Shown here one piece after another: positions 1 to 64,000 of a DNA stretch of 64,000 nt; position 1 is the first letter of the stretch, and the number at the start of each line of letters is the position of its first letter. Both the position numbers and the translations under genes were made by a program. Origin of the DNA: Pseudomonadota bacterium (lineage in GTDB: Bacteria > Pseudomonadota > Alphaproteobacteria > Rhizobiales > Hyphomicrobiaceae); NCBI GenBank assembly GCA_018242295.1, contig JAFECE010000002.1, forward strand, positions 303,646 to 367,645. The letters run 5' to 3'. The notes under the pieces are model-generated. The model saw nothing but the letters and a program-made list of their open reading frames with translations, had not been told where the DNA came from and made no database searches.

Positions 1-642
1 TTGCGCCGCGCCCTTGGAAATCGTTCCCATCAGTGCTTCGATATCGAGCCCTGCGCATTCCGCGAAGTGAATGGATTCCGCTAATCCCTGAACCAGCCCG
101 GCAATGGCAATCTGGTTCGCCATCTTGGCGAGCTGGCCCGAACCGGACGGACCCATTCTGCGAACGCTTCGCGCATAACTCTTGATCAAATGCTCTGCAG
201 CGGCGAACGCATCTTCAGTGCCGCCCGCCATCACAGTCAGCGTGCCGCCTTCGGCGCCCGCCTGTCCGCCAGAGACCGGGCAATCGAGAAAGTGGAAGCC
301 TCGCTTTTCTGCAGCCGCTGAGAGTTCGCGCGCGACCTTCGCCGACGCCGTCGTATGGTCGATGAAAATTGCGCCCGCCCGCATTGTCTCAAAGGCCCCG
401 CCGCGCCCGGTCGTGACGCTGCGCAGATCGTCGTCATTGCCGACGCAGGCGAACACGGCATCGCAGTCCCGCGCCGCTTCTGCGGGAGATGCGGCGACAG
501 TACCGCCAAACTGCTCTTTCCACTTTTCGGCTTTAGCAGCAGTTCGATTGTAGACGACCACATCGTGGCCGCCGCGCACCCTCAAATGGCCCGCCATGGG
601 ATAGCCCATCACACCCAATCCCAGCCACGCTACTTTCGCCAT
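1..642 (-). CDS. NAD(P)-dependent 3-hydroxyisobutyrate-dehydrogenase-family enzyme (partial)
   Basis: The ATG lies at 640-642 and the frame stays open to the window edge, so 214 N-terminal codons are present and the C-terminus is missing. The Rossmann motif GLGVMG is at residues 8-13, HTTAS near 96, the substrate-binding stretch CPVSGGQAGA at 121-130, and GQLAKMAN carries the expected catalytic Lys near residue 173. These are hallmarks of the beta-hydroxyacid dehydrogenase family (3-hydroxyisobutyrate, tartronate semialdehyde and glyoxylate reductases). The exact substrate cannot be set from the motifs alone. A role in tartronate semialdehyde or glyoxylate reduction would suit a methylotroph, but that is inference. 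Confidence 0.88.
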   Translation of the reverse strand, partial: MAKVAWLGLGVMGYPMAGHLRVRGGHDVVVYNRTAAKAEKWKEQFGGTVAASPAEAARDCDAVFACVGNDDDLRSVTTGRGGAFETMRAGAIFIDHTTASAKVARELSAAAEKRGFHFLDCPVSGGQAGAEGGTLTVMAGGTEDAFAAAEHLIKSYARSVRRMGPSGSGQLAKMANQIAIAGLVQGLAESIHFAECAGLDIEALMGTISKGAAQ

Positions 643-782
643 GTTGTGATTTCCCATCTGCGCCGATCGACCGGAGAGCGAGCGCCAGCGACGCTCGGTC
701 CTACCCCTGCGGCAGATCGCAAAAAGAAGCTCCAGGATCAACCAGGATTGTTTGCTGCGGCGATGATGCCGGCGCCGGACGC

Positions 783-1472
783 TTAGTCGCGGCCATCCCG
801 GCGCGATCGCCCGTAACGGGCAAGCCCGCGCACCGGCAGCGCGCTGGCGATGCAAACGAGGCCTTCGCGGCGATCCGGCATGCAGTCAACGCGCTTGGCT
901 GCGGCCGTGCGCCAATGGGCAAATTCGGGCCCAAAACGATCCGCGACCTTGCGGCGCCAGGCTATGATCGCGGCATGCCGCGCGTCATGCTCGCGGATTT
1001 CGTAGGGAACACTGCTGTCGGGAGCGCTGGCACGGACCTCGACACGAGACAGCCCGCCTTCGAAATTGCCCGCTGGCGGAGAAGCGGTGGCATCGCCAGG
1101 CCCTGGCTCTTGTCCATTCCCAGGTGGCGGACGATAGGCATCGGAAGGTGGACCGTCGGCCGCGTCCTCGTCATCATCCGCATCGGTTCCGGAAGGCGCG
1201 CGTGCCTCGTCCCCGTTATCCCTGACCTCACTCGGCCCATCGGAGGCCGGTCGCGTGGCGTCGCCGCCGCGGTAGACCGGAGCCGGTGGCTCGTTTTGCG
1301 GGGCTGTTTGGTTGCTGCTGGGATTGCTCTCTGACCCGTATGGGCCATATTCGAATTTCTGGCCCGTCGCGCCAGTGTACGAGCTGCTGGGATCCGCTCG
1401 CAAAGGGCTTGCGAGTACTGCGGACAGCATAGCAGCGACGGCAAAAGCAATCTTTGCGGGCAGGTGAGCCAT
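783..1472 (-). CDS. Secreted proline/acid-rich hypothetical protein
   Basis: About 229 residues from the ATG at 1472, which has a GGAG ribosome site about 8 bases upstream; an in-frame start 15 bases earlier lacks one. An N-terminal signal peptide (about residues 1-26, hydrophobic AFAVAAMLSAVLA, then A-D) is followed by a low-complexity Pro/Asp/Gly/Glu-rich middle, near residues 30-140. The conserved-looking C-terminal part (about 155-225) has two cysteines and tryptophans around AIIAWRRKVADRFG and FAHWRTA. The protein is probably periplasmic or envelope-associated. I do not recognise the family or a function. Confidence 0.7.
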   Translation of the reverse strand: MAHLPAKIAFAVAAMLSAVLASPLRADPSSSYTGATGQKFEYGPYGSESNPSSNQTAPQNEPPAPVYRGGDATRPASDGPSEVRDNGDEARAPSGTDADDDEDAADGPPSDAYRPPPGNGQEPGPGDATASPPAGNFEGGLSRVEVRASAPDSSVPYEIREHDARHAAIIAWRRKVADRFGPEFAHWRTAAAKRVDCMPDRREGLVCIASALPVRGLARYGRSRRDGRD

Positions 1473-1654
1473 GCAATATCTCCGCATCGGGAATCACCGG
1501 CGAAACGAATGAGCCAGCCTCGGCGGAAACTAGACAATAAAACGCCTGGGCTTCGGCAAGTGCGCGCGCTAGATCTCTTCGCCAATGGCTTGAAGGCGAA
1601 CCTCAAGCCGGTGTGTTAAGAACTTCAAATCTGCAATAAACCTGCCCAAAGATA

Positions 1655-2920
1655 ATGACCAAATTAGCGACGACGAAACCTCCTCAGCTTGCTGTCGCCT
1701 ATGACGACATTAAGCGTGCCGCCGATGCCATCCGCGGCGCCGTAGTCGCAACACGATTTGAGCAAAGCCGCACGCTTGGCGCGCTGCTGAATGCCGAAAT
1801 CTGGCTCAAGTTCGAAAACTTGCAGTTCACTGCGGCGTACAAGGAGCGCGGCGCGCTGAACAAGCTCCTGACGCTACCGCCCGAGCAGCGCCTGAACGGG
1901 GTGATCGCAATGTCGGCCGGCAATCACGCGCAAGGCGTCGCCTACCACGCCCATCGCCTTGGCATTCCTGCGACGATCGTCATGCCCGCCTGGACGCCGA
2001 CCATCAAAGTCGAAAATACCCGTAGCCACGGAGCGAACGTCATCCTTGAAGGGCAAAGCCTGGAGGAAGCTTACGGCTTCGCCGTCGGCTACGGCGCCGA
2101 ACATGGGCTGACCTTCGTCCATCCCTATAACGATCCCGCGATTATCGCCGGGCAGGGAACGGTTGCGATCGAAATGCTCGAGACGGCGCCCGACCTCGAC
2201 GTGCTGATCGTTCCGATCGGCGGTGGCGGCTTGATCTCGGGGATGGCGGTCGCCGCAAAGGCGATCAATCCGAAGATCAAAGTGATCGGCGTCGAAGCCC
2301 AGCTTTATCCCTCGATGCTCAATGCGGTGAAAAAGACATCTCTTCCAGTTGGCGGAGATACGCTCGCGGAAGGCATCGCCGTCACCGCGCCGGGCAGCTT
2401 CACGCAGCAGATCATCGAAGAACTCGTCGATGATATCCTGCTCGTTTCGGAAGCCGACCTCGAACGCGCCGTCTCATTGCTGATTACGATCGAGAAGACG
2501 GTCGTCGAAGGCGCCGGCGCGGCCGGTCTCGCAGCGCTGATCGGCGGAGCCAACAGGCTTTATAAGGGCAAGAAGATCGGGCTTGTGCTCTGCGGAGGCA
2601 ACATCGACACCCGGCTGCTCGCCAGCGTATTGACGCGCGAACTCGCGCGCGATGGGCGTCTGTCGCGGCTCGCCATCGATATTCCCGATCGTCCCGGCCA
2701 GCTGGCGAGAGTTTCTGGCATCATCGGTAAGGCCGGCGCCAACGTCGTCGAGGTTTATCATCAGCGCGTTTTCACCGATGTGCCCGCGAAGGGCACCGAG
2801 CTTAATCTCGTCATCGAAACGCGCGACCGAAGGCATCTGGAGCAAGTCGTCTCCGAACTCAAGGCCAACGGCTATGTCGTGCTTGTCAAAAGCTCAGGGG
2901 CTGGTGCCGGTGCGCCTTGA
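1655..2920 (+). CDS. ilvA: Threonine ammonia-lyase (threonine deaminase) with C-terminal ACT domain
   Basis: PLP enzyme that converts threonine to 2-oxobutyrate and ammonia, the first committed step to isoleucine. It is a fold-type II enzyme with Lys63 in AYKERGA as the PLP Schiff-base lysine, SAGNHAQG at 87-94 and the phosphate-binding GGGGLISG at 189-196. A single ACT domain follows at about 337-415 (DIPDRPGQLA onward). At 421 residues with one ACT domain it matches the shorter class common in alphaproteobacteria rather than the 514-residue E. coli IlvA. A citramalate synthase at 25.8 kb offers a second 2-oxobutyrate route, so this enzyme may be partly catabolic. Confidence 0.93.
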   Translation: MTKLATTKPPQLAVAYDDIKRAADAIRGAVVATRFEQSRTLGALLNAEIWLKFENLQFTAAYKERGALNKLLTLPPEQRLNGVIAMSAGNHAQGVAYHAHRLGIPATIVMPAWTPTIKVENTRSHGANVILEGQSLEEAYGFAVGYGAEHGLTFVHPYNDPAIIAGQGTVAIEMLETAPDLDVLIVPIGGGGLISGMAVAAKAINPKIKVIGVEAQLYPSMLNAVKKTSLPVGGDTLAEGIAVTAPGSFTQQIIEELVDDILLVSEADLERAVSLLITIEKTVVEGAGAAGLAALIGGANRLYKGKKIGLVLCGGNIDTRLLASVLTRELARDGRLSRLAIDIPDRPGQLARVSGIIGKAGANVVEVYHQRVFTDVPAKGTELNLVIETRDRRHLEQVVSELKANGYVVLVKSSGAGAGAP

Positions 2921-2948
2921 CGAGGAATCGCGCGGAACCGAATGGCGC

Positions 2949-2983
2949 AAAAAATGGGCCCCGCGCTAATTGGCGAGGGGCCC
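2949..2983 (-). terminator. Rho-independent terminator for the small leftward gene
   Basis: Inverted repeat GGGCCCC (2956-2962) and GGGGCCC (2977-2983), extended by GC pairs with one bulge. Read on the minus strand it is followed by a T6 run (2950-2955), the classical arrangement. It lies between two converging genes and may also slow the rightward ilvA transcript. Confidence 0.7.
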
Positions 2984-3045
2984 AGGTGGATCGTTAGGAT
3001 ACAAAAAATAACAGGATCAAGATTGGGAAGTGCAAAAAACAAGTG

Positions 3046-3231
3046 CTAGTGAGACGTGGTCGTGTTCGGGATCGTTGCGTGGCGGTTCTGATCAAGAGAA
3101 CCCGCGGCAAGCGTGCCGATGAGAAGCGCTCCCGTCGCGAGGAAGCACACCATCATGCTTGCTAATGCCAGACGGTCAGCTGTCGAATTCCGATCGCTCG
3201 CTGCCTTAAGGTCCATCGGTCGTGCCTGCAT
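3046..3231 (-). CDS. Small single-pass membrane protein (hypothetical)
   Basis: 61 residues, or 56 from the second ATG at 3216. A charged N-terminus (about 1-22) is followed by one hydrophobic helix near 23-45 (LASMMVCFLATGALLIGTLAAG) and a short polar tail. It sits alone between converging and diverging neighbours and has its own T-run terminator downstream, which supports it being transcribed. Neither start has a strong ribosome site. No family is recognised. Confidence 0.5.
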   Translation of the reverse strand: MQARPMDLKAASDRNSTADRLALASMMVCFLATGALLIGTLAAGSLDQNRHATIPNTTTSH

Positions 3232-3443
3232 TCGCTGTACTAATGAAGTAAGGTTCTTGTAACCGAACTTTGCTTAGCGGTCGATTTTGAACTCCCGGAA
3301 TGCCTAACTCGCAGTCGAGCAATTTAACGAATTCTTCATCTGTGTTAACGGCGCCGCTTCCCATGCGTCGCCGCCACGATGGTGCCGCGCCTCGGCGTTA
3401 GGAGCGGCGAATAAGAAAAAGAAACGGGCGGGACTCCAAAAAG

Positions 3444-5771
3444 GTGCGGTCGAGATACCTGATCATTTTCGCGTGTCTGGCCGCGATTCCAATTGGATTC
3501 GCGCTCCCAAGCGCGCGCGTCATTGCGCAGACGACCGCTAATCCGGGAAGCAACGCGTCCGCGCCGCTTCCATCGCGCCCCGACGAGCCGCGCGCGGCGA
3601 AGGCCTATACGGTCCTCGAAACCTATTGCGCCAGTTGTCATCAGACGGGAAAGCTTGAACGGCCTCTCGCGTCCGGGGACCTGGCAAACATCTTGGGCGT
3701 CGATGAGCTGGCGCGCGATCCCGTTCTGGTGAAACCAGGCCTTCCCGACGCGTCACGCCTCTATGATGTATTTGAAACGCGTCACGCGCCGCTCGACGTC
3801 TTTACCGGACCCGACGCCAAGCCCGAGCCGCAGCCCGATGATATTCAGGCCATCCGCCGCTGGCTCAAGGATTTGCCTCCCGCTGTACAGAGCTGCCCGT
3901 CGCGCCAGCCCGTGCGTCCGGCCGAGATCGACAAATTGATGCGCGAGGCGCAGCACCTCGAGCGCGACCAGGGCAAGGACGTGCGCTTCATCTCGCTGGT
4001 TCATCTCTACAACTCCTGTGCGACGCCAGGCGAAATGACCGACTACCGAAAAGCGCTCGACAAATTAATGAACAGCCTCTCCTGGGCTGCAGAGCCGGTA
4101 AGGCTGACGCCGCTCGACGAGGCCGGCACGCTTCTGTCGTTTCGTCTCGCCGATTTCGGCTGGGATGGCGCGCGCTGGAAGCTGATTGAAAAGGCCTATC
4201 CGCACGCGCTTATCCACGCCATCGCGCCCGATGTCGTAAAGACTGCGGGCAGCAACGTTGTCGTCGTCAACGGCGATTGGCTTGCCGCAACAGCCGGAGA
4301 CACGCCGCTCTATTACGCGCTGCTCGGACTTCCCGCCAAGCTCTCCGAGCTTGCGAAGATGAATGGAACCGATCTCGATGCGAACATTCGAGCCGGCTCC
4401 GTACGCCGCCTTGCGGTTCGCGAAAGCGCCATTACGCGCGGTAACCGTTTGATCGAAAGACATCCCGGGAAGCACTCCGGACTCTGGCTCGCCTACGACT
4501 TCGCAACGAGCAACGGCGAACAAAATGTCTTCGAGCATCCGCAAGGACCGAAATCGGCGACGACGGCGAAGTCGCCGTTCCGGCCGGATCAGATCCGCGC
4601 GCTCTTCGCGCTTCCGAACGGGTTTTATGCGTTCGCGCTATTCGATGCCGCCGGGAACCGCATCGACCGCTCGTTGCCCGGCATCGAGAAGCCATATGCC
4701 GGTATCGAAGCCAACGCCGTCGAGCCCGCGACGAAAGCGGGCATCAATTGCTTCGCCTGTCATACCGAAGGCTTGGTCCAGGCGAAGGATGATTTCCGCG
4801 CTGCCGGGCCGCTCGATATTTCCGCAGGCCCCATGACGCCTGACCGCCGCGCCGTGCTGCCGCTCTTCGGCACCGATAGCGAGAACGCGCTGCTGATGCT
4901 CGGCGGTTGGGACCGTTATCGCGCGGCGGCTAAAACTGCAGGGATCGATCTCGACATGCGCGTGCATGGCGACGAAATCGTCTCGGGGTTGGCGCGACGC
5001 TATCGCGAAGGCGCCGACTTCGAGATTGCGCTGGGCGAGACGGGCCTTGAGCGCCCGGAATTCCTGAAGGAGCTGGCAGATGCGAAAGGTGCCGCCGCAC
5101 CGCTGTCGCGCCGCCTCTTGCACGGAGTCCTATCGCGCCAGGAGCTCGAGCATCTCTTTTCGCTTTTGAAGGGAACGGACACGCCGAGCCAAACGACCGC
5201 GTCGGCAGGCTTTCTGCGCGAGGTCAAATCCGCGATCGGACTGACGATGTGGATCGACAAGCCGCGTCCAGTGCCGGGCGATCTCGTGACGATCAAGGCC
5301 GAGGCCGATAACGCCTGCTATCTGACCGTGATCAGCGTCGATTCAGCGGGCATCGCAACGGTTCTCTTTCCGAGCGATTTTCAACCCGACAACCTGATCC
5401 AACCAGGCGAGGCCGTCAGCATTCCCCCGGCTGATGCGCCGTTTCAGTTGCGTTACAAAGCGGAGGGCAGCGAGACGATCCTCGGCCGCTGCTCGACGCG
5501 CGCAGCACCGCCCGTCGGTATCGAGCACGATTTCGAACGCCAGCGTTTCACCGTTCTCGGCAATTGGGAGAATTTCCTCCGGGACACGCTCGTCACCGAT
5601 TGGGAAATGCGAACGAGCCCCGAAAAGGCCGAACGTGCCCGCATCGCGCGAACGGGCGCCATCCGCCGTCAGCAGGACCGGGGCGAACGCATCCCCGCGC
5701 CGCGTCCGGATGTGGCCAGCGAGACATCTCTCCGCGATGGGCGTGCGATTCTCGTCCTCGGCCGGAGTTAG
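3444..5771 (+). CDS. Secreted diheme cytochrome c-like protein with DUF4384 domain
   Basis: 775 residues from a GTG start. A Sec signal peptide covers about residues 1-29. There are two c-type heme sites, CASCH at 62-66 in a cytochrome-c-like N-terminal segment and CFACH near 436. The region from about 598 to 690 (TMWIDKPRPVPGD, then NACYLTVISVDSAG and VLFPSD) resembles DUF4384, a beta-rich domain often fused to kinases, caspases or surface proteins. The middle section is unassigned. It is probably a periplasmic or surface electron-transfer or sensor protein. It is transcribed alone, upstream of the decarboxylase gene. Confidence 0.78.
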   Translation: MRSRYLIIFACLAAIPIGFALPSARVIAQTTANPGSNASAPLPSRPDEPRAAKAYTVLETYCASCHQTGKLERPLASGDLANILGVDELARDPVLVKPGLPDASRLYDVFETRHAPLDVFTGPDAKPEPQPDDIQAIRRWLKDLPPAVQSCPSRQPVRPAEIDKLMREAQHLERDQGKDVRFISLVHLYNSCATPGEMTDYRKALDKLMNSLSWAAEPVRLTPLDEAGTLLSFRLADFGWDGARWKLIEKAYPHALIHAIAPDVVKTAGSNVVVVNGDWLAATAGDTPLYYALLGLPAKLSELAKMNGTDLDANIRAGSVRRLAVRESAITRGNRLIERHPGKHSGLWLAYDFATSNGEQNVFEHPQGPKSATTAKSPFRPDQIRALFALPNGFYAFALFDAAGNRIDRSLPGIEKPYAGIEANAVEPATKAGINCFACHTEGLVQAKDDFRAAGPLDISAGPMTPDRRAVLPLFGTDSENALLMLGGWDRYRAAAKTAGIDLDMRVHGDEIVSGLARRYREGADFEIALGETGLERPEFLKELADAKGAAAPLSRRLLHGVLSRQELEHLFSLLKGTDTPSQTTASAGFLREVKSAIGLTMWIDKPRPVPGDLVTIKAEADNACYLTVISVDSAGIATVLFPSDFQPDNLIQPGEAVSIPPADAPFQLRYKAEGSETILGRCSTRAAPPVGIEHDFERQRFTVLGNWENFLRDTLVTDWEMRTSPEKAERARIARTGAIRRQQDRGERIPAPRPDVASETSLRDGRAILVLGRS

Positions 5772-5824
5772 AACGGCGAACGCGGCAGCCGAACCCGCCT
5801 CCGTTTTTTTCATCAAACTGTCAT

Positions 5825-6030
5825 CGCAACAGGTGCCGAAAGGTACCGCTCGGTGCGTCATTCGCAACAGGTACTCGCTTTGCTGAGAGAATCCGGCAAC
5901 CATTGCGAGCGTTTGGGTTCGGAAAGGCTTTACAGCGGGGGCCGAGATACCTAAATGCACCCCTTCAATATATCATCCAGAGCCGACATAGCTCGGCTGC
6001 CGCGAGCGAAACCGGATAGTTCTTCCTTGG
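5825..6030 (+). promoter_or_regulatory. Structured leader candidate upstream of the decarboxylase gene
   Basis: The 273-base gap before the decarboxylase contains a GGTGCC-GAAA-GGTACC hairpin with a GNRA tetraloop (5832-5847). It also has the 10-base direct repeat CGCAACAGGT at 5825 and 5863, and an AGCCGA/TCGGCT hairpin at 5981-5998. Alphaproteobacterial ornithine decarboxylase genes are known to carry the speF leader RNA (Rfam RF00518). I cannot confirm from memory that this sequence fits that consensus. Confidence 0.35.
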
Positions 6031-6044
6031 GAGGTTCTTTCGCG

Positions 6045-7223
6045 ATGGAGAAGTTTGCCACCGCCCTCGAAATGGTCACCGAGCTGAAGCCGGATCTGCC
6101 GGTCTTCGCCGCGCGCCCTCATGCGGCCGGTCGTGCCGCCCGCTGGTTCATCAACAATTTCCCCGGCGAAGTCGCATATGCCTACAAGGCGAACAGCTCG
6201 GTCTTTCTGCTGGGCGCACTCTACGGTGCGGGCATCACGCAATTCGACGTAGCCTCCGTGGCAGAGCTCGAGGACGCCGCGACGATCCCCGGCGTGCGTC
6301 TCCACTTCATGCATCCGGTCAAATCGCGCTACGCCATCCGCCGCGCCTATTTCGACTACGATATCAAATGCTTCGCCCTCGACAGCGAGGATGAGCTGCA
6401 GAAAATCGTCGAGGAAACCGACGGCGCGAAAGATCTCGAGCTGTTCGTCCGTATCTCGGTGCCGGCCAAGAACAGCCGCGTTCCACTCGAACATAAATTC
6501 GGGATCACGGGGCAGCGCGCGCAGCGCCTGCTCATCAAGGCACGCCAAGTCGCCGACGAACTCGGCATCACGTTCCACGTCGGCTCGCAGACGGTGACGC
6601 CGGATGCCTACGCGATGGCATTCGAGGAAGTGAAGAAGCACATCGTGAAAGCCGGCGTCGTCGTCGACGCGATCGACATCGGCGGCGGATTCCCGTCGCG
6701 CTACACCGACAGCGTTCCCGCGCGCCTCTCCGACTTCATGGAGGTCATCAAATCATCGATGGCGAAGATGCCGGTGACCGAGCACTGCCGCCTGATCTGC
6801 GAACCGGGCAGGGCGCTCGTCGCCGAGGCCGAGAGCTTGATCGTGAAGGTCGATCTCAGGAAGCCCGGCAATCAGCTCTATATCAATGATGGTTCCTATG
6901 GCGCGCTCTTCGACAGCGCCCATTTGGGCTTCATTTTCCCTGTACGGCTGATCCGTCCAGACCTCAATCCGAACGAGCCGCTCGAACCGTTCGAGTTCTG
7001 GGGGCCGACCTGTGACTCGATCGATCGCATGAAGGGACCCTTCATGCTGCCCGCTTCCGTTCGCGAAGGCGACTATATCGAGATTGGCAACCTCGGTGCC
7101 TATGCGCGCGCCATGGCGACGCGCTTCAACGGCTACGGCGAATACACCGACGTTATCCTGCAGGATGAGCCGATGTATTCGATCTATACCGAGGATCTCG
7201 AGCCGATTGCTCGCAACGCCTGA
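6045..7223 (+). CDS. Type III PLP-dependent ornithine/lysine/diaminopimelate-type decarboxylase
   Basis: 392 residues from ATG 6045, chosen because GGGAGG precedes it; an upstream in-frame ATG at 5955 has no ribosome site and adds a non-conserved tail. It is an alanine-racemase-fold decarboxylase with Lys48 in AYAYKANSS as the PLP lysine. Further family signatures are HVGSQ, DIGGGFPSRY and CEPGRALVA, and GPTCDSID supplies the active-site Cys and Asp of ornithine decarboxylases. It should make putrescine from ornithine and may also accept lysine, as dual enzymes of this group do. It supplies polyamines in the cytoplasm. Not the biosynthetic LysA type, by its short length and the GPTCDS motif. 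Confidence 0.88.
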   Translation: MEKFATALEMVTELKPDLPVFAARPHAAGRAARWFINNFPGEVAYAYKANSSVFLLGALYGAGITQFDVASVAELEDAATIPGVRLHFMHPVKSRYAIRRAYFDYDIKCFALDSEDELQKIVEETDGAKDLELFVRISVPAKNSRVPLEHKFGITGQRAQRLLIKARQVADELGITFHVGSQTVTPDAYAMAFEEVKKHIVKAGVVVDAIDIGGGFPSRYTDSVPARLSDFMEVIKSSMAKMPVTEHCRLICEPGRALVAEAESLIVKVDLRKPGNQLYINDGSYGALFDSAHLGFIFPVRLIRPDLNPNEPLEPFEFWGPTCDSIDRMKGPFMLPASVREGDYIEIGNLGAYARAMATRFNGYGEYTDVILQDEPMYSIYTEDLEPIARNA

Positions 7224-7250
7224 GCAGACGAAGTCGAAGCATCTTCCACA

Positions 7251-7340
7251 ACGTCATCCCGGCGCAGGCCGGGATCCAGACAGCTATCAAATTCGTTACT
7301 GTTAAAAACTGCCTGGATGCCGACCTTCGTCGGCATGACG
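7251..7340. repeat. REP-like dyad repeat (copy 1)
   Basis: It starts ACGTCATCCCGGC with the arm CCGG..CCGG and ends GGCATGACG, so the outer ends are inverted (CGTCAT/ATGACG) with a GC hairpin in each half. The same layout recurs at 20131 and 24846, and half of it at 21720. It lies between converging genes and may also act as a bidirectional terminator. Confidence 0.8.
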
Positions 7341-7367
7341 GGGCGGAAAGAATAGCAACTTGCGGCT

Positions 7368-8111
7368 TCAATTCGACGGCTTAGCGACCGCGACCAGAAC
7401 CGGCTCCGCCCGGTAGTTTTCCGGAAAGCGCTTACTCAGGTTCGCGATCTTCGGCATGTCGTTGATGGCGATATAGGGATACGCCGGATTGAGCGTCAGA
7501 AAATTCTGATGGTAGTCCTCGGCCGGATAGAACGTGCGGCCGGGTTCCACGGTTGTCGCAATCGCTGCCGGGAAGATATGAGCCCCGTCAAGCTGCGCAA
7601 TATACGCTTCCGCGATTTTGACCTGCTCCGCCGTCTGCGGGAAAATCGTTGAGCGGTATTGCGTGCCCGAGTCCGGTCCCTGGCGGTTGAGCAATGTTGG
7701 ATCGTGCGCGACCGAGAAGTAGATCTGTAAAAGCTTCCCGTAGCTGATCGTCTTCGGATCGAATTTTATTTGCACCGACTCGGCATGGCCCGTCGCGCCC
7801 GTGCCGACGACGTTGTAGTGCGCATCTTGCTGCTTGCCGCCGGTATAACCCGAGGTTGCGCTTTGGATGCCTTTGACGTGTTGAAAGACGCCTTGAACGC
7901 CCCAAAAGCAGCCGCCCGCCAAAACAGCCGTTTCGGACCCGGTTTCCGGCGCCGCTCGCTCATCCAGGGCGGGTGAGGGGATGGATACGCCTTCCTCCGC
8001 GATGAGCCGCGATCCGTTGAAAGCCATGAAGATGCCGAAGATCGCAGCCGTCGCGGTAAGCCAGTAAAACCATCGATCGGCTTTCCAAAATGATTGGCTG
8101 TTCAATGACAT
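7368..8111 (-). CDS. msrA: Peptide-methionine (S)-S-oxide reductase
   Basis: 247 residues from ATG 8111, which has GGAG about 9 bases upstream; an in-frame ATG at 8153 has its only AAGGA abutting the start, so it is less likely. Reduces methionine-S-sulfoxide in proteins. The catalytic Cys68 is in GGCFWGVQG, and TSGYTGG, HAESVQI and QYRSTIF follow as in the family. An N-terminal hydrophobic helix (about 14-34, YWLTATAAIFGIFMAF) should anchor or export it, so it probably repairs envelope proteins. The domain occupies about residues 60-225. Confidence 0.92.
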   Translation of the reverse strand: MSLNSQSFWKADRWFYWLTATAAIFGIFMAFNGSRLIAEEGVSIPSPALDERAAPETGSETAVLAGGCFWGVQGVFQHVKGIQSATSGYTGGKQQDAHYNVVGTGATGHAESVQIKFDPKTISYGKLLQIYFSVAHDPTLLNRQGPDSGTQYRSTIFPQTAEQVKIAEAYIAQLDGAHIFPAAIATTVEPGRTFYPAEDYHQNFLTLNPAYPYIAINDMPKIANLSKRFPENYRAEPVLVAVAKPSN

Positions 8112-8290
8112 AACCGTCGCTCCGCAGTGGCGCTGCACTGATGCGGTACTCATTCCTTTGAGTACGTAGCGACGAGTACGTATGTGTCCAAGGCTTCGTT
8201 ACCGGCCTTGCCGCTTGGAAAAACAGACCTCAGTGCGTCGCGGCCGCTGGGCTGATCACGGCCGAACAGCCCAGCAATTGCCGCAACGGA

Positions 8291-8839
8291 CTATTTCGAA
8301 ATCCGCGAGATCTTCGATCCCTCGAGGGTCAGATTGTACATCAGGCCCTTGGGATCGAGGATAAATCCAACAACAGGACTCGTGATCTTATTGGTGTCGA
8401 TCGAGCCGCCGACGCCGACGGTGATGATCGCAACGGAGCCGTCAACGCCGACCTTCCAGCCGGCCGTACGCCGAAACTGCTCGAGCGCCTCGGGCGTCAT
8501 GAACGCGATGATAACGGACCGCGCCTGGACGCCGAGCTGAAATCCAAACGATGCCGATATCGTATTATAATATCCGGCGTTGCGCCCGCGCACGAGAAGC
8601 GCGCCTTCTCCGTATTCGCCGCCGAAGCCGAACCCGGCTTTCACGACGGACGGAAAAACGAGAATGCCGACGGCCTTGTTAGCAAGTTCGCGCGCTCCCC
8701 CGACGTTGTAGAAGAATCTTTCGAGCGTCTCGTGCACGCTGACGTCGATCTCGTGCGCCGATGCGGCACGGCTCTCATGCGCTGACATTACAATCGCGCA
8801 TAGCGCGAACAGCGCTACGCTTATTCCCTTGATGGACAT
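8291..8839 (-). CDS. SYLF (YSC84/DUF500) lipid-binding domain protein, secreted
   Basis: 182 residues with a signal peptide (about 1-25, ending in SRA-A). The rest is a SYLF domain: LANKAVGILVFPSVVKAGFG, then GEGALLVRGR, a GFQLGVQARS stretch and GVGGSIDTNK. In eukaryotes the domain binds phosphoinositides; bacterial members are secreted or envelope proteins whose function is not settled. It is a single gene leftwards from near the tRNA-Val locus, with a hydrophilic C-terminus ending SKISRISK. Confidence 0.87.
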   Translation of the reverse strand: MSIKGISVALFALCAIVMSAHESRAASAHEIDVSVHETLERFFYNVGGARELANKAVGILVFPSVVKAGFGFGGEYGEGALLVRGRNAGYYNTISASFGFQLGVQARSVIIAFMTPEALEQFRRTAGWKVGVDGSVAIITVGVGGSIDTNKITSPVVGFILDPKGLMYNLTLEGSKISRISK

Positions 8840-9014
8840 CGTGTACTCCCTCAGTTCCCCGAATGACTTATTGACGGCGCTTCATGGCCGAATTCGCACG
8901 GAAAACGGCAAAATCGGGATAAATGGCGCTCTGTCGCAAATGAATCACATGCGCCAGCCGACCGCAGCCCTGATCAGGCGGCCTTTGAGCCATTGCAAGC
9001 GTCATTAAGGATGA

Positions 9015-9089
9015 TGGTGGGCGGTATAGGGATTGAACCTATGACCCCACGCGTGTGAAGCGTGTGCTCTACCGCTGAGCTAACCGCCC
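9015..9089 (-). tRNA. tRNA-Val(CAC)
   Basis: On the minus strand the acceptor GGGCGGT pairs with ACCGCCC. The D arm begins GCTCAGCGGT, and the anticodon stem CACGC/GCGTG frames the loop TTCACAC with anticodon CAC. The T arm has GGTTCAATCCC. The discriminator is A and CCA is encoded. It reads GUG valine codons. Confidence 0.95.
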
Positions 9090-9106
9090 ATGTTGGGAGG
9101 TGCCAT

Positions 9107-9214
9107 ATGCGAGGGGCCGGGTTGGCCTGTCAAGCGGCCCTCATCGCCGCGCTTGGACTGATTTTGACGTCCTGCGGGACGGGTTTACAGCTCCGTGCAA
9201 CTGCGACCGGGTAA
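9107..9214 (+). CDS. Possible 35-residue lipoprotein
   Basis: A short reading frame with GGGAGG exactly 6 bases before the ATG. It encodes a hydrophobic helix (ALIAALGLILTS) ending in the lipobox-like LTSC, then 14 residues (GTGLQLRATATG region). That is the layout of small entericidin-like lipoproteins. It starts 18 bases past the 5' end of the divergent tRNA-Val gene. It could be chance in GC-rich DNA; no family is recognised. Confidence 0.4.
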   Translation: MRGAGLACQAALIAALGLILTSCGTGLQLRATATG

Positions 9215-9451
9215 CGTGACGCAAGCGAACTCTGCGTATCGTGGTGGATGGCATCGGGGCGCATGCCCATCTCTAGCCAAAGTTGTCGGCGACCCGGAGC
9301 CCTCCTTGAAACCCGCATACATAAGCTTGGATTGCATGCGATGTAGTCCTTGCACCCAACCCCAGCAAAATGCGATGTCTCCCGGCAAACACGAGCGATT
9401 GCAGGGGGCGCCGGGGCGGCTTCTTAGATCGAAGTCGTTGGGGAGGACGGT
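9215..9451. other. Gap before the RND exporter gene
   Basis: I see no convincing gene here. The last 20 bases carry GGGGAGG, the ribosome site of the exporter. The remainder presumably holds its promoter; no clear -35/-10 pair stands out. Confidence 0.4.
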
Positions 9452-11764
9452 TTGAATCCAACGGAGCCGCAACGCCCGCATCTGATCTCGTTGGGCTTGA
9501 ACAAGCTCGGCCTGATCGGGATCAAAGCGCCGATCGTTTCGGCAATCCTTGTCATGCTTCTCACCGCCGCCGCGGTCATGGGGCTGACCCACCTCAAGGT
9601 CGACGACAGCCTCTCCGAACTCTTCCGCACCAATACACCCGAATTCAAAACCTACGAAGAGATCGACCGCCGTTTCCCGTCGAGCGAATACGACGTGCTG
9701 GTCGTCGTCGAAGGCAAGAACCTTCTAACGCGCGATGGTCTGAAGGCCTTTGCCGGGGCAGCCGCAGATCTCCAGCTGGCCGATGGCGTCAATGGTATCG
9801 TCTCGATGCTCTCGGCGCGCGGCAAGCCCGACGCGACGGGATATGCGCCGCCCATCGTGCCCGACGAACTCCCTGACGGCGCGGCCTTCGGTCAAATCCT
9901 TGAAGCGCTGAAAAGCAACGACATCGTCAAGGGCAAGTTCCTGTCGGAAGACGGCCAGCTCGCGCTGATCGTGCTCTCGCTCAATCGCGAGGCCGTCGCC
10001 GAGAAATCGGCGAAGGCGGTCATCGGCGACATCGAAAGGACCGCAAAGGAAGACCTGGAACCGGCCGGCCTCACGGTGAAGCTTGCCGGCGCGCCGGTTA
10101 TGCAACTCGAAATCCGCAACGCCGTCGAACGCGATCAGCTCGTTTACAATGGCCTCGGCCTGTTTTTCGGCGCCGCCATCGCCGCGTTGTTCTTCCGCCG
10201 CGTATCGCTGATGCTGGTCGCCGCGCTGCCGCCCGTCATCGCGGTCTGCTGGTCATTGGGTCTGCTCGGCTGGCTCCATTTCAAGCTCAACCTCTTCCTC
10301 AACGTGATGACGCCGCTCATCATGGTCATGGGCTTCGCCGACAGCATGCAGATGGTGTCGGCCATTCGCATCCGTCTGCGCGAGGGTGACAGCAAGCTTC
10401 AGGCCGTAAGGTTTGCGGTGAACGTCGTTGGCCCAGCTTGTGTGCTCGCCCACGGAGCGACGCTTCTGTCGTTCCTGGCGCTTCTGTTCTCCGAATCGGG
10501 CCTCATCCGGACGTTCGGCGAGGCCGGCGCCATGGCGGTCTGCATCTCGTTCGTTGCCGTCATCGTCGTGCTGCCGATCCTCGCGCTTTTGTTGATCCGC
10601 AACGAAAAGTCTTTGGCGCGCGACCACACCCCGGCCGACGGCATGATGGACGCGCTGGGCAACTTCGTCGGCGCCATCGTTGACCGGGTCATCAAGCATT
10701 CTGTCATCTACACGATCATCGGGATCGGGCTCTTCGCCTATTTCGCGTCGCTCCATCTGCAACTCGAACCGCGCTATCGTCTCGCCGATCAGGTTCCGGA
10801 CCGCGAGCAGGCCCTCGCAGCGACCGGCCGTATCGACACCAAGTTAACGGGTGCCAATCCATTCCACGTCATGATCCGTTGGAAAAATGGCGCCAGCCTC
10901 TACGATCCCGCGACGCTCAAAGTCATCGAGCAGACGCATCTGGCACTCGAAAAGGCCGCCGGCCTCGGCAATGTCTGGTCGCTCGAAAGCCTCAGGCGCT
11001 GGCTGCGCGAGAACGGCGACGATAACGTCGAGACCGTCAAGAAGTACGTCGGTCTGCTGCCTGAGCATCTTGTCCGCCGTTTCATTGCGAAGGAGCAGGA
11101 CGCGGTCCTTGTGACGGGCCGCTTGCCCGATGTCGACGCCAGCCAGATTCTGCCGCTCGTCCATAAGGTCGATCAAGCGCTTGATCCGGTCCGCCAAGCC
11201 TACCCGGACTACGAAATATCGGTGACGGGCTTGCCCGCGCTCGCCGCGCGCAACAGTTACCGCATGATCTCGCAGCTCAACGAGAGCATCCCGCTTTGCG
11301 TGCTCGTCGCCGCGGTGCTGCTGGCGCTTGCCTTCCGCTCGGTCTTCGTCGGCTTCATCAGCCTGCTGCCGGGCCTCTTCCCGGTCGTCACGTCGGGCGC
11401 AATGCTCTGGTATCTCGGTGGAGGGCTCGAATTCTCATCCGTCGTGGCGCTGATCGTGGTGTTCGGATTGGGCGTCGACGCGCTCATCCACTTCCTCAAT
11501 CGCCTTCGGCTCGAGGAAAAGCCGGGTGTCGCGCCAGAGCTTGCTATCCGTCGCGCCCGCGTGCTCGTCGGACCTGCCATCATCCTGACGACGATCGTCC
11601 TCGCCTTTGGCCTGGGCGTGACCGTCTTTTCGCAACTGCCGTCGCTTCGGCTCTTCGGACTTGTATGCGGTGTGACACTTCTGGCGTCGCTCATTGCCGA
11701 TCTGGTTTTCCTCCCGGCAACGATTCTCGTTTATCGCCGCTATATCAGCCGTCACGACGTCTGA
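9452..11764 (+). CDS. RND-superfamily (MMPL-type) exporter
   Basis: 770 residues from a TTG start with GGGGAGG 6-7 bases upstream. It has the duplicated RND layout: a TM helix at about 30-48, a large periplasmic loop (50-225), then five to six helices (about 230-400, with GFADSMQMVSAIR). A second helix (about 430), a second loop (450-610) and a second helix bundle (about 615-765, with GLGVDALIHFLNRLRLE) follow. The acidic residues in the two bundle motifs fit proton coupling. The family moves lipids such as hopanoids or mycolates out of the inner membrane. It is shorter than typical HpnN and no hopanoid genes lie alongside, so the substrate is open. Confidence 0.85.
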   Translation: MNPTEPQRPHLISLGLNKLGLIGIKAPIVSAILVMLLTAAAVMGLTHLKVDDSLSELFRTNTPEFKTYEEIDRRFPSSEYDVLVVVEGKNLLTRDGLKAFAGAAADLQLADGVNGIVSMLSARGKPDATGYAPPIVPDELPDGAAFGQILEALKSNDIVKGKFLSEDGQLALIVLSLNREAVAEKSAKAVIGDIERTAKEDLEPAGLTVKLAGAPVMQLEIRNAVERDQLVYNGLGLFFGAAIAALFFRRVSLMLVAALPPVIAVCWSLGLLGWLHFKLNLFLNVMTPLIMVMGFADSMQMVSAIRIRLREGDSKLQAVRFAVNVVGPACVLAHGATLLSFLALLFSESGLIRTFGEAGAMAVCISFVAVIVVLPILALLLIRNEKSLARDHTPADGMMDALGNFVGAIVDRVIKHSVIYTIIGIGLFAYFASLHLQLEPRYRLADQVPDREQALAATGRIDTKLTGANPFHVMIRWKNGASLYDPATLKVIEQTHLALEKAAGLGNVWSLESLRRWLRENGDDNVETVKKYVGLLPEHLVRRFIAKEQDAVLVTGRLPDVDASQILPLVHKVDQALDPVRQAYPDYEISVTGLPALAARNSYRMISQLNESIPLCVLVAAVLLALAFRSVFVGFISLLPGLFPVVTSGAMLWYLGGGLEFSSVVALIVVFGLGVDALIHFLNRLRLEEKPGVAPELAIRRARVLVGPAIILTTIVLAFGLGVTVFSQLPSLRLFGLVCGVTLLASLIADLVFLPATILVYRRYISRHDV

Positions 11765-11851
11765 ACGGACGATTGCGCCGGCGGATGTTGCGGCAGACTG
11801 CGCCGAGGGCGTAGTGTTTGTGCGCGTCGTCATCGGCAACGAGAGGCAGCG

Positions 11852-12229
11852 ATGCCGCAAAAACTCGTGATCATCCTGGCAAGCACAGATCCGCTGAGCG
11901 GCGAGGCCCTGAGCGCGCCGCTCTTCCAGGCCTCCGTCGCCGCCGGAATGAACTATCACGTCGAAGTCGTCTGCGCCGGCACCGCAGCGAAGTTGCTGCG
12001 AAACGGAGCCGCTGCAAGCATTCATCTGAACCCGGACGAAAAGCGCTCCGTCTACGATTTCATCAAGGAAGGACACGCTGCGGGCGTGCGGTTCTTCTGC
12101 TTCTCGCCGGGGCTCGATGTCTGTCACTTGCGGAAGGAAGACTTGATCCCCGAATGCAGCGGCGTCATCGGCGCCGCACATTTCATCGAAGAGATCATGT
12201 CCAGCGATTGCCGGGTTCTCACGTACTGA
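11852..12229 (+). CDS. DsrE/DsrF-like small protein
   Basis: 125 residues with a GAGG site ahead of the ATG. The compact alpha/beta start (KLVIILASTDPL), the central YHVEVVCAGTAAKLL and the cysteine-containing FFCFSPGLDVCHL resemble the DsrE sulfurtransferase-like fold. Members of the wider family relay sulfur or have unknown roles. Cysteines are at about 51, 90, 97, 109 and 119; whether one is a sulfur carrier is unknown. Its end overlaps the converging gph gene by 11 bases. Confidence 0.7.
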   Translation: MPQKLVIILASTDPLSGEALSAPLFQASVAAGMNYHVEVVCAGTAAKLLRNGAAASIHLNPDEKRSVYDFIKEGHAAGVRFFCFSPGLDVCHLRKEDLIPECSGVIGAAHFIEEIMSSDCRVLTY

Positions 12230-12902
12230 CGGCGGTCCCGAAAAACTTCTCGAGCGCGCCTGGCAATTGGCGATAGTCGTCGATGATGGCATCCGGACCG
12301 AACGAGGCGACGGGATCAACACTATAGCCGAAGCTGACGGCCACGATGGGCACGCGCGCAGCCTTCGCCGTCTTGATGTCAGTTTCGCTGTCGCCGACCA
12401 TGATGCTCGTCTGCGGGACGCCGCCGGCCCGCGCGATCGTGCCAGTCAGATGCAGCGGATCGGGCTTATAGGCGCCGAGGCTATCGCGCCCGGTGAGCGC
12501 AGAAAAATAATGATCGAGCTTCATCGCTTCGAGAACGGCACGCGCCTGCAATTCCATTTTGTTCGTACACACCGCAAGTGTCGCGCCCTCGGCCTTCAGC
12601 CCATCGAGCGCCGCAATGACGTGCGGATAGGGAACGCTATAGTCCGCAAGATGGGCCGTATAATAGACGACGAAGACCTCGAAGAGGTCATGCAATTCCC
12701 GCTCCGAGAGCTTCCGCCCGTGCGCCTTCACGGCGCCATCGATCATCGCCAGCGCCCCGTGCCCGACGAACGGCCGGATTTGGAGCTCGCTGATGCGGTC
12801 GAGTCCGAGCGTCGAAAGGACGTGATTCGTCGCCTCGGCGAGATCCGGTGCGGTATCCACAAGTGTACCGTCAAGGTCGAAGACGATGGTCCAGCCCTGC
12901 AT
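12219..12902 (-). CDS. gph: Phosphoglycolate phosphatase-like HAD hydrolase
   Basis: 227 residues from ATG 12902, which has GAGGAG 6 bases upstream; longer in-frame starts lack this. HAD motif I DLDGT at 9-13 gives the nucleophile Asp9 and Asp11. The cap domain occupies about 18-85, motif II/III features CTNK and KPDP lie mid-protein, and VGDSETDIKTAKAA is motif IV. Length and cap type (C1) match phosphoglycolate phosphatase, which clears 2-phosphoglycolate from DNA repair or photorespiration-like chemistry. Substrate assignment within this HAD subfamily is by resemblance only. Confidence 0.85.
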   Translation of the reverse strand: MQGWTIVFDLDGTLVDTAPDLAEATNHVLSTLGLDRISELQIRPFVGHGALAMIDGAVKAHGRKLSERELHDLFEVFVVYYTAHLADYSVPYPHVIAALDGLKAEGATLAVCTNKMELQARAVLEAMKLDHYFSALTGRDSLGAYKPDPLHLTGTIARAGGVPQTSIMVGDSETDIKTAKAARVPIVAVSFGYSVDPVASFGPDAIIDDYRQLPGALEKFFGTAVST

Positions 12903-13060
12903 GAATTCTCCTCGCGTTTTCAATTGTAGCGTATTCATCCCCGTCGGCGATGTCACGGCGTCACGAGGACCTGCTAGGGTGGCTGGCTTGAAAGAGCCGC
13001 ATCCGCAGCCTAGAGAGGTCCCGCGCGGAGGGCGCTGATTTTGCAAAGCTTGAGGCCGTG

Positions 13061-13783
13061 ATGAGCAATGACGATTGGAAGCGACAAGCCGCCGAACAGG
13101 CGCTGACGTACGTCGAAGACGGAATGAAGCTCGGCCTTGGCACCGGCTCGACCGCTGCCAAATTCGTCGAGCTTCTCGGCGCCAAGGTCAAAGCCGGTCT
13201 CAAAGTGGTCTGCGTCCCGACCTCGGAAGCGACGCGCGCCCAGGCGGCGGCGTTGGGCATTCCGCTGACAACGCTCGACGAGACGCCGTCCCTGGATTTG
13301 ACCGTCGATGGAGCGGATGAAATCGATGAAGAGTTGCGGCTGATCAAGGGCGGCGGCGGCGCCCTGCTGAGAGAGAAGATCGTCGCCGTCGCGTCCGATC
13401 GCGTTGTCATCATCGCCGATAACTCTAAGCTCGTCGAAACGCTTGGCCGCTTTCCCCTGCCGCTCGAGGTCGTGCCGTTCGGACTGGCCGCGACCGAGCA
13501 GCTCATCATCAAGCTCGCGGCCGATGCAGGATGCGAAGGCGAGGTAAGGCTTCGTAAAGGCCCAGACGGGAAACCGTTTGTAACGGACAACGGCAATCAT
13601 ATCCTCGATTGTGCCTTCGGCACGATCGAAGATCCCGAAGCTCTGGATGACTCCCTGAAACTCGTGCCCGGTCTCGTCGACACGGGGCTGTTTTTGGGAA
13701 TTGCAGACGTTGGGATCATCGCCGGGCCGAAAGGCGTTGAAGTGCTATCCGGAATTGAAACCGATTTCGAAGAGGACGACTGA
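13061..13783 (+). CDS. rpiA: Ribose-5-phosphate isomerase A
   Basis: 240 residues from ATG 13061, with TGAGG just upstream; a GTG at 13058 is an equally close alternative. Interconverts ribose-5-phosphate and ribulose-5-phosphate in the pentose phosphate and ribulose monophosphate routes. Signatures: GLGTGSTAA near 25, VDGADEID near 87 and [11 protein letters not shown] near 100, which holds the catalytic Lys and Glu of the family. It leads an operon; the DUF2059 gene starts one base past its stop, and gor follows. Confidence 0.94.
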
Positions 13784-13784
13784 T

Positions 13785-14273
13785 ATGGGTTACGCCCTGC
13801 GGATGATTGCTCTGAGCATTCTTTGTTTCTCCGGAATGACCCTCGCCGAAGAGGCGCCGCCATCGCAACCGGATCCGGCGCGTGTCGCCGCCGCGCGTGA
13901 TCTTCTCCAAGTGACCGGCGTAACGAAACAGATGGAGGGCATGGTTCAGGCGATGACGCGCGGGTTCGCGCAAGGCGCCAACGCAAATTCATCCGAAGCC
14001 GGCAAAAAGCTATCCGAGCAGTTCGATCAAAGCATGAAGAAGCTTCTCGGGTATCAGGAACAGATGATCACCGATTTCGCCAACCTCTATGCCGAGACCT
14101 TTACGGCGGAGGAAATGAAAACGGTCGCTGATTTTTATCGCTCAGGCCCCGGCGCCAAGTTTGTCTCCGAAACGCCGGAATTGATGAAGAAAGGCGCCGA
14201 GATCGGTATGAAATATTCGAGCAAGATAGCTGACGAGATGAAGGCGCAAGAAGCGTCACCCGGGCAGAAATAG
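13785..14273 (+). CDS. Secreted DUF2059 protein
   Basis: 162 residues from ATG 13785, immediately after the rpiA stop. The signal peptide ends near residue 22 (MTLAEE). The DUF2059 region (about 30-150) is all-helical in appearance, with ARDLLQVTGVTKQMEGMV, FANLYAETFTAEEMKTVADF and SGPGAKFVSETPELMKKG. The family is widespread and periplasmic, with no established activity. Co-transcription between rpiA and gor is likely from the spacing. Confidence 0.85.
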   Translation: MGYALRMIALSILCFSGMTLAEEAPPSQPDPARVAAARDLLQVTGVTKQMEGMVQAMTRGFAQGANANSSEAGKKLSEQFDQSMKKLLGYQEQMITDFANLYAETFTAEEMKTVADFYRSGPGAKFVSETPELMKKGAEIGMKYSSKIADEMKAQEASPGQK

Positions 14274-14306
14274 GTCTCAGCAAAGCAATTACGTCAGACC
14301 GCACAA

Positions 14307-15689
14307 ATGACAGATTTCGATTTTGACCTCTTCGTCATCGGCGCTGGCTCCGGTGGCGTCAGAGCTGCTCGCATCGCGGCCAGCCACGGCGCCAGGGTCG
14401 CCATTGCCGAGGAGTACCGGGTAGGCGGCACTTGCGTTATTCGCGGCTGTGTTCCGAAAAAGCTGCTCGTATACGCCAGCCGCTTCGCCGACGATTTTGC
14501 CGATGCCAGGGGGTTCGGCTGGTCCGTGAGCGGTGAGACGTTCGACTGGACGTCGCTTGTCGCCGCGAAGAACAAGGAAATTTCGCGCCTCGAAGCGGCC
14601 TATCGCGCCACGCTCGATAAATACAAGGTTGAGGTTTTCCCTGAGCGCGCAACGCTGCTCTCCCAGAACGAAGTGCGCCTCGCGAATTCCGGACGAAAAG
14701 TTACCGCGAAGACGGTTCTGGTGGCGACCGGCGGCCGCCCCAACGTCGATCCTGGCCTTCCTGGTGTCGAGAATGTCATCACGTCGAATGAAGTGTTCGA
14801 CCTGAAGGAGTTTCCGCGCCGCATCGTCATCGCGGGCGGCGGGTATATCGCCGTCGAGTTCGCTTCGATCTTCAATGGTCTCGGCGCTGACGTGACGCTG
14901 ATCTATCGCGGTGAGAAATTCCTCCGTGGCTTCGACGAAGATCTGCGCGACGGGCTCGCAGCCGCGATGACGGCGCGCGGCATTCGCATCATCACCGGCC
15001 AGAAATTTACGAAGATCGAGAAGCGGGCATCGGGTCTCGCCGGCACGATCAGTAGCGGTGAAACGCTCGAAGCCGATCAGATCATGTTCGCGATCGGACG
15101 CTCGCCGAATACGAAAAATCTCGGTCTCGAAGCACTCGGCGCCCACATCGATGCCGAAGGCGCCATCGTCGTAGACAACGCCTCGCAATCCACCGTGCCC
15201 TCGATCTATGCCGTCGGCGACGTCACCAACCGCGTGAACCTCACTCCGGTTGCGATCCGCGAAGGTCACGCGTTCGCCGATACGTTATTCGGCAAAAAGC
15301 CGTGGATCGTCGACTACACGACTATCCCGACGGCCGTCTTCTCGACACCCGAGATCGGCACCGTCGGCTTCACCGAGCAGGAAGCGCGTGCTCAGTACGA
15401 GGATGTCCATATTTACAAGGGCAGCTTTCGGCCGATGAAGGCGATTTTGGCTGGTCGCAATGAAAAAATGCTCATGAAGATTATTGTCGAGGGCGCCAGC
15501 GACCGCGTTGTCGGCGTCCACGTTTTGGGGCCCGACGCAGCTGAAATCATCCAGATGGCGGCAATCGCCGTCCGTATGCGTGCATGCAAGTCGGACTTCG
15601 ACCAGACGATGGCCTTGCATCCATCCGCCGCAGAGGAACTGGTCACGCTTCGTGAGAAATGGCTCGCCCCTGGCGAAGCCGCCGGTTGA
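14307..15689 (+). CDS. gor: Glutathione-disulfide reductase
   Basis: 460 residues. FAD/NADPH flavoenzyme of the pyridine nucleotide-disulfide family that regenerates glutathione. It has the FAD motif GAGSGG at 12-17, the redox-active pair Cys43 and Cys48 in GGTCVIRGCVPKK, the NADPH motif GGGYIAVEFASIF near 180, a second FAD motif YAVGDVTNR near 300, and the C-terminal His of HPSAAEELV that activates the thiol. Glutathione matters in C1 metabolism as the acceptor for formaldehyde in some methylotrophs, but that link here is inference. Confidence 0.94.
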   Translation: MTDFDFDLFVIGAGSGGVRAARIAASHGARVAIAEEYRVGGTCVIRGCVPKKLLVYASRFADDFADARGFGWSVSGETFDWTSLVAAKNKEISRLEAAYRATLDKYKVEVFPERATLLSQNEVRLANSGRKVTAKTVLVATGGRPNVDPGLPGVENVITSNEVFDLKEFPRRIVIAGGGYIAVEFASIFNGLGADVTLIYRGEKFLRGFDEDLRDGLAAAMTARGIRIITGQKFTKIEKRASGLAGTISSGETLEADQIMFAIGRSPNTKNLGLEALGAHIDAEGAIVVDNASQSTVPSIYAVGDVTNRVNLTPVAIREGHAFADTLFGKKPWIVDYTTIPTAVFSTPEIGTVGFTEQEARAQYEDVHIYKGSFRPMKAILAGRNEKMLMKIIVEGASDRVVGVHVLGPDAAEIIQMAAIAVRMRACKSDFDQTMALHPSAAEELVTLREKWLAPGEAAG

Positions 15690-15769
15690 TCGGCGAAAAG
15701 CTCCGCCGTATGGGTTCGCGCCCAAATCTCGGCGAGACTCGCGGCACGACTGGCGGCAAGAGGGAACAC

Positions 15770-16525
15770 ATGACGCGACTGAGCGGCAAGATCGCAATCG
15801 TAACGGGCTCTGGCGGCGGCATCGGACAAGCCATCGCCGCGCGGTTCGCCCTCGAAGGCGCGCATGTCTGGGTCACCGATATCAACGGTGAAACCGCCGA
15901 ACAGACGGTTCAAAAAATCAAAGCCATCGGCGGCGCCGCAACGGCAATGGTCGTCGATGTCTCGAAAGGGCAGGATCTCACCGCTCTCCTGCGCAACGTT
16001 GAGAAGGCCCACGCACACGTGGATATTCTCGTCAACAACGCCGGCATTCTCGTGCGCGGCGAAATCCGCCAGCTTTCCGATGCCGACTGGGCGAAGCTGC
16101 GCGAAGTTAACCTCGATGCCATCCTAAGGCTGTCGCGCGATGCACTGCCGCTGCTTCGGAAATCGAAGGCGCCGTCGATCATCAATATCTCGTCGATCAT
16201 GGCAAACCGCGGCCTTCGTCCGCTCGCGGCCTATACGGCGACCAAGGGCGCAATCACGGCGCTGACCAAAGGCCTCGCCGTCGAATACGCCCCATTCAAC
16301 GTTCGCGTGAATTCCATTGCGCCCGGTTATGTCGAAACGGGCATCACGGACCGGCTGTTGAAGTTACCGCCCGTTAAGAAGGCCCTGATCGACAAGACGC
16401 CGATGGGCCGCCTCGGCACGCCGGAGGACATGACGGGAGCGGCGGTCTTTTTTGCCTCCGACGACAGCATATATTGCACAGGCTCGGAACTCGCCGTCGA
16501 TGGCGGCATGTCTGCTGGTCTCTAA
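15770..16525 (+). CDS. Short-chain dehydrogenase/reductase
   Basis: 251 residues from ATG 15770, preceded by AAGAGGGA; an earlier in-frame start at 15659 overlaps gor and adds non-conserved residues. Classical SDR with TGSGGGIGQ near 12, NNAG near 90, the catalytic Ser in NISSI near 140 and YTATK near 156, and a C-terminus ELAVDGGMSAGL typical of FabG-like and glucose-dehydrogenase-like members. The substrate is not evident. Close spacing to gor suggests readthrough. Confidence 0.85.
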   Translation: MTRLSGKIAIVTGSGGGIGQAIAARFALEGAHVWVTDINGETAEQTVQKIKAIGGAATAMVVDVSKGQDLTALLRNVEKAHAHVDILVNNAGILVRGEIRQLSDADWAKLREVNLDAILRLSRDALPLLRKSKAPSIINISSIMANRGLRPLAAYTATKGAITALTKGLAVEYAPFNVRVNSIAPGYVETGITDRLLKLPPVKKALIDKTPMGRLGTPEDMTGAAVFFASDDSIYCTGSELAVDGGMSAGL

Positions 16526-16666
16526 GCGGGTAAAAGCCGGGGCTTGAGGCGCTGGCATTGCCTGCCGATATCTCCTATAAGCCCCGAGATAATATGCCAC
16601 AGAGCTGCAAAAGGCGCCGCCTTTGGGCATGCGCCCCGTATGTGCTCTTCAGGAGTTTACCTTACT

Positions 16667-18070
16667 ATGGCGTCGAACGCCCAAGTCGAAAAATGGTCAC
16701 CGGAAACCTGGCGCAGCAAGCCGATCCTGCAGGTGCCGGATTATCCCGATGCGAAGGCCCTGGCCGATGCCGAAGCAAAGCTTGCGACGTTCCCGCCGCT
16801 CGTATTTGCAGGTGAAGCGCGTGAGCTGAAGAAGCAGCTTGCCGGCATCGCCGGTGGCACGGGCTTTTTGCTCCAGGGCGGTGACTGCGCCGAGAGCTTT
16901 GCCGAGCACCGCGCCGACAACATCCGCGATTTTTTCCGCGTCTTCCTGCAGATGGCGGTCGTGCTGACGTACGCCGGCGGTGAACCCGTCACGAAGGTTG
17001 GCCGCATCGCTGGGCAATTCGCAAAGCCGCGCTCTTCGCCGACCGAAAAAAGGGACGGCCAGGAACTGCCGAGCTACCGCGGCGACATCATCAACGGCCC
17101 TGAGTTCACGCCGGAAGCACGCATTCCCGATCCCGTCCGCCAGCTCGAAGCCTATCGCCAATCGGCTGCGACGCTGAACCTGATCCGCGCCTTCGCAACG
17201 GGCGGCTACGCCGACCTCGAGCGCGTGCACCAGTGGAACATGGGTTTCGTGAAGGATAGTCCGCAGGGCCACCGCTATCAGGAGATCGCCGATCGCATTG
17301 CCGAGACCCTGCAGTTCATGCGCGCCTGTGGGATCACGTCGGATAATACATCGCAATTGCGCACGACGAGCTTCTACACCAGCCACGAAGCGCTGCTTCT
17401 CGGCTACGAGCAGGCACTGACGCGCAAGGATTCGACCAGTGGCGATTGGTACGCGACGAGCGGCCATATGATCTGGATCGGCGACAGAACCCGCCAGCCG
17501 GATCACGCCCATATCGAGTACTGCCGCGGCATCAAGAATCCGATCGGCTTGAAGTGCGGGCCATCGCTCGACGCTGACGGCCTGTTGCGCCTGATCGACG
17601 TTCTCAATCCAAAGGACGAACCGGGCCGCCTGACGCTCATCTGCCGGTTCGGCTTCGACAAGGTCGAGGCGCACCTGCCGAAGCTCGTCCGCGCGGTAAA
17701 GAAGGCCGGCCGTTCCGTCGTCTGGTCCTGCGACCCGATGCACGGCAACACGATCTCCGCCGTCAACGGCTACAAGACGCGCCCATTCGATCGAATTTTG
17801 AAAGAAAGCCTGTCGTTCTTCGAGGTGCATCGCGCCGAGGGAACGCACGCGGGCGGCATCCACGTCGAAATGACGGGCCAGAACGTCACCGAATGCACGG
17901 GTGGCGCCACCGCAATTTCCGAGCAGGATCTATCGGACCGCTACCATACGCATTGCGATCCCCGCCTCAACGCCGACCAGGCGCTGGAGCTGGCTTTCCT
18001 TGTTGCCGAACAGTTAAAGAAAGAGCGCGATGCCGAAGGCCGGCCGGAGCCGAAAACGCTGATTGCTTGA
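16667..18070 (+). CDS. Class II 3-deoxy-7-phosphoheptulonate (DAHP) synthase
   Basis: 467 residues from ATG 16667, with AGGAG 11 bases upstream; the longer in-frame start is not plausible. It condenses phosphoenolpyruvate and erythrose-4-phosphate, the first step of the shikimate pathway. Class II (plant/mycobacterial type) features are [10 protein letters not shown] at the N-terminus, [21 protein letters not shown] and the C-terminal [20 protein letters not shown], with the metal-binding Cys, His, Glu and Asp distributed as in the class. A perfect hairpin follows the stop. Confidence 0.94.
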
Positions 18071-18110
18071 GCGACGGGATTTCCCGTCGGCCACGGATGC
18101 CTATATACTG

Positions 18111-18140
18111 AATGGCGGCCTGCGCTTGCGGGCCGCCATT
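18111..18140 (+). terminator. Hairpin after the DAHP synthase gene
   Basis: Perfect 10-bp inverted repeat AATGGCGGCC (18111-18120) and GGCCGCCATT (18131-18140) around a 10-base loop. Only a short T stretch follows. A probable terminator. It lies just upstream of a small secreted-protein gene. Confidence 0.6.
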
Positions 18141-18165
18141 TCGGTTCTACCGGATGGTAGCAGCC

Positions 18166-18327
18166 ATGCGATTACATCTTTTCCTGGTCCTGGCTTGCCT
18201 CGCGGGAATGTCCGTTGTGTCGAAACACGCACTGACCGTCCCGGTCAATTCCCGCGTACATGCCAGCGAAATCTGCTGGGACCCCGACGTTGAATTCCCG
18301 GTCCCATGCGACGACGATAACGATTGA
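18166..18327 (+). CDS. Small secreted acidic peptide (hypothetical)
   Basis: 53 residues from ATG 18166; an ATG at 18154 would add four. A clear signal-peptide-like helix (LHLFLVLACLAGM) is followed by a mature part ending VEFPVPCDDDND, with two cysteines (EICW and VPCD) that could form a disulfide. The acidic C-terminal cluster might bind metal, which is only a guess. It starts about 25 bases after the aro terminator hairpin. Confidence 0.5.
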   Translation: MRLHLFLVLACLAGMSVVSKHALTVPVNSRVHASEICWDPDVEFPVPCDDDND

Positions 18328-18395
18328 GCGAGATAGGTTCCAGCCTGGACGCGGTGGTCCTGGACCTCGATAGCGGTGCGCTCTAAATAGCGGGA

Positions 18396-20120
18396 ATGAC
18401 CGCACCTCTTTCACTCAAGATCGCCCTCGTGCAGCTCAATCCCATCGTCGGGGATTTGAACGGCAACGCCGAGCTCGCAGCCAGTGCCCATGCCCGCGCC
18501 AGGGAACTGGGCGCGGACGTCGTTGTGTTCCCCGAGCTTTTCCTCAATGGCTATCCGCCCGAAGATCTCGTGCTGAAACCCGCGTTCCAGCACGCGACGC
18601 GCGAGCGGCTCGAGTGGCTTGCCAAGGCCTGCGCTGAAGGGCCGGCAATGATCATTGGCGCGATCTGGAATGAGGAGGGCAAGGTCTATAACGCCGTCGT
18701 TCTGCTCGATGGCGGTCGGATTCAGGCAACGACGCTGAAAGTCGATTTGCCGAACTACGGTGTCTTCGACGAGAAGCGCGTGTTCGCCGCCGGCCCGATG
18801 CCCGGGCCGCTGAACGTACGTGGCGTTCGTATCGGCGTGCCGATCTGCGAAGATATCTGGGGTTCGGAAGTCGTCGAGACGCTCGCTGAGACCGGAGCCG
18901 AGATTTTGATTTCGCCAAACGGCTCGCCGTTCGATTGGCCGAAGCCCGACAACCGCATGAATGTCGCCGTCGCCCGCGTAACAGAAAGCGGCCTGCCGCT
19001 CGCTTATCTCAATCAGGTCGGTGGACAGGACGAGCTGGTGTTCGACGGCGCGTCGTTCGTGCTCAACGCCGACCATACCCTCGCTGTGCAGCTTCCAGCA
19101 TGGCGCGAAGCGATTGTCGTGACCGAATGGACGAAAACCGCCTCGGGATGGCGGTGCGAGAAGGGCGAGGTCGCAAAACTTACCGAGGGTCCGGCGTCCG
19201 CCTATCAGGCCTGCGTGCTCGGGCTCAAGGACTACGTCGGCAAGAACAATTTTCCAGGCGTCGTGCTCGGCCTTTCCGGCGGTATCGATTCAGCACTCGT
19301 CGCGGCCATAGCGGTCGATGCATTGGGCCCCGCGCGCGTCCACGCCATCATGCTGCCGTCGAAGTTCACGTCCGACGAAAGCCTGCAGGATGCCGCCGCT
19401 TGCGCGAAAGCTCTGGGCATCCGCTACGACAAGGTTTCGATCGAGCCGACCGTTGCCGGACTGACCTGGAGCCTCAAGGACCTCTTCGCCGGCACCAACG
19501 CCGACATCACCGAAGAGAACATGCAGAGCCGCGTGCGCGGCACCATTCTGATGGCCGTCTCGAACAAGTACGGCGGCATGGTCGTCACCACCGGCAACAA
19601 GAGCGAAATGTCCGTCGGCTACGCCACGCTCTACGGCGACATGAATGGTGGCTTCAACCCAATCAAGGATCTCTACAAGACCGAGGTCTACGATCTCGCG
19701 CGCTGGCGCAACGCGAATGTGCCTGAAGGCGCGCTGGGTCCATCTGGCCCCGTAATTCCCGAGCGCATTCTGACGAAAGCGCCGACGGCGGAGCTTCGCG
19801 CCAACCAGACGGACCAGGACTCGCTGCCGCCCTATGAAGCGCTCGATGACATTCTGAAATGTCTTGTCGAGAGGGAAATGCCGGTCACGGACGTCATCGC
19901 CCGCGGCCACGCCGTCGAAACGGTCAAGAAGGTCGAACGTCTGCTCTACCTCGCCGAGTACAAACGCCGGCAGGCCGCGCCGGGCGTCAAGATTTCGGCC
20001 CGCAACTTTGGCCGCGATCGACGTTATCCCATCACCAACAGATTTCGTGAGGACGTAGGGCACGCGGACGAGAAGGGCGCCTCGGTCGCGAAACCGCCAA
20101 TAGCCGTCAAGGGCGCATAG
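18396..20120 (+). CDS. nadE: Glutamine-dependent NAD+ synthetase
   Basis: 574 residues. The last step of NAD synthesis, amidating deamido-NAD with ammonia from glutamine. The N-terminal nitrilase-like glutaminase (about 1-270) has the triad Glu in FPELFLNGYP, Lys in KVDLPNY and Cys in VPICEDIW. The C-terminal ATP-pyrophosphatase (about 280-560) has the P-loop LGLSGGIDSA and TTGNKSEMSVGY. The two-domain length matches the NadE2 type. REP-like DNA follows the gene. Confidence 0.95.
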   Translation: MTAPLSLKIALVQLNPIVGDLNGNAELAASAHARARELGADVVVFPELFLNGYPPEDLVLKPAFQHATRERLEWLAKACAEGPAMIIGAIWNEEGKVYNAVVLLDGGRIQATTLKVDLPNYGVFDEKRVFAAGPMPGPLNVRGVRIGVPICEDIWGSEVVETLAETGAEILISPNGSPFDWPKPDNRMNVAVARVTESGLPLAYLNQVGGQDELVFDGASFVLNADHTLAVQLPAWREAIVVTEWTKTASGWRCEKGEVAKLTEGPASAYQACVLGLKDYVGKNNFPGVVLGLSGGIDSALVAAIAVDALGPARVHAIMLPSKFTSDESLQDAAACAKALGIRYDKVSIEPTVAGLTWSLKDLFAGTNADITEENMQSRVRGTILMAVSNKYGGMVVTTGNKSEMSVGYATLYGDMNGGFNPIKDLYKTEVYDLARWRNANVPEGALGPSGPVIPERILTKAPTAELRANQTDQDSLPPYEALDDILKCLVEREMPVTDVIARGHAVETVKKVERLLYLAEYKRRQAAPGVKISARNFGRDRRYPITNRFREDVGHADEKGASVAKPPIAVKGA

Positions 20121-20130
20121 GCCAGTAAAG

Positions 20131-20207
20131 AACGTCATCCCGGCGTAGGCCGGGATCCATCCAAGCCAGAGACTTGGACGGATGCCCGCCTACGCGGGCA
20201 TGACGTT
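20131..20207. repeat. REP-like dyad repeat (copy 2)
   Basis: The outer ends AACGTCA and TGACGTT are inverted. Each half contains a hairpin (CCCGGCGTAGGCCGGG and GCCCGCCTACGCGGGC), and CCAAG and CTTGG also pair inside. It is nearly the same element as the copy at 24846. Confidence 0.85.
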
Positions 20208-20331
20208 GCTGTGAGAGAGACGCACCCAATTGACTGCCGCCGTCATCCCGCGGCGCTCCTCGCGTCGGCCCTCCTTGCGTTTGATCCGGCACGAAGTAGG
20301 GTGCGGCACCTGAATCTCTTAAAGGCCAGAC

Positions 20332-21702
20332 ATGAAACCCCGCGTCCGCTTCGCACCGAGCCCAACAGGACGGCTTCACATCGGCAATATCCGGACTGCG
20401 GCGCTGAATTGGCTCTTCGCCCGAAAGCACGGTGGAAGCTTCCTGCTTCGCCTCGATGACACCGACACCGCGCGCTCCACCCAGGAATTCGCCGACGCGA
20501 TCCGCGACGACCTGACGTGGCTCGGCCTCACCTGGAACGATCTGGCTCGCCAGCAGGATAGGACCGCGCGCTACGAAGAAGCCGCCGGCGCGCTTAAGGC
20601 GAGCGGAGCGCTCTATCCTTGCTTTGAAACCGAGGAGGAGCTGGATCGCCGGCGCAAACGCCAGCTCGCGATGCATCGTCCGCCCATCTACGACCGTGCC
20701 GCGCTGAAACTCACGCAGGAAGAAATCGACGCGAAGCTCGCGGCTGGTCAGGTGCCGCATTGGCGCTTTCGCCTGCCGAATACATCGGAAGGACGCGGGC
20801 TCGAACCGCAGCCGACGCTCATTTCCTGGAACGACTTGATCCGCGGCGATCAGTCGGTCGATCTCGGCTCTCTGTCCGATCCCGTGCTGATCCGCGGCGA
20901 TGGCACGTTCCTCTACACGTTCACCAGCGTCGTCGACGACATCGACTTCGGCATCACGCACATCGTGCGCGGCGAGGATCACGTCACGAATACCGGCGTC
21001 CAGCTTGCGATTTTCGAAGCGGCGGGAGGCACGCCGCCGGCTTTCGGCCATCACTCGCTGCTGGTTGGCGCCGACGGACAGGCGCTGTCGAAACGCCTCG
21101 GCGCGCTTTCCATCCAAAGCTTCCGCGACGAAGGCCTGGAGCCGATGGCAGTGCTCTGCCATGCCGCCCTGGTCGGTACGTCGGATGCGATAGAGCCGCT
21201 TCATTCGCGCGACGAACTTGCGGCGAAGCTCGACTTCTCGAAGATTTCGACAGCGCCGGGACGTTTCGACGTTGCCGAACTGAAAGTGCTGAACGGCAAG
21301 CTACTCCACACGCTCGATTACGTGAGCGTCGCCGAGCGGCTGCGCGCACTCGGCATCGAAGGCCGCGAGGAGTTCTGGAACGCCGTGCGCGGCAACCTCG
21401 AGATCTTCGCGGACGCGTGCATCTGGTGGGACGTCGTCGCGGGTGACATCGAACCCGTCATTGAGGATTCGAAATTGACGATCGCCGCCGCGGAGGTCTT
21501 GCCGGCAGTCCCCTGGAGCGAGAGCATCTGGTCGGACTGGACGAACGCGGTGAAAGCCAAGACCGGCGCTAAGGGCAGGGCGCTCTTCCATCCGCTCCGC
21601 CTCGCACTCACCGGCCGCGAAGCCGGTCCCGAGCTCAAGACGCTTTTGCCCCTGATGGGCCGCGACCGAGTCCTTGCCCGCCTTGAGGGCAAACGGGCGT
21701 AG
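20332..21702 (+). CDS. gltX: Glutamate--tRNA ligase
   Basis: 456 residues. Class Ic aminoacyl-tRNA synthetase with the HIGH-type motif GRLHIGN at about 13-19 and RFAPSPTG before it. The KMSKS-type loop is ALSKR, in GQALSKRLGALS, a form found in bacterial GltX. The catalytic half runs to about 300 and the anticodon-binding half follows. Alphaproteobacteria often carry two glutamyl-tRNA synthetases, one of which may charge tRNA-Gln or serve as the sole GluRS; which one this is cannot be told here. Confidence 0.92.
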   Translation: MKPRVRFAPSPTGRLHIGNIRTAALNWLFARKHGGSFLLRLDDTDTARSTQEFADAIRDDLTWLGLTWNDLARQQDRTARYEEAAGALKASGALYPCFETEEELDRRRKRQLAMHRPPIYDRAALKLTQEEIDAKLAAGQVPHWRFRLPNTSEGRGLEPQPTLISWNDLIRGDQSVDLGSLSDPVLIRGDGTFLYTFTSVVDDIDFGITHIVRGEDHVTNTGVQLAIFEAAGGTPPAFGHHSLLVGADGQALSKRLGALSIQSFRDEGLEPMAVLCHAALVGTSDAIEPLHSRDELAAKLDFSKISTAPGRFDVAELKVLNGKLLHTLDYVSVAERLRALGIEGREEFWNAVRGNLEIFADACIWWDVVAGDIEPVIEDSKLTIAAAEVLPAVPWSESIWSDWTNAVKAKTGAKGRALFHPLRLALTGREAGPELKTLLPLMGRDRVLARLEGKRA

Positions 21703-21719
21703 CGCCCACCCGTATACGC

Positions 21720-21750
21720 ACCGTCATCCCGGCGAAGGCCGGGATCCAGG
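21720..21750. repeat. Half REP-like repeat
   Basis: ACCGTCATCCCGGC with the arm CCGGGATCC matches the left half of the elements at 7251, 20131 and 24846; the right half is absent. It lies between converging gltX and the DUF2865 gene and may act as a terminator. Confidence 0.7.
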
Positions 21751-21839
21751 CAAAGGGTAGCGCATTCGCGCTCGCGGTCAGCGCGGAGCGAGCCGGCACT
21801 GCCGTCTGGTGAAGCCTGTCTGGCTGCCAGCGCCCGGAA

Positions 21840-23114
21840 TTACTGTGGCTGAGCCTCGGTCTGCCAACCGCCGGAAGTCTCCGCCTGGGCTGCGGCCGGC
21901 GTTGGCGGCGACGAGCGTTGAGCGGTCGAGCCCGTCGTGATTGCGGTCGAACGGCCGCCATCCGCGCGGCGCCCCGGCACCTGCGAGCCGGGCGTGGTGC
22001 CCTCAGCCTTCTTGTCAGGCTGCGTGCCGTCCGGCGGCGGTACGTATTCGGCAACCTTGCACGAGCAGCCGTTCACGTACTCCTTCCGGTAGCGAAATGC
22101 GAACTTCAAACGCGTGTACGGCTCTTGCGATCTGAGCGCGACGGATTGCTCGACGGTGCCGCCCGGATTTGGATAGTAATACAACTCGGTCGGCGCCGCG
22201 CATTTCGACGTGCACGCGTCGGCGTCCTGCGAGAAATGGCTCGGCAGCGTCGAGAAGCTCACCGGGAAATAGAAGCCGTCGCAAAGGCGAACGCACAGCG
22301 TCCGGTAGGTCTGCGCGCCGTTTGCGGCCTGTGGGTTCCACACGTTGCCGCCGCTCGATTCCTCGTCTTCCCACATGCCGCCGCCTCCGCCGCTACTCCG
22401 GCGCGCCATGTCGACGTAGTTGGCGCCGCAATTGTTGCGCGCAAGCTCGCGGATGATGTCGTCCTGGTAGGAGCGTCCGGCTGAACCCAGAATATCCCGC
22501 CGCTTCGCGTCGAGATCAGCGAGCCGCCGTTTCGTGGCGTCGGACTGCCGCGCCAGGTCTTTGCACTGCGGCGTGTTCTTCAGGGATTTGGTGAACAGGA
22601 AATACTCGTAGCAGCCGCGATCGAGCTGCGAGTCCGTTTGGTCGGATACCCGTTCGAGCTGCCGGATGTCATTTTCCAGTCGCGGCAGATCGTTCTGCGA
22701 TTGGCCGTTCTTTTGACCTTCCTGCACGAGCCGCTGCTCGAGCTGATAGCAGATTGGGTTCTTCGCGGACCAGTTCGACGCCGGTTGGGCAGGAGCCCCT
22801 GGAACGCCGGGCGAGGCCGGTGCCACCGGGGTGCCCGGATATTGCGACTGCCCGGAATACGGCGCTTGACTGGGATACGGTGCTTGCGAAGGATATGGCG
22901 GAGGCGCCTGCGCCGGGCCAGGCTGCCGGTAGACCGGCTCCTGTGGGACGGGCGGCCCACCCCGGTCTTCGTCCTCGTGCCCGCCGCCGCCTCCGAAGGG
23001 CCACCAACTTTGGGCAGAAGCCACTTCCGTCGCCAAAAACAGGGCGCCAACCATCATTGCCAGCACGAGCAGTAACCGGCGGACGGCGATATTGAAAGAT
23101 TTCCCTTGGCTCAC
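21840..23114 (-). CDS. Secreted DUF2865 protein
   Basis: 424 residues from a GTG start. The signal peptide covers about 1-34 (VLAMMVGALFLATEVASA). A glycine/proline-rich stretch with repeats of PYPSQAPY follows (about 40-105). A charged helical section (about 120-220) contains CYQLEQRL and RRLADLDAKRRDI. The cysteine-rich C-terminal DUF2865 core (about 270-370) has LCVRLCDGFYFPVSFSTL, CTSKC and a closing NGCSCKVAEYVPP. Known only as a periplasmic alphaproteobacterial family. The tail is Pro/Gln-rich and low complexity. Confidence 0.85.
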   Translation of the reverse strand: MSQGKSFNIAVRRLLLVLAMMVGALFLATEVASAQSWWPFGGGGGHEDEDRGGPPVPQEPVYRQPGPAQAPPPYPSQAPYPSQAPYSGQSQYPGTPVAPASPGVPGAPAQPASNWSAKNPICYQLEQRLVQEGQKNGQSQNDLPRLENDIRQLERVSDQTDSQLDRGCYEYFLFTKSLKNTPQCKDLARQSDATKRRLADLDAKRRDILGSAGRSYQDDIIRELARNNCGANYVDMARRSSGGGGGMWEDEESSGGNVWNPQAANGAQTYRTLCVRLCDGFYFPVSFSTLPSHFSQDADACTSKCAAPTELYYYPNPGGTVEQSVALRSQEPYTRLKFAFRYRKEYVNGCSCKVAEYVPPPDGTQPDKKAEGTTPGSQVPGRRADGGRSTAITTGSTAQRSSPPTPAAAQAETSGGWQTEAQPQ

Positions 23115-23403
23115 GCCTATTCCCCGACGCCCCTTGACGACTTTCGCGCTCCGTATGAAGGCATCCGAAGCAGTGCTTTCCGAATCCTAAGCAGCGATTT
23201 GCTAGCGGGTCAATGCGGAGCAATTGCGACGTGAAGCATTTTGCAAGGGGTTTCAGAAACTTGAGGCCTGCTTGACTGGGGAGCGTAGAAGCAACAAAGG
23301 CGCGGTGGCTTCTGATGGCGCCCATTGCGGCTATCGCATATTCAGGGTTCCGGAATATCTTCCGTTCGATATTGCAGAATAGAGGCGACGCGAGAGGTCC
23401 AGT

Positions 23404-24825
23404 TTGGCGCTCAAACTTTACAATACTCTGACCCGGCAAAAGGCTGAGTTCGTCCCGATCGAGCCATCGAACGTGCGCATGTATGTGTGCGGCCCGACTG
23501 TCTACGACTATGCCCACATCGGCAACGCGCGCCCAGTGATTGTCTTTGACGTGCTGTTCCGGCTGCTCCGCCACATCTACGGACCTGACCATGTGACGTA
23601 CGTGCGCAACATCACGGACGTCGACGACAAGATCAACGCACGCGCGGCGCGCGATTATCCGGGCCTGCAGCTGAACGAAGCGATCCGCAAAGTAACCGAG
23701 ACGACCGAGAAGCAGTTTCACAGCGACATTGCAGCGTTAGGCGTTTTGCCGCCCACCTACGAGCCGCGCGCAACCGAGTTCATCCGCCGCCAGGACGGCC
23801 GCGAGGACATGGTTTCGCTGATTGACACGCTTGTGAGGCGCGGCCACGCCTACGTCGCCGAAAACCACGTGCTCTTCGACGTCGAGTCAATGCCCGATTA
23901 CGGCCGCCTGTCGAACCGCACACTCGAAGAGATGGAAGCTGGCGCCCGTGTCGAGGTCGCGCCCTACAAGAAGGGGCCGATGGACTTCGTCCTGTGGAAG
24001 CCCTCGAAGCCAGGCGAACCCGCGTGGCCTTCACCAAGCGGCATTCTGGTTCCAGGGCGCCCTGGCTGGCACATCGAATGCTCGGCAATGGCCGGCGCCT
24101 TGCTCGGCCCCGTATTCGACATCCACGGCGGCGGCATCGACCTGACGTTCCCGCATCATGAGAACGAGATCGCCCAATCACGCTGCGCCCACGGCACTGC
24201 GGCCATGGCCAACGTCTGGATGCACAACGGCTTTCTGCAGGTCGAAGGCGAGAAGATGTCGAAGAGCCTCGGCAACTTCGTGACGATCAATGAGCTTCTG
24301 AAAGAGTGGCCGGGTGAATGCATCCGTTTTGCCATGCTATCAACGCACTATCGTCAACCGATCAACTGGACAGAGAAGGCGCTCGGTGAGGCGCGCCGCA
24401 CGCTCGACCATTGGTACGAATTGACCGAGGGTTTGCCAGGCGACGGTCCGATGTGCGCAGATGTTCTGCAAGCGCTTGAGGACGACCTCAATACTCCCCA
24501 GGCCTTTGCCGCACTTCACGAGCTGCGCTCGGAGGCCGCGAAGGGATCGATAGGCGCCGCACGCTGCCTCAAAGCATCTGCCCAACTCTTGGGTCTGCTT
24601 CAGCTTGAGCGTGCGGCGTGGCTGTCTTGGCGACCATCCGCGATGAATCTCGACGAGGCTCGCGTCGCCAGTCTTATTGATGCTCGGCTGGCAGCACGCA
24701 GAGCGAAAGACTTCAAGGAGTCTGATCGCATCCGTGACGAGCTTGCCGGCATGGGTATCGCCCTCAAAGACAGGAAAAACAAGGAAACCGGCGAAATCGA
24801 AACGACCTGGGAAGTCGCGCGCTGA
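23404..24825 (+). CDS. cysS: Cysteine--tRNA ligase
   Basis: 473 residues from a TTG start with AGAGG upstream. Class Ia synthetase with the zinc-site Cys and HIGH motif in [13 protein letters not shown] (about 29-41), IECSAMAG and HHENEIAQS for the remaining zinc ligands, and EKMSKSLGN near 283. The C-terminal anticodon-binding helices carry [16 protein letters not shown]. The end is followed by REP-like repeats. Confidence 0.95.
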
Positions 24826-24845
24826 CGCGCGGCTATCCCCAAACT

Positions 24846-24939
24846 CCGTCATCCCGGCGCAGGCCGGGATCCATCCAAGGCAAACGTAATCTCTAATTCC
24901 ACGGCTTGGACGGATGCCCGCCTTCGCGGGCATGACGTT
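24846..24939. repeat. REP-like dyad repeat (copy 3)
   Basis: CCGTCATCCCGGCGCAGGCC on the left and CGGATGCCCGCCTTCGCGG on the right, ending CATGACGT. The halves are inverted, as in copies 1 and 2; the spacer between them differs. Confidence 0.85.
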
Positions 24940-24979
24940 CTTTCTGTCCGGCCACCCGCCGGATAAGGATACTTCTCTC

Positions 24980-25090
24980 CCGTCATCCTCGATGCAACGA
25001 GCATCGCGAGGTGCATCGGGGATCCAGCGTAAGAAGTGCCGGAGGCCCGATATTGCGTCTGCGACGATTCTTGCGCTGGATCCCCGGCCG
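24980..25090. repeat. Second-type dyad repeat
   Basis: It begins CGTCATCCTCGATGC, with GATGC repeated inverted as GCATC nearby, then GGGGATCCAGCG. Its right end, CGCTGGATCCCC, is the exact inverse of GGGGATCCAGCG (25018 region against 25074). A longer relative of the REP-like elements, with a different core. Confidence 0.6.
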
Positions 25091-25253
25091 TCCGACCCGC
25101 TTTCAGCGCTTGGCCGAGGATGGCGCGGGCAGCGACCTTGCGGGGGGTTGCATCGATGGCGACATAGGGATACGCCGGAACCCAGCACCCAAGGCAACCC
25201 GAACCCTAAGCACGCCGGCATCAAACCGGGCGCCAAAACGGCTTTGATTAACA

Positions 25254-25766
25254 ATGTCCGACGACTACCCGCTCCGTCCATTCCTGCCAGCCGACGTCAT
25301 GGTGCTGCGCGATCTCTTCGCGCAAAGCATCGATGAGCTGACGGCTGACGATTACGACGACGATCAGCGGCTTGCCTGGGCCGCCACCGCCGAGGACGCG
25401 GCAGCTTTCCGAGACCGTCTCGCCGGGGCGTTGACCCTCGTCGTCCAGCTCGACGGCGAATACCTTGGTTTTGGGTCCCTTAAGGACAATAAAACCATTG
25501 ATATGCTTTATGTGCATCCGGACTTTGCGGGCGAGGGGGTCGGCACGGCCCTTGCCGAAGCGCTTGAGAAGATCGCAGGCGCACGGGGAGCAGAGGCCGT
25601 GAGTGTCGATGCGAGCGACACGGCCGTGCCGTTTTTCGAACGTCGCGGCTACGTCGGAGCGCAACGCAACTCCGTTCCGCTCGATGATCAATGGCTTTCC
25701 AACACGACCATGGTAAAGCGTCTCGCCGGCGATCCGGCGAAAGCCGGGCCACCGAAAGCATCATGA
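25254..25766 (+). CDS. GNAT-family N-acetyltransferase
   Basis: 170 residues. The acetyl-CoA-binding motif A is IDMLYVHPDFAGEGVGTALA at about 83-102, and motif B-like VDASDTAVPFFERRGYV follows at about 122-138. Single compact GNAT domain with an acidic N-terminal region (DDYDDDQ). Its stop overlaps the cimA start (ATGA), so the two are translationally coupled. The substrate is unknown. Confidence 0.87.
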   Translation: MSDDYPLRPFLPADVMVLRDLFAQSIDELTADDYDDDQRLAWAATAEDAAAFRDRLAGALTLVVQLDGEYLGFGSLKDNKTIDMLYVHPDFAGEGVGTALAEALEKIAGARGAEAVSVDASDTAVPFFERRGYVGAQRNSVPLDDQWLSNTTMVKRLAGDPAKAGPPKAS

Positions 25767-27394
25767 GCAAAGAACGCCTCTACCTCTTCGATACGACGCT
25801 GCGCGACGGCGCCCAGACGACGGGCGTGGATTTTTCGCTCGAGGACAAGCGCCGGCTGATGCGCGTGCTCGACGACCTTGGCGTCGACTATATCGAGGGT
25901 GGGTTTCCCGGCGCCAACGCGACCGATACGGAGCTTTTTTCGTCTCGCCCTTCTCTTAAGTCTGCGCGCTTCACCGCGTTCGGCATGACGAAGCGCGCCG
26001 GACGCTCCGTCTCGAACGATCCGGGCCTTCAGGCAATTCTCCAGTCTGCCGCCGACAGCATCTGCCTCGTCGCCAAGTCTTCCGATTACCAGGTGCGCGT
26101 CGCCCTTGGCATCACCAATGACGAGAATCTCGAAGCCATCCGCCAATCCGTCAGCGCCGTTGTCGAAACGCAGCGCGAGGCGATGATCGACTGCGAGCAT
26201 TTCTTTGACGGCTACAAGTCGAACCGCGACTACGCGCTCGCCGTCGCGAAGACAGCCTATGATGCCGGCGCGCGCTGGGTCGTCCTTTGCGACACCAACG
26301 GCGGAACGCTGCCGCACGAAGTCGAGCGTATCGTCGCCGACGTAGCCAAACACGTTCCCGGCGCGAGCCTCGGCATTCACACCCACAATGACACCGAGAA
26401 CGCCGTTGCCAACACGCTGATGGCGGTCCGCGCCGGATGCCGGCAGATTCAGGGCACGCTCAATGGCTTGGGCGAGCGCTGCGGTAACGCCAACTTGACG
26501 TCGATCATTCCGACGCTGCTTCTGAAGAGCGAGTTCGCCGAGGCATTCTCGACGGGCGTTACGCCGGATAAGCTTCGAACGCTCACGCATGCGAGCCGCG
26601 TGCTCGACGAAGTTCTGAACGAAGCGCCGAACCGTCACGCGCCCTACGTTGGCGAAAGCGCCTTTGCGACAAAGGCAGGCATTCACGCTTCCGCCCTGAT
26701 GAAGGCGCCAGAAACCTACGAGCACGTTCCGCCCGAAAGCGTCGGCAACGAACGGCGCATCCTCGTATCGAAGCAGGGCGGCCGCTCCTCGCTGACATCG
26801 GCACTCGAACGTCTCGGTCTGCCCTCCGATAAGGATGACGCGCGCGTGCAGGCGCTCCTCGATGAGGTGAAGGCGCGCGAGGATCAGGGCTATTCCTACG
26901 AGGCCGCGGAAGCCTCGTTCGAGCTGCTGGCCCGCCGGGCGCTCGCCAGCGTGCCGCGCTATTTCTCCGTCGATAATTTTCGCGTGACGGTCGAGCGCCA
27001 TGAAGAGCGCTCGCGATCGCATAACGGCAACGGAACCGTTTCGCACGCCGTCGTCACCGTATCGATCGCTGGCGACGACGCGCCGCTGGTCTCGGTCGGC
27101 GAAGGCAACGGCCCCGTCAATGCCCTCGATAAGGCCTTGCGCAGCGATCTTGGCCGCTACCAGAAGCACATCGAGAATGTTGAGCTTGTCGACTACAAGG
27201 TCCGGATCCTTACGCAGACGCACGCGGGCGGCACCGATGCGGTAACACGCGTGCTCGTCGAAAGTCATGACCCGCGAACCGGCGAGCGCTGGACGACCGT
27301 CGGGGTCTCGCCAAACATCATCGATGCGAGCTTCGAAGCCCTCCTCGACAGCATCAACTACAAGCTCCTGAAAGACGAAGCTCAGGTCAGCTGA
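25763..27394 (+). CDS. cimA: (R)-citramalate synthase
   Basis: 543 residues from ATG 25763, which overlaps the upstream stop. It condenses acetyl-CoA and pyruvate to citramalate, giving 2-oxobutyrate for isoleucine without threonine. The HMGL-like TIM barrel (about 1-290) opens with DTTLRDGAQTTGV, and has THNDTENAVANTL and NGLGERCGNANL with the metal ligands. The C-terminal LeuA-type regulatory domain covers about 400-535. DTTLRDGAQTTGV and the overall length fit the CimA group better than 2-isopropylmalate synthase. Confidence 0.9.
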   Translation: MSKERLYLFDTTLRDGAQTTGVDFSLEDKRRLMRVLDDLGVDYIEGGFPGANATDTELFSSRPSLKSARFTAFGMTKRAGRSVSNDPGLQAILQSAADSICLVAKSSDYQVRVALGITNDENLEAIRQSVSAVVETQREAMIDCEHFFDGYKSNRDYALAVAKTAYDAGARWVVLCDTNGGTLPHEVERIVADVAKHVPGASLGIHTHNDTENAVANTLMAVRAGCRQIQGTLNGLGERCGNANLTSIIPTLLLKSEFAEAFSTGVTPDKLRTLTHASRVLDEVLNEAPNRHAPYVGESAFATKAGIHASALMKAPETYEHVPPESVGNERRILVSKQGGRSSLTSALERLGLPSDKDDARVQALLDEVKAREDQGYSYEAAEASFELLARRALASVPRYFSVDNFRVTVERHEERSRSHNGNGTVSHAVVTVSIAGDDAPLVSVGEGNGPVNALDKALRSDLGRYQKHIENVELVDYKVRILTQTHAGGTDAVTRVLVESHDPRTGERWTTVGVSPNIIDASFEALLDSINYKLLKDEAQVS

Positions 27395-27754
27395 GCGCCG
27401 CTGACGCTTTTATCCCCAGCTGTGGAAAAAAGTGGAGCCGGCCCGGATGTGCGAGCCGACCTGGCTTGGCGCACTAGCTCACCACGCTTTTTGCACAGCG
27501 AAACCGGACTCAGCGAACGCCGATCGCCTAAGCGATTATCGTCGCTCGGATTTATTCAAATCCGCCGCTCGAAATGCTGCGTTGCATCGTTCATCCGTAT
27601 AGTGATCGAAAAGCAGCGATAACTAAAAATCGCCACATTCAGTGTACGAACAACTTGCCCGCGCATGGCTCCGCCGCTAGCACCGAGTTGTGGATAAGCT
27701 GTTGGTATCAGCAGCGGGAAAAAACGGGGAGCTTATCGGGGAGCGGGTATTGTG
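27395..27754. other. 360-base gap with DnaA-box-like sites
   Basis: No convincing gene. It contains TTATCCCCA (27410-27418), TGTGGAAAA (27421-27429) and a perfect inverted DnaA box TGTGGATAA (27689-27697). AT content is somewhat higher than in the flanking genes. It must also hold the promoter of the following outer-membrane protein gene. Confidence 0.5.
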
Positions 27755-28612
27755 ATGCGTAAAAGCGTTGCGTTGATCGCGTTTGTTTTACTTCAGTCGA
27801 CCGGAGCATTTGCCGATGGCAGCGGGGGCAGCCTGAAGGATTCGCCCGCTCCGATCGTCGCTGCATATGACGGCTGGTCCGGCTTTTCCGTTGGCGCTGG
27901 CGTGGGCGCCGCGAGCATCGATCAGAATGCCATTGCGTCTGCAAAGCGAACGGACATTTTTTGCTTTTGGTGGTGCTCTTATCCCAAGGATCACTACGTT
28001 TCGGGCGCGATGAACGATGATTCCTGGAACGTTTTCGGCACGGTGCAGGTGGGTTACGACCGGCTCATTAGCGACCGTTTCCTGATCGGCGCCTTTGCTG
28101 ACTACGACTTTTATCCAAACGGCGATGAGAGTGCCTCGGTGAGTTCTAAGCATAAGTCGCTCACCGGTGACCTCGACCGCTCGGGAGCATGGACCGTCGG
28201 CGGCAGGCTTGGCTACTTGGTAACGCCTCGGGTCCTAGTCTACGGATTGGGCGGCTTCTCGCGCCTGAACCAGAAGGGCGAAGTAACGGCCGACTTCAAC
28301 TACTATCATTTGCCGACGAGCGTGACGCTGAAAGCGGGCGATGTCGATGGCTGGACGGTCGGCGGCGGTATCGAGACCAAGCTCGACAGGATCGACAAGA
28401 GACTGTCTCTCAAGCTCGAGTATCGGTACTCGCAATTCGACGGCGAAAGCGGCAGCGGCTTTGACAAGGCCGACTCATACAAGTGGTGGGTGTTGCACTG
28501 CGCCACGGAAAAAGCCCGCTTCAACATCGACGATGCGACCGTGCAGTCGGTCCGCGCTGTGCTCGTCTGGAAATTACAGGCAGACGCAACGCCGATCGAA
28601 CCGCTCAAGTAG
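27755..28612 (+). CDS. Outer-membrane beta-barrel protein (Omp25/Omp31-like)
   Basis: 285 residues from ATG 27755 (a GTG at 27752 is adjacent). A Sec signal peptide ends near residue 20 (TGAFADG). The alternating hydrophobic/aromatic pattern includes WSGFSVGAGVGAASI, QVGYDRLISDRFLIGAFADY, GGRLGYLVTPRVLVYGLGGFS and LKLEYRYSQFDG. That matches the eight-stranded porin-like OmpA-type barrel family of alphaproteobacteria. A loop holds the pair CFWWC near residue 69, which is unusual. A strong terminator follows. Confidence 0.85.
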   Translation: MRKSVALIAFVLLQSTGAFADGSGGSLKDSPAPIVAAYDGWSGFSVGAGVGAASIDQNAIASAKRTDIFCFWWCSYPKDHYVSGAMNDDSWNVFGTVQVGYDRLISDRFLIGAFADYDFYPNGDESASVSSKHKSLTGDLDRSGAWTVGGRLGYLVTPRVLVYGLGGFSRLNQKGEVTADFNYYHLPTSVTLKAGDVDGWTVGGGIETKLDRIDKRLSLKLEYRYSQFDGESGSGFDKADSYKWWVLHCATEKARFNIDDATVQSVRAVLVWKLQADATPIEPLK

Positions 28613-28637
28613 CGGCCGGCGAACAACAATGACTTGA

Positions 28638-28678
28638 GGGTACCTCCCGGAAGTCGTGCGTCGGAGGTGCCCTTTTTT
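28638..28678 (+). terminator. Rho-independent terminator after the outer-membrane protein gene
   Basis: Stem GGGTACCTCC (28638-28647) with GGAGGTGCCC (28663-28672), one G-T pair, followed by T6 at 28673-28678. Classical structure. Confidence 0.88.
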
Positions 28679-28698
28679 ATTCCACGTTTCGTAGACTC

Positions 28699-28995
28699 TC
28701 ACCCGCCCGCAATCGCTCCGACGATAAGAAACGGCTTCGATCCAGCCGTCACTTCGTCCGGCAGTGGCGCGTCCATCGGCTCGTGCGAGAGATCGCGCTG
28801 ACACGCAAAAAATCTCAAGAACGGCCGGCGCCGCTGCGTGGCATGATCGCGAATGGTTCCGCGCAAGACCGGATATCGCCTCTCGAGCGCATCGAGCAGT
28901 GACTGCTGCGTCGCTTTCCCATCCACGTCGAGCAGAATTTCGCCGTTGATATTCGCGTGCATCCTGAGATGCGACGGCAGTACGACGCGGATCAT
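28699..28995 (-). CDS. MoaD/ThiS-like ubiquitin-fold protein ending in Gly-Gly
   Basis: 98 residues from ATG 28995; the ATG overlaps the stop of the upstream BNR-repeat gene (ATGA), so the pair is coupled. The beta-grasp layout shows [13 protein letters not shown] at the start, [19 protein letters not shown] as the helix, and a C-terminus [11 protein letters not shown] with a terminal Gly-Gly, as needed for adenylation and thiocarboxylation in sulfur carriers. It lacks neighbours such as MoaE, ThiG or an E1-like enzyme. It may be a sulfur carrier or a modifier for its partner; the role is unproved. Confidence 0.78.
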
Positions 28996-30107
28996 GTGAG
29001 CGTTTGGACCTCCACCGAGAGCACGGGTGGCAAATCGTGAACAATGGCGCTCCAGGTATCGCCCGCATCGGCGGAAGCATACACTTGCCCGCCCGTGGTG
29101 CCGAAATAAACGCCGCACGCGTCGAGCGTATCTACGGCCATCGCGTCCCTAAGCACATTGACGTAGCAGTTCGATTGCGGCAGGCCGTTTGTTAGCGGCT
29201 CCCAGTCCTGGCCACCGGAGCGGCTACGCCAAACTTGCAGCTTGCCCTCGATCGGAAAGTGCTCAGAGTCGCTCTTGATGGGAACGACATAAATCGTTTC
29301 TGGCTCGTGCGCATGGACATCGATCGCGAACCCGAAATCCGTCGGCAGGTTGCCGCTGACCTCGTGCCAGGAATTGCCGGCATCGTCGCTGCGCATCACG
29401 TCCCAATGCTTTTGCATGAACAGCACATTAGGCCGAGAAGGATGCATCGCGAGGCGGTGAACGCAGTGGCCGACTTCAGCATGCGGGTCCGGTATGTGCT
29501 CCGACCTGAGCCCCTTGTTGATCGGCTGCCAAGTTTCGCCGCCGTCATTCGTTCTGAATGCGCCAGCCGCGGAAATCGCGATGAACATCCGCTTCGGATC
29601 GACAGGATCGAGCAGAATGGTGTGCAGGCACATGCCGCCCGCTCCGGGCATCCAATGCGCTCCCGATCCATGACCGCGTAGGCCGGAAAGTTCGGCCCAG
29701 GATTTTCCTCCATCATTCGAACGGAACAAGGCGGCGTCCTCGACCCCGGCAAAGACCGTATCCGGGTCGGTGACCGACGGCTCGAGATGCCAGACGCGCT
29801 TGAACTCCCAAGGATGCGGCGTGCCATCGTACCATTGGTGTGTGCCCGGAACGCCATCGTAGGCGAACTTGTTGTCGACGGGCTCCCAGGTCTTTCCGCC
29901 ATCGTCGGATCGCTGGATCTGCTGCCCGAACCAACTGCTCGACTGCGACGCATAAATCCGGTTTGGATCGGCCCGAGATCCTTTGACATGATAAATTTCC
30001 CAACCGGCAAAGTGGGGACCGCTGACGTCCCAAGATTTGCGCTTGCCGTCTGCCGTGAGAATGAAGGCACCTTTCCGGGTTCCAACCAATACACGTACGC
30101 CTGTCAT
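28992..30107 (-). CDS. BNR/sialidase-like beta-propeller protein
   Basis: 371 residues with repeated Asp-box motifs: [10 protein letters not shown] (about 66-75), [41 protein letters not shown] and SADAGDTW, one per propeller blade. It has no signal peptide, so it should be cytoplasmic. Catalytic sialidase residues are not evident; the fold is more likely a binding scaffold similar to VPS10/photosystem-assembly propellers. It has a fixed partner, the ubiquitin-like protein directly downstream. Confidence 0.85.
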
Positions 30108-30381
30108 CGCATTCCTCGCCCAAGTTGTTGCGCCGTTCGCCGATGTTCAGATGTTTTAGTTATTTTGTCAGGTTGCCATTCTCCATTGGCGTTCCACCGC
30201 TTGGAACCTTTGTGGTGATGTGTGACTTTTATTAGAACGACTCTACAGACATCGCCGTGTTTTGGGAAATCTGGCGCCGCTTCTGTTCCGAGGACAGCAG
30301 GGCGCGGACATCTACCGGCTGGCAGCGATATAGAAGTTCAACTATATCGTATGCGAAAAATGTCATTCGGGATCTTCACCG

Positions 30382-31299
30382 ATGTTTGTTCGCCAAATGA
30401 GCTACCTGGTGGCGCTTGCCCGCGAAAAGCATTTCTCGCGTGCCGCTGAACGCTGTCACGTGACCCAATCGACACTGTCATCCGGTCTCAAAGCGCTGGA
30501 ACGCGAACTCGATATGCGCCTTGTCATTCGCGGGCCCAGATTTTTGGGATTGACGCCCGAAGGCGAACGCGTCGTCGCCTGGGCATCGCAGATCATATCT
30601 GACTATGAGAATCTCAAACAGGAGGTGGAGGGCATCCGCGAAGGATTGAATGGTACATTGCGGTTCGGAGTCATTCCTGCAGCCATGCCGGCCGTGGCCA
30701 AGCTTACGTCTCCGTTTTGTGCCAAGCATCCGCACGTGACGGTCGATGTGCGATCGATGTCGTCCATCGACATTCAGAATGCGCTCGACAAATTTGAGAT
30801 CGATGCTGGTCTTACCTACCTCGACAACGAGCCCCTCGCGAATATCCGTAAGAAACCCCTCTATCGCGAGAGATATCTTTTCGTGACGCATGCAGATGGC
30901 CCGCTTGCGCAGACGGATGCCATTACGTGGCGCGATGCGACCGCCGAGAATTTATGCTTGTTGCATGAGAGCATGCAAAACCGCCGGGTCTTGAACAATC
31001 TCGTGGGATCACTCGGTCTGAAGTTGGCGCCGACCGTCACATCCGACTCTTTCTTGGCAGTCTGCTCGCACGTCTGCAGTGGCGAATGGTCGAGCATCAT
31101 TCCGCACACTTTTTCTTTTATTTTCCGAGGATGCAAGGAATTGGCTTTGGTCAATCTCATCGATCCCGTTCATAGCCAGGCGATCGGTCTCGTCGCCTCG
31201 GCCCGCGACCCCCTGTCTCCGCTCGCGCATGCGCTGATGCATTGCGCCGGACGCCTCGACATTGATCAGTTCGGGATCGAGACTGTCGACAAGGTTTGA
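30382..31299 (+). CDS. LysR-family transcriptional regulator
   Basis: 305 residues. The N-terminal winged helix-turn-helix (about 4-62) contains HFSRAAERCHVTQSTLSSGL and ELDMRLVIRG. The effector-binding domain (about 88-295) begins LNGTLRFGVIPA. It lies directly upstream of, and in the same direction as, the formate dehydrogenase gene, with 255 bases between. It may control that gene in response to formate or a C1 signal, which is inference from position. A TGATCGA/TCGATCA hairpin (31297-31315) spans its stop. Confidence 0.9.
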   Translation: MFVRQMSYLVALAREKHFSRAAERCHVTQSTLSSGLKALERELDMRLVIRGPRFLGLTPEGERVVAWASQIISDYENLKQEVEGIREGLNGTLRFGVIPAAMPAVAKLTSPFCAKHPHVTVDVRSMSSIDIQNALDKFEIDAGLTYLDNEPLANIRKKPLYRERYLFVTHADGPLAQTDAITWRDATAENLCLLHESMQNRRVLNNLVGSLGLKLAPTVTSDSFLAVCSHVCSGEWSSIIPHTFSFIFRGCKELALVNLIDPVHSQAIGLVASARDPLSPLAHALMHCAGRLDIDQFGIETVDKV

Positions 31300-31554
31300 T
31301 CGACGGGATCGATCATCCAACAAATCTCGTGCGTTTGACCTGGTCGCCTTTGTCGTTGAGGCTGCGCAAGCCTCGGCAAAAAATAGAGCTTTCAAAGAAA
31401 GCCGATTGCCAAGGCGGGGAAGCGCGAGGAGCGATGATCGTGTTCTGCTAACGACGAACGCGGTGCGTTCAACCCTCACAGACAGCTTGTCACTCGTTCG
31501 AGGCATCTCGGACGAAGCGCCGCCTCATGGCCAATTCCATGACGGAGAAAGACC

Positions 31555-32754
31555 ATGGCTAAGATCGTATGTGTTCTCTACGACGACCCGGTAGGGGGCT
31601 ATCCCAAATCGTATGCTCGGGACGATATCCCGGTGATCACCAAATATCCCGACGGCCAAACCACGCCGACGCCGTCGGCAATCGATTTCAAGCCGGGTGA
31701 ATTGCTGGGCAGCGTGTCCGGCGAACTTGGCCTTCGCAAGTTCCTGGAGAAGGCGGGGCACACTCTCGTCGTCACGTCCGACAAGGATGGCAAGAATTCC
31801 AAGCTCGATCAAGAGCTGCACGACGCTGAAATCGTCATCTCGCAGCCCTTCTGGCCAGCCTACATGACGGCCGAGCGCATTGCAAAAGCTCCGAAGCTGA
31901 AGATGATCGTGACCGCCGGGATCGGCTCCGATCACACGGATCTGCAAGCCGCTATGGATCGCGGCATCACCGTGGCGGAGGTCACGTACTGCAACAGTAA
32001 CAGTGTCGCCGAGCACGTCGTAATGCAGATCCTCGCGCTCGTGCGGAATTATATTCCTTCGTACAATTGGGTGATCAAGGGCGGCTGGAATATCGCTGAT
32101 TGTGTCACCCGCTCGTACGATCTCGAAGGCATGCATATCGGCACGGTCGCGGCTGGACGCATTGGCCTGCGCGTCCTCCGCCTGCTCAAGCCCTACGACG
32201 TCCATCTCCATTACATGGATCGCCACAAGCTGCCGGATGCGGTCGAGAAGGAACTCAACCTCACGCATCACGACAGTGTCGAAAGCCTGACGAAAGTTTG
32301 CGACGTCGTAACGTTGAATTGCCCGCTTCATCCCGAAACCGAGCACATGATCAACGACAACACGCTGAAAAACTTCAAGCGCGGCGCTTATCTCGTGAAT
32401 ACCGCGCGTGGCAAACTGTGCGATCGCGATGCAATCGTTCGTGCGCTCGAAAGTGGCCAGCTCGCCGGCTATGCGGGCGACGTCTGGTTTCCGCAGCCGG
32501 CGCCGCAGGATCATCCATGGCGTACGATGCCGTATCACGGTATGACCCCGCACATCTCGGGCACGTCGCTTTCGGCCCAGGCGCGCTACGCGGCCGGAAC
32601 GCGAGAAATCCTTGAGTGCTACTTCGCAGGCAAGCCAATTCGGAACGAATATCTGATCGTTCAGGGTGGCAAGCTTGCTGGTGTCGGCGCCCACTCCTAC
32701 AGCGCTGGTAATGCTACGGGCGGCTCGGAAGAAGCGGCCAAGTTCAAACGCTAA
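31555..32754 (+). CDS. fdh: NAD-dependent formate dehydrogenase
   Basis: 399 residues, nearly the same length as, and closely similar along its whole length to, the Pseudomonas sp. 101 enzyme (VLYDDPVGGYPKSYARDD at the start, GGSEEAAKFKR at the end). It oxidises formate to CO2 with NAD+, the final energy-yielding step of methylotrophy in the cytoplasm. D-2-hydroxyacid-dehydrogenase fold; GTVAAGRIGLRVLR is the NAD-binding loop, NTARGKLCDR holds the catalytic Arg, and QPAPQDHPWR and GMTPHISGT hold the Gln and His. No metal or cofactor genes are needed. GGAGAAAG precedes the ATG. Confidence 0.96.
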   Translation: MAKIVCVLYDDPVGGYPKSYARDDIPVITKYPDGQTTPTPSAIDFKPGELLGSVSGELGLRKFLEKAGHTLVVTSDKDGKNSKLDQELHDAEIVISQPFWPAYMTAERIAKAPKLKMIVTAGIGSDHTDLQAAMDRGITVAEVTYCNSNSVAEHVVMQILALVRNYIPSYNWVIKGGWNIADCVTRSYDLEGMHIGTVAAGRIGLRVLRLLKPYDVHLHYMDRHKLPDAVEKELNLTHHDSVESLTKVCDVVTLNCPLHPETEHMINDNTLKNFKRGAYLVNTARGKLCDRDAIVRALESGQLAGYAGDVWFPQPAPQDHPWRTMPYHGMTPHISGTSLSAQARYAAGTREILECYFAGKPIRNEYLIVQGGKLAGVGAHSYSAGNATGGSEEAAKFKR

Positions 32755-32764
32755 CGCGCGGTTT

Positions 32765-32795
32765 GGCGGACGCATCCAAGGGGCGTGCGTCCGCC
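32765..32795 (+). terminator. Hairpin between formate dehydrogenase and HPP genes
   Basis: Perfect 10-bp stem GGCGGACGCA (32765-32774) and TGCGTCCGCC (32786-32795). Only a short T-poor tail (ATCTCCTT) follows, so it may attenuate readthrough into the next gene or stabilise the fdh transcript. Confidence 0.55.
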
Positions 32796-32830
32796 ATCTC
32801 CTTGACATCCAGTTTATTGAAGAGGGTCGA

Positions 32831-33328
32831 ATGGATCAGCGTGTCGCCCCGGCCGGCGGCCTGGCGTGGCTCAGGGGACGGCCATGGCGAGCTTCCGTTC
32901 TCGCGGGCTTCGGCGGATTTCTGATCATCGGCGCGCTTGCGCTCGTGAGGGACGCGACAGCGCTGCCGCTGATTATCCCGCCGTTCGGAGCATCGTGCGT
33001 TCTCGTATTTGGCGCTCCGGCAAGTCCGTTTGCGCGGCCAAGGAACGTCATTTGCGGGCATCTGATAGCGGCATTGATGGGTTTCTTCGCGACCTGGTTA
33101 TTCGGATTCGGTGTGCTGGGTGTCGCCGCAGGAGTTGGTTTGGCGATCGCCACGATGATGATGACGGATACCGTCCACCCGCCAGCAGGAGCAAACCCGA
33201 TCGTCGTGGCTCTGCTGCACCCAGACTTGTCGTTCCTTATCGTTCCGGTTCTGGTCGGAGCCACGGCAATTGTCGCGAGCGCCAAGCTTTACAATGCGCT
33301 GAGCAGAGCCGTCGCGATTGCCGGTTAG
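32831..33328 (+). CDS. HPP-family integral membrane protein
   Basis: 165 residues from ATG 32831, preceded by AGAGGG; the longer in-frame start overlaps fdh. Four hydrophobic helices (about 24-42, 49-65, 80-110 and 136-160). FGASCVLVFGAPASPFARPRNV and TDTVHPPAGANPI contain the His-Pro-Pro signature that names the family. Some plant and cyanobacterial HPP proteins have been linked to nitrite transport. Its position after fdh makes small-anion (formate) transport a fair guess, without proof. Confidence 0.85.
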   Translation: MDQRVAPAGGLAWLRGRPWRASVLAGFGGFLIIGALALVRDATALPLIIPPFGASCVLVFGAPASPFARPRNVICGHLIAALMGFFATWLFGFGVLGVAAGVGLAIATMMMTDTVHPPAGANPIVVALLHPDLSFLIVPVLVGATAIVASAKLYNALSRAVAIAG

Positions 33329-33343
33329 CTCCCGGCAAACAAC

Positions 33344-33381
33344 GTCGATGGCGCGGTCCGCTTTGAGGCCGCGCCATCGAC
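33344..33381. terminator. Bidirectional hairpin between HPP and xoxF
   Basis: Perfect 13-bp stem GTCGATGGCGCGG (33344-33356) and CCGCGCCATCGAC (33369-33381) between two converging genes. There is no T-run on either side, so its termination strength is uncertain, but its place and stability suggest it. Confidence 0.6.
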
Positions 33382-33400
33382 TGGAGTGTATAGAGCGATT

Positions 33401-35224
33401 TTAGCTCGGCAGTCCCCAGACCGTCAGCGAACCTCCGAGAGCTGTGTAATTGCTGAGGGAGGCATACCCGCCAACGGCTCCAAGGCCGTCGGTTGGGTTG
33501 GTCAATCCGGCGGCGAGACCTATGCCGGCCCATCCACCAACGCCCGAGTAGACACCGATGTACTGCTTACCCTTGTGCTCGTAGGTAAAGACGTTGCCTA
33601 TGATGCCGGACGGCGTTTTGTATTTGTAGAGCTCCTTGCCGTCTTTCTGGGCGACGCACTTGAAATAACCTTCAAGTGTGCCGAAGCAGGCTATGCCGCC
33701 GGCCGTCGTCAATGCGCCTGACCACACCGAAAATTCTTCAGGCTTCGACCAGACGATTTTTCCCTTGGACGCGTCCCAGGCGATGAAGTTGCCCATGTTG
33801 GTACCCCCTGGCGCAGGGAACATGGAGAGCGTGGCGCCCACAAAGGGCTGACCGGCCGTATACGAAACCTTGAAGGGTTCGTAGTCCATGCAGACGTGGT
33901 TCGTCGGAACGTAGAAAAGTCCCGTCATCGGCGAATACGACGCCGGCTGCTGGTCCTTCGAACCGAGAGCCGCGGGGCAAACGTTCTTGGTGTTGAAGTC
34001 TTGGCCATTCTTGAACGTCGATTTGCTTGCGACGCGCACTGGCCGGCCATAATCCGCACTATTCGGATCGAGGTCGATGCTGGTCGCCCAATTGACGGCC
34101 GGATCGAACTTGTCGGCGACGAGCGGCAGGCCGCTCTTGCGATCGAGCGTATAGCCGAAGCCGTTGCGATCGAAGTGGACGAGCACATTGTGCTTTTCGC
34201 CCTTGATGTCCAAGTTATCTGCGAGAATCATCTCGTTGATGCCGTCATAATCCCATTCATCGAACGGCGTCATTTGATAGGCCCATGCCGCCATGCCCGT
34301 ATCAGGGTCGCGAGCAAAAATCGTCATGGTCCATTTCTGGTCGATTGGCTTGCCGCCAGGGCCGGCGCGTTGCACCGGGTTCCACGTTCCCGGATTTGCC
34401 GTGCCGTAGTAGATCAGGTTCAGCGCAGGGTCGTAGGCGTACCAGCCCCATGTCGAGCCGCCGCCAATTTTCCACTGGTCGCCGTTCCATGTTTTGAGCG
34501 AACTATCCGGCCCGACGGGCTTGCCGAGCGACATGGTCTTTTCCGGGTCGATCAGCATTTCCTTATCGGGCCCGGTCGAGAAAGCGCGCCAAGCCAATTT
34601 GCCGTCGGAAATATTGTAGGCGGTCAGGCGCCCGTGAATTCCGAACTCGGCGCCGGAAATGCCGACAATGACCTTGTCCTTGACGATAAGGGGAGCGCTC
34701 GTCCCGGTCTCGCCAACCTTGGGATCACCGTTTTTGACTTTCCAGATTTCCTTGCCGGTCTTGGCATCGAGAGCGACCAGGAAGGTATCGGCCTGATAAA
34801 GGAAGATCTTGCCATCCGCATACTGAACACCGCGGTTCACGGTATCGCAACACATCACCGGAACGACGGAGGGGTCCTGCTTAGGCGTGTACTTCCACAT
34901 AATCTTCTGATTGTCGTCGAGGTTCAGTGCATAAACGATATTGGGGAAGGGCGTATGCACGTACATCGTGTCGCCGACGACAAGTGGTGAACCCTCGTGA
35001 CCTCTGAGAACGCCAGTTGAGAAACTCCACTGCGTTCTTAAAGTCCCGACATTTTCGGTATTGATTTGGTCGAGCTTCGAATAGCGCTGGTTGCTATAGT
35101 CGCCTTGCTGCATGGCCCAGTTTTTCGGGTTCTTCGTGGCCTCGACGACACTGTCGTTCGCCAAGGCCGGACCTACTGCGGCAACGAGCAGCCCGATCCC
35201 GCAGGTTATTGCGCTTAGTCGCAT
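33401..35224 (-). CDS. xoxF: Lanthanide-dependent PQQ methanol dehydrogenase XoxF
   Basis: 607 residues from ATG 35224, which has AAGGAG 7 bases upstream; a longer in-frame start is unsupported. Periplasmic quinoprotein oxidising methanol; signal peptide about 1-23. Eight-bladed propeller with the vicinal disulfide pair Cys125-Cys126 (VMCCDT), metal/PQQ ligands Glu193 (GAEFG) and Asn277, catalytic Asp325, and Asp327 in the DYD motif (EWDYDGIN). The second Asp, Ala in calcium-type MxaF, marks lanthanide dependence. No mxa, xoxG or xoxJ genes of the usual kind are adjacent; a diheme cytochrome diverges from it. Confidence 0.96.
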
Positions 35225-35462
35225 GACAATTCTCCTTGCGCGCGCCGCCTGCCGATGCGGGGTGACGTACGCGCCGAAGAGAGACAATCCCAATGTCAAT
35301 TGCGGCTGGCCGTACCAATCAAATATCATGGAACTATTGCCGGGGACGTTGGTTTTGCTACGTGTTATCTATGTTTCTTTATGCACTCCACGAAACTCAT
35401 CTGATGTGCATCCGGGCCGATGGCTGCAAGTCCGCTTAATTCGTCATTGTGGGCGAGAGAAA

Positions 35463-35478
35463 TAAATAGATCTATTTA
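35463..35478. promoter_or_regulatory. Perfect 16-bp palindrome in the xoxF/cytochrome intergenic region
   Basis: TAAATAGATCTATTTA, a fully symmetric AT-rich site, ends 35 bases before the cytochrome ATG and lies about 240 bases upstream of xoxF. Its position suggests an operator for the cytochrome gene. The 288-base gap otherwise shows no gene. Confidence 0.5.
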
Positions 35479-35512
35479 AACGCGAATGCGGGATTGCTAG
35501 CGGAGTTGGGTA

Positions 35513-36121
35513 ATGACCGGAATCTCGCTGCGTATAGCTGTTGCGTGTGCATTGGCGGTAAGCACTTCGCTTTTTATCTGCAAAGTCGCGACAGCCCAGA
35601 CATTGAGCGATCTCACTCAGGTCTGTGCCGGTTGTCACGGTGATCAAGGGGTGCCGACAGAAAAGACGACGCCTGTCATTTGGGGCCAAAACCGCGATTA
35701 TCTTTTGAACCAACTTAACGATTTCAAAATCGGCCATCGCAAGAACGAACTCATGTCCCCCGTCGCAGATTCGTTGAGCCGGACGGACATGGAAGAACTC
35801 GCAACGTATTACTCCAAGCAGCCTTGGCCAAATCTTCAGCAGCCAACGCCGCCGGCGGACCTGCAGGTCGCCGCCCACGCTGTTTTAAATCCGCTCAATT
35901 GCCGAGGCTGCCATCAAATGCACTATCAAGGCGATAGGGTAAGGCCGCGCCTCGCTGGTCAGCGGGAAGAATATCTTCTGAAGACAATGACCGACTTCCA
36001 TACCGGCGAACGGACGAATTACATCGGCATGACCGTCCTGATGAAGTCCGTAGACGAAGCAGCCCTGAAGCCGGTCGCGGCTTATCTCGCAAGTCTGCAA
36101 ATAGCAGCTCATCCAAAATAG
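35513..36121 (+). CDS. Diheme c4-type cytochrome c
   Basis: 202 residues with a signal peptide (about 1-29, ending VATAQ). Two heme sites, CAGCH at 38-42 and CRGCH at 130-134, each in a class I domain of about 90 residues. Likely axial Met residues are MSPVA near 81 and MTVLM near 173. This is the c4/FccA layout. It diverges from xoxF and lies 2 kb from fccB, so it could accept electrons from methanol dehydrogenase or serve as the cytochrome subunit for sulfide dehydrogenase. The sequence alone does not decide. Confidence 0.88.
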   Translation: MTGISLRIAVACALAVSTSLFICKVATAQTLSDLTQVCAGCHGDQGVPTEKTTPVIWGQNRDYLLNQLNDFKIGHRKNELMSPVADSLSRTDMEELATYYSKQPWPNLQQPTPPADLQVAAHAVLNPLNCRGCHQMHYQGDRVRPRLAGQREEYLLKTMTDFHTGERTNYIGMTVLMKSVDEAALKPVAAYLASLQIAAHPK

Positions 36122-36343
36122 AAAGTCCGAATTCGTTGCGCGCAGAGCGGCGAAAAGTCCAAAACGGCTAATGTCCGGTCGCCTGCCTAACTTTGCTATT
36201 TGCTGTCGCCGGCACGCAAATTTGAATACCGAGTTGGGTGTCCGAACGGTGTCCACAGATCAACTGCTTCCCGCGTAAACTTGAGCTTTCGCACAGCGCT
36301 GCCGTGTGCAACGGTTCGGAAAATGCTCTTAAGGAATATTTTG

Positions 36344-37066
36344 ATGTGCGTCCGGATCGCAATCGTTGGCCTCTTGTTTCTCCTGCCTCTTACTTCGCAA
36401 GCTCAGGCGGATGATTGGTCCGGGCTCTCCTTTGGGGCGTACACAGGCATTGGTCTTTCCCACAACTCTGCCAGAAGCTCTACCTTCAACGAGTCCTCTT
36501 TTGGCGCGGCACAATCCCTCCCTTCGGATGCTACCGAGTGGAGCGGCGGGTTCGCGCTCTCGGCCAATTGGCGAATGCAAAATGCGGTCGTCGGAATAGG
36601 GGTAGAACTTGATCCATTCGGCGCAACACAGCAAATGAGGTGCCGCTTGATCTGGATGGATGGGCTTAACAGCAATGTGTTCGTCACAGATGAAGTCATT
36701 GGTAAGTGCTATCGAGACGTCTCGTGGTCAGCAAGCGTTGTGGGAAGGCTTGGATGGTTGGCTTCAGAGTCTACGTTGCTGTATGGCCTGGGCGGCTGGA
36801 CAACTTCGAGGATCAGACAAAACTTTGAGTGGCCTTCTTCACTCGATCCCACTTCCGCAAACTTGAACGGCACGACTGTGGGAGGCGGGGTGGAGCATCG
36901 CCTTACAGAAAATTGGCATGTTGCAGTAGAGTTTCGAGCGACAATGTTCGAAGCAAGAAGTGTCAGGACAGTTTCCAAAGAGCTGGACGCGCCTCAGACG
37001 ACTGTGGTCGGTGGAGATGTCGAAACTGTACGGCTGGGCCTATCGTATATAGTTCCGCTGCGCTGA
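36344..37066 (+). CDS. Outer-membrane beta-barrel protein
   Basis: 240 residues from ATG 36344, with AAGGA 8 bases upstream; ATG 36323 is possible but lacks a site. The signal peptide ends near 23 (SQAQADD). Barrel strands: WSGLSFGAYTGIGLSHN, GGFALSANWRMQN, VVGRLGWLASESTLLYGLGGW, GGGVEHRLTENWHVAVEF and VRLGLSYIVPLR with a C-terminal-type Arg. Same general family as the protein at 27.8 kb but clearly a different sequence. Two cysteines lie in a loop. A single gene converging on soxZ. Confidence 0.78.
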   Translation: MCVRIAIVGLLFLLPLTSQAQADDWSGLSFGAYTGIGLSHNSARSSTFNESSFGAAQSLPSDATEWSGGFALSANWRMQNAVVGIGVELDPFGATQQMRCRLIWMDGLNSNVFVTDEVIGKCYRDVSWSASVVGRLGWLASESTLLYGLGGWTTSRIRQNFEWPSSLDPTSANLNGTTVGGGVEHRLTENWHVAVEFRATMFEARSVRTVSKELDAPQTTVVGGDVETVRLGLSYIVPLR

Positions 37067-37085
37067 AACGAGTGTGCATGCTGAT

Positions 37086-37409
37086 TTAAGCCACCTTCAG
37101 CGGCGCGGTGGCGACGGTTGTCACGCCGTGATCGTCCGTCCACGCAAATTCAAAAACGCCAGGACCCGGAACGCGCATGTGAAACGCGACATAAGGATTC
37201 GCAGAAATTCCTGGCCCGAACGTCGCGCGGAATACTTGCTGGCCTTCAAATTTCACGACCAAGGCATTGATGATGTCGCGCGGGATAGGCTTGCCGTTCT
37301 TGTCGTGACGATTCCCGGTTTCCATGACATGCGTGATGAGCGTCTTGATCTCAATCACCTCACCGGGATTGGCAATGTCCGGTAGCTTGATGCGCGGATT
37401 CGCGGTCAT
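37086..37409 (-). CDS. soxZ: Thiosulfate-oxidation carrier component SoxZ
   Basis: 107 residues. Periplasmic immunoglobulin-like partner of SoxY. Recognisable by NPGEVIEIKTLITHVMETG, DIINALVVKFEGQQVF and FEFAWTDDHGVTTVA. SoxYZ holds sulfur intermediates on the SoxY cysteine. It follows soxY with a 12-base gap. No signal peptide, as usual; it should be co-exported with SoxY through Tat. Confidence 0.94.
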   Translation of the reverse strand: MTANPRIKLPDIANPGEVIEIKTLITHVMETGNRHDKNGKPIPRDIINALVVKFEGQQVFRATFGPGISANPYVAFHMRVPGPGVFEFAWTDDHGVTTVATAPLKVA

Positions 37410-37421
37410 GACGTTCGTTCC

Positions 37422-37910
37422 TCAGATCCCGCAACCGCCGATGGTGACTTTGACGAGCGTCGTCGAAATCAGCATTTCGCCGTTTGACTGCTCCGCCAGA
37501 ACGACGACGTTCTGCGTCTTGGCCAGCCGCATCCGCGTCTGCACGCGCGCGACGGCGTTCGCGGGCGTAAGATAGAATGTGGCGACGTGCGCGTGGGGAT
37601 TTTCCGTTGAGAGAATATGGATCGCCCGCACGTAATCTGCGTCCGTCATCGGGCTTTCGACGGCGATGGTCACTGGCACGAAATTGCCGTTCTCAGCCGT
37701 CTCGGGCAAATCAACTGTGACCTTGCCTTCGATGGGTTTGACCGAACCGGTGATCCGCGCGAAATCATCCTGGAATTTTTGACTGGGTGCGAGCGCATTC
37801 GTTCCTGCATCCTCCGCGCGAGCGAGATAGGGAAGAAAAGCAGCCGCTGCGACACTCGCAGCAACGAATGTCCTGCGGGTCAAAATGGCAATATCGATAG
37901 AGTCTGGCAC
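37422..37910 (-). CDS. soxY: Thiosulfate-oxidation carrier protein SoxY
   Basis: 162 residues. Twin-arginine signal (LTRRTFVAASVAAAAFLP, about 10-29), then the SoxY domain. The C-terminus is TIGGCGI with Cys160, the residue that covalently carries sulfur in this family; the common GGCGG tail is shortened to GGCGI here. Paired with soxZ. soxB, soxXA and soxCD are not in the window, so the module may deliver sulfur to another system such as sHdr, which is inference. Confidence 0.93.
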   Translation of the reverse strand: MPDSIDIAILTRRTFVAASVAAAAFLPYLARAEDAGTNALAPSQKFQDDFARITGSVKPIEGKVTVDLPETAENGNFVPVTIAVESPMTDADYVRAIHILSTENPHAHVATFYLTPANAVARVQTRMRLAKTQNVVVLAEQSNGEMLISTTLVKVTIGGCGI

Positions 37911-37936
37911 GCGCCAAGCCTCGAAGCGGAAGGTTG

Positions 37937-37958
37937 AGTGCTATATAAGTGCTATATA
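37937..37958. promoter_or_regulatory. Tandem 11-base repeat between soxYZ and fccB
   Basis: AGTGCTATATA occurs twice back to back (37937-37947 and 37948-37958), followed by TAGGATA, in the divergent promoter region. Direct repeats at such a place often bind a regulator; SoxR-type ArsR repressors control Sox genes elsewhere. TATATA could also be part of a -10 element. Confidence 0.5.
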
Positions 37959-38098
37959 TAGGATACCTATCCGCGGCGCTTCCAGCTTTCTCACCATTTA
38001 TTTCCTGACACGAGGTGATCGCCCGTGGCAAATGAGCGTTCGAGAAGACCTTGAGGTGACGATAGGGCGTCACGGTGGGCCTAAACAAGAGGCGGGGA

Positions 38099-39415
38099 AT
38101 GACCGAGATCACGCGCCGCGAATTTGCTCTGCTGACTGCCGGCGCAAGCGTCGTCGCGGCGTCGCAATTGCCGCGTCCGGCACTCGCAGCGGGCCCGGCG
38201 AAAATCGTCGTTATCGGCGGTGGCCCCGGCGGTGCAGCCGTCGCCAACCGCTTGAAGTCGGCGGACGCCAATCTCGACGTGACGCTGATCGAACCCAAGG
38301 AAAAATATACGACCTGCTTTTACTCGAACATTTATCTCGGCGGCTTCCGGTCCTTCAAATCCATTACGCACGACTACACAGGCGTAAAGAAGCGCGGCAT
38401 CAATGTCGTCACCGACACGGCGACGGCGATCGATACAACGGCGAAGACCGTGACGCTCGCCCGTGGAACATCGCCTCTGAAGTATGATCGTCTCGTCGTC
38501 GCTCCGGGGATCGATTTCAAATACGAGACTATCGAAGGCTATTCGCCGGAAGCGGCCAAGATCATGCCGCATGCCTGGCAAGGCGGCGAGCAGACATGGC
38601 TCTTGAAGGAAAAGCTGCTCGCGCTTCCCAATGGCGGTCTCGTCGTCATGTCGGTGCCGCCGAACCCATATCGCTGTCCGCCGGGTCCCTACGAACGGGC
38701 GTGCATGATCGCCCACTTCCTGAAAACCAAGAAGCCGAACGCCCGGCTGATCCTCTTCGACGCAAAGAAAACCTACTCGAAGCAGGCCGTCTTCGAGGAA
38801 GCGTTTGACGAATATTATAAGGGCATCGTCGAAATCAATTTGACGAACGAGATCGACGATTTCAACGTCATTAAGGTCGATGCGAAAACCGGCATCGTGA
38901 CGACGAAGGCTGGCCGCACGGAGCGCGCCGCGCTCGCCAATATCATTCCCGCGCAGAAAGCTGGCGCGATCGCAAGCAACGCCGGCCTGACGGAAGGCGA
39001 CTGGTGCCCGGTCCACCCTGAGAATTTCACCTCGACGAAGGCGAGGGATGTGTACGTTCTCGGCGACGCCGCGATTGCGAATGACATGCCGAAGTCCGCC
39101 TACTCGGCCATCAGCCAGGCAGCCGTAGTCGCGACGGACATCATCGCCAGCCTTGAGGGCAAGCCTCGTGTGCCTGGAACATACAGAAATACGTGCTGGT
39201 CGATGGTCGCGCCCGATAACAGCGCCAAGATCGGGGGCGATTACGTGCCGGCATCCAAGGATGGAAAGCCCTATCTCGAAGTCAAAGAGCCGTTCATTTC
39301 CAAGCCCGACGACAGCGCCGAGCTCCGCCGCCAGACATATCAGGAGAGCGCCGACTGGTACCGGACGATTGTCGCTGACCTGTTCGGCGAGCTGCCGGCC
39401 AAGGCCGAGCGCTGA
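38099..39415 (+). CDS. fccB: Flavocytochrome c sulfide dehydrogenase flavoprotein FccB/SoxF
   Basis: 438 residues from ATG 38099, with GGCGGGGA upstream; the slightly longer in-frame start lacks support. Tat signal (TRREFALLTAG, about 6-31). FAD-binding GGGPGG at 40-45 and VLGDAAI near 320; Cys193 in PNPYRCPPGPYER, and a later Cys in NTCWSMV, form the conserved redox disulfide of sulfide dehydrogenases. Periplasmic; oxidises sulfide to sulfur, passing electrons to a cytochrome c such as the diheme protein at 35.5 kb. Divergent from soxYZ. Confidence 0.93.
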   Translation: MTEITRREFALLTAGASVVAASQLPRPALAAGPAKIVVIGGGPGGAAVANRLKSADANLDVTLIEPKEKYTTCFYSNIYLGGFRSFKSITHDYTGVKKRGINVVTDTATAIDTTAKTVTLARGTSPLKYDRLVVAPGIDFKYETIEGYSPEAAKIMPHAWQGGEQTWLLKEKLLALPNGGLVVMSVPPNPYRCPPGPYERACMIAHFLKTKKPNARLILFDAKKTYSKQAVFEEAFDEYYKGIVEINLTNEIDDFNVIKVDAKTGIVTTKAGRTERAALANIIPAQKAGAIASNAGLTEGDWCPVHPENFTSTKARDVYVLGDAAIANDMPKSAYSAISQAAVVATDIIASLEGKPRVPGTYRNTCWSMVAPDNSAKIGGDYVPASKDGKPYLEVKEPFISKPDDSAELRRQTYQESADWYRTIVADLFGELPAKAER

Positions 39416-39582
39416 TTTCCGCAATCCTTAAGGTTTATCGCGCAGCATCTGTCTGACTGGACGGCGACTGGGGAATCGGCGCGGGAAAATCTTCTTTGCA
39501 TCTGCAAGTTAGGTTCTGTTGCAGAAACGTGATTAACTCGACTGGGTCACGCCCCTGGACCCGCGCACGAGAAATCCCTAGA

Positions 39583-39598
39583 TTGACGTATACGTCAA
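39583..39598. promoter_or_regulatory. Perfect palindromic operator candidate upstream of fadE
   Basis: TTGACGTATACGTCAA, 16 bases, fully symmetric, 56 bases before the fadE start. Similar ACGT-centred palindromes are described for MerR-type LiuR-like regulators of branched-chain and fatty-acid breakdown in proteobacteria. A MerR-family gene lies in the same cluster at 46896-47330. Confidence 0.65.
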
Positions 39599-39653
39599 CA
39601 CTAAATTTAGGGCCTACCGGTATCTGACGGCGGCTCTTATGGGAGGCACGGAA

Positions 39654-42131
39654 ATGGCACCCGTCATTCTTCTACTGGTGGCAGCGATCGGCTTCCTGGC
39701 GCTCGGCATGGTCCGCGCACCGCTGTGGGGCTGGGCCGCGGCCGTCGGCCTGTTCACGTTGCTCGCCACTGGCGCGAGCTTCGGTCTCGTCACCTGGATC
39801 GCGTGGTTGCCGTTCGTCGCGCTCGCCGCCCTTTCCATTCCCTCCGTGCGCCGGAGCATGGTCATCGCGCCGGTCTTCGCACAGATCCGCAAAATTCTGC
39901 CAAAAGTCTCCGACACCGAGGCCCAAGCCCTCGAAGCCGGGACCGTCGGTTTCGACGCCGAGCTGTTTTCCGGAACGCCCGACTGGGACAAGCTCCAATC
40001 CATCCCGGCGATCGAACTCTCGGCCGAAGAGCAGGCCTTCCTCGACGGCCCGACCGAAGAGCTCTGCCGTCTCATTAGCGATTGGCAAATCCGTCATAAC
40101 CTGCACGAGATCCCGGACAACATCTGGGACTTCGTCAAGAAGCACGGCTTCCTTGGCATGTTGATCTCGAAGGAGCACGGCGGCCTCGGATTTTCGCCGC
40201 AAGCTCAGTCGCTGATCCTCGGCAAAATCGCGTCGCGCTCGCCTGACGTTGTGACGATCGTCATGGTGCCGAACTCGCTCGGGCCGGGCGAGCTGATCGA
40301 GAAGTACGGCACCGACGAGCAGAAGCATTATTATCTGCCGCGCCTTGCCAAAGGCGAGGAAGTGCCCTGCTTCTCCCTGACCGGCCCGACCTCCGGCTCC
40401 GACGCCGCTACGATGCGCGACATCGGCCACGTTGCGCGCGGCACCTTTGAGGGCAAGGACACACTCGGTATCCGCCTCTCATGGGACAAGCGCTACATCA
40501 CGCTCGGACCCAATGCGACGCTCGTCGGCTTGGCGTTCCGCCTTTTCGACAAGGACAACCTGCTCGGCAAGGGCGAGGACATCGGCATCACGCTCGCGTT
40601 GATCCCGGCTGACCATCCGGGCGTCAACATCGGACGCCGCCATCTGCCATCGGGCGCCGCATTCCCGAACGGTCCCAACTGGGGCAACGACGTTTTCATC
40701 CCGATCGATTGGGTCATCGGCGGCGAAGCGATGGCTGGCAACGGCTGGCGCATGCTGATGGAATGCCTGTCCGCCGGACGTGCGATCTCGCTTCCGTCAT
40801 CCGCGACGGCAGGCGCGAAGATGATGCTGCGCGTAACGTCGGCGTATGGCCGCATCAGAAAGCAGTTCGGACTACCCGTTTCGCGCATGGAAGGCGTCGA
40901 GGAGCCGCTCGTCCGCATCATCGAAGCCGCTTACGTCAACGAGGCGGCCCGAGCGATGACCGCCGCGATGGTCTCACGAGGCGAAAAGCCGTCGGTCATC
41001 TCTGCGCTGATGAAATATCAGACGACCGAGAAAATGCGCCGCGCCGTCAACGACGCGATGGACATCCACGGCGGTCGTGGCATTTGCGACGGTCCTGCGA
41101 ACTACCTGCAGTCGGCTTACCAGATGGTTCCCGTGGGGATCACCGTCGAAGGTGCCAATATTCTGACGCGCACGCTGATCACGTTCGCGCAGGGGGCGCT
41201 CCGCTCGCACCCATACCTCTACAAGGAAGTGCAGGCGGCGCAGGACACGGATAAGCAACGCGGTCTCGATGCCTTCGAAGATGCGTTCAACAATCACATC
41301 GCATTTTCGCTGTCGAACGCCACCGGCGGCTTCGTTCACAACGTGACGGGCGGAGCCTTCGTCACGGCGCCAGAGAACGCGTTGCGCATGTCGCACTGGT
41401 ATCGCCAGCTCGGACGCGCCAGCCGCTCGTTCGCTTTCGTAGCCGATCTAACAGTCGCGCTGCTTGGCGGCGGACTCAAGACGAAGCAGAAGATCACGGG
41501 CCGGATGGCCGACGCATTGTCGGAACTCTACATGCTCTCCGCGACGCTGAAGCGTTACGACGACGACGGCCGCCCTGCGGGCGATGAGCAGATCGTCGAA
41601 CTCGCCGCGCACAACGCGCTCTACCGCTTCCAGGAAGCGATATCGGGCGTGATCGACAACTTCCCTGTCGGCTGGGCGCGGCCGCTGATGCGCGTCGTCG
41701 TGTTCCCGCTCGGACGCCGCTTCAAACCTGCATCCGACGCGTTGGGCCACCAGGTCGCCCGCCACGCGTTGCAGCCGGGCGAAGTGCGCGATCGCCTGAC
41801 GCGGCAGATTTTCGTGTCCAAGGACGTCAACGATCCGACCGGCATCCTCGAAGTGACGCTGGAAAAGGTGATCGCCGCTGAACCCATCGAAAAGAAGCTC
41901 GAAAAAGCGATCCGCGAAGGGATCGTCCAGCGTTATCATGGCATCGACTGGTTTGCGGAGGCGCAGGCGAAGAGTGTCATCACCGCAGCGGAGGCCGATC
42001 AGCTCCGCGAGGTCGAGCAGCTCGTCGCGCGCGTGATCGCGGTCGATCATTTCGATCCGGCGGAGTTGAAACCGAATTATGTGACGCTCGGCCATAACGT
42101 GCGTGGTGCCGAGAGCCTGGCAGCGGAATGA
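39654..42131 (+). CDS. fadE: Acyl-CoA dehydrogenase, FadE type
   Basis: 825 residues from ATG 39654, which has GGGAGG 7 bases upstream. Catalyses the first, FAD-dependent step of fatty acid beta-oxidation. Two to three N-terminal hydrophobic helices (about 1-65) tie it to the inner membrane. The acyl-CoA dehydrogenase domain (about 110-520) has CFSLTGPTSGSDAATMRD, SAGRAISLPSS and MDIHGGRGICDGP. The C-terminal DUF1974-type region (about 540-800) is the FadE extension. First gene of a rightward operon with fadJ and a thiolase. Confidence 0.93.
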   Translation: MAPVILLLVAAIGFLALGMVRAPLWGWAAAVGLFTLLATGASFGLVTWIAWLPFVALAALSIPSVRRSMVIAPVFAQIRKILPKVSDTEAQALEAGTVGFDAELFSGTPDWDKLQSIPAIELSAEEQAFLDGPTEELCRLISDWQIRHNLHEIPDNIWDFVKKHGFLGMLISKEHGGLGFSPQAQSLILGKIASRSPDVVTIVMVPNSLGPGELIEKYGTDEQKHYYLPRLAKGEEVPCFSLTGPTSGSDAATMRDIGHVARGTFEGKDTLGIRLSWDKRYITLGPNATLVGLAFRLFDKDNLLGKGEDIGITLALIPADHPGVNIGRRHLPSGAAFPNGPNWGNDVFIPIDWVIGGEAMAGNGWRMLMECLSAGRAISLPSSATAGAKMMLRVTSAYGRIRKQFGLPVSRMEGVEEPLVRIIEAAYVNEAARAMTAAMVSRGEKPSVISALMKYQTTEKMRRAVNDAMDIHGGRGICDGPANYLQSAYQMVPVGITVEGANILTRTLITFAQGALRSHPYLYKEVQAAQDTDKQRGLDAFEDAFNNHIAFSLSNATGGFVHNVTGGAFVTAPENALRMSHWYRQLGRASRSFAFVADLTVALLGGGLKTKQKITGRMADALSELYMLSATLKRYDDDGRPAGDEQIVELAAHNALYRFQEAISGVIDNFPVGWARPLMRVVVFPLGRRFKPASDALGHQVARHALQPGEVRDRLTRQIFVSKDVNDPTGILEVTLEKVIAAEPIEKKLEKAIREGIVQRYHGIDWFAEAQAKSVITAAEADQLREVEQLVARVIAVDHFDPAELKPNYVTLGHNVRGAESLAAE

Positions 42132-42165
42132 CCCAGGCTGAAGTCTCGAACTGTTGAGGTGAGTA

Positions 42166-44187
42166 ATGACGGACGTACCGGTGCTGGCGAGTGAACCGCA
42201 GTTGAAGGACTGGCGCTTCAAGATCGATGGCGAGGGCATTGCCTGGGCAACCTTCGACCGGGAAGGCGAAAGCGCCAACTCTCTCGGTCGGCGGCCGATC
42301 GAAGAGTTGAACGCGATTATCGAGCGTGTCGAAGCGGAAGTCAGAGCGAAGACCGTGCGCGGCCTCGTCCTCATGTCGGGTAAGGAGCGCGGCTACATCG
42401 TCGGCGCCGATATCCGCGAGTTCGAGACATTTGGAAGCGAGCAGGACGTCGTCGCGGCGCTGAAGCCTGTCAATGATCTGCTCGACCGTATTGAGAAGCT
42501 TCCTGTGCCGGTTGTCGCCGCCATTCACGGCGTCTGCGTCGGCGGCGGCCTGGAACTGATCCTCGCCTGCCACTATCGGATCGCGACGCGCGATGACTCG
42601 ACGCGCGTCGGCTTCCCCGAAGTGAAACTCGGCATCTTCCCGGGCTTCAACGGCACCGCGCGCTCAATCAAGCAGGCCGGCCCGATGGCGGCGATGCAAC
42701 TGATGCTGACGGGCGGCATGATCCGCGCGACTGTCGCGAAGGCTCAGGGCCTCATCGATCAGCTCGTCGGCAGCCCGGGAGAGCTGCATTGGGCAGCGCG
42801 CAAGGCCGTGCTGCAGAACCGCCGTTCGAAGTCGGCGGGTCTCGCCAAGATGCTGCTGACCAAATGGCCCGCGCGCGGACTGCTCGCCAAAAAAATGCGG
42901 CAGGAGACGGCGAAGAAGGTTCGCGAGGATCACTATCCCGCGCCGTTCCGTTTGATCGACCTCTTCGAGAAATACGGCGGCGACCTCGACACGCTGAAGC
43001 ACGAAGAGACGAAAGCCTTCGCGCCGCTGATGGTGTCGGATACCTCGCGCAACTTGCGCCGCGTCTTCCGCCTGACGGAGCTTCTGAAGGGCCAGGCCCC
43101 AAGGGGCTTCAAATGGCGGCCAAGCCGCGTTCACGTCATCGGCGCCGGTACAATGGGCGCCGACATTGCGGGCGTCTGCGTTGCTGCCGGCATGGAAGTG
43201 ACGCTCCAGGATATTTCCGCCGAGCAGCTTGAGAAGGGCATCAAGGCGCAAGGAAAGCTTTTCGCTCGTAAGTTTAAGACCAAGCCGACACGCGACGCCG
43301 CGAAAGCGCGCCTTATCGCCGATCCGGAGGGTAAAGGCATTGGCCGCGCCGATGTCGTCATCGAGGCGATCGTCGAACGGCTCGACGTCAAGCAGAAGCT
43401 CTTTGCCGACCTCGAAACCAAGATCAAAGCCGGTGCCGTGCTCGCGACGAACACGTCGTCGCTGAAGCTTGAAGACATCGCCGCGCCGCTGAAGGACCCC
43501 GGCCGCCTGATCGGCCTGCACTTCTTTTCGCCCGTCGCGCAGATGCCGCTCGTCGAGGTCGTGCGCGGCGCCAATACGCGCGACGACGAAGTGAAAAAAG
43601 GCGCGGCCTTCGTCACGGCAATCGACAAGTTCCCGCTGATCACGAAGGACGTCCCGGGCTTCCTCGTCAACAAGGTTCTGACGCCCTATATGTTCGCAGC
43701 CATGAAGCGTCTCGAAGAGGGCGAGGACAAGGAGAAGATCGACGAAGCGGTGCGCACGTTCGGGATGCCCATGGGTCCGATCGAGCTCGCAGACAACGTC
43801 GGTCTCGATATCTGCGCCCACGTCGCGAAGATTCTCGGCCAATCGAGCGAAGGCTCGAGACTCGACCGGCTCGTGGCGTCCGGCCGTCTCGGCAAGAAAA
43901 CCGGCGAAGGCTTCTACGTCTGGAAGGACGGCAAGCCCGTCAAGTCGGACAAGAAATTCTCGAAAGCCGATCTTGACCGCCTTGGACGCGAGCTCGTCGA
44001 TCCGATGATCGTAGAAGCGCAGAGAACGCTCGATGAGGGCGTCGTCGAAACCGCCGACCTCGTCGATGCGGGCATGATTTTCGGCACCGGATTTGCGCCG
44101 TTCCGCGGCGGCCCTCTACATTACAAGAAGAGCTTGAGCGCCGCTGGTGGCGCTACGCCGTCCCCGCACGCCGCAGCTGCCGAATAG
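42166..44187 (+). CDS. fadJ: Bifunctional enoyl-CoA hydratase / 3-hydroxyacyl-CoA dehydrogenase
   Basis: 673 residues. The N-terminal crotonase domain (about 1-190) has SGKERGYIVGADIREF for the oxyanion hole and GVCVGGGLELILACHYR with VGFPEVKLGIFPGF for the catalytic Glu residues. The NAD-binding domain begins near 323 (VIGAGTMGADIAG), and the catalytic His is in GLHFFSPVAQMPLVEVV. The C-terminal 3HCDH domains have DVPGFLVNKVLTPYM and MGPIELADNVGLDI. Carries out the second and third steps of beta-oxidation. 34 bases separate it from fadE, 14 from the thiolase. Confidence 0.94.
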   Translation: MTDVPVLASEPQLKDWRFKIDGEGIAWATFDREGESANSLGRRPIEELNAIIERVEAEVRAKTVRGLVLMSGKERGYIVGADIREFETFGSEQDVVAALKPVNDLLDRIEKLPVPVVAAIHGVCVGGGLELILACHYRIATRDDSTRVGFPEVKLGIFPGFNGTARSIKQAGPMAAMQLMLTGGMIRATVAKAQGLIDQLVGSPGELHWAARKAVLQNRRSKSAGLAKMLLTKWPARGLLAKKMRQETAKKVREDHYPAPFRLIDLFEKYGGDLDTLKHEETKAFAPLMVSDTSRNLRRVFRLTELLKGQAPRGFKWRPSRVHVIGAGTMGADIAGVCVAAGMEVTLQDISAEQLEKGIKAQGKLFARKFKTKPTRDAAKARLIADPEGKGIGRADVVIEAIVERLDVKQKLFADLETKIKAGAVLATNTSSLKLEDIAAPLKDPGRLIGLHFFSPVAQMPLVEVVRGANTRDDEVKKGAAFVTAIDKFPLITKDVPGFLVNKVLTPYMFAAMKRLEEGEDKEKIDEAVRTFGMPMGPIELADNVGLDICAHVAKILGQSSEGSRLDRLVASGRLGKKTGEGFYVWKDGKPVKSDKKFSKADLDRLGRELVDPMIVEAQRTLDEGVVETADLVDAGMIFGTGFAPFRGGPLHYKKSLSAAGGATPSPHAAAAE

Positions 44188-44201
44188 TTTGGGAGAATGA
44201 G

Positions 44202-45506
44202 ATGACACGAGAACTCCGGCGCGTTGCAGTGATTGGCGGTGTCCGCATTCCGTTCTGCCGCTCGAACACGCTTTATGCCGACCTTTCAAATCTCGACATG
44301 ATGGCAGCTTCGTTGAACGGGCTGGTCGATCGGTTCGGATTGAAGGGCCAGCACATCGACGAGGTTGTCGGCGGCGCGGTCGTCACGCACTCGAAGGATT
44401 TCAATCTGGCGCGCGAAGCCGTCCTGTCGACGAAGCTCGCGCCCTCGACGCCCGGCGTGACGCTCATCCAGGCGTGCGGAACGTCGCTGCAATCGGCGCT
44501 GATGTCGGCTGCAAAAATCGCGACAGGTGAAATCGAAAGCGCGATCTCCGTCGGCTCCGACACGACGTCGGACGCGCCGATCGTGTTCTCGAAGAAATTC
44601 TCAAAACGCCTCGTCGGCGCTCAGCAAGGCAAGACCGCGCTCGACAAGATCAAGGTCTTCAAGGGTCTCTCGCCCACCGAGCTTGCGCCGCAACCACCGA
44701 GCGTCGCCGAGCCGCGCACCGGCCTGTCGATGGGCCAGCACTGCGAGTTGATGGCACAGGAGTGGCACATCCCGCGCGCGGATCAGGACCAGCTGGCCTA
44801 CGAAAGCCATAAGAAGGGCGCCGCGGCCTACGACGAAGGCTATATGGACGATCTCGTCGTTCCATGCGCGGGCGTCTATCGCGATAACAACTTGCGCCCC
44901 GACATCACGCTCGAAAAGCTGGCGAGCCTGAAGCCCGCGTTCGAAAAGTCCGAGCGCGGCACGCTGACGGCCGGCAATTCGACGCCGCTCACCGACGGTG
45001 CCGCAACCGTTCTGCTCGCGTCCGAGCAGTGGGCGAAGGAGCGCAATCTCCCTGTCCTCGCGTATCTGACGTATGGCCAGCACATCGCGAACAATTTCGT
45101 CGGTGGCGATGGGCTGCTGATGGCGCCGACGATCGCCGTCTCGAAGATGCTCGACCGCGCCGGACTGACGCTGCAGGATTTCGATTTCTACGAGCTTCAC
45201 GAGGCCTTCGCCGCGCAGGTGCTGTGTACGTTGAAGGCATGGGAAGATCCGCAGTACTGCAAGACGCATATGGGCAAGGATGCGCCGCTCGGCTCCATTG
45301 ATCGCGCGAAGCTCAACGTGAAGGGCTCGTCCCTCGCATTCGGCCACCCCTTTGCCGCAACGGGCGCCCGCATCGTTTCAAACCTTGCGAAGCTTTTGTC
45401 GACGAAGGGCGGACGCGGCCTGATCTCCGTCTGCACCGCAGGCGGCATGGGCGTGACGGCCATCATGGAAGCCCCGAACACGATTGAGGCGCGCGCCGTG
45501 GCGTAA
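44202..45506 (+). CDS. fadI: Acetyl-CoA C-acyltransferase (thiolase), FadI/FadA type
   Basis: 434 residues with GGGAGAATGAG ahead of the ATG. Cleaves 3-ketoacyl-CoA, the last beta-oxidation step. The nucleophile Cys92 is in IQACGTSLQS, and the His and second Cys of the active site are in FGHPFAATGAR and SVCTAGGMGV near the C-terminus. Length above 430 and pairing with a FadJ-like enzyme favour the FadI group. Its end overlaps the open frame of the next gene; the next real start is 71 bases on. Confidence 0.93.
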   Translation: MTRELRRVAVIGGVRIPFCRSNTLYADLSNLDMMAASLNGLVDRFGLKGQHIDEVVGGAVVTHSKDFNLAREAVLSTKLAPSTPGVTLIQACGTSLQSALMSAAKIATGEIESAISVGSDTTSDAPIVFSKKFSKRLVGAQQGKTALDKIKVFKGLSPTELAPQPPSVAEPRTGLSMGQHCELMAQEWHIPRADQDQLAYESHKKGAAAYDEGYMDDLVVPCAGVYRDNNLRPDITLEKLASLKPAFEKSERGTLTAGNSTPLTDGAATVLLASEQWAKERNLPVLAYLTYGQHIANNFVGGDGLLMAPTIAVSKMLDRAGLTLQDFDFYELHEAFAAQVLCTLKAWEDPQYCKTHMGKDAPLGSIDRAKLNVKGSSLAFGHPFAATGARIVSNLAKLLSTKGGRGLISVCTAGGMGVTAIMEAPNTIEARAVA

Positions 45507-45576
45507 TGCGCTGAAGACAAGACTCCGGCCTTCCGTTGCGCTATTCACCTTGCGGCGGAAGGAACCAGGGGTACGC

Positions 45577-46890
45577 ATGGCCGCGAAGGACGACAAGCAA
45601 CTCGATGCGGCGCGCGCGCTGGTCCGTGACCTCGCAGGCCGCCTCAACGTCGACGGCTGGGTGCGGCTGTGGGACGGAACGCGCTTGCCGCTGGGCAGCG
45701 CGCCCAAATCCGACTTCGAGATATCGATCCGCGATCCGGGCGTGATCGGCGCAATCCTCCGCCGTCCGTCGCTTGATTCAATCATCCGTCAGTACGTCGA
45801 AAAGGGCATCGACTTTTCGGGTGGCACGCTCGTCGATTTCGGATTGGGCCTGCAGGATGGCCGCAAGTCCGTAAAGATGAAGCCGGGCGAATTCGCGAGC
45901 ATTGCTCTGAAACTGTCGCCATTCCTGTTCGCGAAAACCGCGGATGCACGCGACGCGCATGGCTTTGAAGGCGAGATCACCGGCAAGAACCGCAAGACCG
46001 AAGACAACAAGGCCTACATTCAGTTCCACTACGACCTGTCGAACGATTTCTACGCGCTCTTTCTCGATCCCGAGATGGTCTATTCGTGCGCGTACTACAT
46101 GGATTGGTCGAACGGCGTCGAACAGGCGCAGCACGACAAACTCGAGATGATCTGCCGGAAGCTCAGGCTGAAGCCCGGCGAGCGGATGCTCGACATCGGC
46201 GCCGGATGGGGCGGTCTCCTCTGTCATGCGGCGAAAAACTACGGCGTCGTCGCGCACGGCGTCACGCTATCGGAAGAGCAGCTCGCGTTTGCCCGCGCTA
46301 AGGCGAAACGATTGGGCATCGACGACCGCGTGACGTTCGAGCTTAACGACTACTCGAAGCTGACAGGCACCTACGACAAGATCGCCTCGATCGGCATGTA
46401 CGAACATATCGGACTGAAGAACATCCCGGCGTACATGAGCAAGGTCCGCTCGCTGCTCGCCGACGAGGGTCTGTTTCTCAATCACGCCATCTCGCGTCGC
46501 GCCCATAAGCCGAAAACCGGTTGGCTGAAATCGCGTATGCGCCCCGAAAAGAAGGCTATCGCGAAATACATTTTTCCGGGTGGCGAGCTGGACGACATCG
46601 GACATTCGATCGCGGCCATGGAGCGGGCAGGGTTCGAGGTCCACGACGTCGAAGGCTGGCGCCTGCACTACGCGCGAACGTGCCAGCTCTGGTGCGAGCG
46701 GCTGACCGCCAACCGCGAGCAGGCCATCGCTTACGTCGGCGAAGAGAAATACCGCATCTGGGTCGCCTATCTCGCCGGCGTCAGCCTGGCGTTTTCGCGC
46801 GGAACGCTGCGCCTCTTTCAGACGCTCGCCTCGAAATCAGCGAAACGCAATCCCGTTCTGCCACCGACGCGCGCTGATCTGTACCGTTGA
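45577..46890 (+). CDS. cfa: Cyclopropane-fatty-acyl-phospholipid synthase family protein
   Basis: 437 residues from ATG 45577. The SAM-dependent methyltransferase core (about 160-420) contains FYALFLDPEMVYSCAYY, the SAM loop MLDIGAGWGGLLCHAAKNYG, SIGMYEHIGLKN and EGWRLHYARTCQLW, all standard for Cfa. An N-terminal domain (about 20-150) precedes it. It methylenates double bonds in membrane phospholipid acyl chains. Its place behind the beta-oxidation genes makes co-regulation likely. It converges tightly on the MerR gene. Confidence 0.92.
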   Translation: MAAKDDKQLDAARALVRDLAGRLNVDGWVRLWDGTRLPLGSAPKSDFEISIRDPGVIGAILRRPSLDSIIRQYVEKGIDFSGGTLVDFGLGLQDGRKSVKMKPGEFASIALKLSPFLFAKTADARDAHGFEGEITGKNRKTEDNKAYIQFHYDLSNDFYALFLDPEMVYSCAYYMDWSNGVEQAQHDKLEMICRKLRLKPGERMLDIGAGWGGLLCHAAKNYGVVAHGVTLSEEQLAFARAKAKRLGIDDRVTFELNDYSKLTGTYDKIASIGMYEHIGLKNIPAYMSKVRSLLADEGLFLNHAISRRAHKPKTGWLKSRMRPEKKAIAKYIFPGGELDDIGHSIAAMERAGFEVHDVEGWRLHYARTCQLWCERLTANREQAIAYVGEEKYRIWVAYLAGVSLAFSRGTLRLFQTLASKSAKRNPVLPPTRADLYR

Positions 46891-46895
46891 GCCGC

Positions 46896-47330
46896 TCAAG
46901 TATTTTTCTTGAGATGCTCTTCGCAGCGCGCCCGGATTTCATTGAGATCGGCAAGCGAACGCTCGATGTCATGGCGCTTCGTCTCGAGATCGCCAATGGC
47001 CGCTGTCACCTTGTCCAAGAGGTGCCGCGTCTGCGTCAGTTGCGCAGGATCGGAATCGTAGAGGGAAAGATAACCGCTCACGTCTTCGACCGTGAACCCG
47101 AGGTTGCGCCCACGCAGGATGAGGATCAGCCGAGCCCTGTCGCGCCTCGAGTAGCGCCGCGCCGTTCCGACGCGCTCCGGCGAGATCAATCCGCGGCTCT
47201 CATAGAAACGGATGGCACGGGTCGTGATGCCGAATTCTTTGGCGAGGGCCGAAATCGTGTACGCGGGCTCGAGTGGCGCATCCTGACGGGATGCGGAAGC
47301 TTGGAACGAGTCCGTATTCTTGACGCTCAT
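46896..47330 (-). CDS. MerR-family transcriptional regulator
   Basis: 144 residues. The winged HTH (about 24-95) has YTISALAKEFGITTRAIRFYE and LISPERVGTARRYSRRDRAR; a coiled-coil dimerisation helix follows (about 100-140, TRHLLDKVTAAIGDLETKRHD). There are no C-terminal metal-binding cysteines, so it is not a classical metal or mercury sensor; it resembles the LiuR-type subgroup. It overlaps the fadD stop by four bases (ATGA), so it is cotranscribed with it. A candidate site is the palindrome in front of fadE. Confidence 0.88.
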   Translation of the reverse strand: MSVKNTDSFQASASRQDAPLEPAYTISALAKEFGITTRAIRFYESRGLISPERVGTARRYSRRDRARLILILRGRNLGFTVEDVSGYLSLYDSDPAQLTQTRHLLDKVTAAIGDLETKRHDIERSLADLNEIRARCEEHLKKNT

Positions 47331-49048
47331 GCTGGGCGGCCGCTCTTGGCTTGTTCGGCGACCAACTCTTTCTTGGAAAGCTTGCCGATCATCGTCTTCG
47401 GCAAGCTATCGCGAAACTCGATCGCCGCCGGCATCTCAATCCTGGAGATCTTCGGTTGCAAATGCTTGAGGATGTCTGCCTCAGTCGCCGACATCCCGCT
47501 TTTCAACTTGATGAATGCTTTGGGTGCCTCGCCGCGATAGGCGTCCGGAATGCCGATGACGGTCACCTCTTCGACGGCCGGATGCGTGTAGATCGCCTCC
47601 TCGATCCGCCGCGGATAGACGTTATAGCCCGAGCAGATGATGAGATCCTTGATCCGGTCGACGATGGAGAAATATCCCTTCTCGTCCATGATGGCGACGT
47701 CGCCGGTACGCAGGAAGCCTCCGACGAACTGCTTCTCGGTCTCGGCCGGTTTCTTCCAGTAGCCCTTCATGACCTGCGGACCCTTCGCACAAAGTTCGCC
47801 GCGTTCGCCTTGCGCCACTTCCTTCGTCGGGTCATCGATGTCGCGAAGCGATATTGTGGTGCCGGGCAGCGGTGGGCCGATGGAGCCCGCAACGGGTTCG
47901 CCCTGAACGGGATTGCAGGTGAGAACCGGGGAGGTCTCCGAAAGGCCGTAGCCCTCGACGACCTTCGCACCCGAGACTGCTTCGAATTTGAGCTTTACCT
48001 CCAGCGGAAGAGGCGCGCCGCCCGAAAGGCAAAAGCGAAGCGACGAGACGTCGTAGGATTTGAAATCCGGGTAGTTGAGCATCGCTGTGAAAATCGTTGG
48101 CACGGCAGGCAAAACGGTCGGCCGCTCCTTGTGGAGGAGCTTGAGGGCTTCAAGGAGCTGAAAGCGCGGAATCAAGATGATCTTGGCGGCGAGTTCGATT
48201 CCCATGTTCATCACGACGGTCATCGCAAAGACGTGGAAGAGGGGGAGCGCGCCGAGAATGCTTTCTTTGCCAGGCTCCAGATCGACGCCCCACGCGGCGA
48301 TCTGAGCGGTGTTCGCGGTCAGATTGGCGTGCGTCAGCATGGCCCCCTTGGGCGTGCCCGTCGTGCCGCCGGTATATTGCAGCACCGCGATGTCTTCGTC
48401 GGGATCGATATCAACCCGGCTCATGGGCGAGGACGTCGCTGCAAGTGTGCTGCCGTTAACAATCTGAGCTGCCGCGCGGGACGAACGGACGTCCGCGACA
48501 TCTTTCCTTTTGAAGAGGCGAAAGAGCACAGATTTGACCGGCGATAACACGCTGGCGAAGGGTACGACCACCGCCCGCGCGATTGCGCCACTGAGAAGCA
48601 ATGCCTCAGTCTTTGAAAAGAGCATCGTGAGATCATGCGTCACCATGATCTCGGTCTCGCTATCCCTGACCTGGAAGCTCAGTTCCTCGAGAGTATAAAG
48701 CGGATTGAAATTTACGACTGTGCCGCCGGCCTTAAGTATTGCAAAATAATAAACGATAAATGTCGGAGTGTTTGGAAGTAGTAGGCCAACTTTAGTTCCC
48801 CGCTTTACTCCGATGGATTGCAGCCCCGCCGCTACGCGATCGACCTCCGCCCCGAGCATCGCGTAGGTCGTCGTTCGCCCGAGGAAGCTGATTGCGGGAT
48901 TGCCGGGAAAGCGCTTCACCGCCCGATCGAGAAGCTCGGGCACCGGCCGCGTGGGAATCGGCATATGCCAATCGATCCCCTTGGGGTAATGTTCAACCCA
49001 CACGGGGGAAAGTGTGGCCGCTTGAGATTGAGATACTTCGGGTTTCAT
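47327..49048 (-). CDS. fadD: Long-chain-fatty-acid--CoA ligase
   Basis: 573 residues. ANL-superfamily enzyme that adenylates a fatty acid and transfers it to CoA. Core motifs: VLQYTGGTTGTPKGAMLTHANL region for P-loop A3 (near 230), VEGYGLSETSP as A5, FLRTGDVAIMDEKGYF as A7, and DRIKDLIICSGYNVYPRRIE as A8. The catalytic Lys is near the C-terminus in LPKTMIGKLSKKEL. Leads the fadD-merR operon and diverges from the ACP gene across 318 bases. Confidence 0.93.
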   Translation of the reverse strand: MKPEVSQSQAATLSPVWVEHYPKGIDWHMPIPTRPVPELLDRAVKRFPGNPAISFLGRTTTYAMLGAEVDRVAAGLQSIGVKRGTKVGLLLPNTPTFIVYYFAILKAGGTVVNFNPLYTLEELSFQVRDSETEIMVTHDLTMLFSKTEALLLSGAIARAVVVPFASVLSPVKSVLFRLFKRKDVADVRSSRAAAQIVNGSTLAATSSPMSRVDIDPDEDIAVLQYTGGTTGTPKGAMLTHANLTANTAQIAAWGVDLEPGKESILGALPLFHVFAMTVVMNMGIELAAKIILIPRFQLLEALKLLHKERPTVLPAVPTIFTAMLNYPDFKSYDVSSLRFCLSGGAPLPLEVKLKFEAVSGAKVVEGYGLSETSPVLTCNPVQGEPVAGSIGPPLPGTTISLRDIDDPTKEVAQGERGELCAKGPQVMKGYWKKPAETEKQFVGGFLRTGDVAIMDEKGYFSIVDRIKDLIICSGYNVYPRRIEEAIYTHPAVEEVTVIGIPDAYRGEAPKAFIKLKSGMSATEADILKHLQPKISRIEMPAAIEFRDSLPKTMIGKLSKKELVAEQAKSGRPA

Positions 49049-49366
49049 GATTTTCCGGGAAGTTGGGTCTTGTTATGTCCGGATAATATTTACTTCGCCG
49101 AAGCTTTCGAACGCTTGAAAGCTTGCTGCAATATTAGTCAACTTCGGACCTGGAAAGCTAGCGCTCGATCGTTTCAATCCCGTCTCGTCGAGTATAACTT
49201 TTCGGACCTATCCAACGGGCCTGGAAGACGCGCGACGGTCCGCACCTAGACTTGCCGGTTGTTTAAGGATAAGTGACCCCCCCGCTTGCTGATGTAATGG
49301 TCTTGGCTTAGGTAGATGCCAAGCAAAACTGGCCCATCGCAGACATTGCGAGGGTGGGAGAGGCCG
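49049..49366. promoter_or_regulatory. Divergent control region between fadD and the ACP gene
   Basis: 318 bases without a gene. It contains an 8-bp inverted repeat AAGCTTTC (49101-49108) and GAAAGCTT (49117-49124) around an 8-base spacer, 53 bases before the fadD ATG, where an operator would be expected. No copy of the TTGACGTATACGTCAA palindrome is seen here. Confidence 0.5.
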
Positions 49367-49636
49367 ATGGACGAAGTCGCGACGAAGGTTATCGAAATCC
49401 TCAAGAAGCATATGAAGGAGCCGCGCGACGACATCTCGCTCGACACCCAGCTAACAGACCTCAAGATCGAGTCTCTTGATCTTGCGATGATCGTGTTCGA
49501 CATCGAAGATGGCTTTGGGATCGAGATCCCATACAACGCCAACGAAGAAGTCGAAGCATTCAAGACTGTTGGCTCGGTCGTGGATCGGGTGAAGTCGCTG
49601 ATCGCCGCGAAGCAGGCTTCCGCAGCCAAAGCTTAA
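49367..49636 (+). CDS. Acyl carrier protein
   Basis: 89 residues from ATG 49367, with GGGAGAGG ahead. The pattern LTDLKIESLDLAMIVFDIED has Ser36 as the 4'-phosphopantetheine site (ESLD in place of DSLD). Length and acidic helix pattern match an ACP. Distinct from the housekeeping AcpP, which normally sits with fabG and fabF. Pairs with the ketoacyl synthase 93 bases downstream, so it should feed a dedicated acyl chain pathway; the product is unknown. Confidence 0.9.
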   Translation: MDEVATKVIEILKKHMKEPRDDISLDTQLTDLKIESLDLAMIVFDIEDGFGIEIPYNANEEVEAFKTVGSVVDRVKSLIAAKQASAAKA

Positions 49637-49680
49637 CGGCTCGCGGCGTCTTCTGACGTAACGGGAATGAATTGCCGGAG

Positions 49681-49695
49681 GCCCCCTATCGGGGC
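49681..49695 (+). promoter_or_regulatory. Short GC hairpin between ACP and ketoacyl synthase
   Basis: GCCCC and GGGGC around CTATC. Too short and without a T-run to be a convincing terminator; it may lower readthrough or protect the ACP message. Confidence 0.35.
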
Positions 49696-49729
49696 TTCTG
49701 TGCGTTCATCAGACAAGAAAGATTGATTG

Positions 49730-50971
49730 ATGTCGAATGGTAAACCGGGACGCCGCGTCGTCGTCACGGGCCTCGGGGTTGTAACTCCGATTGGGTCGAC
49801 TGTCCCTGAGTTCTGGGCCAGTCTGAAGGCCGGGAAATCCGGTGTCAGCCCGCTCGCCGGCTTTCCGTTGGACGATCTCAAGATTCTGATCGCTGCGCAG
49901 ATCAAGGATTTCGATCCGAAGCAGCGTCTGAAGCATTTCAAGCGCGATCGCATCATCACACTCGCTGACCGCTATTCCTGGTTCGCCGCGGCCGCCGCTG
50001 ACGAGGCGATCAAGATGGCAGGCCTCGAGATGCCGCTGGCCGATCCGTATCGCTCGGCATGCATCATCGGTTCGGGCGCCGGTGGCCTTACAACTTTCGA
50101 GACCGCGTATCGCGACCTCTTCATTCACAATAAGCGCGCGACCCATCCGCTGACGCTTCTGCGCATCATCGGCTCGTCTGCCGCTGCTCACGTCGGCATC
50201 GAATTTGGCGTCAAGGGGCCGACGTTCGCAACTTGCTCCGCATGCTCGACGGCAACTCACGCCATCGGCATCGCGCGCGATTACATCCGTGACGGCATGG
50301 CCGACGTCGCCATCGCCGGCGCATCGGAATCCGTGATCAACTACGGCACGATGAAGGCCTGGCAGGCGCTGCACGTTCTCTCGCCGGAAGGCTGCTTCCC
50401 ATTCGCCAAGAAGCGCAACGGCACGGTTCTCGCCGATGGCGCCGGCATCCTCGTTCTCGAGAGCCTCGAGCACGCGCAGGCACGCGGGGCCACAATCCTC
50501 GCCGAGCTTCGCGGCTTCGGCATGGCCTCCGACAGCCAGGATATGGTCAAGCCGACCGTCGAAGGCCCGAGCGTCGCTATGCAGACGGCGATTGATGAAG
50601 CCGGCATCACGCCGGACGAGATCGACTATCTCAACGCCCATGGCACCGCGACGGCGGACAACGACATCAACGAGACGAAGGCGATCAAGAACGTCTTCAA
50701 AGATCACGCTTACAAGCTCGCGATCTCCTCGACGAAGTCGATGCACGGTCATCCTTTGGGTGCCGGCGGCGGCATTGAAGCCGTCGCGACCATCATGGCG
50801 ATGCGTGAAAGCTGGGCCCCCCCCACCATCGGACTTGATGAGCCGGGCGAGGGATGCGATCTCGATTACATTCCGAACGTCGGCCGCGAGATGAAGCTCA
50901 GATACGCGATGTCGAACTCGCTCGCGTTCGGCGGCCTGAACACATCGCTGGTATTCGGACCGGCACCTTGA
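49730..50971 (+). CDS. Beta-ketoacyl-ACP synthase (FabF-like)
   Basis: 413 residues from ATG 49730, with a TTG one codon earlier. Thiolase-fold condensing enzyme: Cys172 in SACSTATHAIG is the nucleophile, with His in YLNAHGTATADN (near 304) and in HGHPLGAGGG (near 340) completing Cys-His-His. Phe-type gating motifs are near the end (AFGGLNTSLVF). Together with the separate ACP it looks like a specialised elongation pair, similar to those making lipid A or other special acyl chains, rather than the housekeeping FabF. Confidence 0.9.
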   Translation: MSNGKPGRRVVVTGLGVVTPIGSTVPEFWASLKAGKSGVSPLAGFPLDDLKILIAAQIKDFDPKQRLKHFKRDRIITLADRYSWFAAAAADEAIKMAGLEMPLADPYRSACIIGSGAGGLTTFETAYRDLFIHNKRATHPLTLLRIIGSSAAAHVGIEFGVKGPTFATCSACSTATHAIGIARDYIRDGMADVAIAGASESVINYGTMKAWQALHVLSPEGCFPFAKKRNGTVLADGAGILVLESLEHAQARGATILAELRGFGMASDSQDMVKPTVEGPSVAMQTAIDEAGITPDEIDYLNAHGTATADNDINETKAIKNVFKDHAYKLAISSTKSMHGHPLGAGGGIEAVATIMAMRESWAPPTIGLDEPGEGCDLDYIPNVGREMKLRYAMSNSLAFGGLNTSLVFGPAP

Positions 50972-51200
50972 TTTGGCCCCCGGTGCACGTCTCGCAGGGC
51001 CTGCACCGGGCGCTCTTCGCAATTGCAGCATGGCAATTCGCTGCTCATTCGACGAATCCGGGCAACTTTCGCTCTCGTACAGGCCATTTTGTTCTGGCTG
51101 AGATGCTCGAAGCCCTTGAAGGCAGGCAGCCTCAATGAGAGACTTCGCGTCTGCGACCGTTATATGCTCCCGGTCGCGAAGCTGATCGGGATCATACGGT

Positions 51201-51581
51201 ATGCGGAAGATCGTAATCCAGGCCGGGGGTGTTTCTATTCGAGCGCGACTGCTCGACACGCCGACGGCCGAGCGCATTTGGGCCGCACTGCCGATCCAGT
51301 CCGCCGCCCGCACCTGGGGCGAAGAAATCTATTTCGACGCGCCGGTCTCCTCTGAGGCTGAGCCCGACGCGCGCGTCGTTGTCAAGGCGGGCGACATCGT
51401 CTTCTGGCCTGACGGCGATGCGATCGCGATAGGTTTTGGTCCAACACCGCTATCGAAAACACGCGGAGAAATCCGTCTCGCCGGCCCTTGCAATGTCTGG
51501 GCGCAGGCGCTTGACGATGTCCGCTTGCTGAAATCCGTTCACCCTGGCGTCATCATTTCCGTCTGTGAAGCCGACGCTTGA
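51201..51581 (+). CDS. Cyclophilin-like fold (DUF369/TM1367-type) protein
   Basis: 126 residues. A beta-rich protein starting KIVIQAGGVSIRARLLDTP, with IWAALPIQSAARTWGEEIYF, ARVVVKAGDIVFWPDGDAIAIGFG and PCNVWAQALDDVRLL. This is the pattern of small cyclophilin-like proteins without known peptidyl-prolyl isomerase activity. It has no strong ribosome site. It lies between the ketoacyl synthase and an FMN oxidase, all in the same direction. The function is unknown. Confidence 0.78.
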   Translation: MRKIVIQAGGVSIRARLLDTPTAERIWAALPIQSAARTWGEEIYFDAPVSSEAEPDARVVVKAGDIVFWPDGDAIAIGFGPTPLSKTRGEIRLAGPCNVWAQALDDVRLLKSVHPGVIISVCEADA

Positions 51582-51627
51582 GTTCGCGTCGCTGCATGCC
51601 GGCGCTTGAGCTTTCCGGGCGATACGC

Positions 51628-52773
51628 GTGACGACACTCGAAACCGTTGCCTGCATCGACGATCTCCGGCGATTGGCGCACCGCCGCGTGCCCGCCGATG
51701 TCATGGGCTACTATGAATCGGGCTCGTATTCGGAATCGACGCTCAACGCCAATCTCCGCGATCTTGCCGGTATAAACATTCGTCAGCGCGTTCTTGCCGG
51801 CGCCGCAAATCGCGATCTTACGCAGAGCATCCTCGGCAAATCCGCGGCGCTGCCATTCGCGCTCGCGCCCGTCGGCTTGAGCGGATTGGCTTACCGCGAT
51901 GGAGAAATCGCCGCCGCCCGCGCCGCAGAAAATGCCGGCATTCCCTATGCGCTGAGCACGCTTTCGATATGCTCGATCGAAGACGTTGCTGCCGCGGTCG
52001 CAAAGCCATTCTGGTTCCAGCTCTATTTCATGAAGGACCGCGCCTTCGTGGCGGATCTCATTGCCAGGGCCCGAGCCGCAAATTGCTCCGCGCTCGTGCT
52101 GACGGTCGACCTTCAGGTTCTAGGCCAACGCCACCGTGATATTTACAGCGGCCTCACGGTGCCGCCGCGCCTACGCCTGCGCACGATAGCAAACACGCTG
52201 TCGAAACCCTCCTGGATCGCCAATGTCCTCATGGGCAAAAGGAAGTCCTTCGGAAACGTTCAAGGGCGCATCGCAGGGACGGAAGGCCTCGCCTCCTATA
52301 GGGATTGGATCGCCAGTCAGTTCGACCAGGCGCTGTCGTGGGACGACGTCGCCTGGGTTCGCGAGCGTTGGCCCGGCGAGCTCATAATCAAAGGCATCCT
52401 CGACGTCGAAGATGCACGACACGCGGCCAACACAGGGGCGAGCGCAATCGTCGTTTCGAACCATGGCGGCCGCCAGCTTGACGGCGCGGTGTCGTCGATT
52501 TCAATGCTGCCGCGCATTGTCGATGCGGTTGGATCGGAAATTGAAATCATGTTCGACGGCGGCATTCGCAGTGGGCAGGACGTCTTCCGTGCACTCGCCC
52601 TCGGTGCGAAAGCCTGCCTCATCGGCCGCAGCTATCTTTATGGCCTTTGCGCCGCAGGCCAAGCGGGCGTCAGCAAAGCCATTGACATCATCGCCAAGGA
52701 ACTCGACGTGACGATGGCGCTCGCCGGCGTACGCACGATCAATGACATCTCCAAACGCAATTTGGAGACTTAG
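51628..52773 (+). CDS. FMN-dependent alpha-hydroxy-acid oxidase/dehydrogenase
   Basis: 381 residues from a GTG start. TIM-barrel flavoenzyme of the L-lactate dehydrogenase / glycolate oxidase family. Signatures are YYESGSYSESTLNAN at the start, PVGLSGL, FQLYFMKDR, LTVDLQVLGQRHRD, IKGILDVEDARHA and the catalytic His-Arg in VSNHGGRQLDG near 275. FDGGIRSGQDV and LIGRSYLYGL hold the phosphate. It lacks a membrane segment. Lactate, glycolate or mandelate could be the substrate. Interestingly in a C1 organism, glycolate would link with the gph product, but that is a guess. Confidence 0.9.
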   Translation: MTTLETVACIDDLRRLAHRRVPADVMGYYESGSYSESTLNANLRDLAGINIRQRVLAGAANRDLTQSILGKSAALPFALAPVGLSGLAYRDGEIAAARAAENAGIPYALSTLSICSIEDVAAAVAKPFWFQLYFMKDRAFVADLIARARAANCSALVLTVDLQVLGQRHRDIYSGLTVPPRLRLRTIANTLSKPSWIANVLMGKRKSFGNVQGRIAGTEGLASYRDWIASQFDQALSWDDVAWVRERWPGELIIKGILDVEDARHAANTGASAIVVSNHGGRQLDGAVSSISMLPRIVDAVGSEIEIMFDGGIRSGQDVFRALALGAKACLIGRSYLYGLCAAGQAGVSKAIDIIAKELDVTMALAGVRTINDISKRNLET

Positions 52774-52810
52774 CATTTGCGCTGCTGGCGCAAGTGCTGG
52801 CTCAATCGCA

Positions 52811-54316
52811 CTAGTAGGCGTTCTTGCCCGTCGCCAGCGATAGGGGCGTCAAAGCGATGATGTAAAGGTCGAACAGAACCGACCAGTTGTCGATATAATA
52901 GAGATCATGCTCGACGCGGCGCACAAGCTTCTCGCGTGTGTCCGTCTCGCCGCGCCAGCCATTGATCTGCGCCCAACCCGTGACGCCGGGCTTCACGCGG
53001 TGGCGGGCAAAATAACCTTCCACGACGTCCTCGAAGAGATCCCGTTCGGCCTTGGATCCCGTCGCGTGGGGACGCGGGCCGACGAGCGACATTTGACCTT
53101 TTACGACGTTGATGAGTTGCGGCAGTTCATCAAGGCTCGTACGCCGGATGAAGCGGCCGACCCGGGTCACCCGAGGATCGCCGCGCGTAACCACCTTGCT
53201 TCCCGTCGCATCCTGCTGCTCGACATACATCGAGCGGAATTTCAAGACCTCGATCAGCTCGTTGTTGAAGCCGTATCGCTTCTGACGAAAGAAGATAGGG
53301 CCTTTGCTGTCGAGGCGCACCGCCAGAGCCACAAGCGCCATGACGGGCGCCGCCATGAGAAGCAACAGCGTTCCAAGCACCCGGTCCTCGATGTTTTTAA
53401 CGACCCGATCCCAGTCGCTTAACGGCTTGTCCATCATCGCCAGCATCGGAACGCGACCGATGAAGCTTAAGGTGCGTGTGGCGAAGCGAAGCTTGGAGTT
53501 CAGCGCCGAGACCCGGATATCGACTTGGAGCGTGAACAGTTTGCGGAGGATCTGCATCAGCCGTTCTTCGGCGCGTGCCGGGACAGTGACGATCAGAAGA
53601 TCAACTCCGGCAGCGCGACAAAAATCGGCGAGGTTTTCAAATCGCCCAAGCCGAGCGATGTCGGCACAGCTTCCGGAAACCCGCTCGTCCTGTCGATCAT
53701 CGAAGATGCCAAGGATCTGCATGTGGTTGGTTGGATCGGACTTGAGCGCTCGGATAAGGTCGTCGGCATCTTTGCCGCCGCCGACAATCACCGTGCGCCT
53801 GACGAGTAAGCCGGCGCGCGTCAGGCGATCGATGCTATATGCAGCGACGGACCGGATAACGCACAGAAGCAGTGCCGACACCTCCATCCACGCTGCGACC
53901 TCGCGGGGCGCGACAGACTTCTGGTCGAACAGGAATGCGAAACCCGAAATTCCGAGTGCGACGGCCGCGAGCGATACCAGAACCTTGAAAACCTGCGGCA
54001 CGAACCGGCGCAGCGACGGTATCGAATACGACCATTGTTGGTGGAGCACGCCCACAGTCAGCAGTGCGACCAACATCGTTGCCGCGAAGCTCGTCCATGA
54101 TGGCACGAACGGCGCGTCCCGCAGTGAAAACGATAGCGGCCAAGCGGCGACAATCGACGAGACATCAGCCGCGGCAACAGCAAAGAGCAGCTTCGGCCGC
54201 GAAGCGTTGCCGCGCCAATCGAAGAACAGCTTCCTCGCCCAAATGAACAACCGCTCGCGATCACCGGGGCCGATGTTCTCGATGGCAAATTGGGCAGAAC
54301 CAGACTTTTCAGCCAT
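52811..54316 (-). CDS. Undecaprenyl-phosphate sugar phosphotransferase (exopolysaccharide priming enzyme)
   Basis: 501 residues from ATG 54316; a longer in-frame frame to 54544 looks non-conserved. Five N-terminal hydrophobic segments (about 40-210) are followed by a Rossmann-like CoA-binding-type domain with TVIVGGGKDADDLIRAL (near 200). A C-terminal bacterial sugar transferase domain (about 310-500) has DRVLGTLLLLMAAPV, KGPIFFRQKRYG, SLDELPQLINVVKGQMSLVG and KPGVTGWAQINGWRG. It starts lipid-linked exopolysaccharide synthesis at the inner membrane. No other glycosyltransferase genes are adjacent. Confidence 0.9.
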   Translation of the reverse strand: MAEKSGSAQFAIENIGPGDRERLFIWARKLFFDWRGNASRPKLLFAVAAADVSSIVAAWPLSFSLRDAPFVPSWTSFAATMLVALLTVGVLHQQWSYSIPSLRRFVPQVFKVLVSLAAVALGISGFAFLFDQKSVAPREVAAWMEVSALLLCVIRSVAAYSIDRLTRAGLLVRRTVIVGGGKDADDLIRALKSDPTNHMQILGIFDDRQDERVSGSCADIARLGRFENLADFCRAAGVDLLIVTVPARAEERLMQILRKLFTLQVDIRVSALNSKLRFATRTLSFIGRVPMLAMMDKPLSDWDRVVKNIEDRVLGTLLLLMAAPVMALVALAVRLDSKGPIFFRQKRYGFNNELIEVLKFRSMYVEQQDATGSKVVTRGDPRVTRVGRFIRRTSLDELPQLINVVKGQMSLVGPRPHATGSKAERDLFEDVVEGYFARHRVKPGVTGWAQINGWRGETDTREKLVRRVEHDLYYIDNWSVLFDLYIIALTPLSLATGKNAY

Positions 54317-54613
54317 TTGTGAGAGCCCCAAAAAGCATTGATTTACTGGCGCTTTCGTGAGGCTCAGGTAAAAATGTCGAAGGCGCGACTGAAGAATAAG
54401 CGAAAAGCGAGATAACGATCGCCTTAGGATAAACGAGGCCTTATCGCGCGCCTCAATATGGACCATAGTCCGCTGGATACACTCACGCATGTCTTTAATC
54501 GGCGAAGAAACGAAGAAATTGCGAGGAATGTAGCCTCGCGACATTGTGGGTGCCGCCGCTCTCGATCAGCACTTCCGTTTCTCTGAGCGTCGTGAAGAAG
54601 CTCACTATCGGTG

Positions 54614-55432
54614 ATGTTCGGTATGCAAGAGGCGCGCGTGGCACTTGCTCATGACGTCAATGACACTCGGCTCACTGGGTATTTTGCAAGCCGCCAGCGA
54701 TTGCTCACTCCGCCGTGGGACGGCAAACAACTGACTATAGGGGAGATCCGCCGTGCCGGTCAGGATCTTGCCGGCGATTCGAATGATCTTCGAATTTTCG
54801 GAATGGCCCCTGTTGCTTGGTACGCGCTCGGAATTCGAATCCTCGGCCGAACGGCGGTTGAGGTCACGCGAGATCGGTACGCCGAATTCATGGCCAAGAG
54901 CGTGGCCCACACGCTTGCCTCGAATGGATGTCGAATTTCCGATGTCATCGACCCTTTCGTAGGCTCAGGTAATCTGCTGTACCATTTGCTGCAGGCTACG
55001 ATGGCGACGAGAGGCTGCGGCCTCGATATCAATCGCGATATCCTCACCCTGACGGAGAGCAATTTCTCGCGTCTGCGGCTGCTACGCAGGTTGAGACATA
55101 CCCGCCTGACATTTCAGCCATTGGATTGGTCGCAATCGCCTAGCTACATTGAAAACCGCGCGACGCTCGTCGTCGTCTGCCCGCCGTGGGGCGATGCCTT
55201 CGATGAGGCCGGGCTCGATCTTCGCAAGACCGCGCCGCCCGTGCCAAATGTTCTTCGGACACTACGGGGGAGCGAGAGATCCGGGCCGATATTCGCATTG
55301 ATCCCTACCCATCCCTCGATGGTCACGGAATCGGTGGATGCTATCAAGCAAGACTATACCGCTCTCTCGACGATTAAATCCGACGATCCCGATATCTTTG
55401 AGCGGATAGACTATATCCTCCTTCGCCTATAG
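54614..55432 (+). CDS. Class I SAM-dependent methyltransferase with PPW-type motif
   Basis: 272 residues from ATG 54614 (GTG 54611 and ATG 54623 are alternatives; none has a clear ribosome site). Motif I is VIDPFVGSGNLLYHLL near 120, and VVCPPWGDAF near 190 corresponds to the [DNS]PP[YFW] motif of DNA, RNA or protein-glutamine methyltransferases. The N-terminal 110 residues are unlike known target-binding domains. It stands alone, with no restriction enzyme near, and could be an rRNA or DNA methylase. I cannot name the target. Confidence 0.75.
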   Translation: MFGMQEARVALAHDVNDTRLTGYFASRQRLLTPPWDGKQLTIGEIRRAGQDLAGDSNDLRIFGMAPVAWYALGIRILGRTAVEVTRDRYAEFMAKSVAHTLASNGCRISDVIDPFVGSGNLLYHLLQATMATRGCGLDINRDILTLTESNFSRLRLLRRLRHTRLTFQPLDWSQSPSYIENRATLVVVCPPWGDAFDEAGLDLRKTAPPVPNVLRTLRGSERSGPIFALIPTHPSMVTESVDAIKQDYTALSTIKSDDPDIFERIDYILLRL

Positions 55433-55454
55433 GCATTTGAGCGACTTATGAAAT

Positions 55455-55480
55455 GAGCGGGCCAACCTCTGGACCCGCTC
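55455..55480 (-). terminator. Hairpin between converging genes
   Basis: GAGCGGG (55455-55461) pairs with CCCGCTC (55474-55480), with a further CCA/TGG inside. Read leftwards it is followed by ATTTCAT, a weak T tract, so it probably ends the YXWGXW transcript. Confidence 0.5.
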
Positions 55481-55490
55481 CATCGGTCCT

Positions 55491-56495
55491 TCAGCCATGC
55501 TCCGGTTTTTGCTTCGGCGGGTGCGATTGAGAGCGCTCGCCATGCGGATGGCCCTGAGGGTGAACGGACGCGAAATTCGGAGGTTTGGCATTCCGATGCT
55601 CCGCAGAATGTTCGAAGTGGCGCTCAGATTGCTGATGTTGAGTACCGTGTCCCGTCGCCAGTTTGGTCGAGTTATTGACCTGAGGATGTTGGCCGTTGGG
55701 CAGGCCCGTATGCATACTGGTCAGCTTGGTCTGACCGGCGGGCATAAGAGGCTGCCCGGCCTTTGCAGCGATAACGCCGTGCCCCGGAAAGACGCCGGCC
55801 TTGGCCATGGCGGTTATGCGCGGAGCGCCGTGATTCACCGAGGCGAATAGCTCCTTGTTCGTGCTGGCTGTGTGCTGGTGCTGAACCTGCAGCGATGTTG
55901 GTGCGAAGTGGTGCTCTTGGCCGGCTTGCATCTCCATCGGTGTAGGTTTGGCAACGACGCCGCCATTGCCGCCATTGAAGCTCACACGCTGCACGTTGTT
56001 GTTTACGACGACCGTATTGTAGGTGTTGTGAATGATCGTCGTGTTCACGTGCGTGACGGACGTGTTGTAAAAAAACGCGCCGTGGTCCCAATGGCCGCCC
56101 CAATATCCTGAGCCGGTGTAGCCGCAGCCATAATTGATGCCGCCGTAGAAGCCGACATGAGGCCCCCAGTAGCCGGCATGCCAAACATAAAAGCCGTCCT
56201 CCCAGCCCCAGTAACCCGGCGTCCACAACAGCCCGACTTGAGGGGCACGAACCCACGTTCCTGGAACCCAATAATAGTCGTCTTCATCATATGCCCAGTA
56301 GCCCGGCGCCCAGATGAAGTTCGGGCCCGGAGCGATCGGTTGAACGTAGACCGGCAGCGCCGGCGGAGCGACGCTGATCGAGAGAAACACTCCCGCGGAA
56401 GCTGGAGCGGCTAGAGGTCCGGAGAGCAACAGTGGAAGCGCGAGCATTGCTGCGAACACCGTGGCGTGGCGACAGTAAAATTTTCTGAGGTTCAT
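55491..56495 (-). CDS. YXWGXW repeat protein, secreted
   Basis: 334 residues from ATG 56495, with AGGGGGCTT upstream. The signal peptide covers about 1-34. Aromatic repeats WAPGYWAY, WVPGTWV, WTPGYWGW and WHAGYWGP (about 60-115) fit the YXWGXW family of envelope proteins. A Gly/Tyr and Asn-rich stretch with NTTIIHNTYNTVVVNNN follows, and the tail (about 200-334) is His/Gln/Pro-rich low complexity ending QSHPPKQKPEHG. Possibly surface or periplasmic; the His-rich tail could bind metal, unproved. Confidence 0.85.
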   Translation of the reverse strand: MNLRKFYCRHATVFAAMLALPLLLSGPLAAPASAGVFLSISVAPPALPVYVQPIAPGPNFIWAPGYWAYDEDDYYWVPGTWVRAPQVGLLWTPGYWGWEDGFYVWHAGYWGPHVGFYGGINYGCGYTGSGYWGGHWDHGAFFYNTSVTHVNTTIIHNTYNTVVVNNNVQRVSFNGGNGGVVAKPTPMEMQAGQEHHFAPTSLQVQHQHTASTNKELFASVNHGAPRITAMAKAGVFPGHGVIAAKAGQPLMPAGQTKLTSMHTGLPNGQHPQVNNSTKLATGHGTQHQQSERHFEHSAEHRNAKPPNFASVHPQGHPHGERSQSHPPKQKPEHG

Positions 56496-56647
56496 AATTA
56501 AGCCCCCTGATGCGAAATCTGTCCGTTCGCGGCGCATCACGCTCGAAAGGGGTGGCAAAAATTGCGCTTTGCGGCCGCAGTATCTGGCCTAAGTCTTAGT
56601 GCCTAGGCTGTTGGCGGCATGCAGGCTGAGCACAATATTGATTTTGC

Positions 56648-56723
56648 TGGTGGGCCCGCCAGGACTCGAACCTGGAACCAGACGGTTATGAGCCGTCAGC
56701 TCTAACCATTGAGCTACGGGCCC
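56648..56723 (-). tRNA. tRNA-Ile2(CAU), the lysidine type
   Basis: Acceptor GGGCCCG/CGGGCCC, D arm GCTCAATGGTTAGAGC, anticodon stem GACGG/CCGTC around CTCATAA with anticodon CAU, T arm GGTTCGAGTCC, A discriminator and encoded CCA. The C4-G69 and C5-G68 pairs and the short D loop fit the TilS-modified isoleucine tRNA better than elongator tRNA-Met. The identity call is by resemblance. Confidence 0.82.
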
Positions 56724-57037
56724 CGCGCGGCTTCTCATACCAGATGTTCGGCGAAGGGCCAGAGCTTGTCCGCAAATCTCCGTCGGCAATCTGTCGCTTT
56801 CCGGCCCCGCGACCGGATCCAGGATGATGTTGTGGACGATGGCAGCTTCAGCCGCCGCCTCGTGCAGTTCGATATCGGCGTAACCGATTGGGAGGTATCC
56901 GGAGATCCGAAGGTCGCAAGACAACCCAAAATTGCGCATCGACGCCAAATATCGCGCGTTCAGCCGAGATACAGTATCCCGCCCTCTTTTGCCCGCGAAC
57001 CGCTTATAGCGAGCGGAGAAAAGGTGAGGAGACCCCC

Positions 57038-57766
57038 ATGCTAAGCGCCCCGCGTTCTCGAGTTATCGTTTCGCTGCTCAATATCGCTCTGGCGTCAGGT
57101 TTCCTAGTGACGCAGGCAACAGTCTTGCACGCCGAGGATAAGGTTATGGAGCGCACGATTACCGTTTCCGCAACTGGGACGGCCGAAGCCGAGCCCGACA
57201 GCGCCCGCATCACTTCGGGGGTCACGACGGAAGCTAAGACCGCGCGCGAGGCGCTGGCCGCCAACAGCGAGACGATGAGCAAAGTCATCGCGGAGCTCAA
57301 AGCCGGCGGCATCAATCCGAAAGACATCCAGACTGCGGCATTCAACGTCGAGCCCGTTATGGATTTCCCCAAGGACGGGCAACCGCCGGTGCTCCGGGGC
57401 TACCGGGTAAGCAATCAGGTCGTCGTCTACGTTCGCGAGCTCGGCAAGCTGGGCGAGATACTTGATGCGATCGTGAACGCGGGCGCCAATCAAATCCAGG
57501 GGCTGACGTTCGAGGTGTCGAAAGAAGACACGCTCAAGGACGAGGCGCGCAAGGAAGCGATTGCCAACGCGCTGCGGCGCGCCAAGTTGCTGGCAACCGC
57601 CGCTGGTGCCGAAGTCGGCAACGTGATGCAGATCTCGGAAGAGACGACGTCGATCGGGCCTGTGACGTACGCTCCCCGCATGGCAAAGGCCGCGATGGCC
57701 GCGCCGATCGAGACGGGCACGAGCACGCTCGAAGCCCGCGTTACGGTGACCTGGGCGCTGAAATAG
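57038..57766 (+). CDS. SIMPL-domain (DUF541) protein, periplasmic
   Basis: 242 residues from ATG 57038, preceded by GAGGAG. The signal peptide ends near residue 31 (VLHAEDK). The SIMPL domain (about 38-240) has ITVSATGTAEAEPDSARITSG, REALAANSETMSKVIAELKA, GYRVSNQVVVYVRELGKLG and the closing LEARVTVTWALK. Its bacterial members are secreted and linked with stress survival. Monocistronic and close to the divergent tRNA-Ile gene. Confidence 0.87.
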   Translation: MLSAPRSRVIVSLLNIALASGFLVTQATVLHAEDKVMERTITVSATGTAEAEPDSARITSGVTTEAKTAREALAANSETMSKVIAELKAGGINPKDIQTAAFNVEPVMDFPKDGQPPVLRGYRVSNQVVVYVRELGKLGEILDAIVNAGANQIQGLTFEVSKEDTLKDEARKEAIANALRRAKLLATAAGAEVGNVMQISEETTSIGPVTYAPRMAKAAMAAPIETGTSTLEARVTVTWALK

Positions 57767-57791
57767 CAGCGCCCGCCCGTCAGGCGAGGTT

Positions 57792-58700
57792 TCAGGCGAG
57801 GTTGACGACTTCGACGTCGACCTTCGCCGTCGTCCCGCCGCCGGGCTGCTTCAACCAGTCACCGAAGTTGTGCATCTCGCCGGTTTCGCGGACGCGCGCG
57901 AGACGGGCCAGATCAATCTCGGCCGACACCCATTCGGCCGCGTTGAGCGTGCCTTCCGCGAGCACGCCGGTATCCGAAACATCGTGTTCGGAAGGCATAT
58001 AGATGCCCGCCGCGCCGGCATTGAAGTCGACGGCGGGCGACCAAGGCGCATCGCCGACCGTCGGGCTCTGCACGGCGGCAATCGTATTCTCGAGCGCGCG
58101 CGCCATCGAGCCTGTACGAACGCGGTGGTAGCCGGACGTCCGTTCCGTGCACGAGGGAACGAGCAGCACTTCTGCACCCGCTTCCGCCATCGCGCGCGCG
58201 ATCAACGGAAACTCGCTATCGTAGCAGATGGCGATGCCGATGGTGCCGAGCGACGTCGAGAACACGCGAACCGGACCGCCTGCGGTGACACCCCAGTTGT
58301 GTTCGAAGGGCGTCATGACCAGCTTCTCCTGCTCGCCGACAGACCCCTTGGGCGTCACGAGCTGCGCCGCATTCACGAAGCGGCCGTCGGTCTTTTTCAC
58401 CGGCCCCGATCCGACCAGAATATGCACGTGGTGCTTCTTCGCGAGTTCCAGATGGAGCTGGACGCGGCTTTCCTTGAGCTCCGCAACCTTCGTGAGCGTC
58501 GCCTGCAGATCTTCGTAGACTTCGGGACCAAAGCAGGCGGCCTGCTCGATTGCCGCATATTCCGGAAAGAGCAGAAGCGCCGCGCCCGTCGCCGCACCGT
58601 GCTTGACCCAGAGCGCGATCTTCTTCTCCCACTCGGCGAGCGTCTTCGGCTGGCCGATTGGATATTGGGAACTCGCGACTTTGAGAGACTTCGCCCGCAT
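57792..58700 (-). CDS. Carbon-nitrogen hydrolase (nitrilase superfamily)
   Basis: 302 residues. The Glu-Lys-Cys triad is visible: Glu in LLLFPEYAAIEQ, Lys in EKLVMTPFEHNWG and Cys in GIAICYDSEFP. The length and the FEHNWGV stretch match a stand-alone amidase/nitrilase branch of unknown substrate. Its ATG overlaps the stop of the GNAT gene (TGATG), and it is the third gene of a three-gene operon with an NTF2-like and a GNAT gene. Confidence 0.9.
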   Translation of the reverse strand: MRAKSLKVASSQYPIGQPKTLAEWEKKIALWVKHGAATGAALLLFPEYAAIEQAACFGPEVYEDLQATLTKVAELKESRVQLHLELAKKHHVHILVGSGPVKKTDGRFVNAAQLVTPKGSVGEQEKLVMTPFEHNWGVTAGGPVRVFSTSLGTIGIAICYDSEFPLIARAMAEAGAEVLLVPSCTERTSGYHRVRTGSMARALENTIAAVQSPTVGDAPWSPAVDFNAGAAGIYMPSEHDVSDTGVLAEGTLNAAEWVSAEIDLARLARVRETGEMHNFGDWLKQPGGGTTAKVDVEVVNLA

Positions 58701-59314
58701 CAGAAGGTTTTCATCCAGAACTGCATCTTATGGGTCGTTTCGCCGGGCTGATCGATGTCTTTCCAGTCGTAGGTTGCGACGATTCCGTCTACCGGTGCGT
58801 ACCCACGCTTTTTCCAGAATGGATCAAGTGGGGCGTAATCCGCCGGCTTCAACGGGTGATCGTCGGGCCGGACGACGCGGCAGAACGATGAGTGCGTGAA
58901 CCCGCCGAGTTTCTTCGCCTGCGCTTCGCGGCCATCGAAGAACGCGTGTCCGAGGCCATGGCCGCGGTGGCTTTTCAACAGCACGCTTTCGCCGCAATAG
59001 AAGATCTTCGAAATGTCGTAGCCGGCTTTACGGAACGGCTCACCGAATTCGTCCGCATGTTCGATCATCGGCGCCCCGGTCGAAGCGCCGACCATCTGGT
59101 CGCCGTCGTAAGCGGTAATGACCACGGCGCCCTTCGCAGCGGCAAACTTCTCGAGATACTTTTCCTCGTACTCGAGCGTACCGTCGTAGAGATACGGCCA
59201 ATCGCGAAAGACGACAATGCGCAGCCGGCTGAGATCCGGAAGGACCTTGAGAATGTCCTTGCCGGTGACCGACCTGACTTCGAGGTTCTTCTTCTCGCCT
59301 GTCGCTGCCGCCAT
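58700..59314 (-). CDS. GNAT-family N-acetyltransferase
   Basis: 204 residues from ATG 59314; an upstream in-frame start overlaps the previous gene. The GNAT acetyl-CoA motif is ESVLLKSHRGHGLGHAFFDG near 110, with DWPYLYDGTLEYEEKYLEKF in the N-terminal half. The C-terminal third has GFTHSSFCRVVRPDDHP and a FWKKRGYAPV ending typical of the family. Coupled translationally to the nitrilase gene, so the two probably act on related small molecules. Substrate unknown. Confidence 0.85.
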   Translation of the reverse strand: MAAATGEKKNLEVRSVTGKDILKVLPDLSRLRIVVFRDWPYLYDGTLEYEEKYLEKFAAAKGAVVITAYDGDQMVGASTGAPMIEHADEFGEPFRKAGYDISKIFYCGESVLLKSHRGHGLGHAFFDGREAQAKKLGGFTHSSFCRVVRPDDHPLKPADYAPLDPFWKKRGYAPVDGIVATYDWKDIDQPGETTHKMQFWMKTF

Positions 59315-59328
59315 TGCGATCGATGTCC

Positions 59329-59763
59329 TTAGCCCGCGACCTGCGCGATCCAATCCGTCAGATTGTAATAGGTCGTGACACGGGCAATCTTGCCGTCGCG
59401 GACCGCGAAGAACGTACCGGCGGGCAGAACGTATTTCTGGCCAACGGCGTCCGGCAGACCCTCTTCCGTATTCTTGTAGATTCCGTGCACGTTGAATTCC
59501 GCGGCGGCACGCGTCGCATCCTTCGAGACGAGGACGACAATGTCCTTCAGCTCTTCCTTGTAGTTATGCGACATGCGCGCATTGAAAGCGCGAAACTTCT
59601 CTTTACCCTGGCGCCGCTCGCCCTGGTTGATGTCGTGGATCACGTCGTCGGTCAGGTAGTCCAGCATGGCGTCGGTGTCGCCCCTGTTGAAGGCGGCGTA
59701 GTATTCGCGGATGAGTGCAGCCGTTGCGGCGCGGGCTTGTGATTCTGGCGTGGTATCGGACAT
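59329..59763 (-). CDS. NTF2-like (SnoaL/ketosteroid-isomerase-related) protein
   Basis: 144 residues from ATG 59763 with GGAGAG upstream. Single cone-shaped NTF2 domain: ALIREYYAAFNRGDTDAMLDYL, DDVIHDINQGERRQGKEKF, EFNVHGIYKNTEEGLPDA and FAVRDGKIARVTTYYNLTDW. It is the first gene of the leftward trio with GNAT and nitrilase, so it may bind or isomerise the pathway intermediate. Assignment to a true isomerase is not possible from sequence. Confidence 0.85.
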   Translation of the reverse strand: MSDTTPESQARAATAALIREYYAAFNRGDTDAMLDYLTDDVIHDINQGERRQGKEKFRAFNARMSHNYKEELKDIVVLVSKDATRAAAEFNVHGIYKNTEEGLPDAVGQKYVLPAGTFFAVRDGKIARVTTYYNLTDWIAQVAG

Positions 59764-59894
59764 CGGTTGTCTCTCCGGAAGGGTCGCAATGAAGCTGCCG
59801 GGGTCTTTAGCAGGTCGGACCGGAGCCTTCCATGCGCAAGCGTGGTGGGGTAAACGCGACATTTCACCTTCAGTTGCGGAATCCGGAGAAGCTA

Positions 59895-60515
59895 ATGGCG
59901 CGCGTTCAAGAGCTTTTCGTTACCCAAATCTACCGTGAAGAGCTTCAACGCGGCCCGACCTCGGCTCTGATCCAAGAGCTTGACGAAGCCGCCCGCGAAA
60001 TCTCGGCCCACGACAGGGCCGGGCAAGCCTGGGCAAAGGCGAATGATTACCCGGGATATACATCTTATGCCTCTCTCAACGACCTTCCCGACAGGCACCC
60101 CGCATTCGGCGATCTCGTCGGCGTTTTGAACCGGCATGCGAACGCATTCGTTAAAATCCTTGAGTTCGAAATGGACGGTAAGCGCCTGATGCTCGACAGC
60201 CTCTGGATCAACGTCCTGAAGCCCGGCGGACATCACACGGCACACATTCATCCGCATTCGGTGATCAGCGGCACGCTCTATCTCTCCGTCCCAAAGGACG
60301 CGAGCGCCATCAAGTACGAAGACCCGAGACTGCCGATGTTCATGGCCGCGCCGCAGCGCTTGCCCTCGGCGAAAGAGAAGAACAAGACTTTCGTGGCGAT
60401 CCAGCCCACGGCGGGCACGCTTCTGCTCTGGGAAAGCTGGCTTCGGCATGAGGTGCCGGTCAATCACGCCAAAGCCGAGCGCGTTTCCGTGAGCTTCAAT
60501 TTTCGTCTCGATTGA
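59895..60515 (+). CDS. Putative 2OG-Fe(II) oxygenase (TIGR02466 family)
   Basis: 206 residues from ATG 59895 with GGAG about 7 bases upstream. The pattern WINVLKPGGHHTAHIHPHS, then SGTLYLSVPKDAS, and later LLLWESWLRHEVPVN with RVSVSFNF is the TIGR02466 family. The histidines in HTAHIHPHS and LRHEVPV are the likely iron ligands and the final Arg should bind 2-oxoglutarate. Substrate unknown. It diverges from the NTF2 trio. Confidence 0.85.
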   Translation: MARVQELFVTQIYREELQRGPTSALIQELDEAAREISAHDRAGQAWAKANDYPGYTSYASLNDLPDRHPAFGDLVGVLNRHANAFVKILEFEMDGKRLMLDSLWINVLKPGGHHTAHIHPHSVISGTLYLSVPKDASAIKYEDPRLPMFMAAPQRLPSAKEKNKTFVAIQPTAGTLLLWESWLRHEVPVNHAKAERVSVSFNFRLD

Positions 60516-60544
60516 TCGATTGGACGAAGCAGGCGAGGGGCGTT

Positions 60545-60964
60545 CTACTCTCCGAGAACATGGACCACGATCTGCCGCGTGTGGGGCCTGCGCCGGTGCT
60601 CAAAAAGATAAATGCCTTGCCAGGTGCCGAGCATCATTTGAAATCCCGCGACGGGAACCGCCACGCTTGTTTGGGTTAGCGCACTCTTAACGTGCGCCGG
60701 CATATCGTCCGGACCCTCCGACTGATGCACGAAGAGCGGATCGCCATCCGGCACCAGACGCTTGAAGAAGGCGACGAGATCGCGCTGCACGTCCGGATCA
60801 GCATTTTCCTGGATCAGCAGGGACGCCGAGGTATGGCGGCAGAAGACGTGCACCATGCCCGTCTCGATGCCCGCCGTCCGGACAATACGCGCAACTTCGT
60901 CCGTCAATTCCAGGAGGCCAGTGCCGCGCGTCTCAACTCGCAATAGTTCCTGATATTGTCGCAT
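60545..60964 (-). CDS. YjbQ/UPF0047 family protein
   Basis: 139 residues. Recognised from VFCRHTSASLLIQENADPDVQRDL, HQSEGPDDMPAHVKSALTQT and a closing GTWQGIYLFEHRRRPHTRQI. Homologues are described as secondary thiamine-phosphate synthases and bind metal through conserved His residues. Compact single domain of usual length. It diverges from the GreB-like gene. Confidence 0.88.
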   Translation of the reverse strand: MRQYQELLRVETRGTGLLELTDEVARIVRTAGIETGMVHVFCRHTSASLLIQENADPDVQRDLVAFFKRLVPDGDPLFVHQSEGPDDMPAHVKSALTQTSVAVPVAGFQMMLGTWQGIYLFEHRRRPHTRQIVVHVLGE

Positions 60965-61001
60965 CCTGGTGCCCGTCTCCGAGAGAGCCTATATAAGCGG
61001 G

Positions 61002-61460
61002 ATGAGCAGAGCATTCGTCAAAGAATCCGATGCGGTCGAAGAGCTTCCTGATAGGCTTATCTCCGAGCACCGCAATCTGGTCACGCTGGAAGGCCTGACC
61101 CTGATCGAGGCTGAAGTCGAAAGGCTGAAGGCGGAGCTTGCTGAGGCCCAGCAGGCGAGCGATCGCGACGCGATTCAACGCGTGTCCAGGGATCTTCGCT
61201 ACTGGAAGCAACGTCTCGCCACCGCGGAGGTTCAAAAGCCTCCATCCGATAGAGCCGCCGTGGCCTTCGGATCCGTCGTGACTCTCGAAAGGGACGATGG
61301 GCGCATTCAGAAATATCGCATCGTCGGCGAGGATGAATCCAATCCCGCGAAGGGCAAGATTTCCTATGTCTCGCCCTTGGCCCAGGCTCTCATTGAAAAG
61401 AGCGTCGGCGATGTCGTTCACGCGGGCACCGGCGAAGCCGAAATCATAAAAATCGAGTAG
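61002..61460 (+). CDS. GreA/GreB-family transcription factor (GreB-like)
   Basis: 152 residues from ATG 61002 (an in-frame start at 60969 is less likely). The N-terminal coiled coil (about 15-75) has EAEVERLKAELAEAQQASD and RVSRDLRYWKQRLATAEV; the C-terminal FKBP-like domain (about 85-150) begins AVAFGSVVTLERDDG and has SPLAQALIEKSVGD. The opening MSRAFVKE is typical of GreB. It rescues stalled RNA polymerase or, in some relatives, regulates nucleoside diphosphate kinase; which applies is uncertain. Confidence 0.87.
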   Translation: MSRAFVKESDAVEELPDRLISEHRNLVTLEGLTLIEAEVERLKAELAEAQQASDRDAIQRVSRDLRYWKQRLATAEVQKPPSDRAAVAFGSVVTLERDDGRIQKYRIVGEDESNPAKGKISYVSPLAQALIEKSVGDVVHAGTGEAEIIKIE

Positions 61461-61478
61461 GCGCGGGGCCCGCTCGGA

Positions 61479-61976
61479 TCAGCTATCGCAACCATCGGCC
61501 GACGGCATGAACGACTTCATCGCCTGCTCGATTTCGTCAGCGGTCATGTCGCGCTGATGCGTTGCAATCGACCATTTGTGACCGAACGGGTCTTCGATGA
61601 TGCCGTAGCGATCACCCCAGAACATATCTGCGGGAGCCATCCGCAGCGTTGCGCCGGCTTTGACAGCCCGATCGATGAATGCATCGACGTCGGCGACGTA
61701 AAGATGGATCGTCACCGGAGTGCCGTTGAGCGAGGTTGGCGCCAACGAACCCCAATCCGGGCTTTCATCGACGAGCATCACCGACGCGTTGCCGATCTTG
61801 ATGGCCCCGTGCATCAGCTTGCCGTCCCTGCCGGCCAACCTCATCTTTTCGACAGCGCCGAAGGCCTTTTTGTAGAATTCGATCGCATCGGCCGCTCCGG
61901 CGCATACCAAATGCGGGGTGATGGCCTGGAGATCATCTCCTCGGATGACTTTGGGCTTTTCCTCAGTCTGGGTCAT
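61479..61976 (-). CDS. VOC-superfamily (glyoxalase/PhnB-like) protein
   Basis: 165 residues with a strong AAGGAGGAG ribosome site. Motifs: ITPHLVCAGAADAIEFYKKAFGAVE at the start, HGAIKIGNASVMLVDESPDWG, VTIHLYVADVDAFIDRAVKAG, WGDRYGIIEDPFGHKWSIAT. This is the two-repeat VOC fold of the PhnB-like group. The family includes metal-dependent isomerases and antibiotic-binding proteins; the ligand here is unknown. Single gene. Confidence 0.87.
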   Translation of the reverse strand: MTQTEEKPKVIRGDDLQAITPHLVCAGAADAIEFYKKAFGAVEKMRLAGRDGKLMHGAIKIGNASVMLVDESPDWGSLAPTSLNGTPVTIHLYVADVDAFIDRAVKAGATLRMAPADMFWGDRYGIIEDPFGHKWSIATHQRDMTADEIEQAMKSFMPSADGCDS

Positions 61977-62184
61977 TTCGCTCCTCCTTTTTTATAGGTG
62001 GCCGCGTTTTTCGCGGGGAAAGCGCATTGAAATTGCGTGGCACCAGCGCAATCCGTCAGGTCATCTTCATGCGTAAAAAGGCTTCTTCATGCTTCATGAA
62101 GCCAGAATAGCAAAATAGCGCTGCTCTCTCCGAAGGCGAAGAAAATTTGTCCCTCAGGAATAACGGAGCGACACGGTGCATTGC

Positions 62185-62919
62185 CTAACGCCTGACGGCC
62201 ACGTGGCAATAGTCGGAAATTTCGGGGAACTCTGGACTATGCGCTGTCTCGTCCTTAACGACGTGCACCGTTTGCAGATCCGCGGATCGCGCCGCTTCCA
62301 GCTCTTTTGGATTGTCCGAGAAGTAAACGATGCGGGCTGGCCTCGTGCCGATATGCTCGGAAATGCGAAGATACGATGAGGGTTCGGTTTTGGGGCCAAC
62401 ATCGGTGTCGAAATATTGAGAAAACAACGAGCGCAAGTCGCCCGCGGTGCCGAATTCAAAAAACAATTGCTGTGCCTGCACGGAGCCCGAGGAATAGATG
62501 TAAAGAGGCAGACCTTCCGACTTCCACTGCTTCATCGCTCGCAGGGCATCAGAAAAAATCGTGCTTCTGAGCGCGCCAGAGCGATAGCCGCTTTCCCAGA
62601 TCAAGCCTTGCAGCTTCTTGAGTGGAGGCGCCTTGACGTCCCGCGCTTGCCAGTCGAGCAGGGAGCTCACGGCATCACTTCCCCCAGCGAGGGCCTTTGC
62701 CTGCATGAGAATATCTTGAACGCCCGGGCTCGTGAAATTTTCGGATACGAACCCTTCCAAACGATCCTGCGAGTAGGGAAAAAGCGTATCGCGAACGAAA
62801 CTGATAGGGCTGATCGTGCCCTCGATATCGAGAAGCACGGCATCGGCTTCAATGTGTACGAGCGCCTGCGTCTCAGGCGTCGCCAGCTGTAGTTCACTCA
62901 CGTCGGGTGGCACCATCAA
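62185..62919 (-). CDS. mtnC: Acireductone synthase (enolase-phosphatase)
   Basis: 244 residues. Bifunctional HAD enzyme of methionine salvage that converts 2,3-diketo-5-methylthiopentyl-1-phosphate to acireductone. The catalytic motif is DIEGT at 31-35 (Asp31 nucleophile), followed by [28 protein letters not shown] and [13 protein letters not shown] are the later HAD motifs. Its start overlaps the mtnD stop (ATGA). Confidence 0.94.
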
Positions 62920-63464
62920 GCTGCTTGGTAGGTCGGCACGCTCTCAGCGATCGCGTCGCCGGTATAATGCGCGATCCAGCCCGAAGGATCGTTGAAAAGA
63001 CGGATCACCGTGAAGTTTCCTTCCGATCCGCCATCGAACCAGTGCTTGGTGCCGCGCGGAACGGAGAGAAGGTCGTCTGACGTGCCGACGATTTGATAAA
63101 CCTTATCACCGACATGAAGATAGAAGGCGCCGCTGCCTTCGACGAAGAACCGGACCTCGTCCTCGTCATGTGTGTGCTCGCTCAAAAACTTCTGCCGCAA
63201 AGCCGGCCAGTTCGGATTACCCGGGCGAACATGAATGACATCGGCGTTCGTGTAGCCGCGCTCATTTTTCAGGCGGTCGATCTGCGGCTTGTAAGCCGTT
63301 AAAATTTCTTCCGAAGACGAATCCGATGAGAGCGGCTCCTCAGCTTTCCAGCGCTCGATGCTAGCGCCGGTATGAGCCAGCTCTTCCTTGATAAGAGCGA
63401 AATCGATGGTGTCCAAAAGAACATCCGTGGCGTCAGCTGCGGAATAGACAACGAGCTGTGTCAT
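62916..63464 (-). CDS. mtnD: Acireductone dioxygenase
   Basis: 182 residues from ATG 63464, which overlaps the mtnB stop and has AGGAG upstream. Cupin enzyme that turns acireductone plus O2 into the methionine precursor (iron form) or CO-yielding off-product (nickel form). Metal ligands are His97, His99 and Glu103 in [12 protein letters not shown] and His141 in GTKHWFD. Middle gene of mtnB-mtnD-mtnC. Confidence 0.94.
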
Positions 63465-64000
63465 GGTCGATAGCTCCTGAAGACAATCATCTGGTTGAAC
63501 AGCGCTTCTAACGCCTCCAAATGGCGCGTGGCATCGCGAGGCGTCCTTCCCCACGCGTAAAGTCCGTGGCCCGCCAGCAAATATCCCGGAGCACGTATCT
63601 GCTGCGCGGGTACTCGCTCGGCAAGGCGCGACGCAACCCGCTGCGAGAGCGCGTCGATATCTTGATCATTGGTGAAGACCGGAACCTCGACGGTCGCCTC
63701 GTGAGACGTCACGCCAACAAGCGCCTTCTGCAATTCCCAGCCGTTGAGCAGGACGGCGCCGTCAGCGAGGTGAGCATGTCCGATCACGGTCGAGGAGGGG
63801 CCGTGAATATGGAAGATGGCACCGATATCGGGATTGTCCGCATATTGCCGGATGTGGAGCGCGGCTTCGGCAGAAGAGCCCGGCAAGAGCGGCTCGTCGA
63901 GGGATTGGATCAAGACATCCGACGGCGTCAGCGTGCCCTTGTCGGCACCGCTTCGCGTAATCGCGACGCGCGTCGCATCGATCCGGACCGAGAAATTTCC
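63461..64000 (-). CDS. mtnB: Methylthioribulose-1-phosphate dehydratase (partial)
   Basis: The frame is open to the window end; the visible part is 179 residues and the N-terminus is missing. Aldolase-class-II-like fold: GNFSVR at the edge, [26 protein letters not shown] and [12 protein letters not shown] with the zinc-binding histidines. Dehydrates 5-methylthioribulose-1-phosphate in methionine salvage. Its stop overlaps the mtnD start. An apparent internal TTG start at 63913 is not the true start. Confidence 0.93.

Follow-up and report, generated by a model that had tools for sequence, protein, structure and literature searches.

The 64,000-nucleotide stretch of DNA analyzed here, which we refer to as the window, contains two overlapping genes, one encoding a beta-propeller and the other a small ubiquitin-like protein, with the following features:

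28699..28995, minus strand: gene for a ubiquitin-like (SAMP1/CysO-type beta-grasp) protein of 98 aa ending in Ala-Gly-Gly (ORF, relatives, predicted structure)
28702..28707, minus strand: codons for the terminal Gly-Gly (GG retained in 80/80 loci)
28992..30107, minus strand: gene for an Asp-box (BNR) beta-propeller of 371 aa, a relative of PDB 3b7f (ORF, Pfam, structure comparison)
28992..28995, minus strand: ATGA, the propeller stop and small-gene start (identical 4-bp overlap in 64/77 loci)
29148..30074, minus strand: stretch with the codons for K12, W106, H162, H217, Q232, H234, and R320 (residues conserved without exception in an alignment of 55 propellers)

The coding-strand junction of the two genes, with its 4-bp ATGA overlap, reads CTCACATGATCCGC, and the C terminus of the small protein is ...IVGAIAGG; the reading frames, overlap, and Gly-Gly end given in the initial annotation of this DNA were all confirmed at the same coordinates, on the minus strand. 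Against five same-genus loci, the small gene has dN of 0.03 to 0.17 and dS of 0.18 to 1.03 (its dS was not usable in a comparison with a sixth locus, which is more distant), and the propeller gene has dN of 0.02 to 0.10 and dS of 0.36 to 2.30. Neither is a chance ORF, and both genes are under purifying selection within the genus. Around the pair, a divergent LysR-like ORF (30382-31299) lies ~270 bp upstream and a convergent outer-membrane-like ORF (27752-28612) lies downstream (both named by eye), and soxYZ is found on the minus strand 7 kb away (37089-37931). Elsewhere in the window, judged by eye, the ORF at 31555-32754 resembles an NAD-dependent formate dehydrogenase, and that at 33401-35329 resembles a dehydrogenase of the PQQ type.

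The predicted structure of the small protein has a beta-grasp fold at high confidence, and among known structures it is best matched by SAMP1, an archaeal modifier; structural Z scores to 1v8c and SAMP1 cannot separate a carrier from a modifier. The earlier label "MoaD/ThiS-like" is borne out by this structure but not by Pfam, in which the window protein reached no model at E 0.1, including ThiS (PF02597). Matches to PF02597 were recovered at E ≤0.1 in 8 of 32 relatives (best 0.0044) and at E ≤0.01 in 7 of 8 partners from order-swapped loci. A search of 41 genomes, the window's own among them, found the small protein in 15, all within the genus, at 69 to 100% identity and always with a GG terminus. 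Persistence of the terminal Gly-Gly had been named as a test of the initial proposal, and the dipeptide is retained in all 80 close relatives (the best 80 of 363 stretches encoding a relative), terminal in 74 and followed by 1 to 9 extra residues in 6. Across very different small-protein sequences, GG forms the C-terminal end in 155 of 184 nonfused members; partner proteins extend 1 to 366 residues beyond it in 22 of 104 nonfused cases (excluding the L222 partner, whose tail is additionally cut by a contig end), and the L165 partner terminates in PALA, without GG. At L175:1-1483, the ubiquitin-like domain continues in frame after SGG into an extension that resembles a BipA/TypA-type translational GTPase, which may be an assembly effect, and in L104, L106, and L111 a CysO-like domain precedes E1 in one open frame.

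The larger protein carries five matches to the repeated S/T-x-D-x-G-x-x-W boxes of Asp-box (BNR) propellers, and no signal peptide was seen by eye. Its propeller fold is predicted at moderate confidence, with PDB 3b7f as a closely related solved structure and GH74 xyloglucanases as the folds ranking next. The 3b7f structure is a seven-bladed propeller and was listed in 2009 without known function (PMC2716378). The protein is Reut_B4987 of Ralstonia eutropha and is named a putative glycosyl hydrolase, with no mention of a ubiquitin-like gene in the text available to us; the fetched loci include L164, from C. metallidurans. Seven residues, K12, W106, H162, H217, Q232, H234, and R320, are invariant in 55 of 55 aligned propellers, including six that have no ubiquitin-like neighbor. 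The invariant Lys, His, Gln, and Arg residues probably lie on the top face of the propeller and form a pocket, a placement derived from a list of strands rather than from coordinates, with R320 adjoining a low-confidence segment. A relay via a propeller cysteine was considered and dropped, as no cysteine is invariant across the 55 propellers.

The two genes are consistently found together. Among the genome contigs searched, 363 stretches contain a relative of the small protein, and the best 80 of these come, judged by their record titles, from Hyphomicrobium and at least 10 other phylum-level groups, mostly as metagenome bins. A propeller lies upstream of the small gene in all 77 of these 80 loci with room for one (tblastn), the remaining 3 small genes starting no more than 67 bp from the end of their contig. 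The 4-bp overlap recurs in 64 of the 77, with gaps of -104 to 571 bp in the other 13; the propeller is split into more than one piece in L046, L052, L075, and L093 and cut by a contig end in L039 and L080, and an ORF intervenes between the pair genes in L066 (VOC-like) and L038 (no Pfam match). The L075 record, in which the propeller frame is interrupted, is named Bordetella parapertussis, but its genome (G457) was sampled from the phylum to which an Acidobacteriaceae genome belongs. At L072:1269-4922, two propeller and ubiquitin-like pairs of different types stand in tandem. Within the genus, 15 of 22 genomes carry the small gene and the identical 15 carry the window-type propeller; in a draw of 398 genomes from the phylum, the window-type small gene was found in the window's own genome alone. 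In Acidobacteriota, the window-type propeller (>440 bits) is present in 34 of 247 genomes, all 34 of which have the small gene. In 33 it lies within 100 bp of the propeller, and in G542 the two share a strand but are separated by 1.8 kb. Matches to the small gene without a window-type propeller were found in this phylum in G699 (contig edge), G482 (stops), and G535 (fragment), and five further genomes have weak small-gene matches (E 1e-5 to 3e-4). Carriage of the pair on plasmids or phages was considered and dropped, as no plasmid matched the window small protein at 1e-3 and no phage matched the propeller at 1e-10.

More distant propellers extend this association. They occur on 16 plasmid records (31 to 42% identity) and in another five genomes from the order, and the propeller family overall is present in 86 of 247 Acidobacteriota and 92 of 396 Actinobacteriota genomes. 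A ubiquitin-like match lies on the same strand within 1.2 kb at 111 of 125 propeller-led loci: 11 of 15 on plasmids, 37 of 40 in Acidobacteriota, 5 of 5 in the order, and, in Actinobacteriota, 27 of 27 for the window type and 31 of 38 for other types. This set covers non-A propellers from 40 of 56 places in Acidobacteriota, 38 of 66 in Actinobacteriota, and all but one of the 16 plasmid records. The 14 loci with no such match include three Rhodobacterales plasmids, L176, which is limited by a contig end, and one clade of six rows, of which five belong to large Actinobacteriota genomes and the sixth to a Streptomyces plasmid. The partner gene lies downstream of the propeller in some clades and upstream in others, and its side changes 11 times on a 142-row quick tree versus 58 times in shuffles, although 50 of the 139 inner forks of this tree have support below 80 and long branches meet. 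Seven of the 125 loci are natural fusions, single open frames with the layout partner, GG, 5 to about 25 residues, then propeller; GG is retained at each junction, and the linker in L262 is about five residues. A profile of the order-swapped partner matches 11 of 398 Pseudomonadota genomes, and 9 of the 11 matches adjoin a propeller (8 upstream, 1 downstream). A control scan of 967 kb returned the 81 known genes and one other ubiquitin-like match, beside the second L072 propeller; set against 111 partners at 125 propeller loci, this rules out chance adjacency. On the evidence of the genomes, the propeller and the small protein form a unit, and the earlier proposal that the two act together has strong support: their genes co-occur almost without exception, are found in either order, overlap, and are in some cases fused. 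The neighborhood survey suggested with that proposal found the genes rarely apart at every scale (77/77 close loci, 33/34 in Acidobacteriota, 111/125 in the wider family). In L174, on a P. phymatum plasmid, propeller and partner are both fragmented.

Several genes recur near the pair. Relatives of YCII were found in 22 of 80 loci, where the background density (91 in 116.3 Mb) predicts 0.71 genes, a comparison that treats related strains as separate and in which the background density comes from 23 genomes partly chosen for nearby YCII and from a search method different from the locus count. In L183, a YCII gene (Pfam) lies between propeller and partner, as does a relative of that gene in L177. 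Locus L163, on a P. aeruginosa plasmid, has the order sigma factor, MFS, VOC, YciI, MoaD/ThiS, and "exo-alpha-sialidase"; we take it to be PA1355-PA1356. In the accessible part of one study, PA1356 is named once, as promoting adhesion and biofilm (PMC11538994). An ECF-sigma-like cluster has members in 11 of 80 loci, and two tested sigma proteins, of which one comes from L213 and hence not from these 80 loci, have Sigma70 domains and DUF6596. A review ties ECF42 sigma factors to YCII neighbors (PMC8999054); the ECF-sigma-like neighbors of the pair would be candidates for ECF42 and for control of the pair. In four Hyphomicrobium loci (L020, L021, L022, and L026), soxYZ immediately precedes the propeller in the same orientation; its proximity to the pair was seen in this genus only. 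An FCSD-type ORF is divergent from soxYZ and the propeller in these four loci (some of these ORFs were assigned by Pfam, the others by similarity). A fixed third gene was considered and dropped: the largest extra cluster (32/80 loci) resembles antisense frames of the pair, the next-largest clusters reach 15 of 80 loci, and some of the 122 neighbor ORFs are surely false frames.

The initial annotation had noted no adjacent E1, and indeed tblastn with six E1 proteins found none in the window. The genome encodes one full-length E1 on contig C9 and two separate ThiS-family genes on contigs C5 and C2, and an E1 gene is present in 20 of 21 other genomes examined. An E1 adjoins the pair at 1 of 225 loci, many of which have only ~1.5 kb on each side; this one, at L063:268-1425, is an E1-rhodanese gene divergent from the propeller and about 70 bp off.

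The data show the gene pair with its conservation and fusions, the folds as predicted, a set of invariant residues, and E1 genes in these genomes. As the likeliest single reading we tentatively favor a model in which the propeller is an enzyme partnered with the small protein, and the latter is a dedicated sulfur carrier of the SAMP1/CysO/MoaD kind, activated by an E1. A general E1 encoded elsewhere (MoeB/ThiF type, sometimes rhodanese fused) would adenylate the terminal glycine, and a sulfur donor would convert the adenylated tail to a thiocarboxylate. The flexible GG tail might then dock at the mouth of the propeller's top face and pass its sulfur to a small molecule bound by the invariant residues (Lys/His/His/Gln/His/Arg). 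Activation, sulfur, docking, pocket, and substrate are all parts that we infer. Small-molecule chemistry is suggested by the invariant Lys/His/Gln/Arg residues, with their putative top-face location, and by the frequent YCII neighbors. Counting against the model are the 7 of 125 fusions, the tails beyond GG in 6 of 80 and 22 of 104 proteins, the L165 partner without GG, the 14 of 125 propellers without a partner within 1.2 kb (six of which, when aligned, keep the invariant residues), and the restriction of soxYZ to one genus. Because GG is internal in the fusions and overrun in the 22 nonfused cases, the tail there would not be free without a protease.

Two other roles for the small protein are each about half as likely as a sulfur carrier. 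It could be a SAMP1-like modifier conjugated to lysines of the propeller or of its clients, the propeller serving as target or E3-like adaptor, which we consider unlikely. The structural match to SAMP1 favors this, as does retention of GG even at fusion junctions, a property shared by precursor ubiquitins. The invariant K12 would be a natural acceptor, but it is no less invariant in the six aligned propellers that lack a ubiquitin-like neighbor and for that reason reads as a pocket residue; further, small-molecule proteins are the commonest neighbors, and no E2, E3, or JAB occurs among the 25 commonest neighbor families of 100 or the 25 commonest of 60. The evidence thus leans toward an enzyme pocket with a sulfur carrier over a conjugation target. 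It is comparably improbable that the ubiquitin-like fold is a noncovalent structural or regulatory subunit, with a GG tail that serves for docking and never undergoes activation. The single-chain fusions, above all L262 with its short linker, and the partners with residues past GG or no GG would suit such a subunit, but a GG end kept by 155 of 184 nonfused members despite divergent sequences is more than docking usually demands.

Public labels would instead have the propeller, called "exo-alpha-sialidase" or "sialidase family protein," be a sialidase or other glycosyl hydrolase adjoining by chance an unrelated gene for a "MoaD/ThiS family protein," an account that we consider very improbable. 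Sialidases of GH33 have an R-I-P motif and an Arg/Asp/Glu/Tyr catalytic set, and GH74 xyloglucanases have a paired catalytic Asp between two tandem propellers. The GH74 ranking after 3b7f and two near-invariant aspartates, D280 (50/55) and D326 (47/55), agree with the labels, but R-[ILV]-P is absent from the window propeller, and the only Asp or Glu residues conserved in every one of the 55 aligned propellers are D132 and D188, both in Asp boxes. The partner frequency at propeller loci against the single extra match in the control scan also speaks against a chance neighbor. The labels may conceal one system, and the occurrence of the pair across many unrelated bacteria, sometimes as a single fused protein, suggests machinery for sulfur transfer or protein modification that has yet to be described. 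We see an even chance that the pair represents an undescribed class, spread over many phyla, in which a GG-tailed beta-grasp protein charged by a housekeeping E1 serves a propeller enzyme with a His-rich pocket and is made in some lineages as a fused precursor.

The pair resembles MoaD-MoaE and ThiS-ThiG, in which a small carrier with a terminal GG serves an acceptor enzyme, but its partner is a propeller, and the ThiS-family genes of its own genome lie on other contigs. The CysO-CysM (M. tuberculosis) and CysO-BexX (A. orientalis) systems also have different partners; unlike in those systems, no cysteine or thiosugar family appears among the commonest neighbor families (25 of 100 and 25 of 60, a scope in which sulfur genes may be missed). 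SAMP1 of Haloferax volcanii is an archaeal modifier, whereas the present small protein is bacterial and its gene is linked to that of a propeller. To our knowledge, sulfur carriers and bacterial ubiquitin-like proteins work with few kinds of partner fold. A propeller that stays beside its carrier despite fusions and changes of gene order, across at least three phyla, would open a new branch and give a role to structure 3b7f. A term search of the main text of a survey of MoaD/ThiS-like genes and their gene partners (Iyer et al. 2006, PMC1779556), as far as that text was available, returned no propeller, sialidase, BNR, or WD40. Open-licence PMC papers yielded no description of the pair in searches of which some were weakened by the matching of "ThiS" as "this," and within these limits the earlier suggestion of an undescribed system fits. 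The pair is also present in the culturable genera Cupriavidus, Burkholderia, Amycolatopsis, and Hyphomicrobium.
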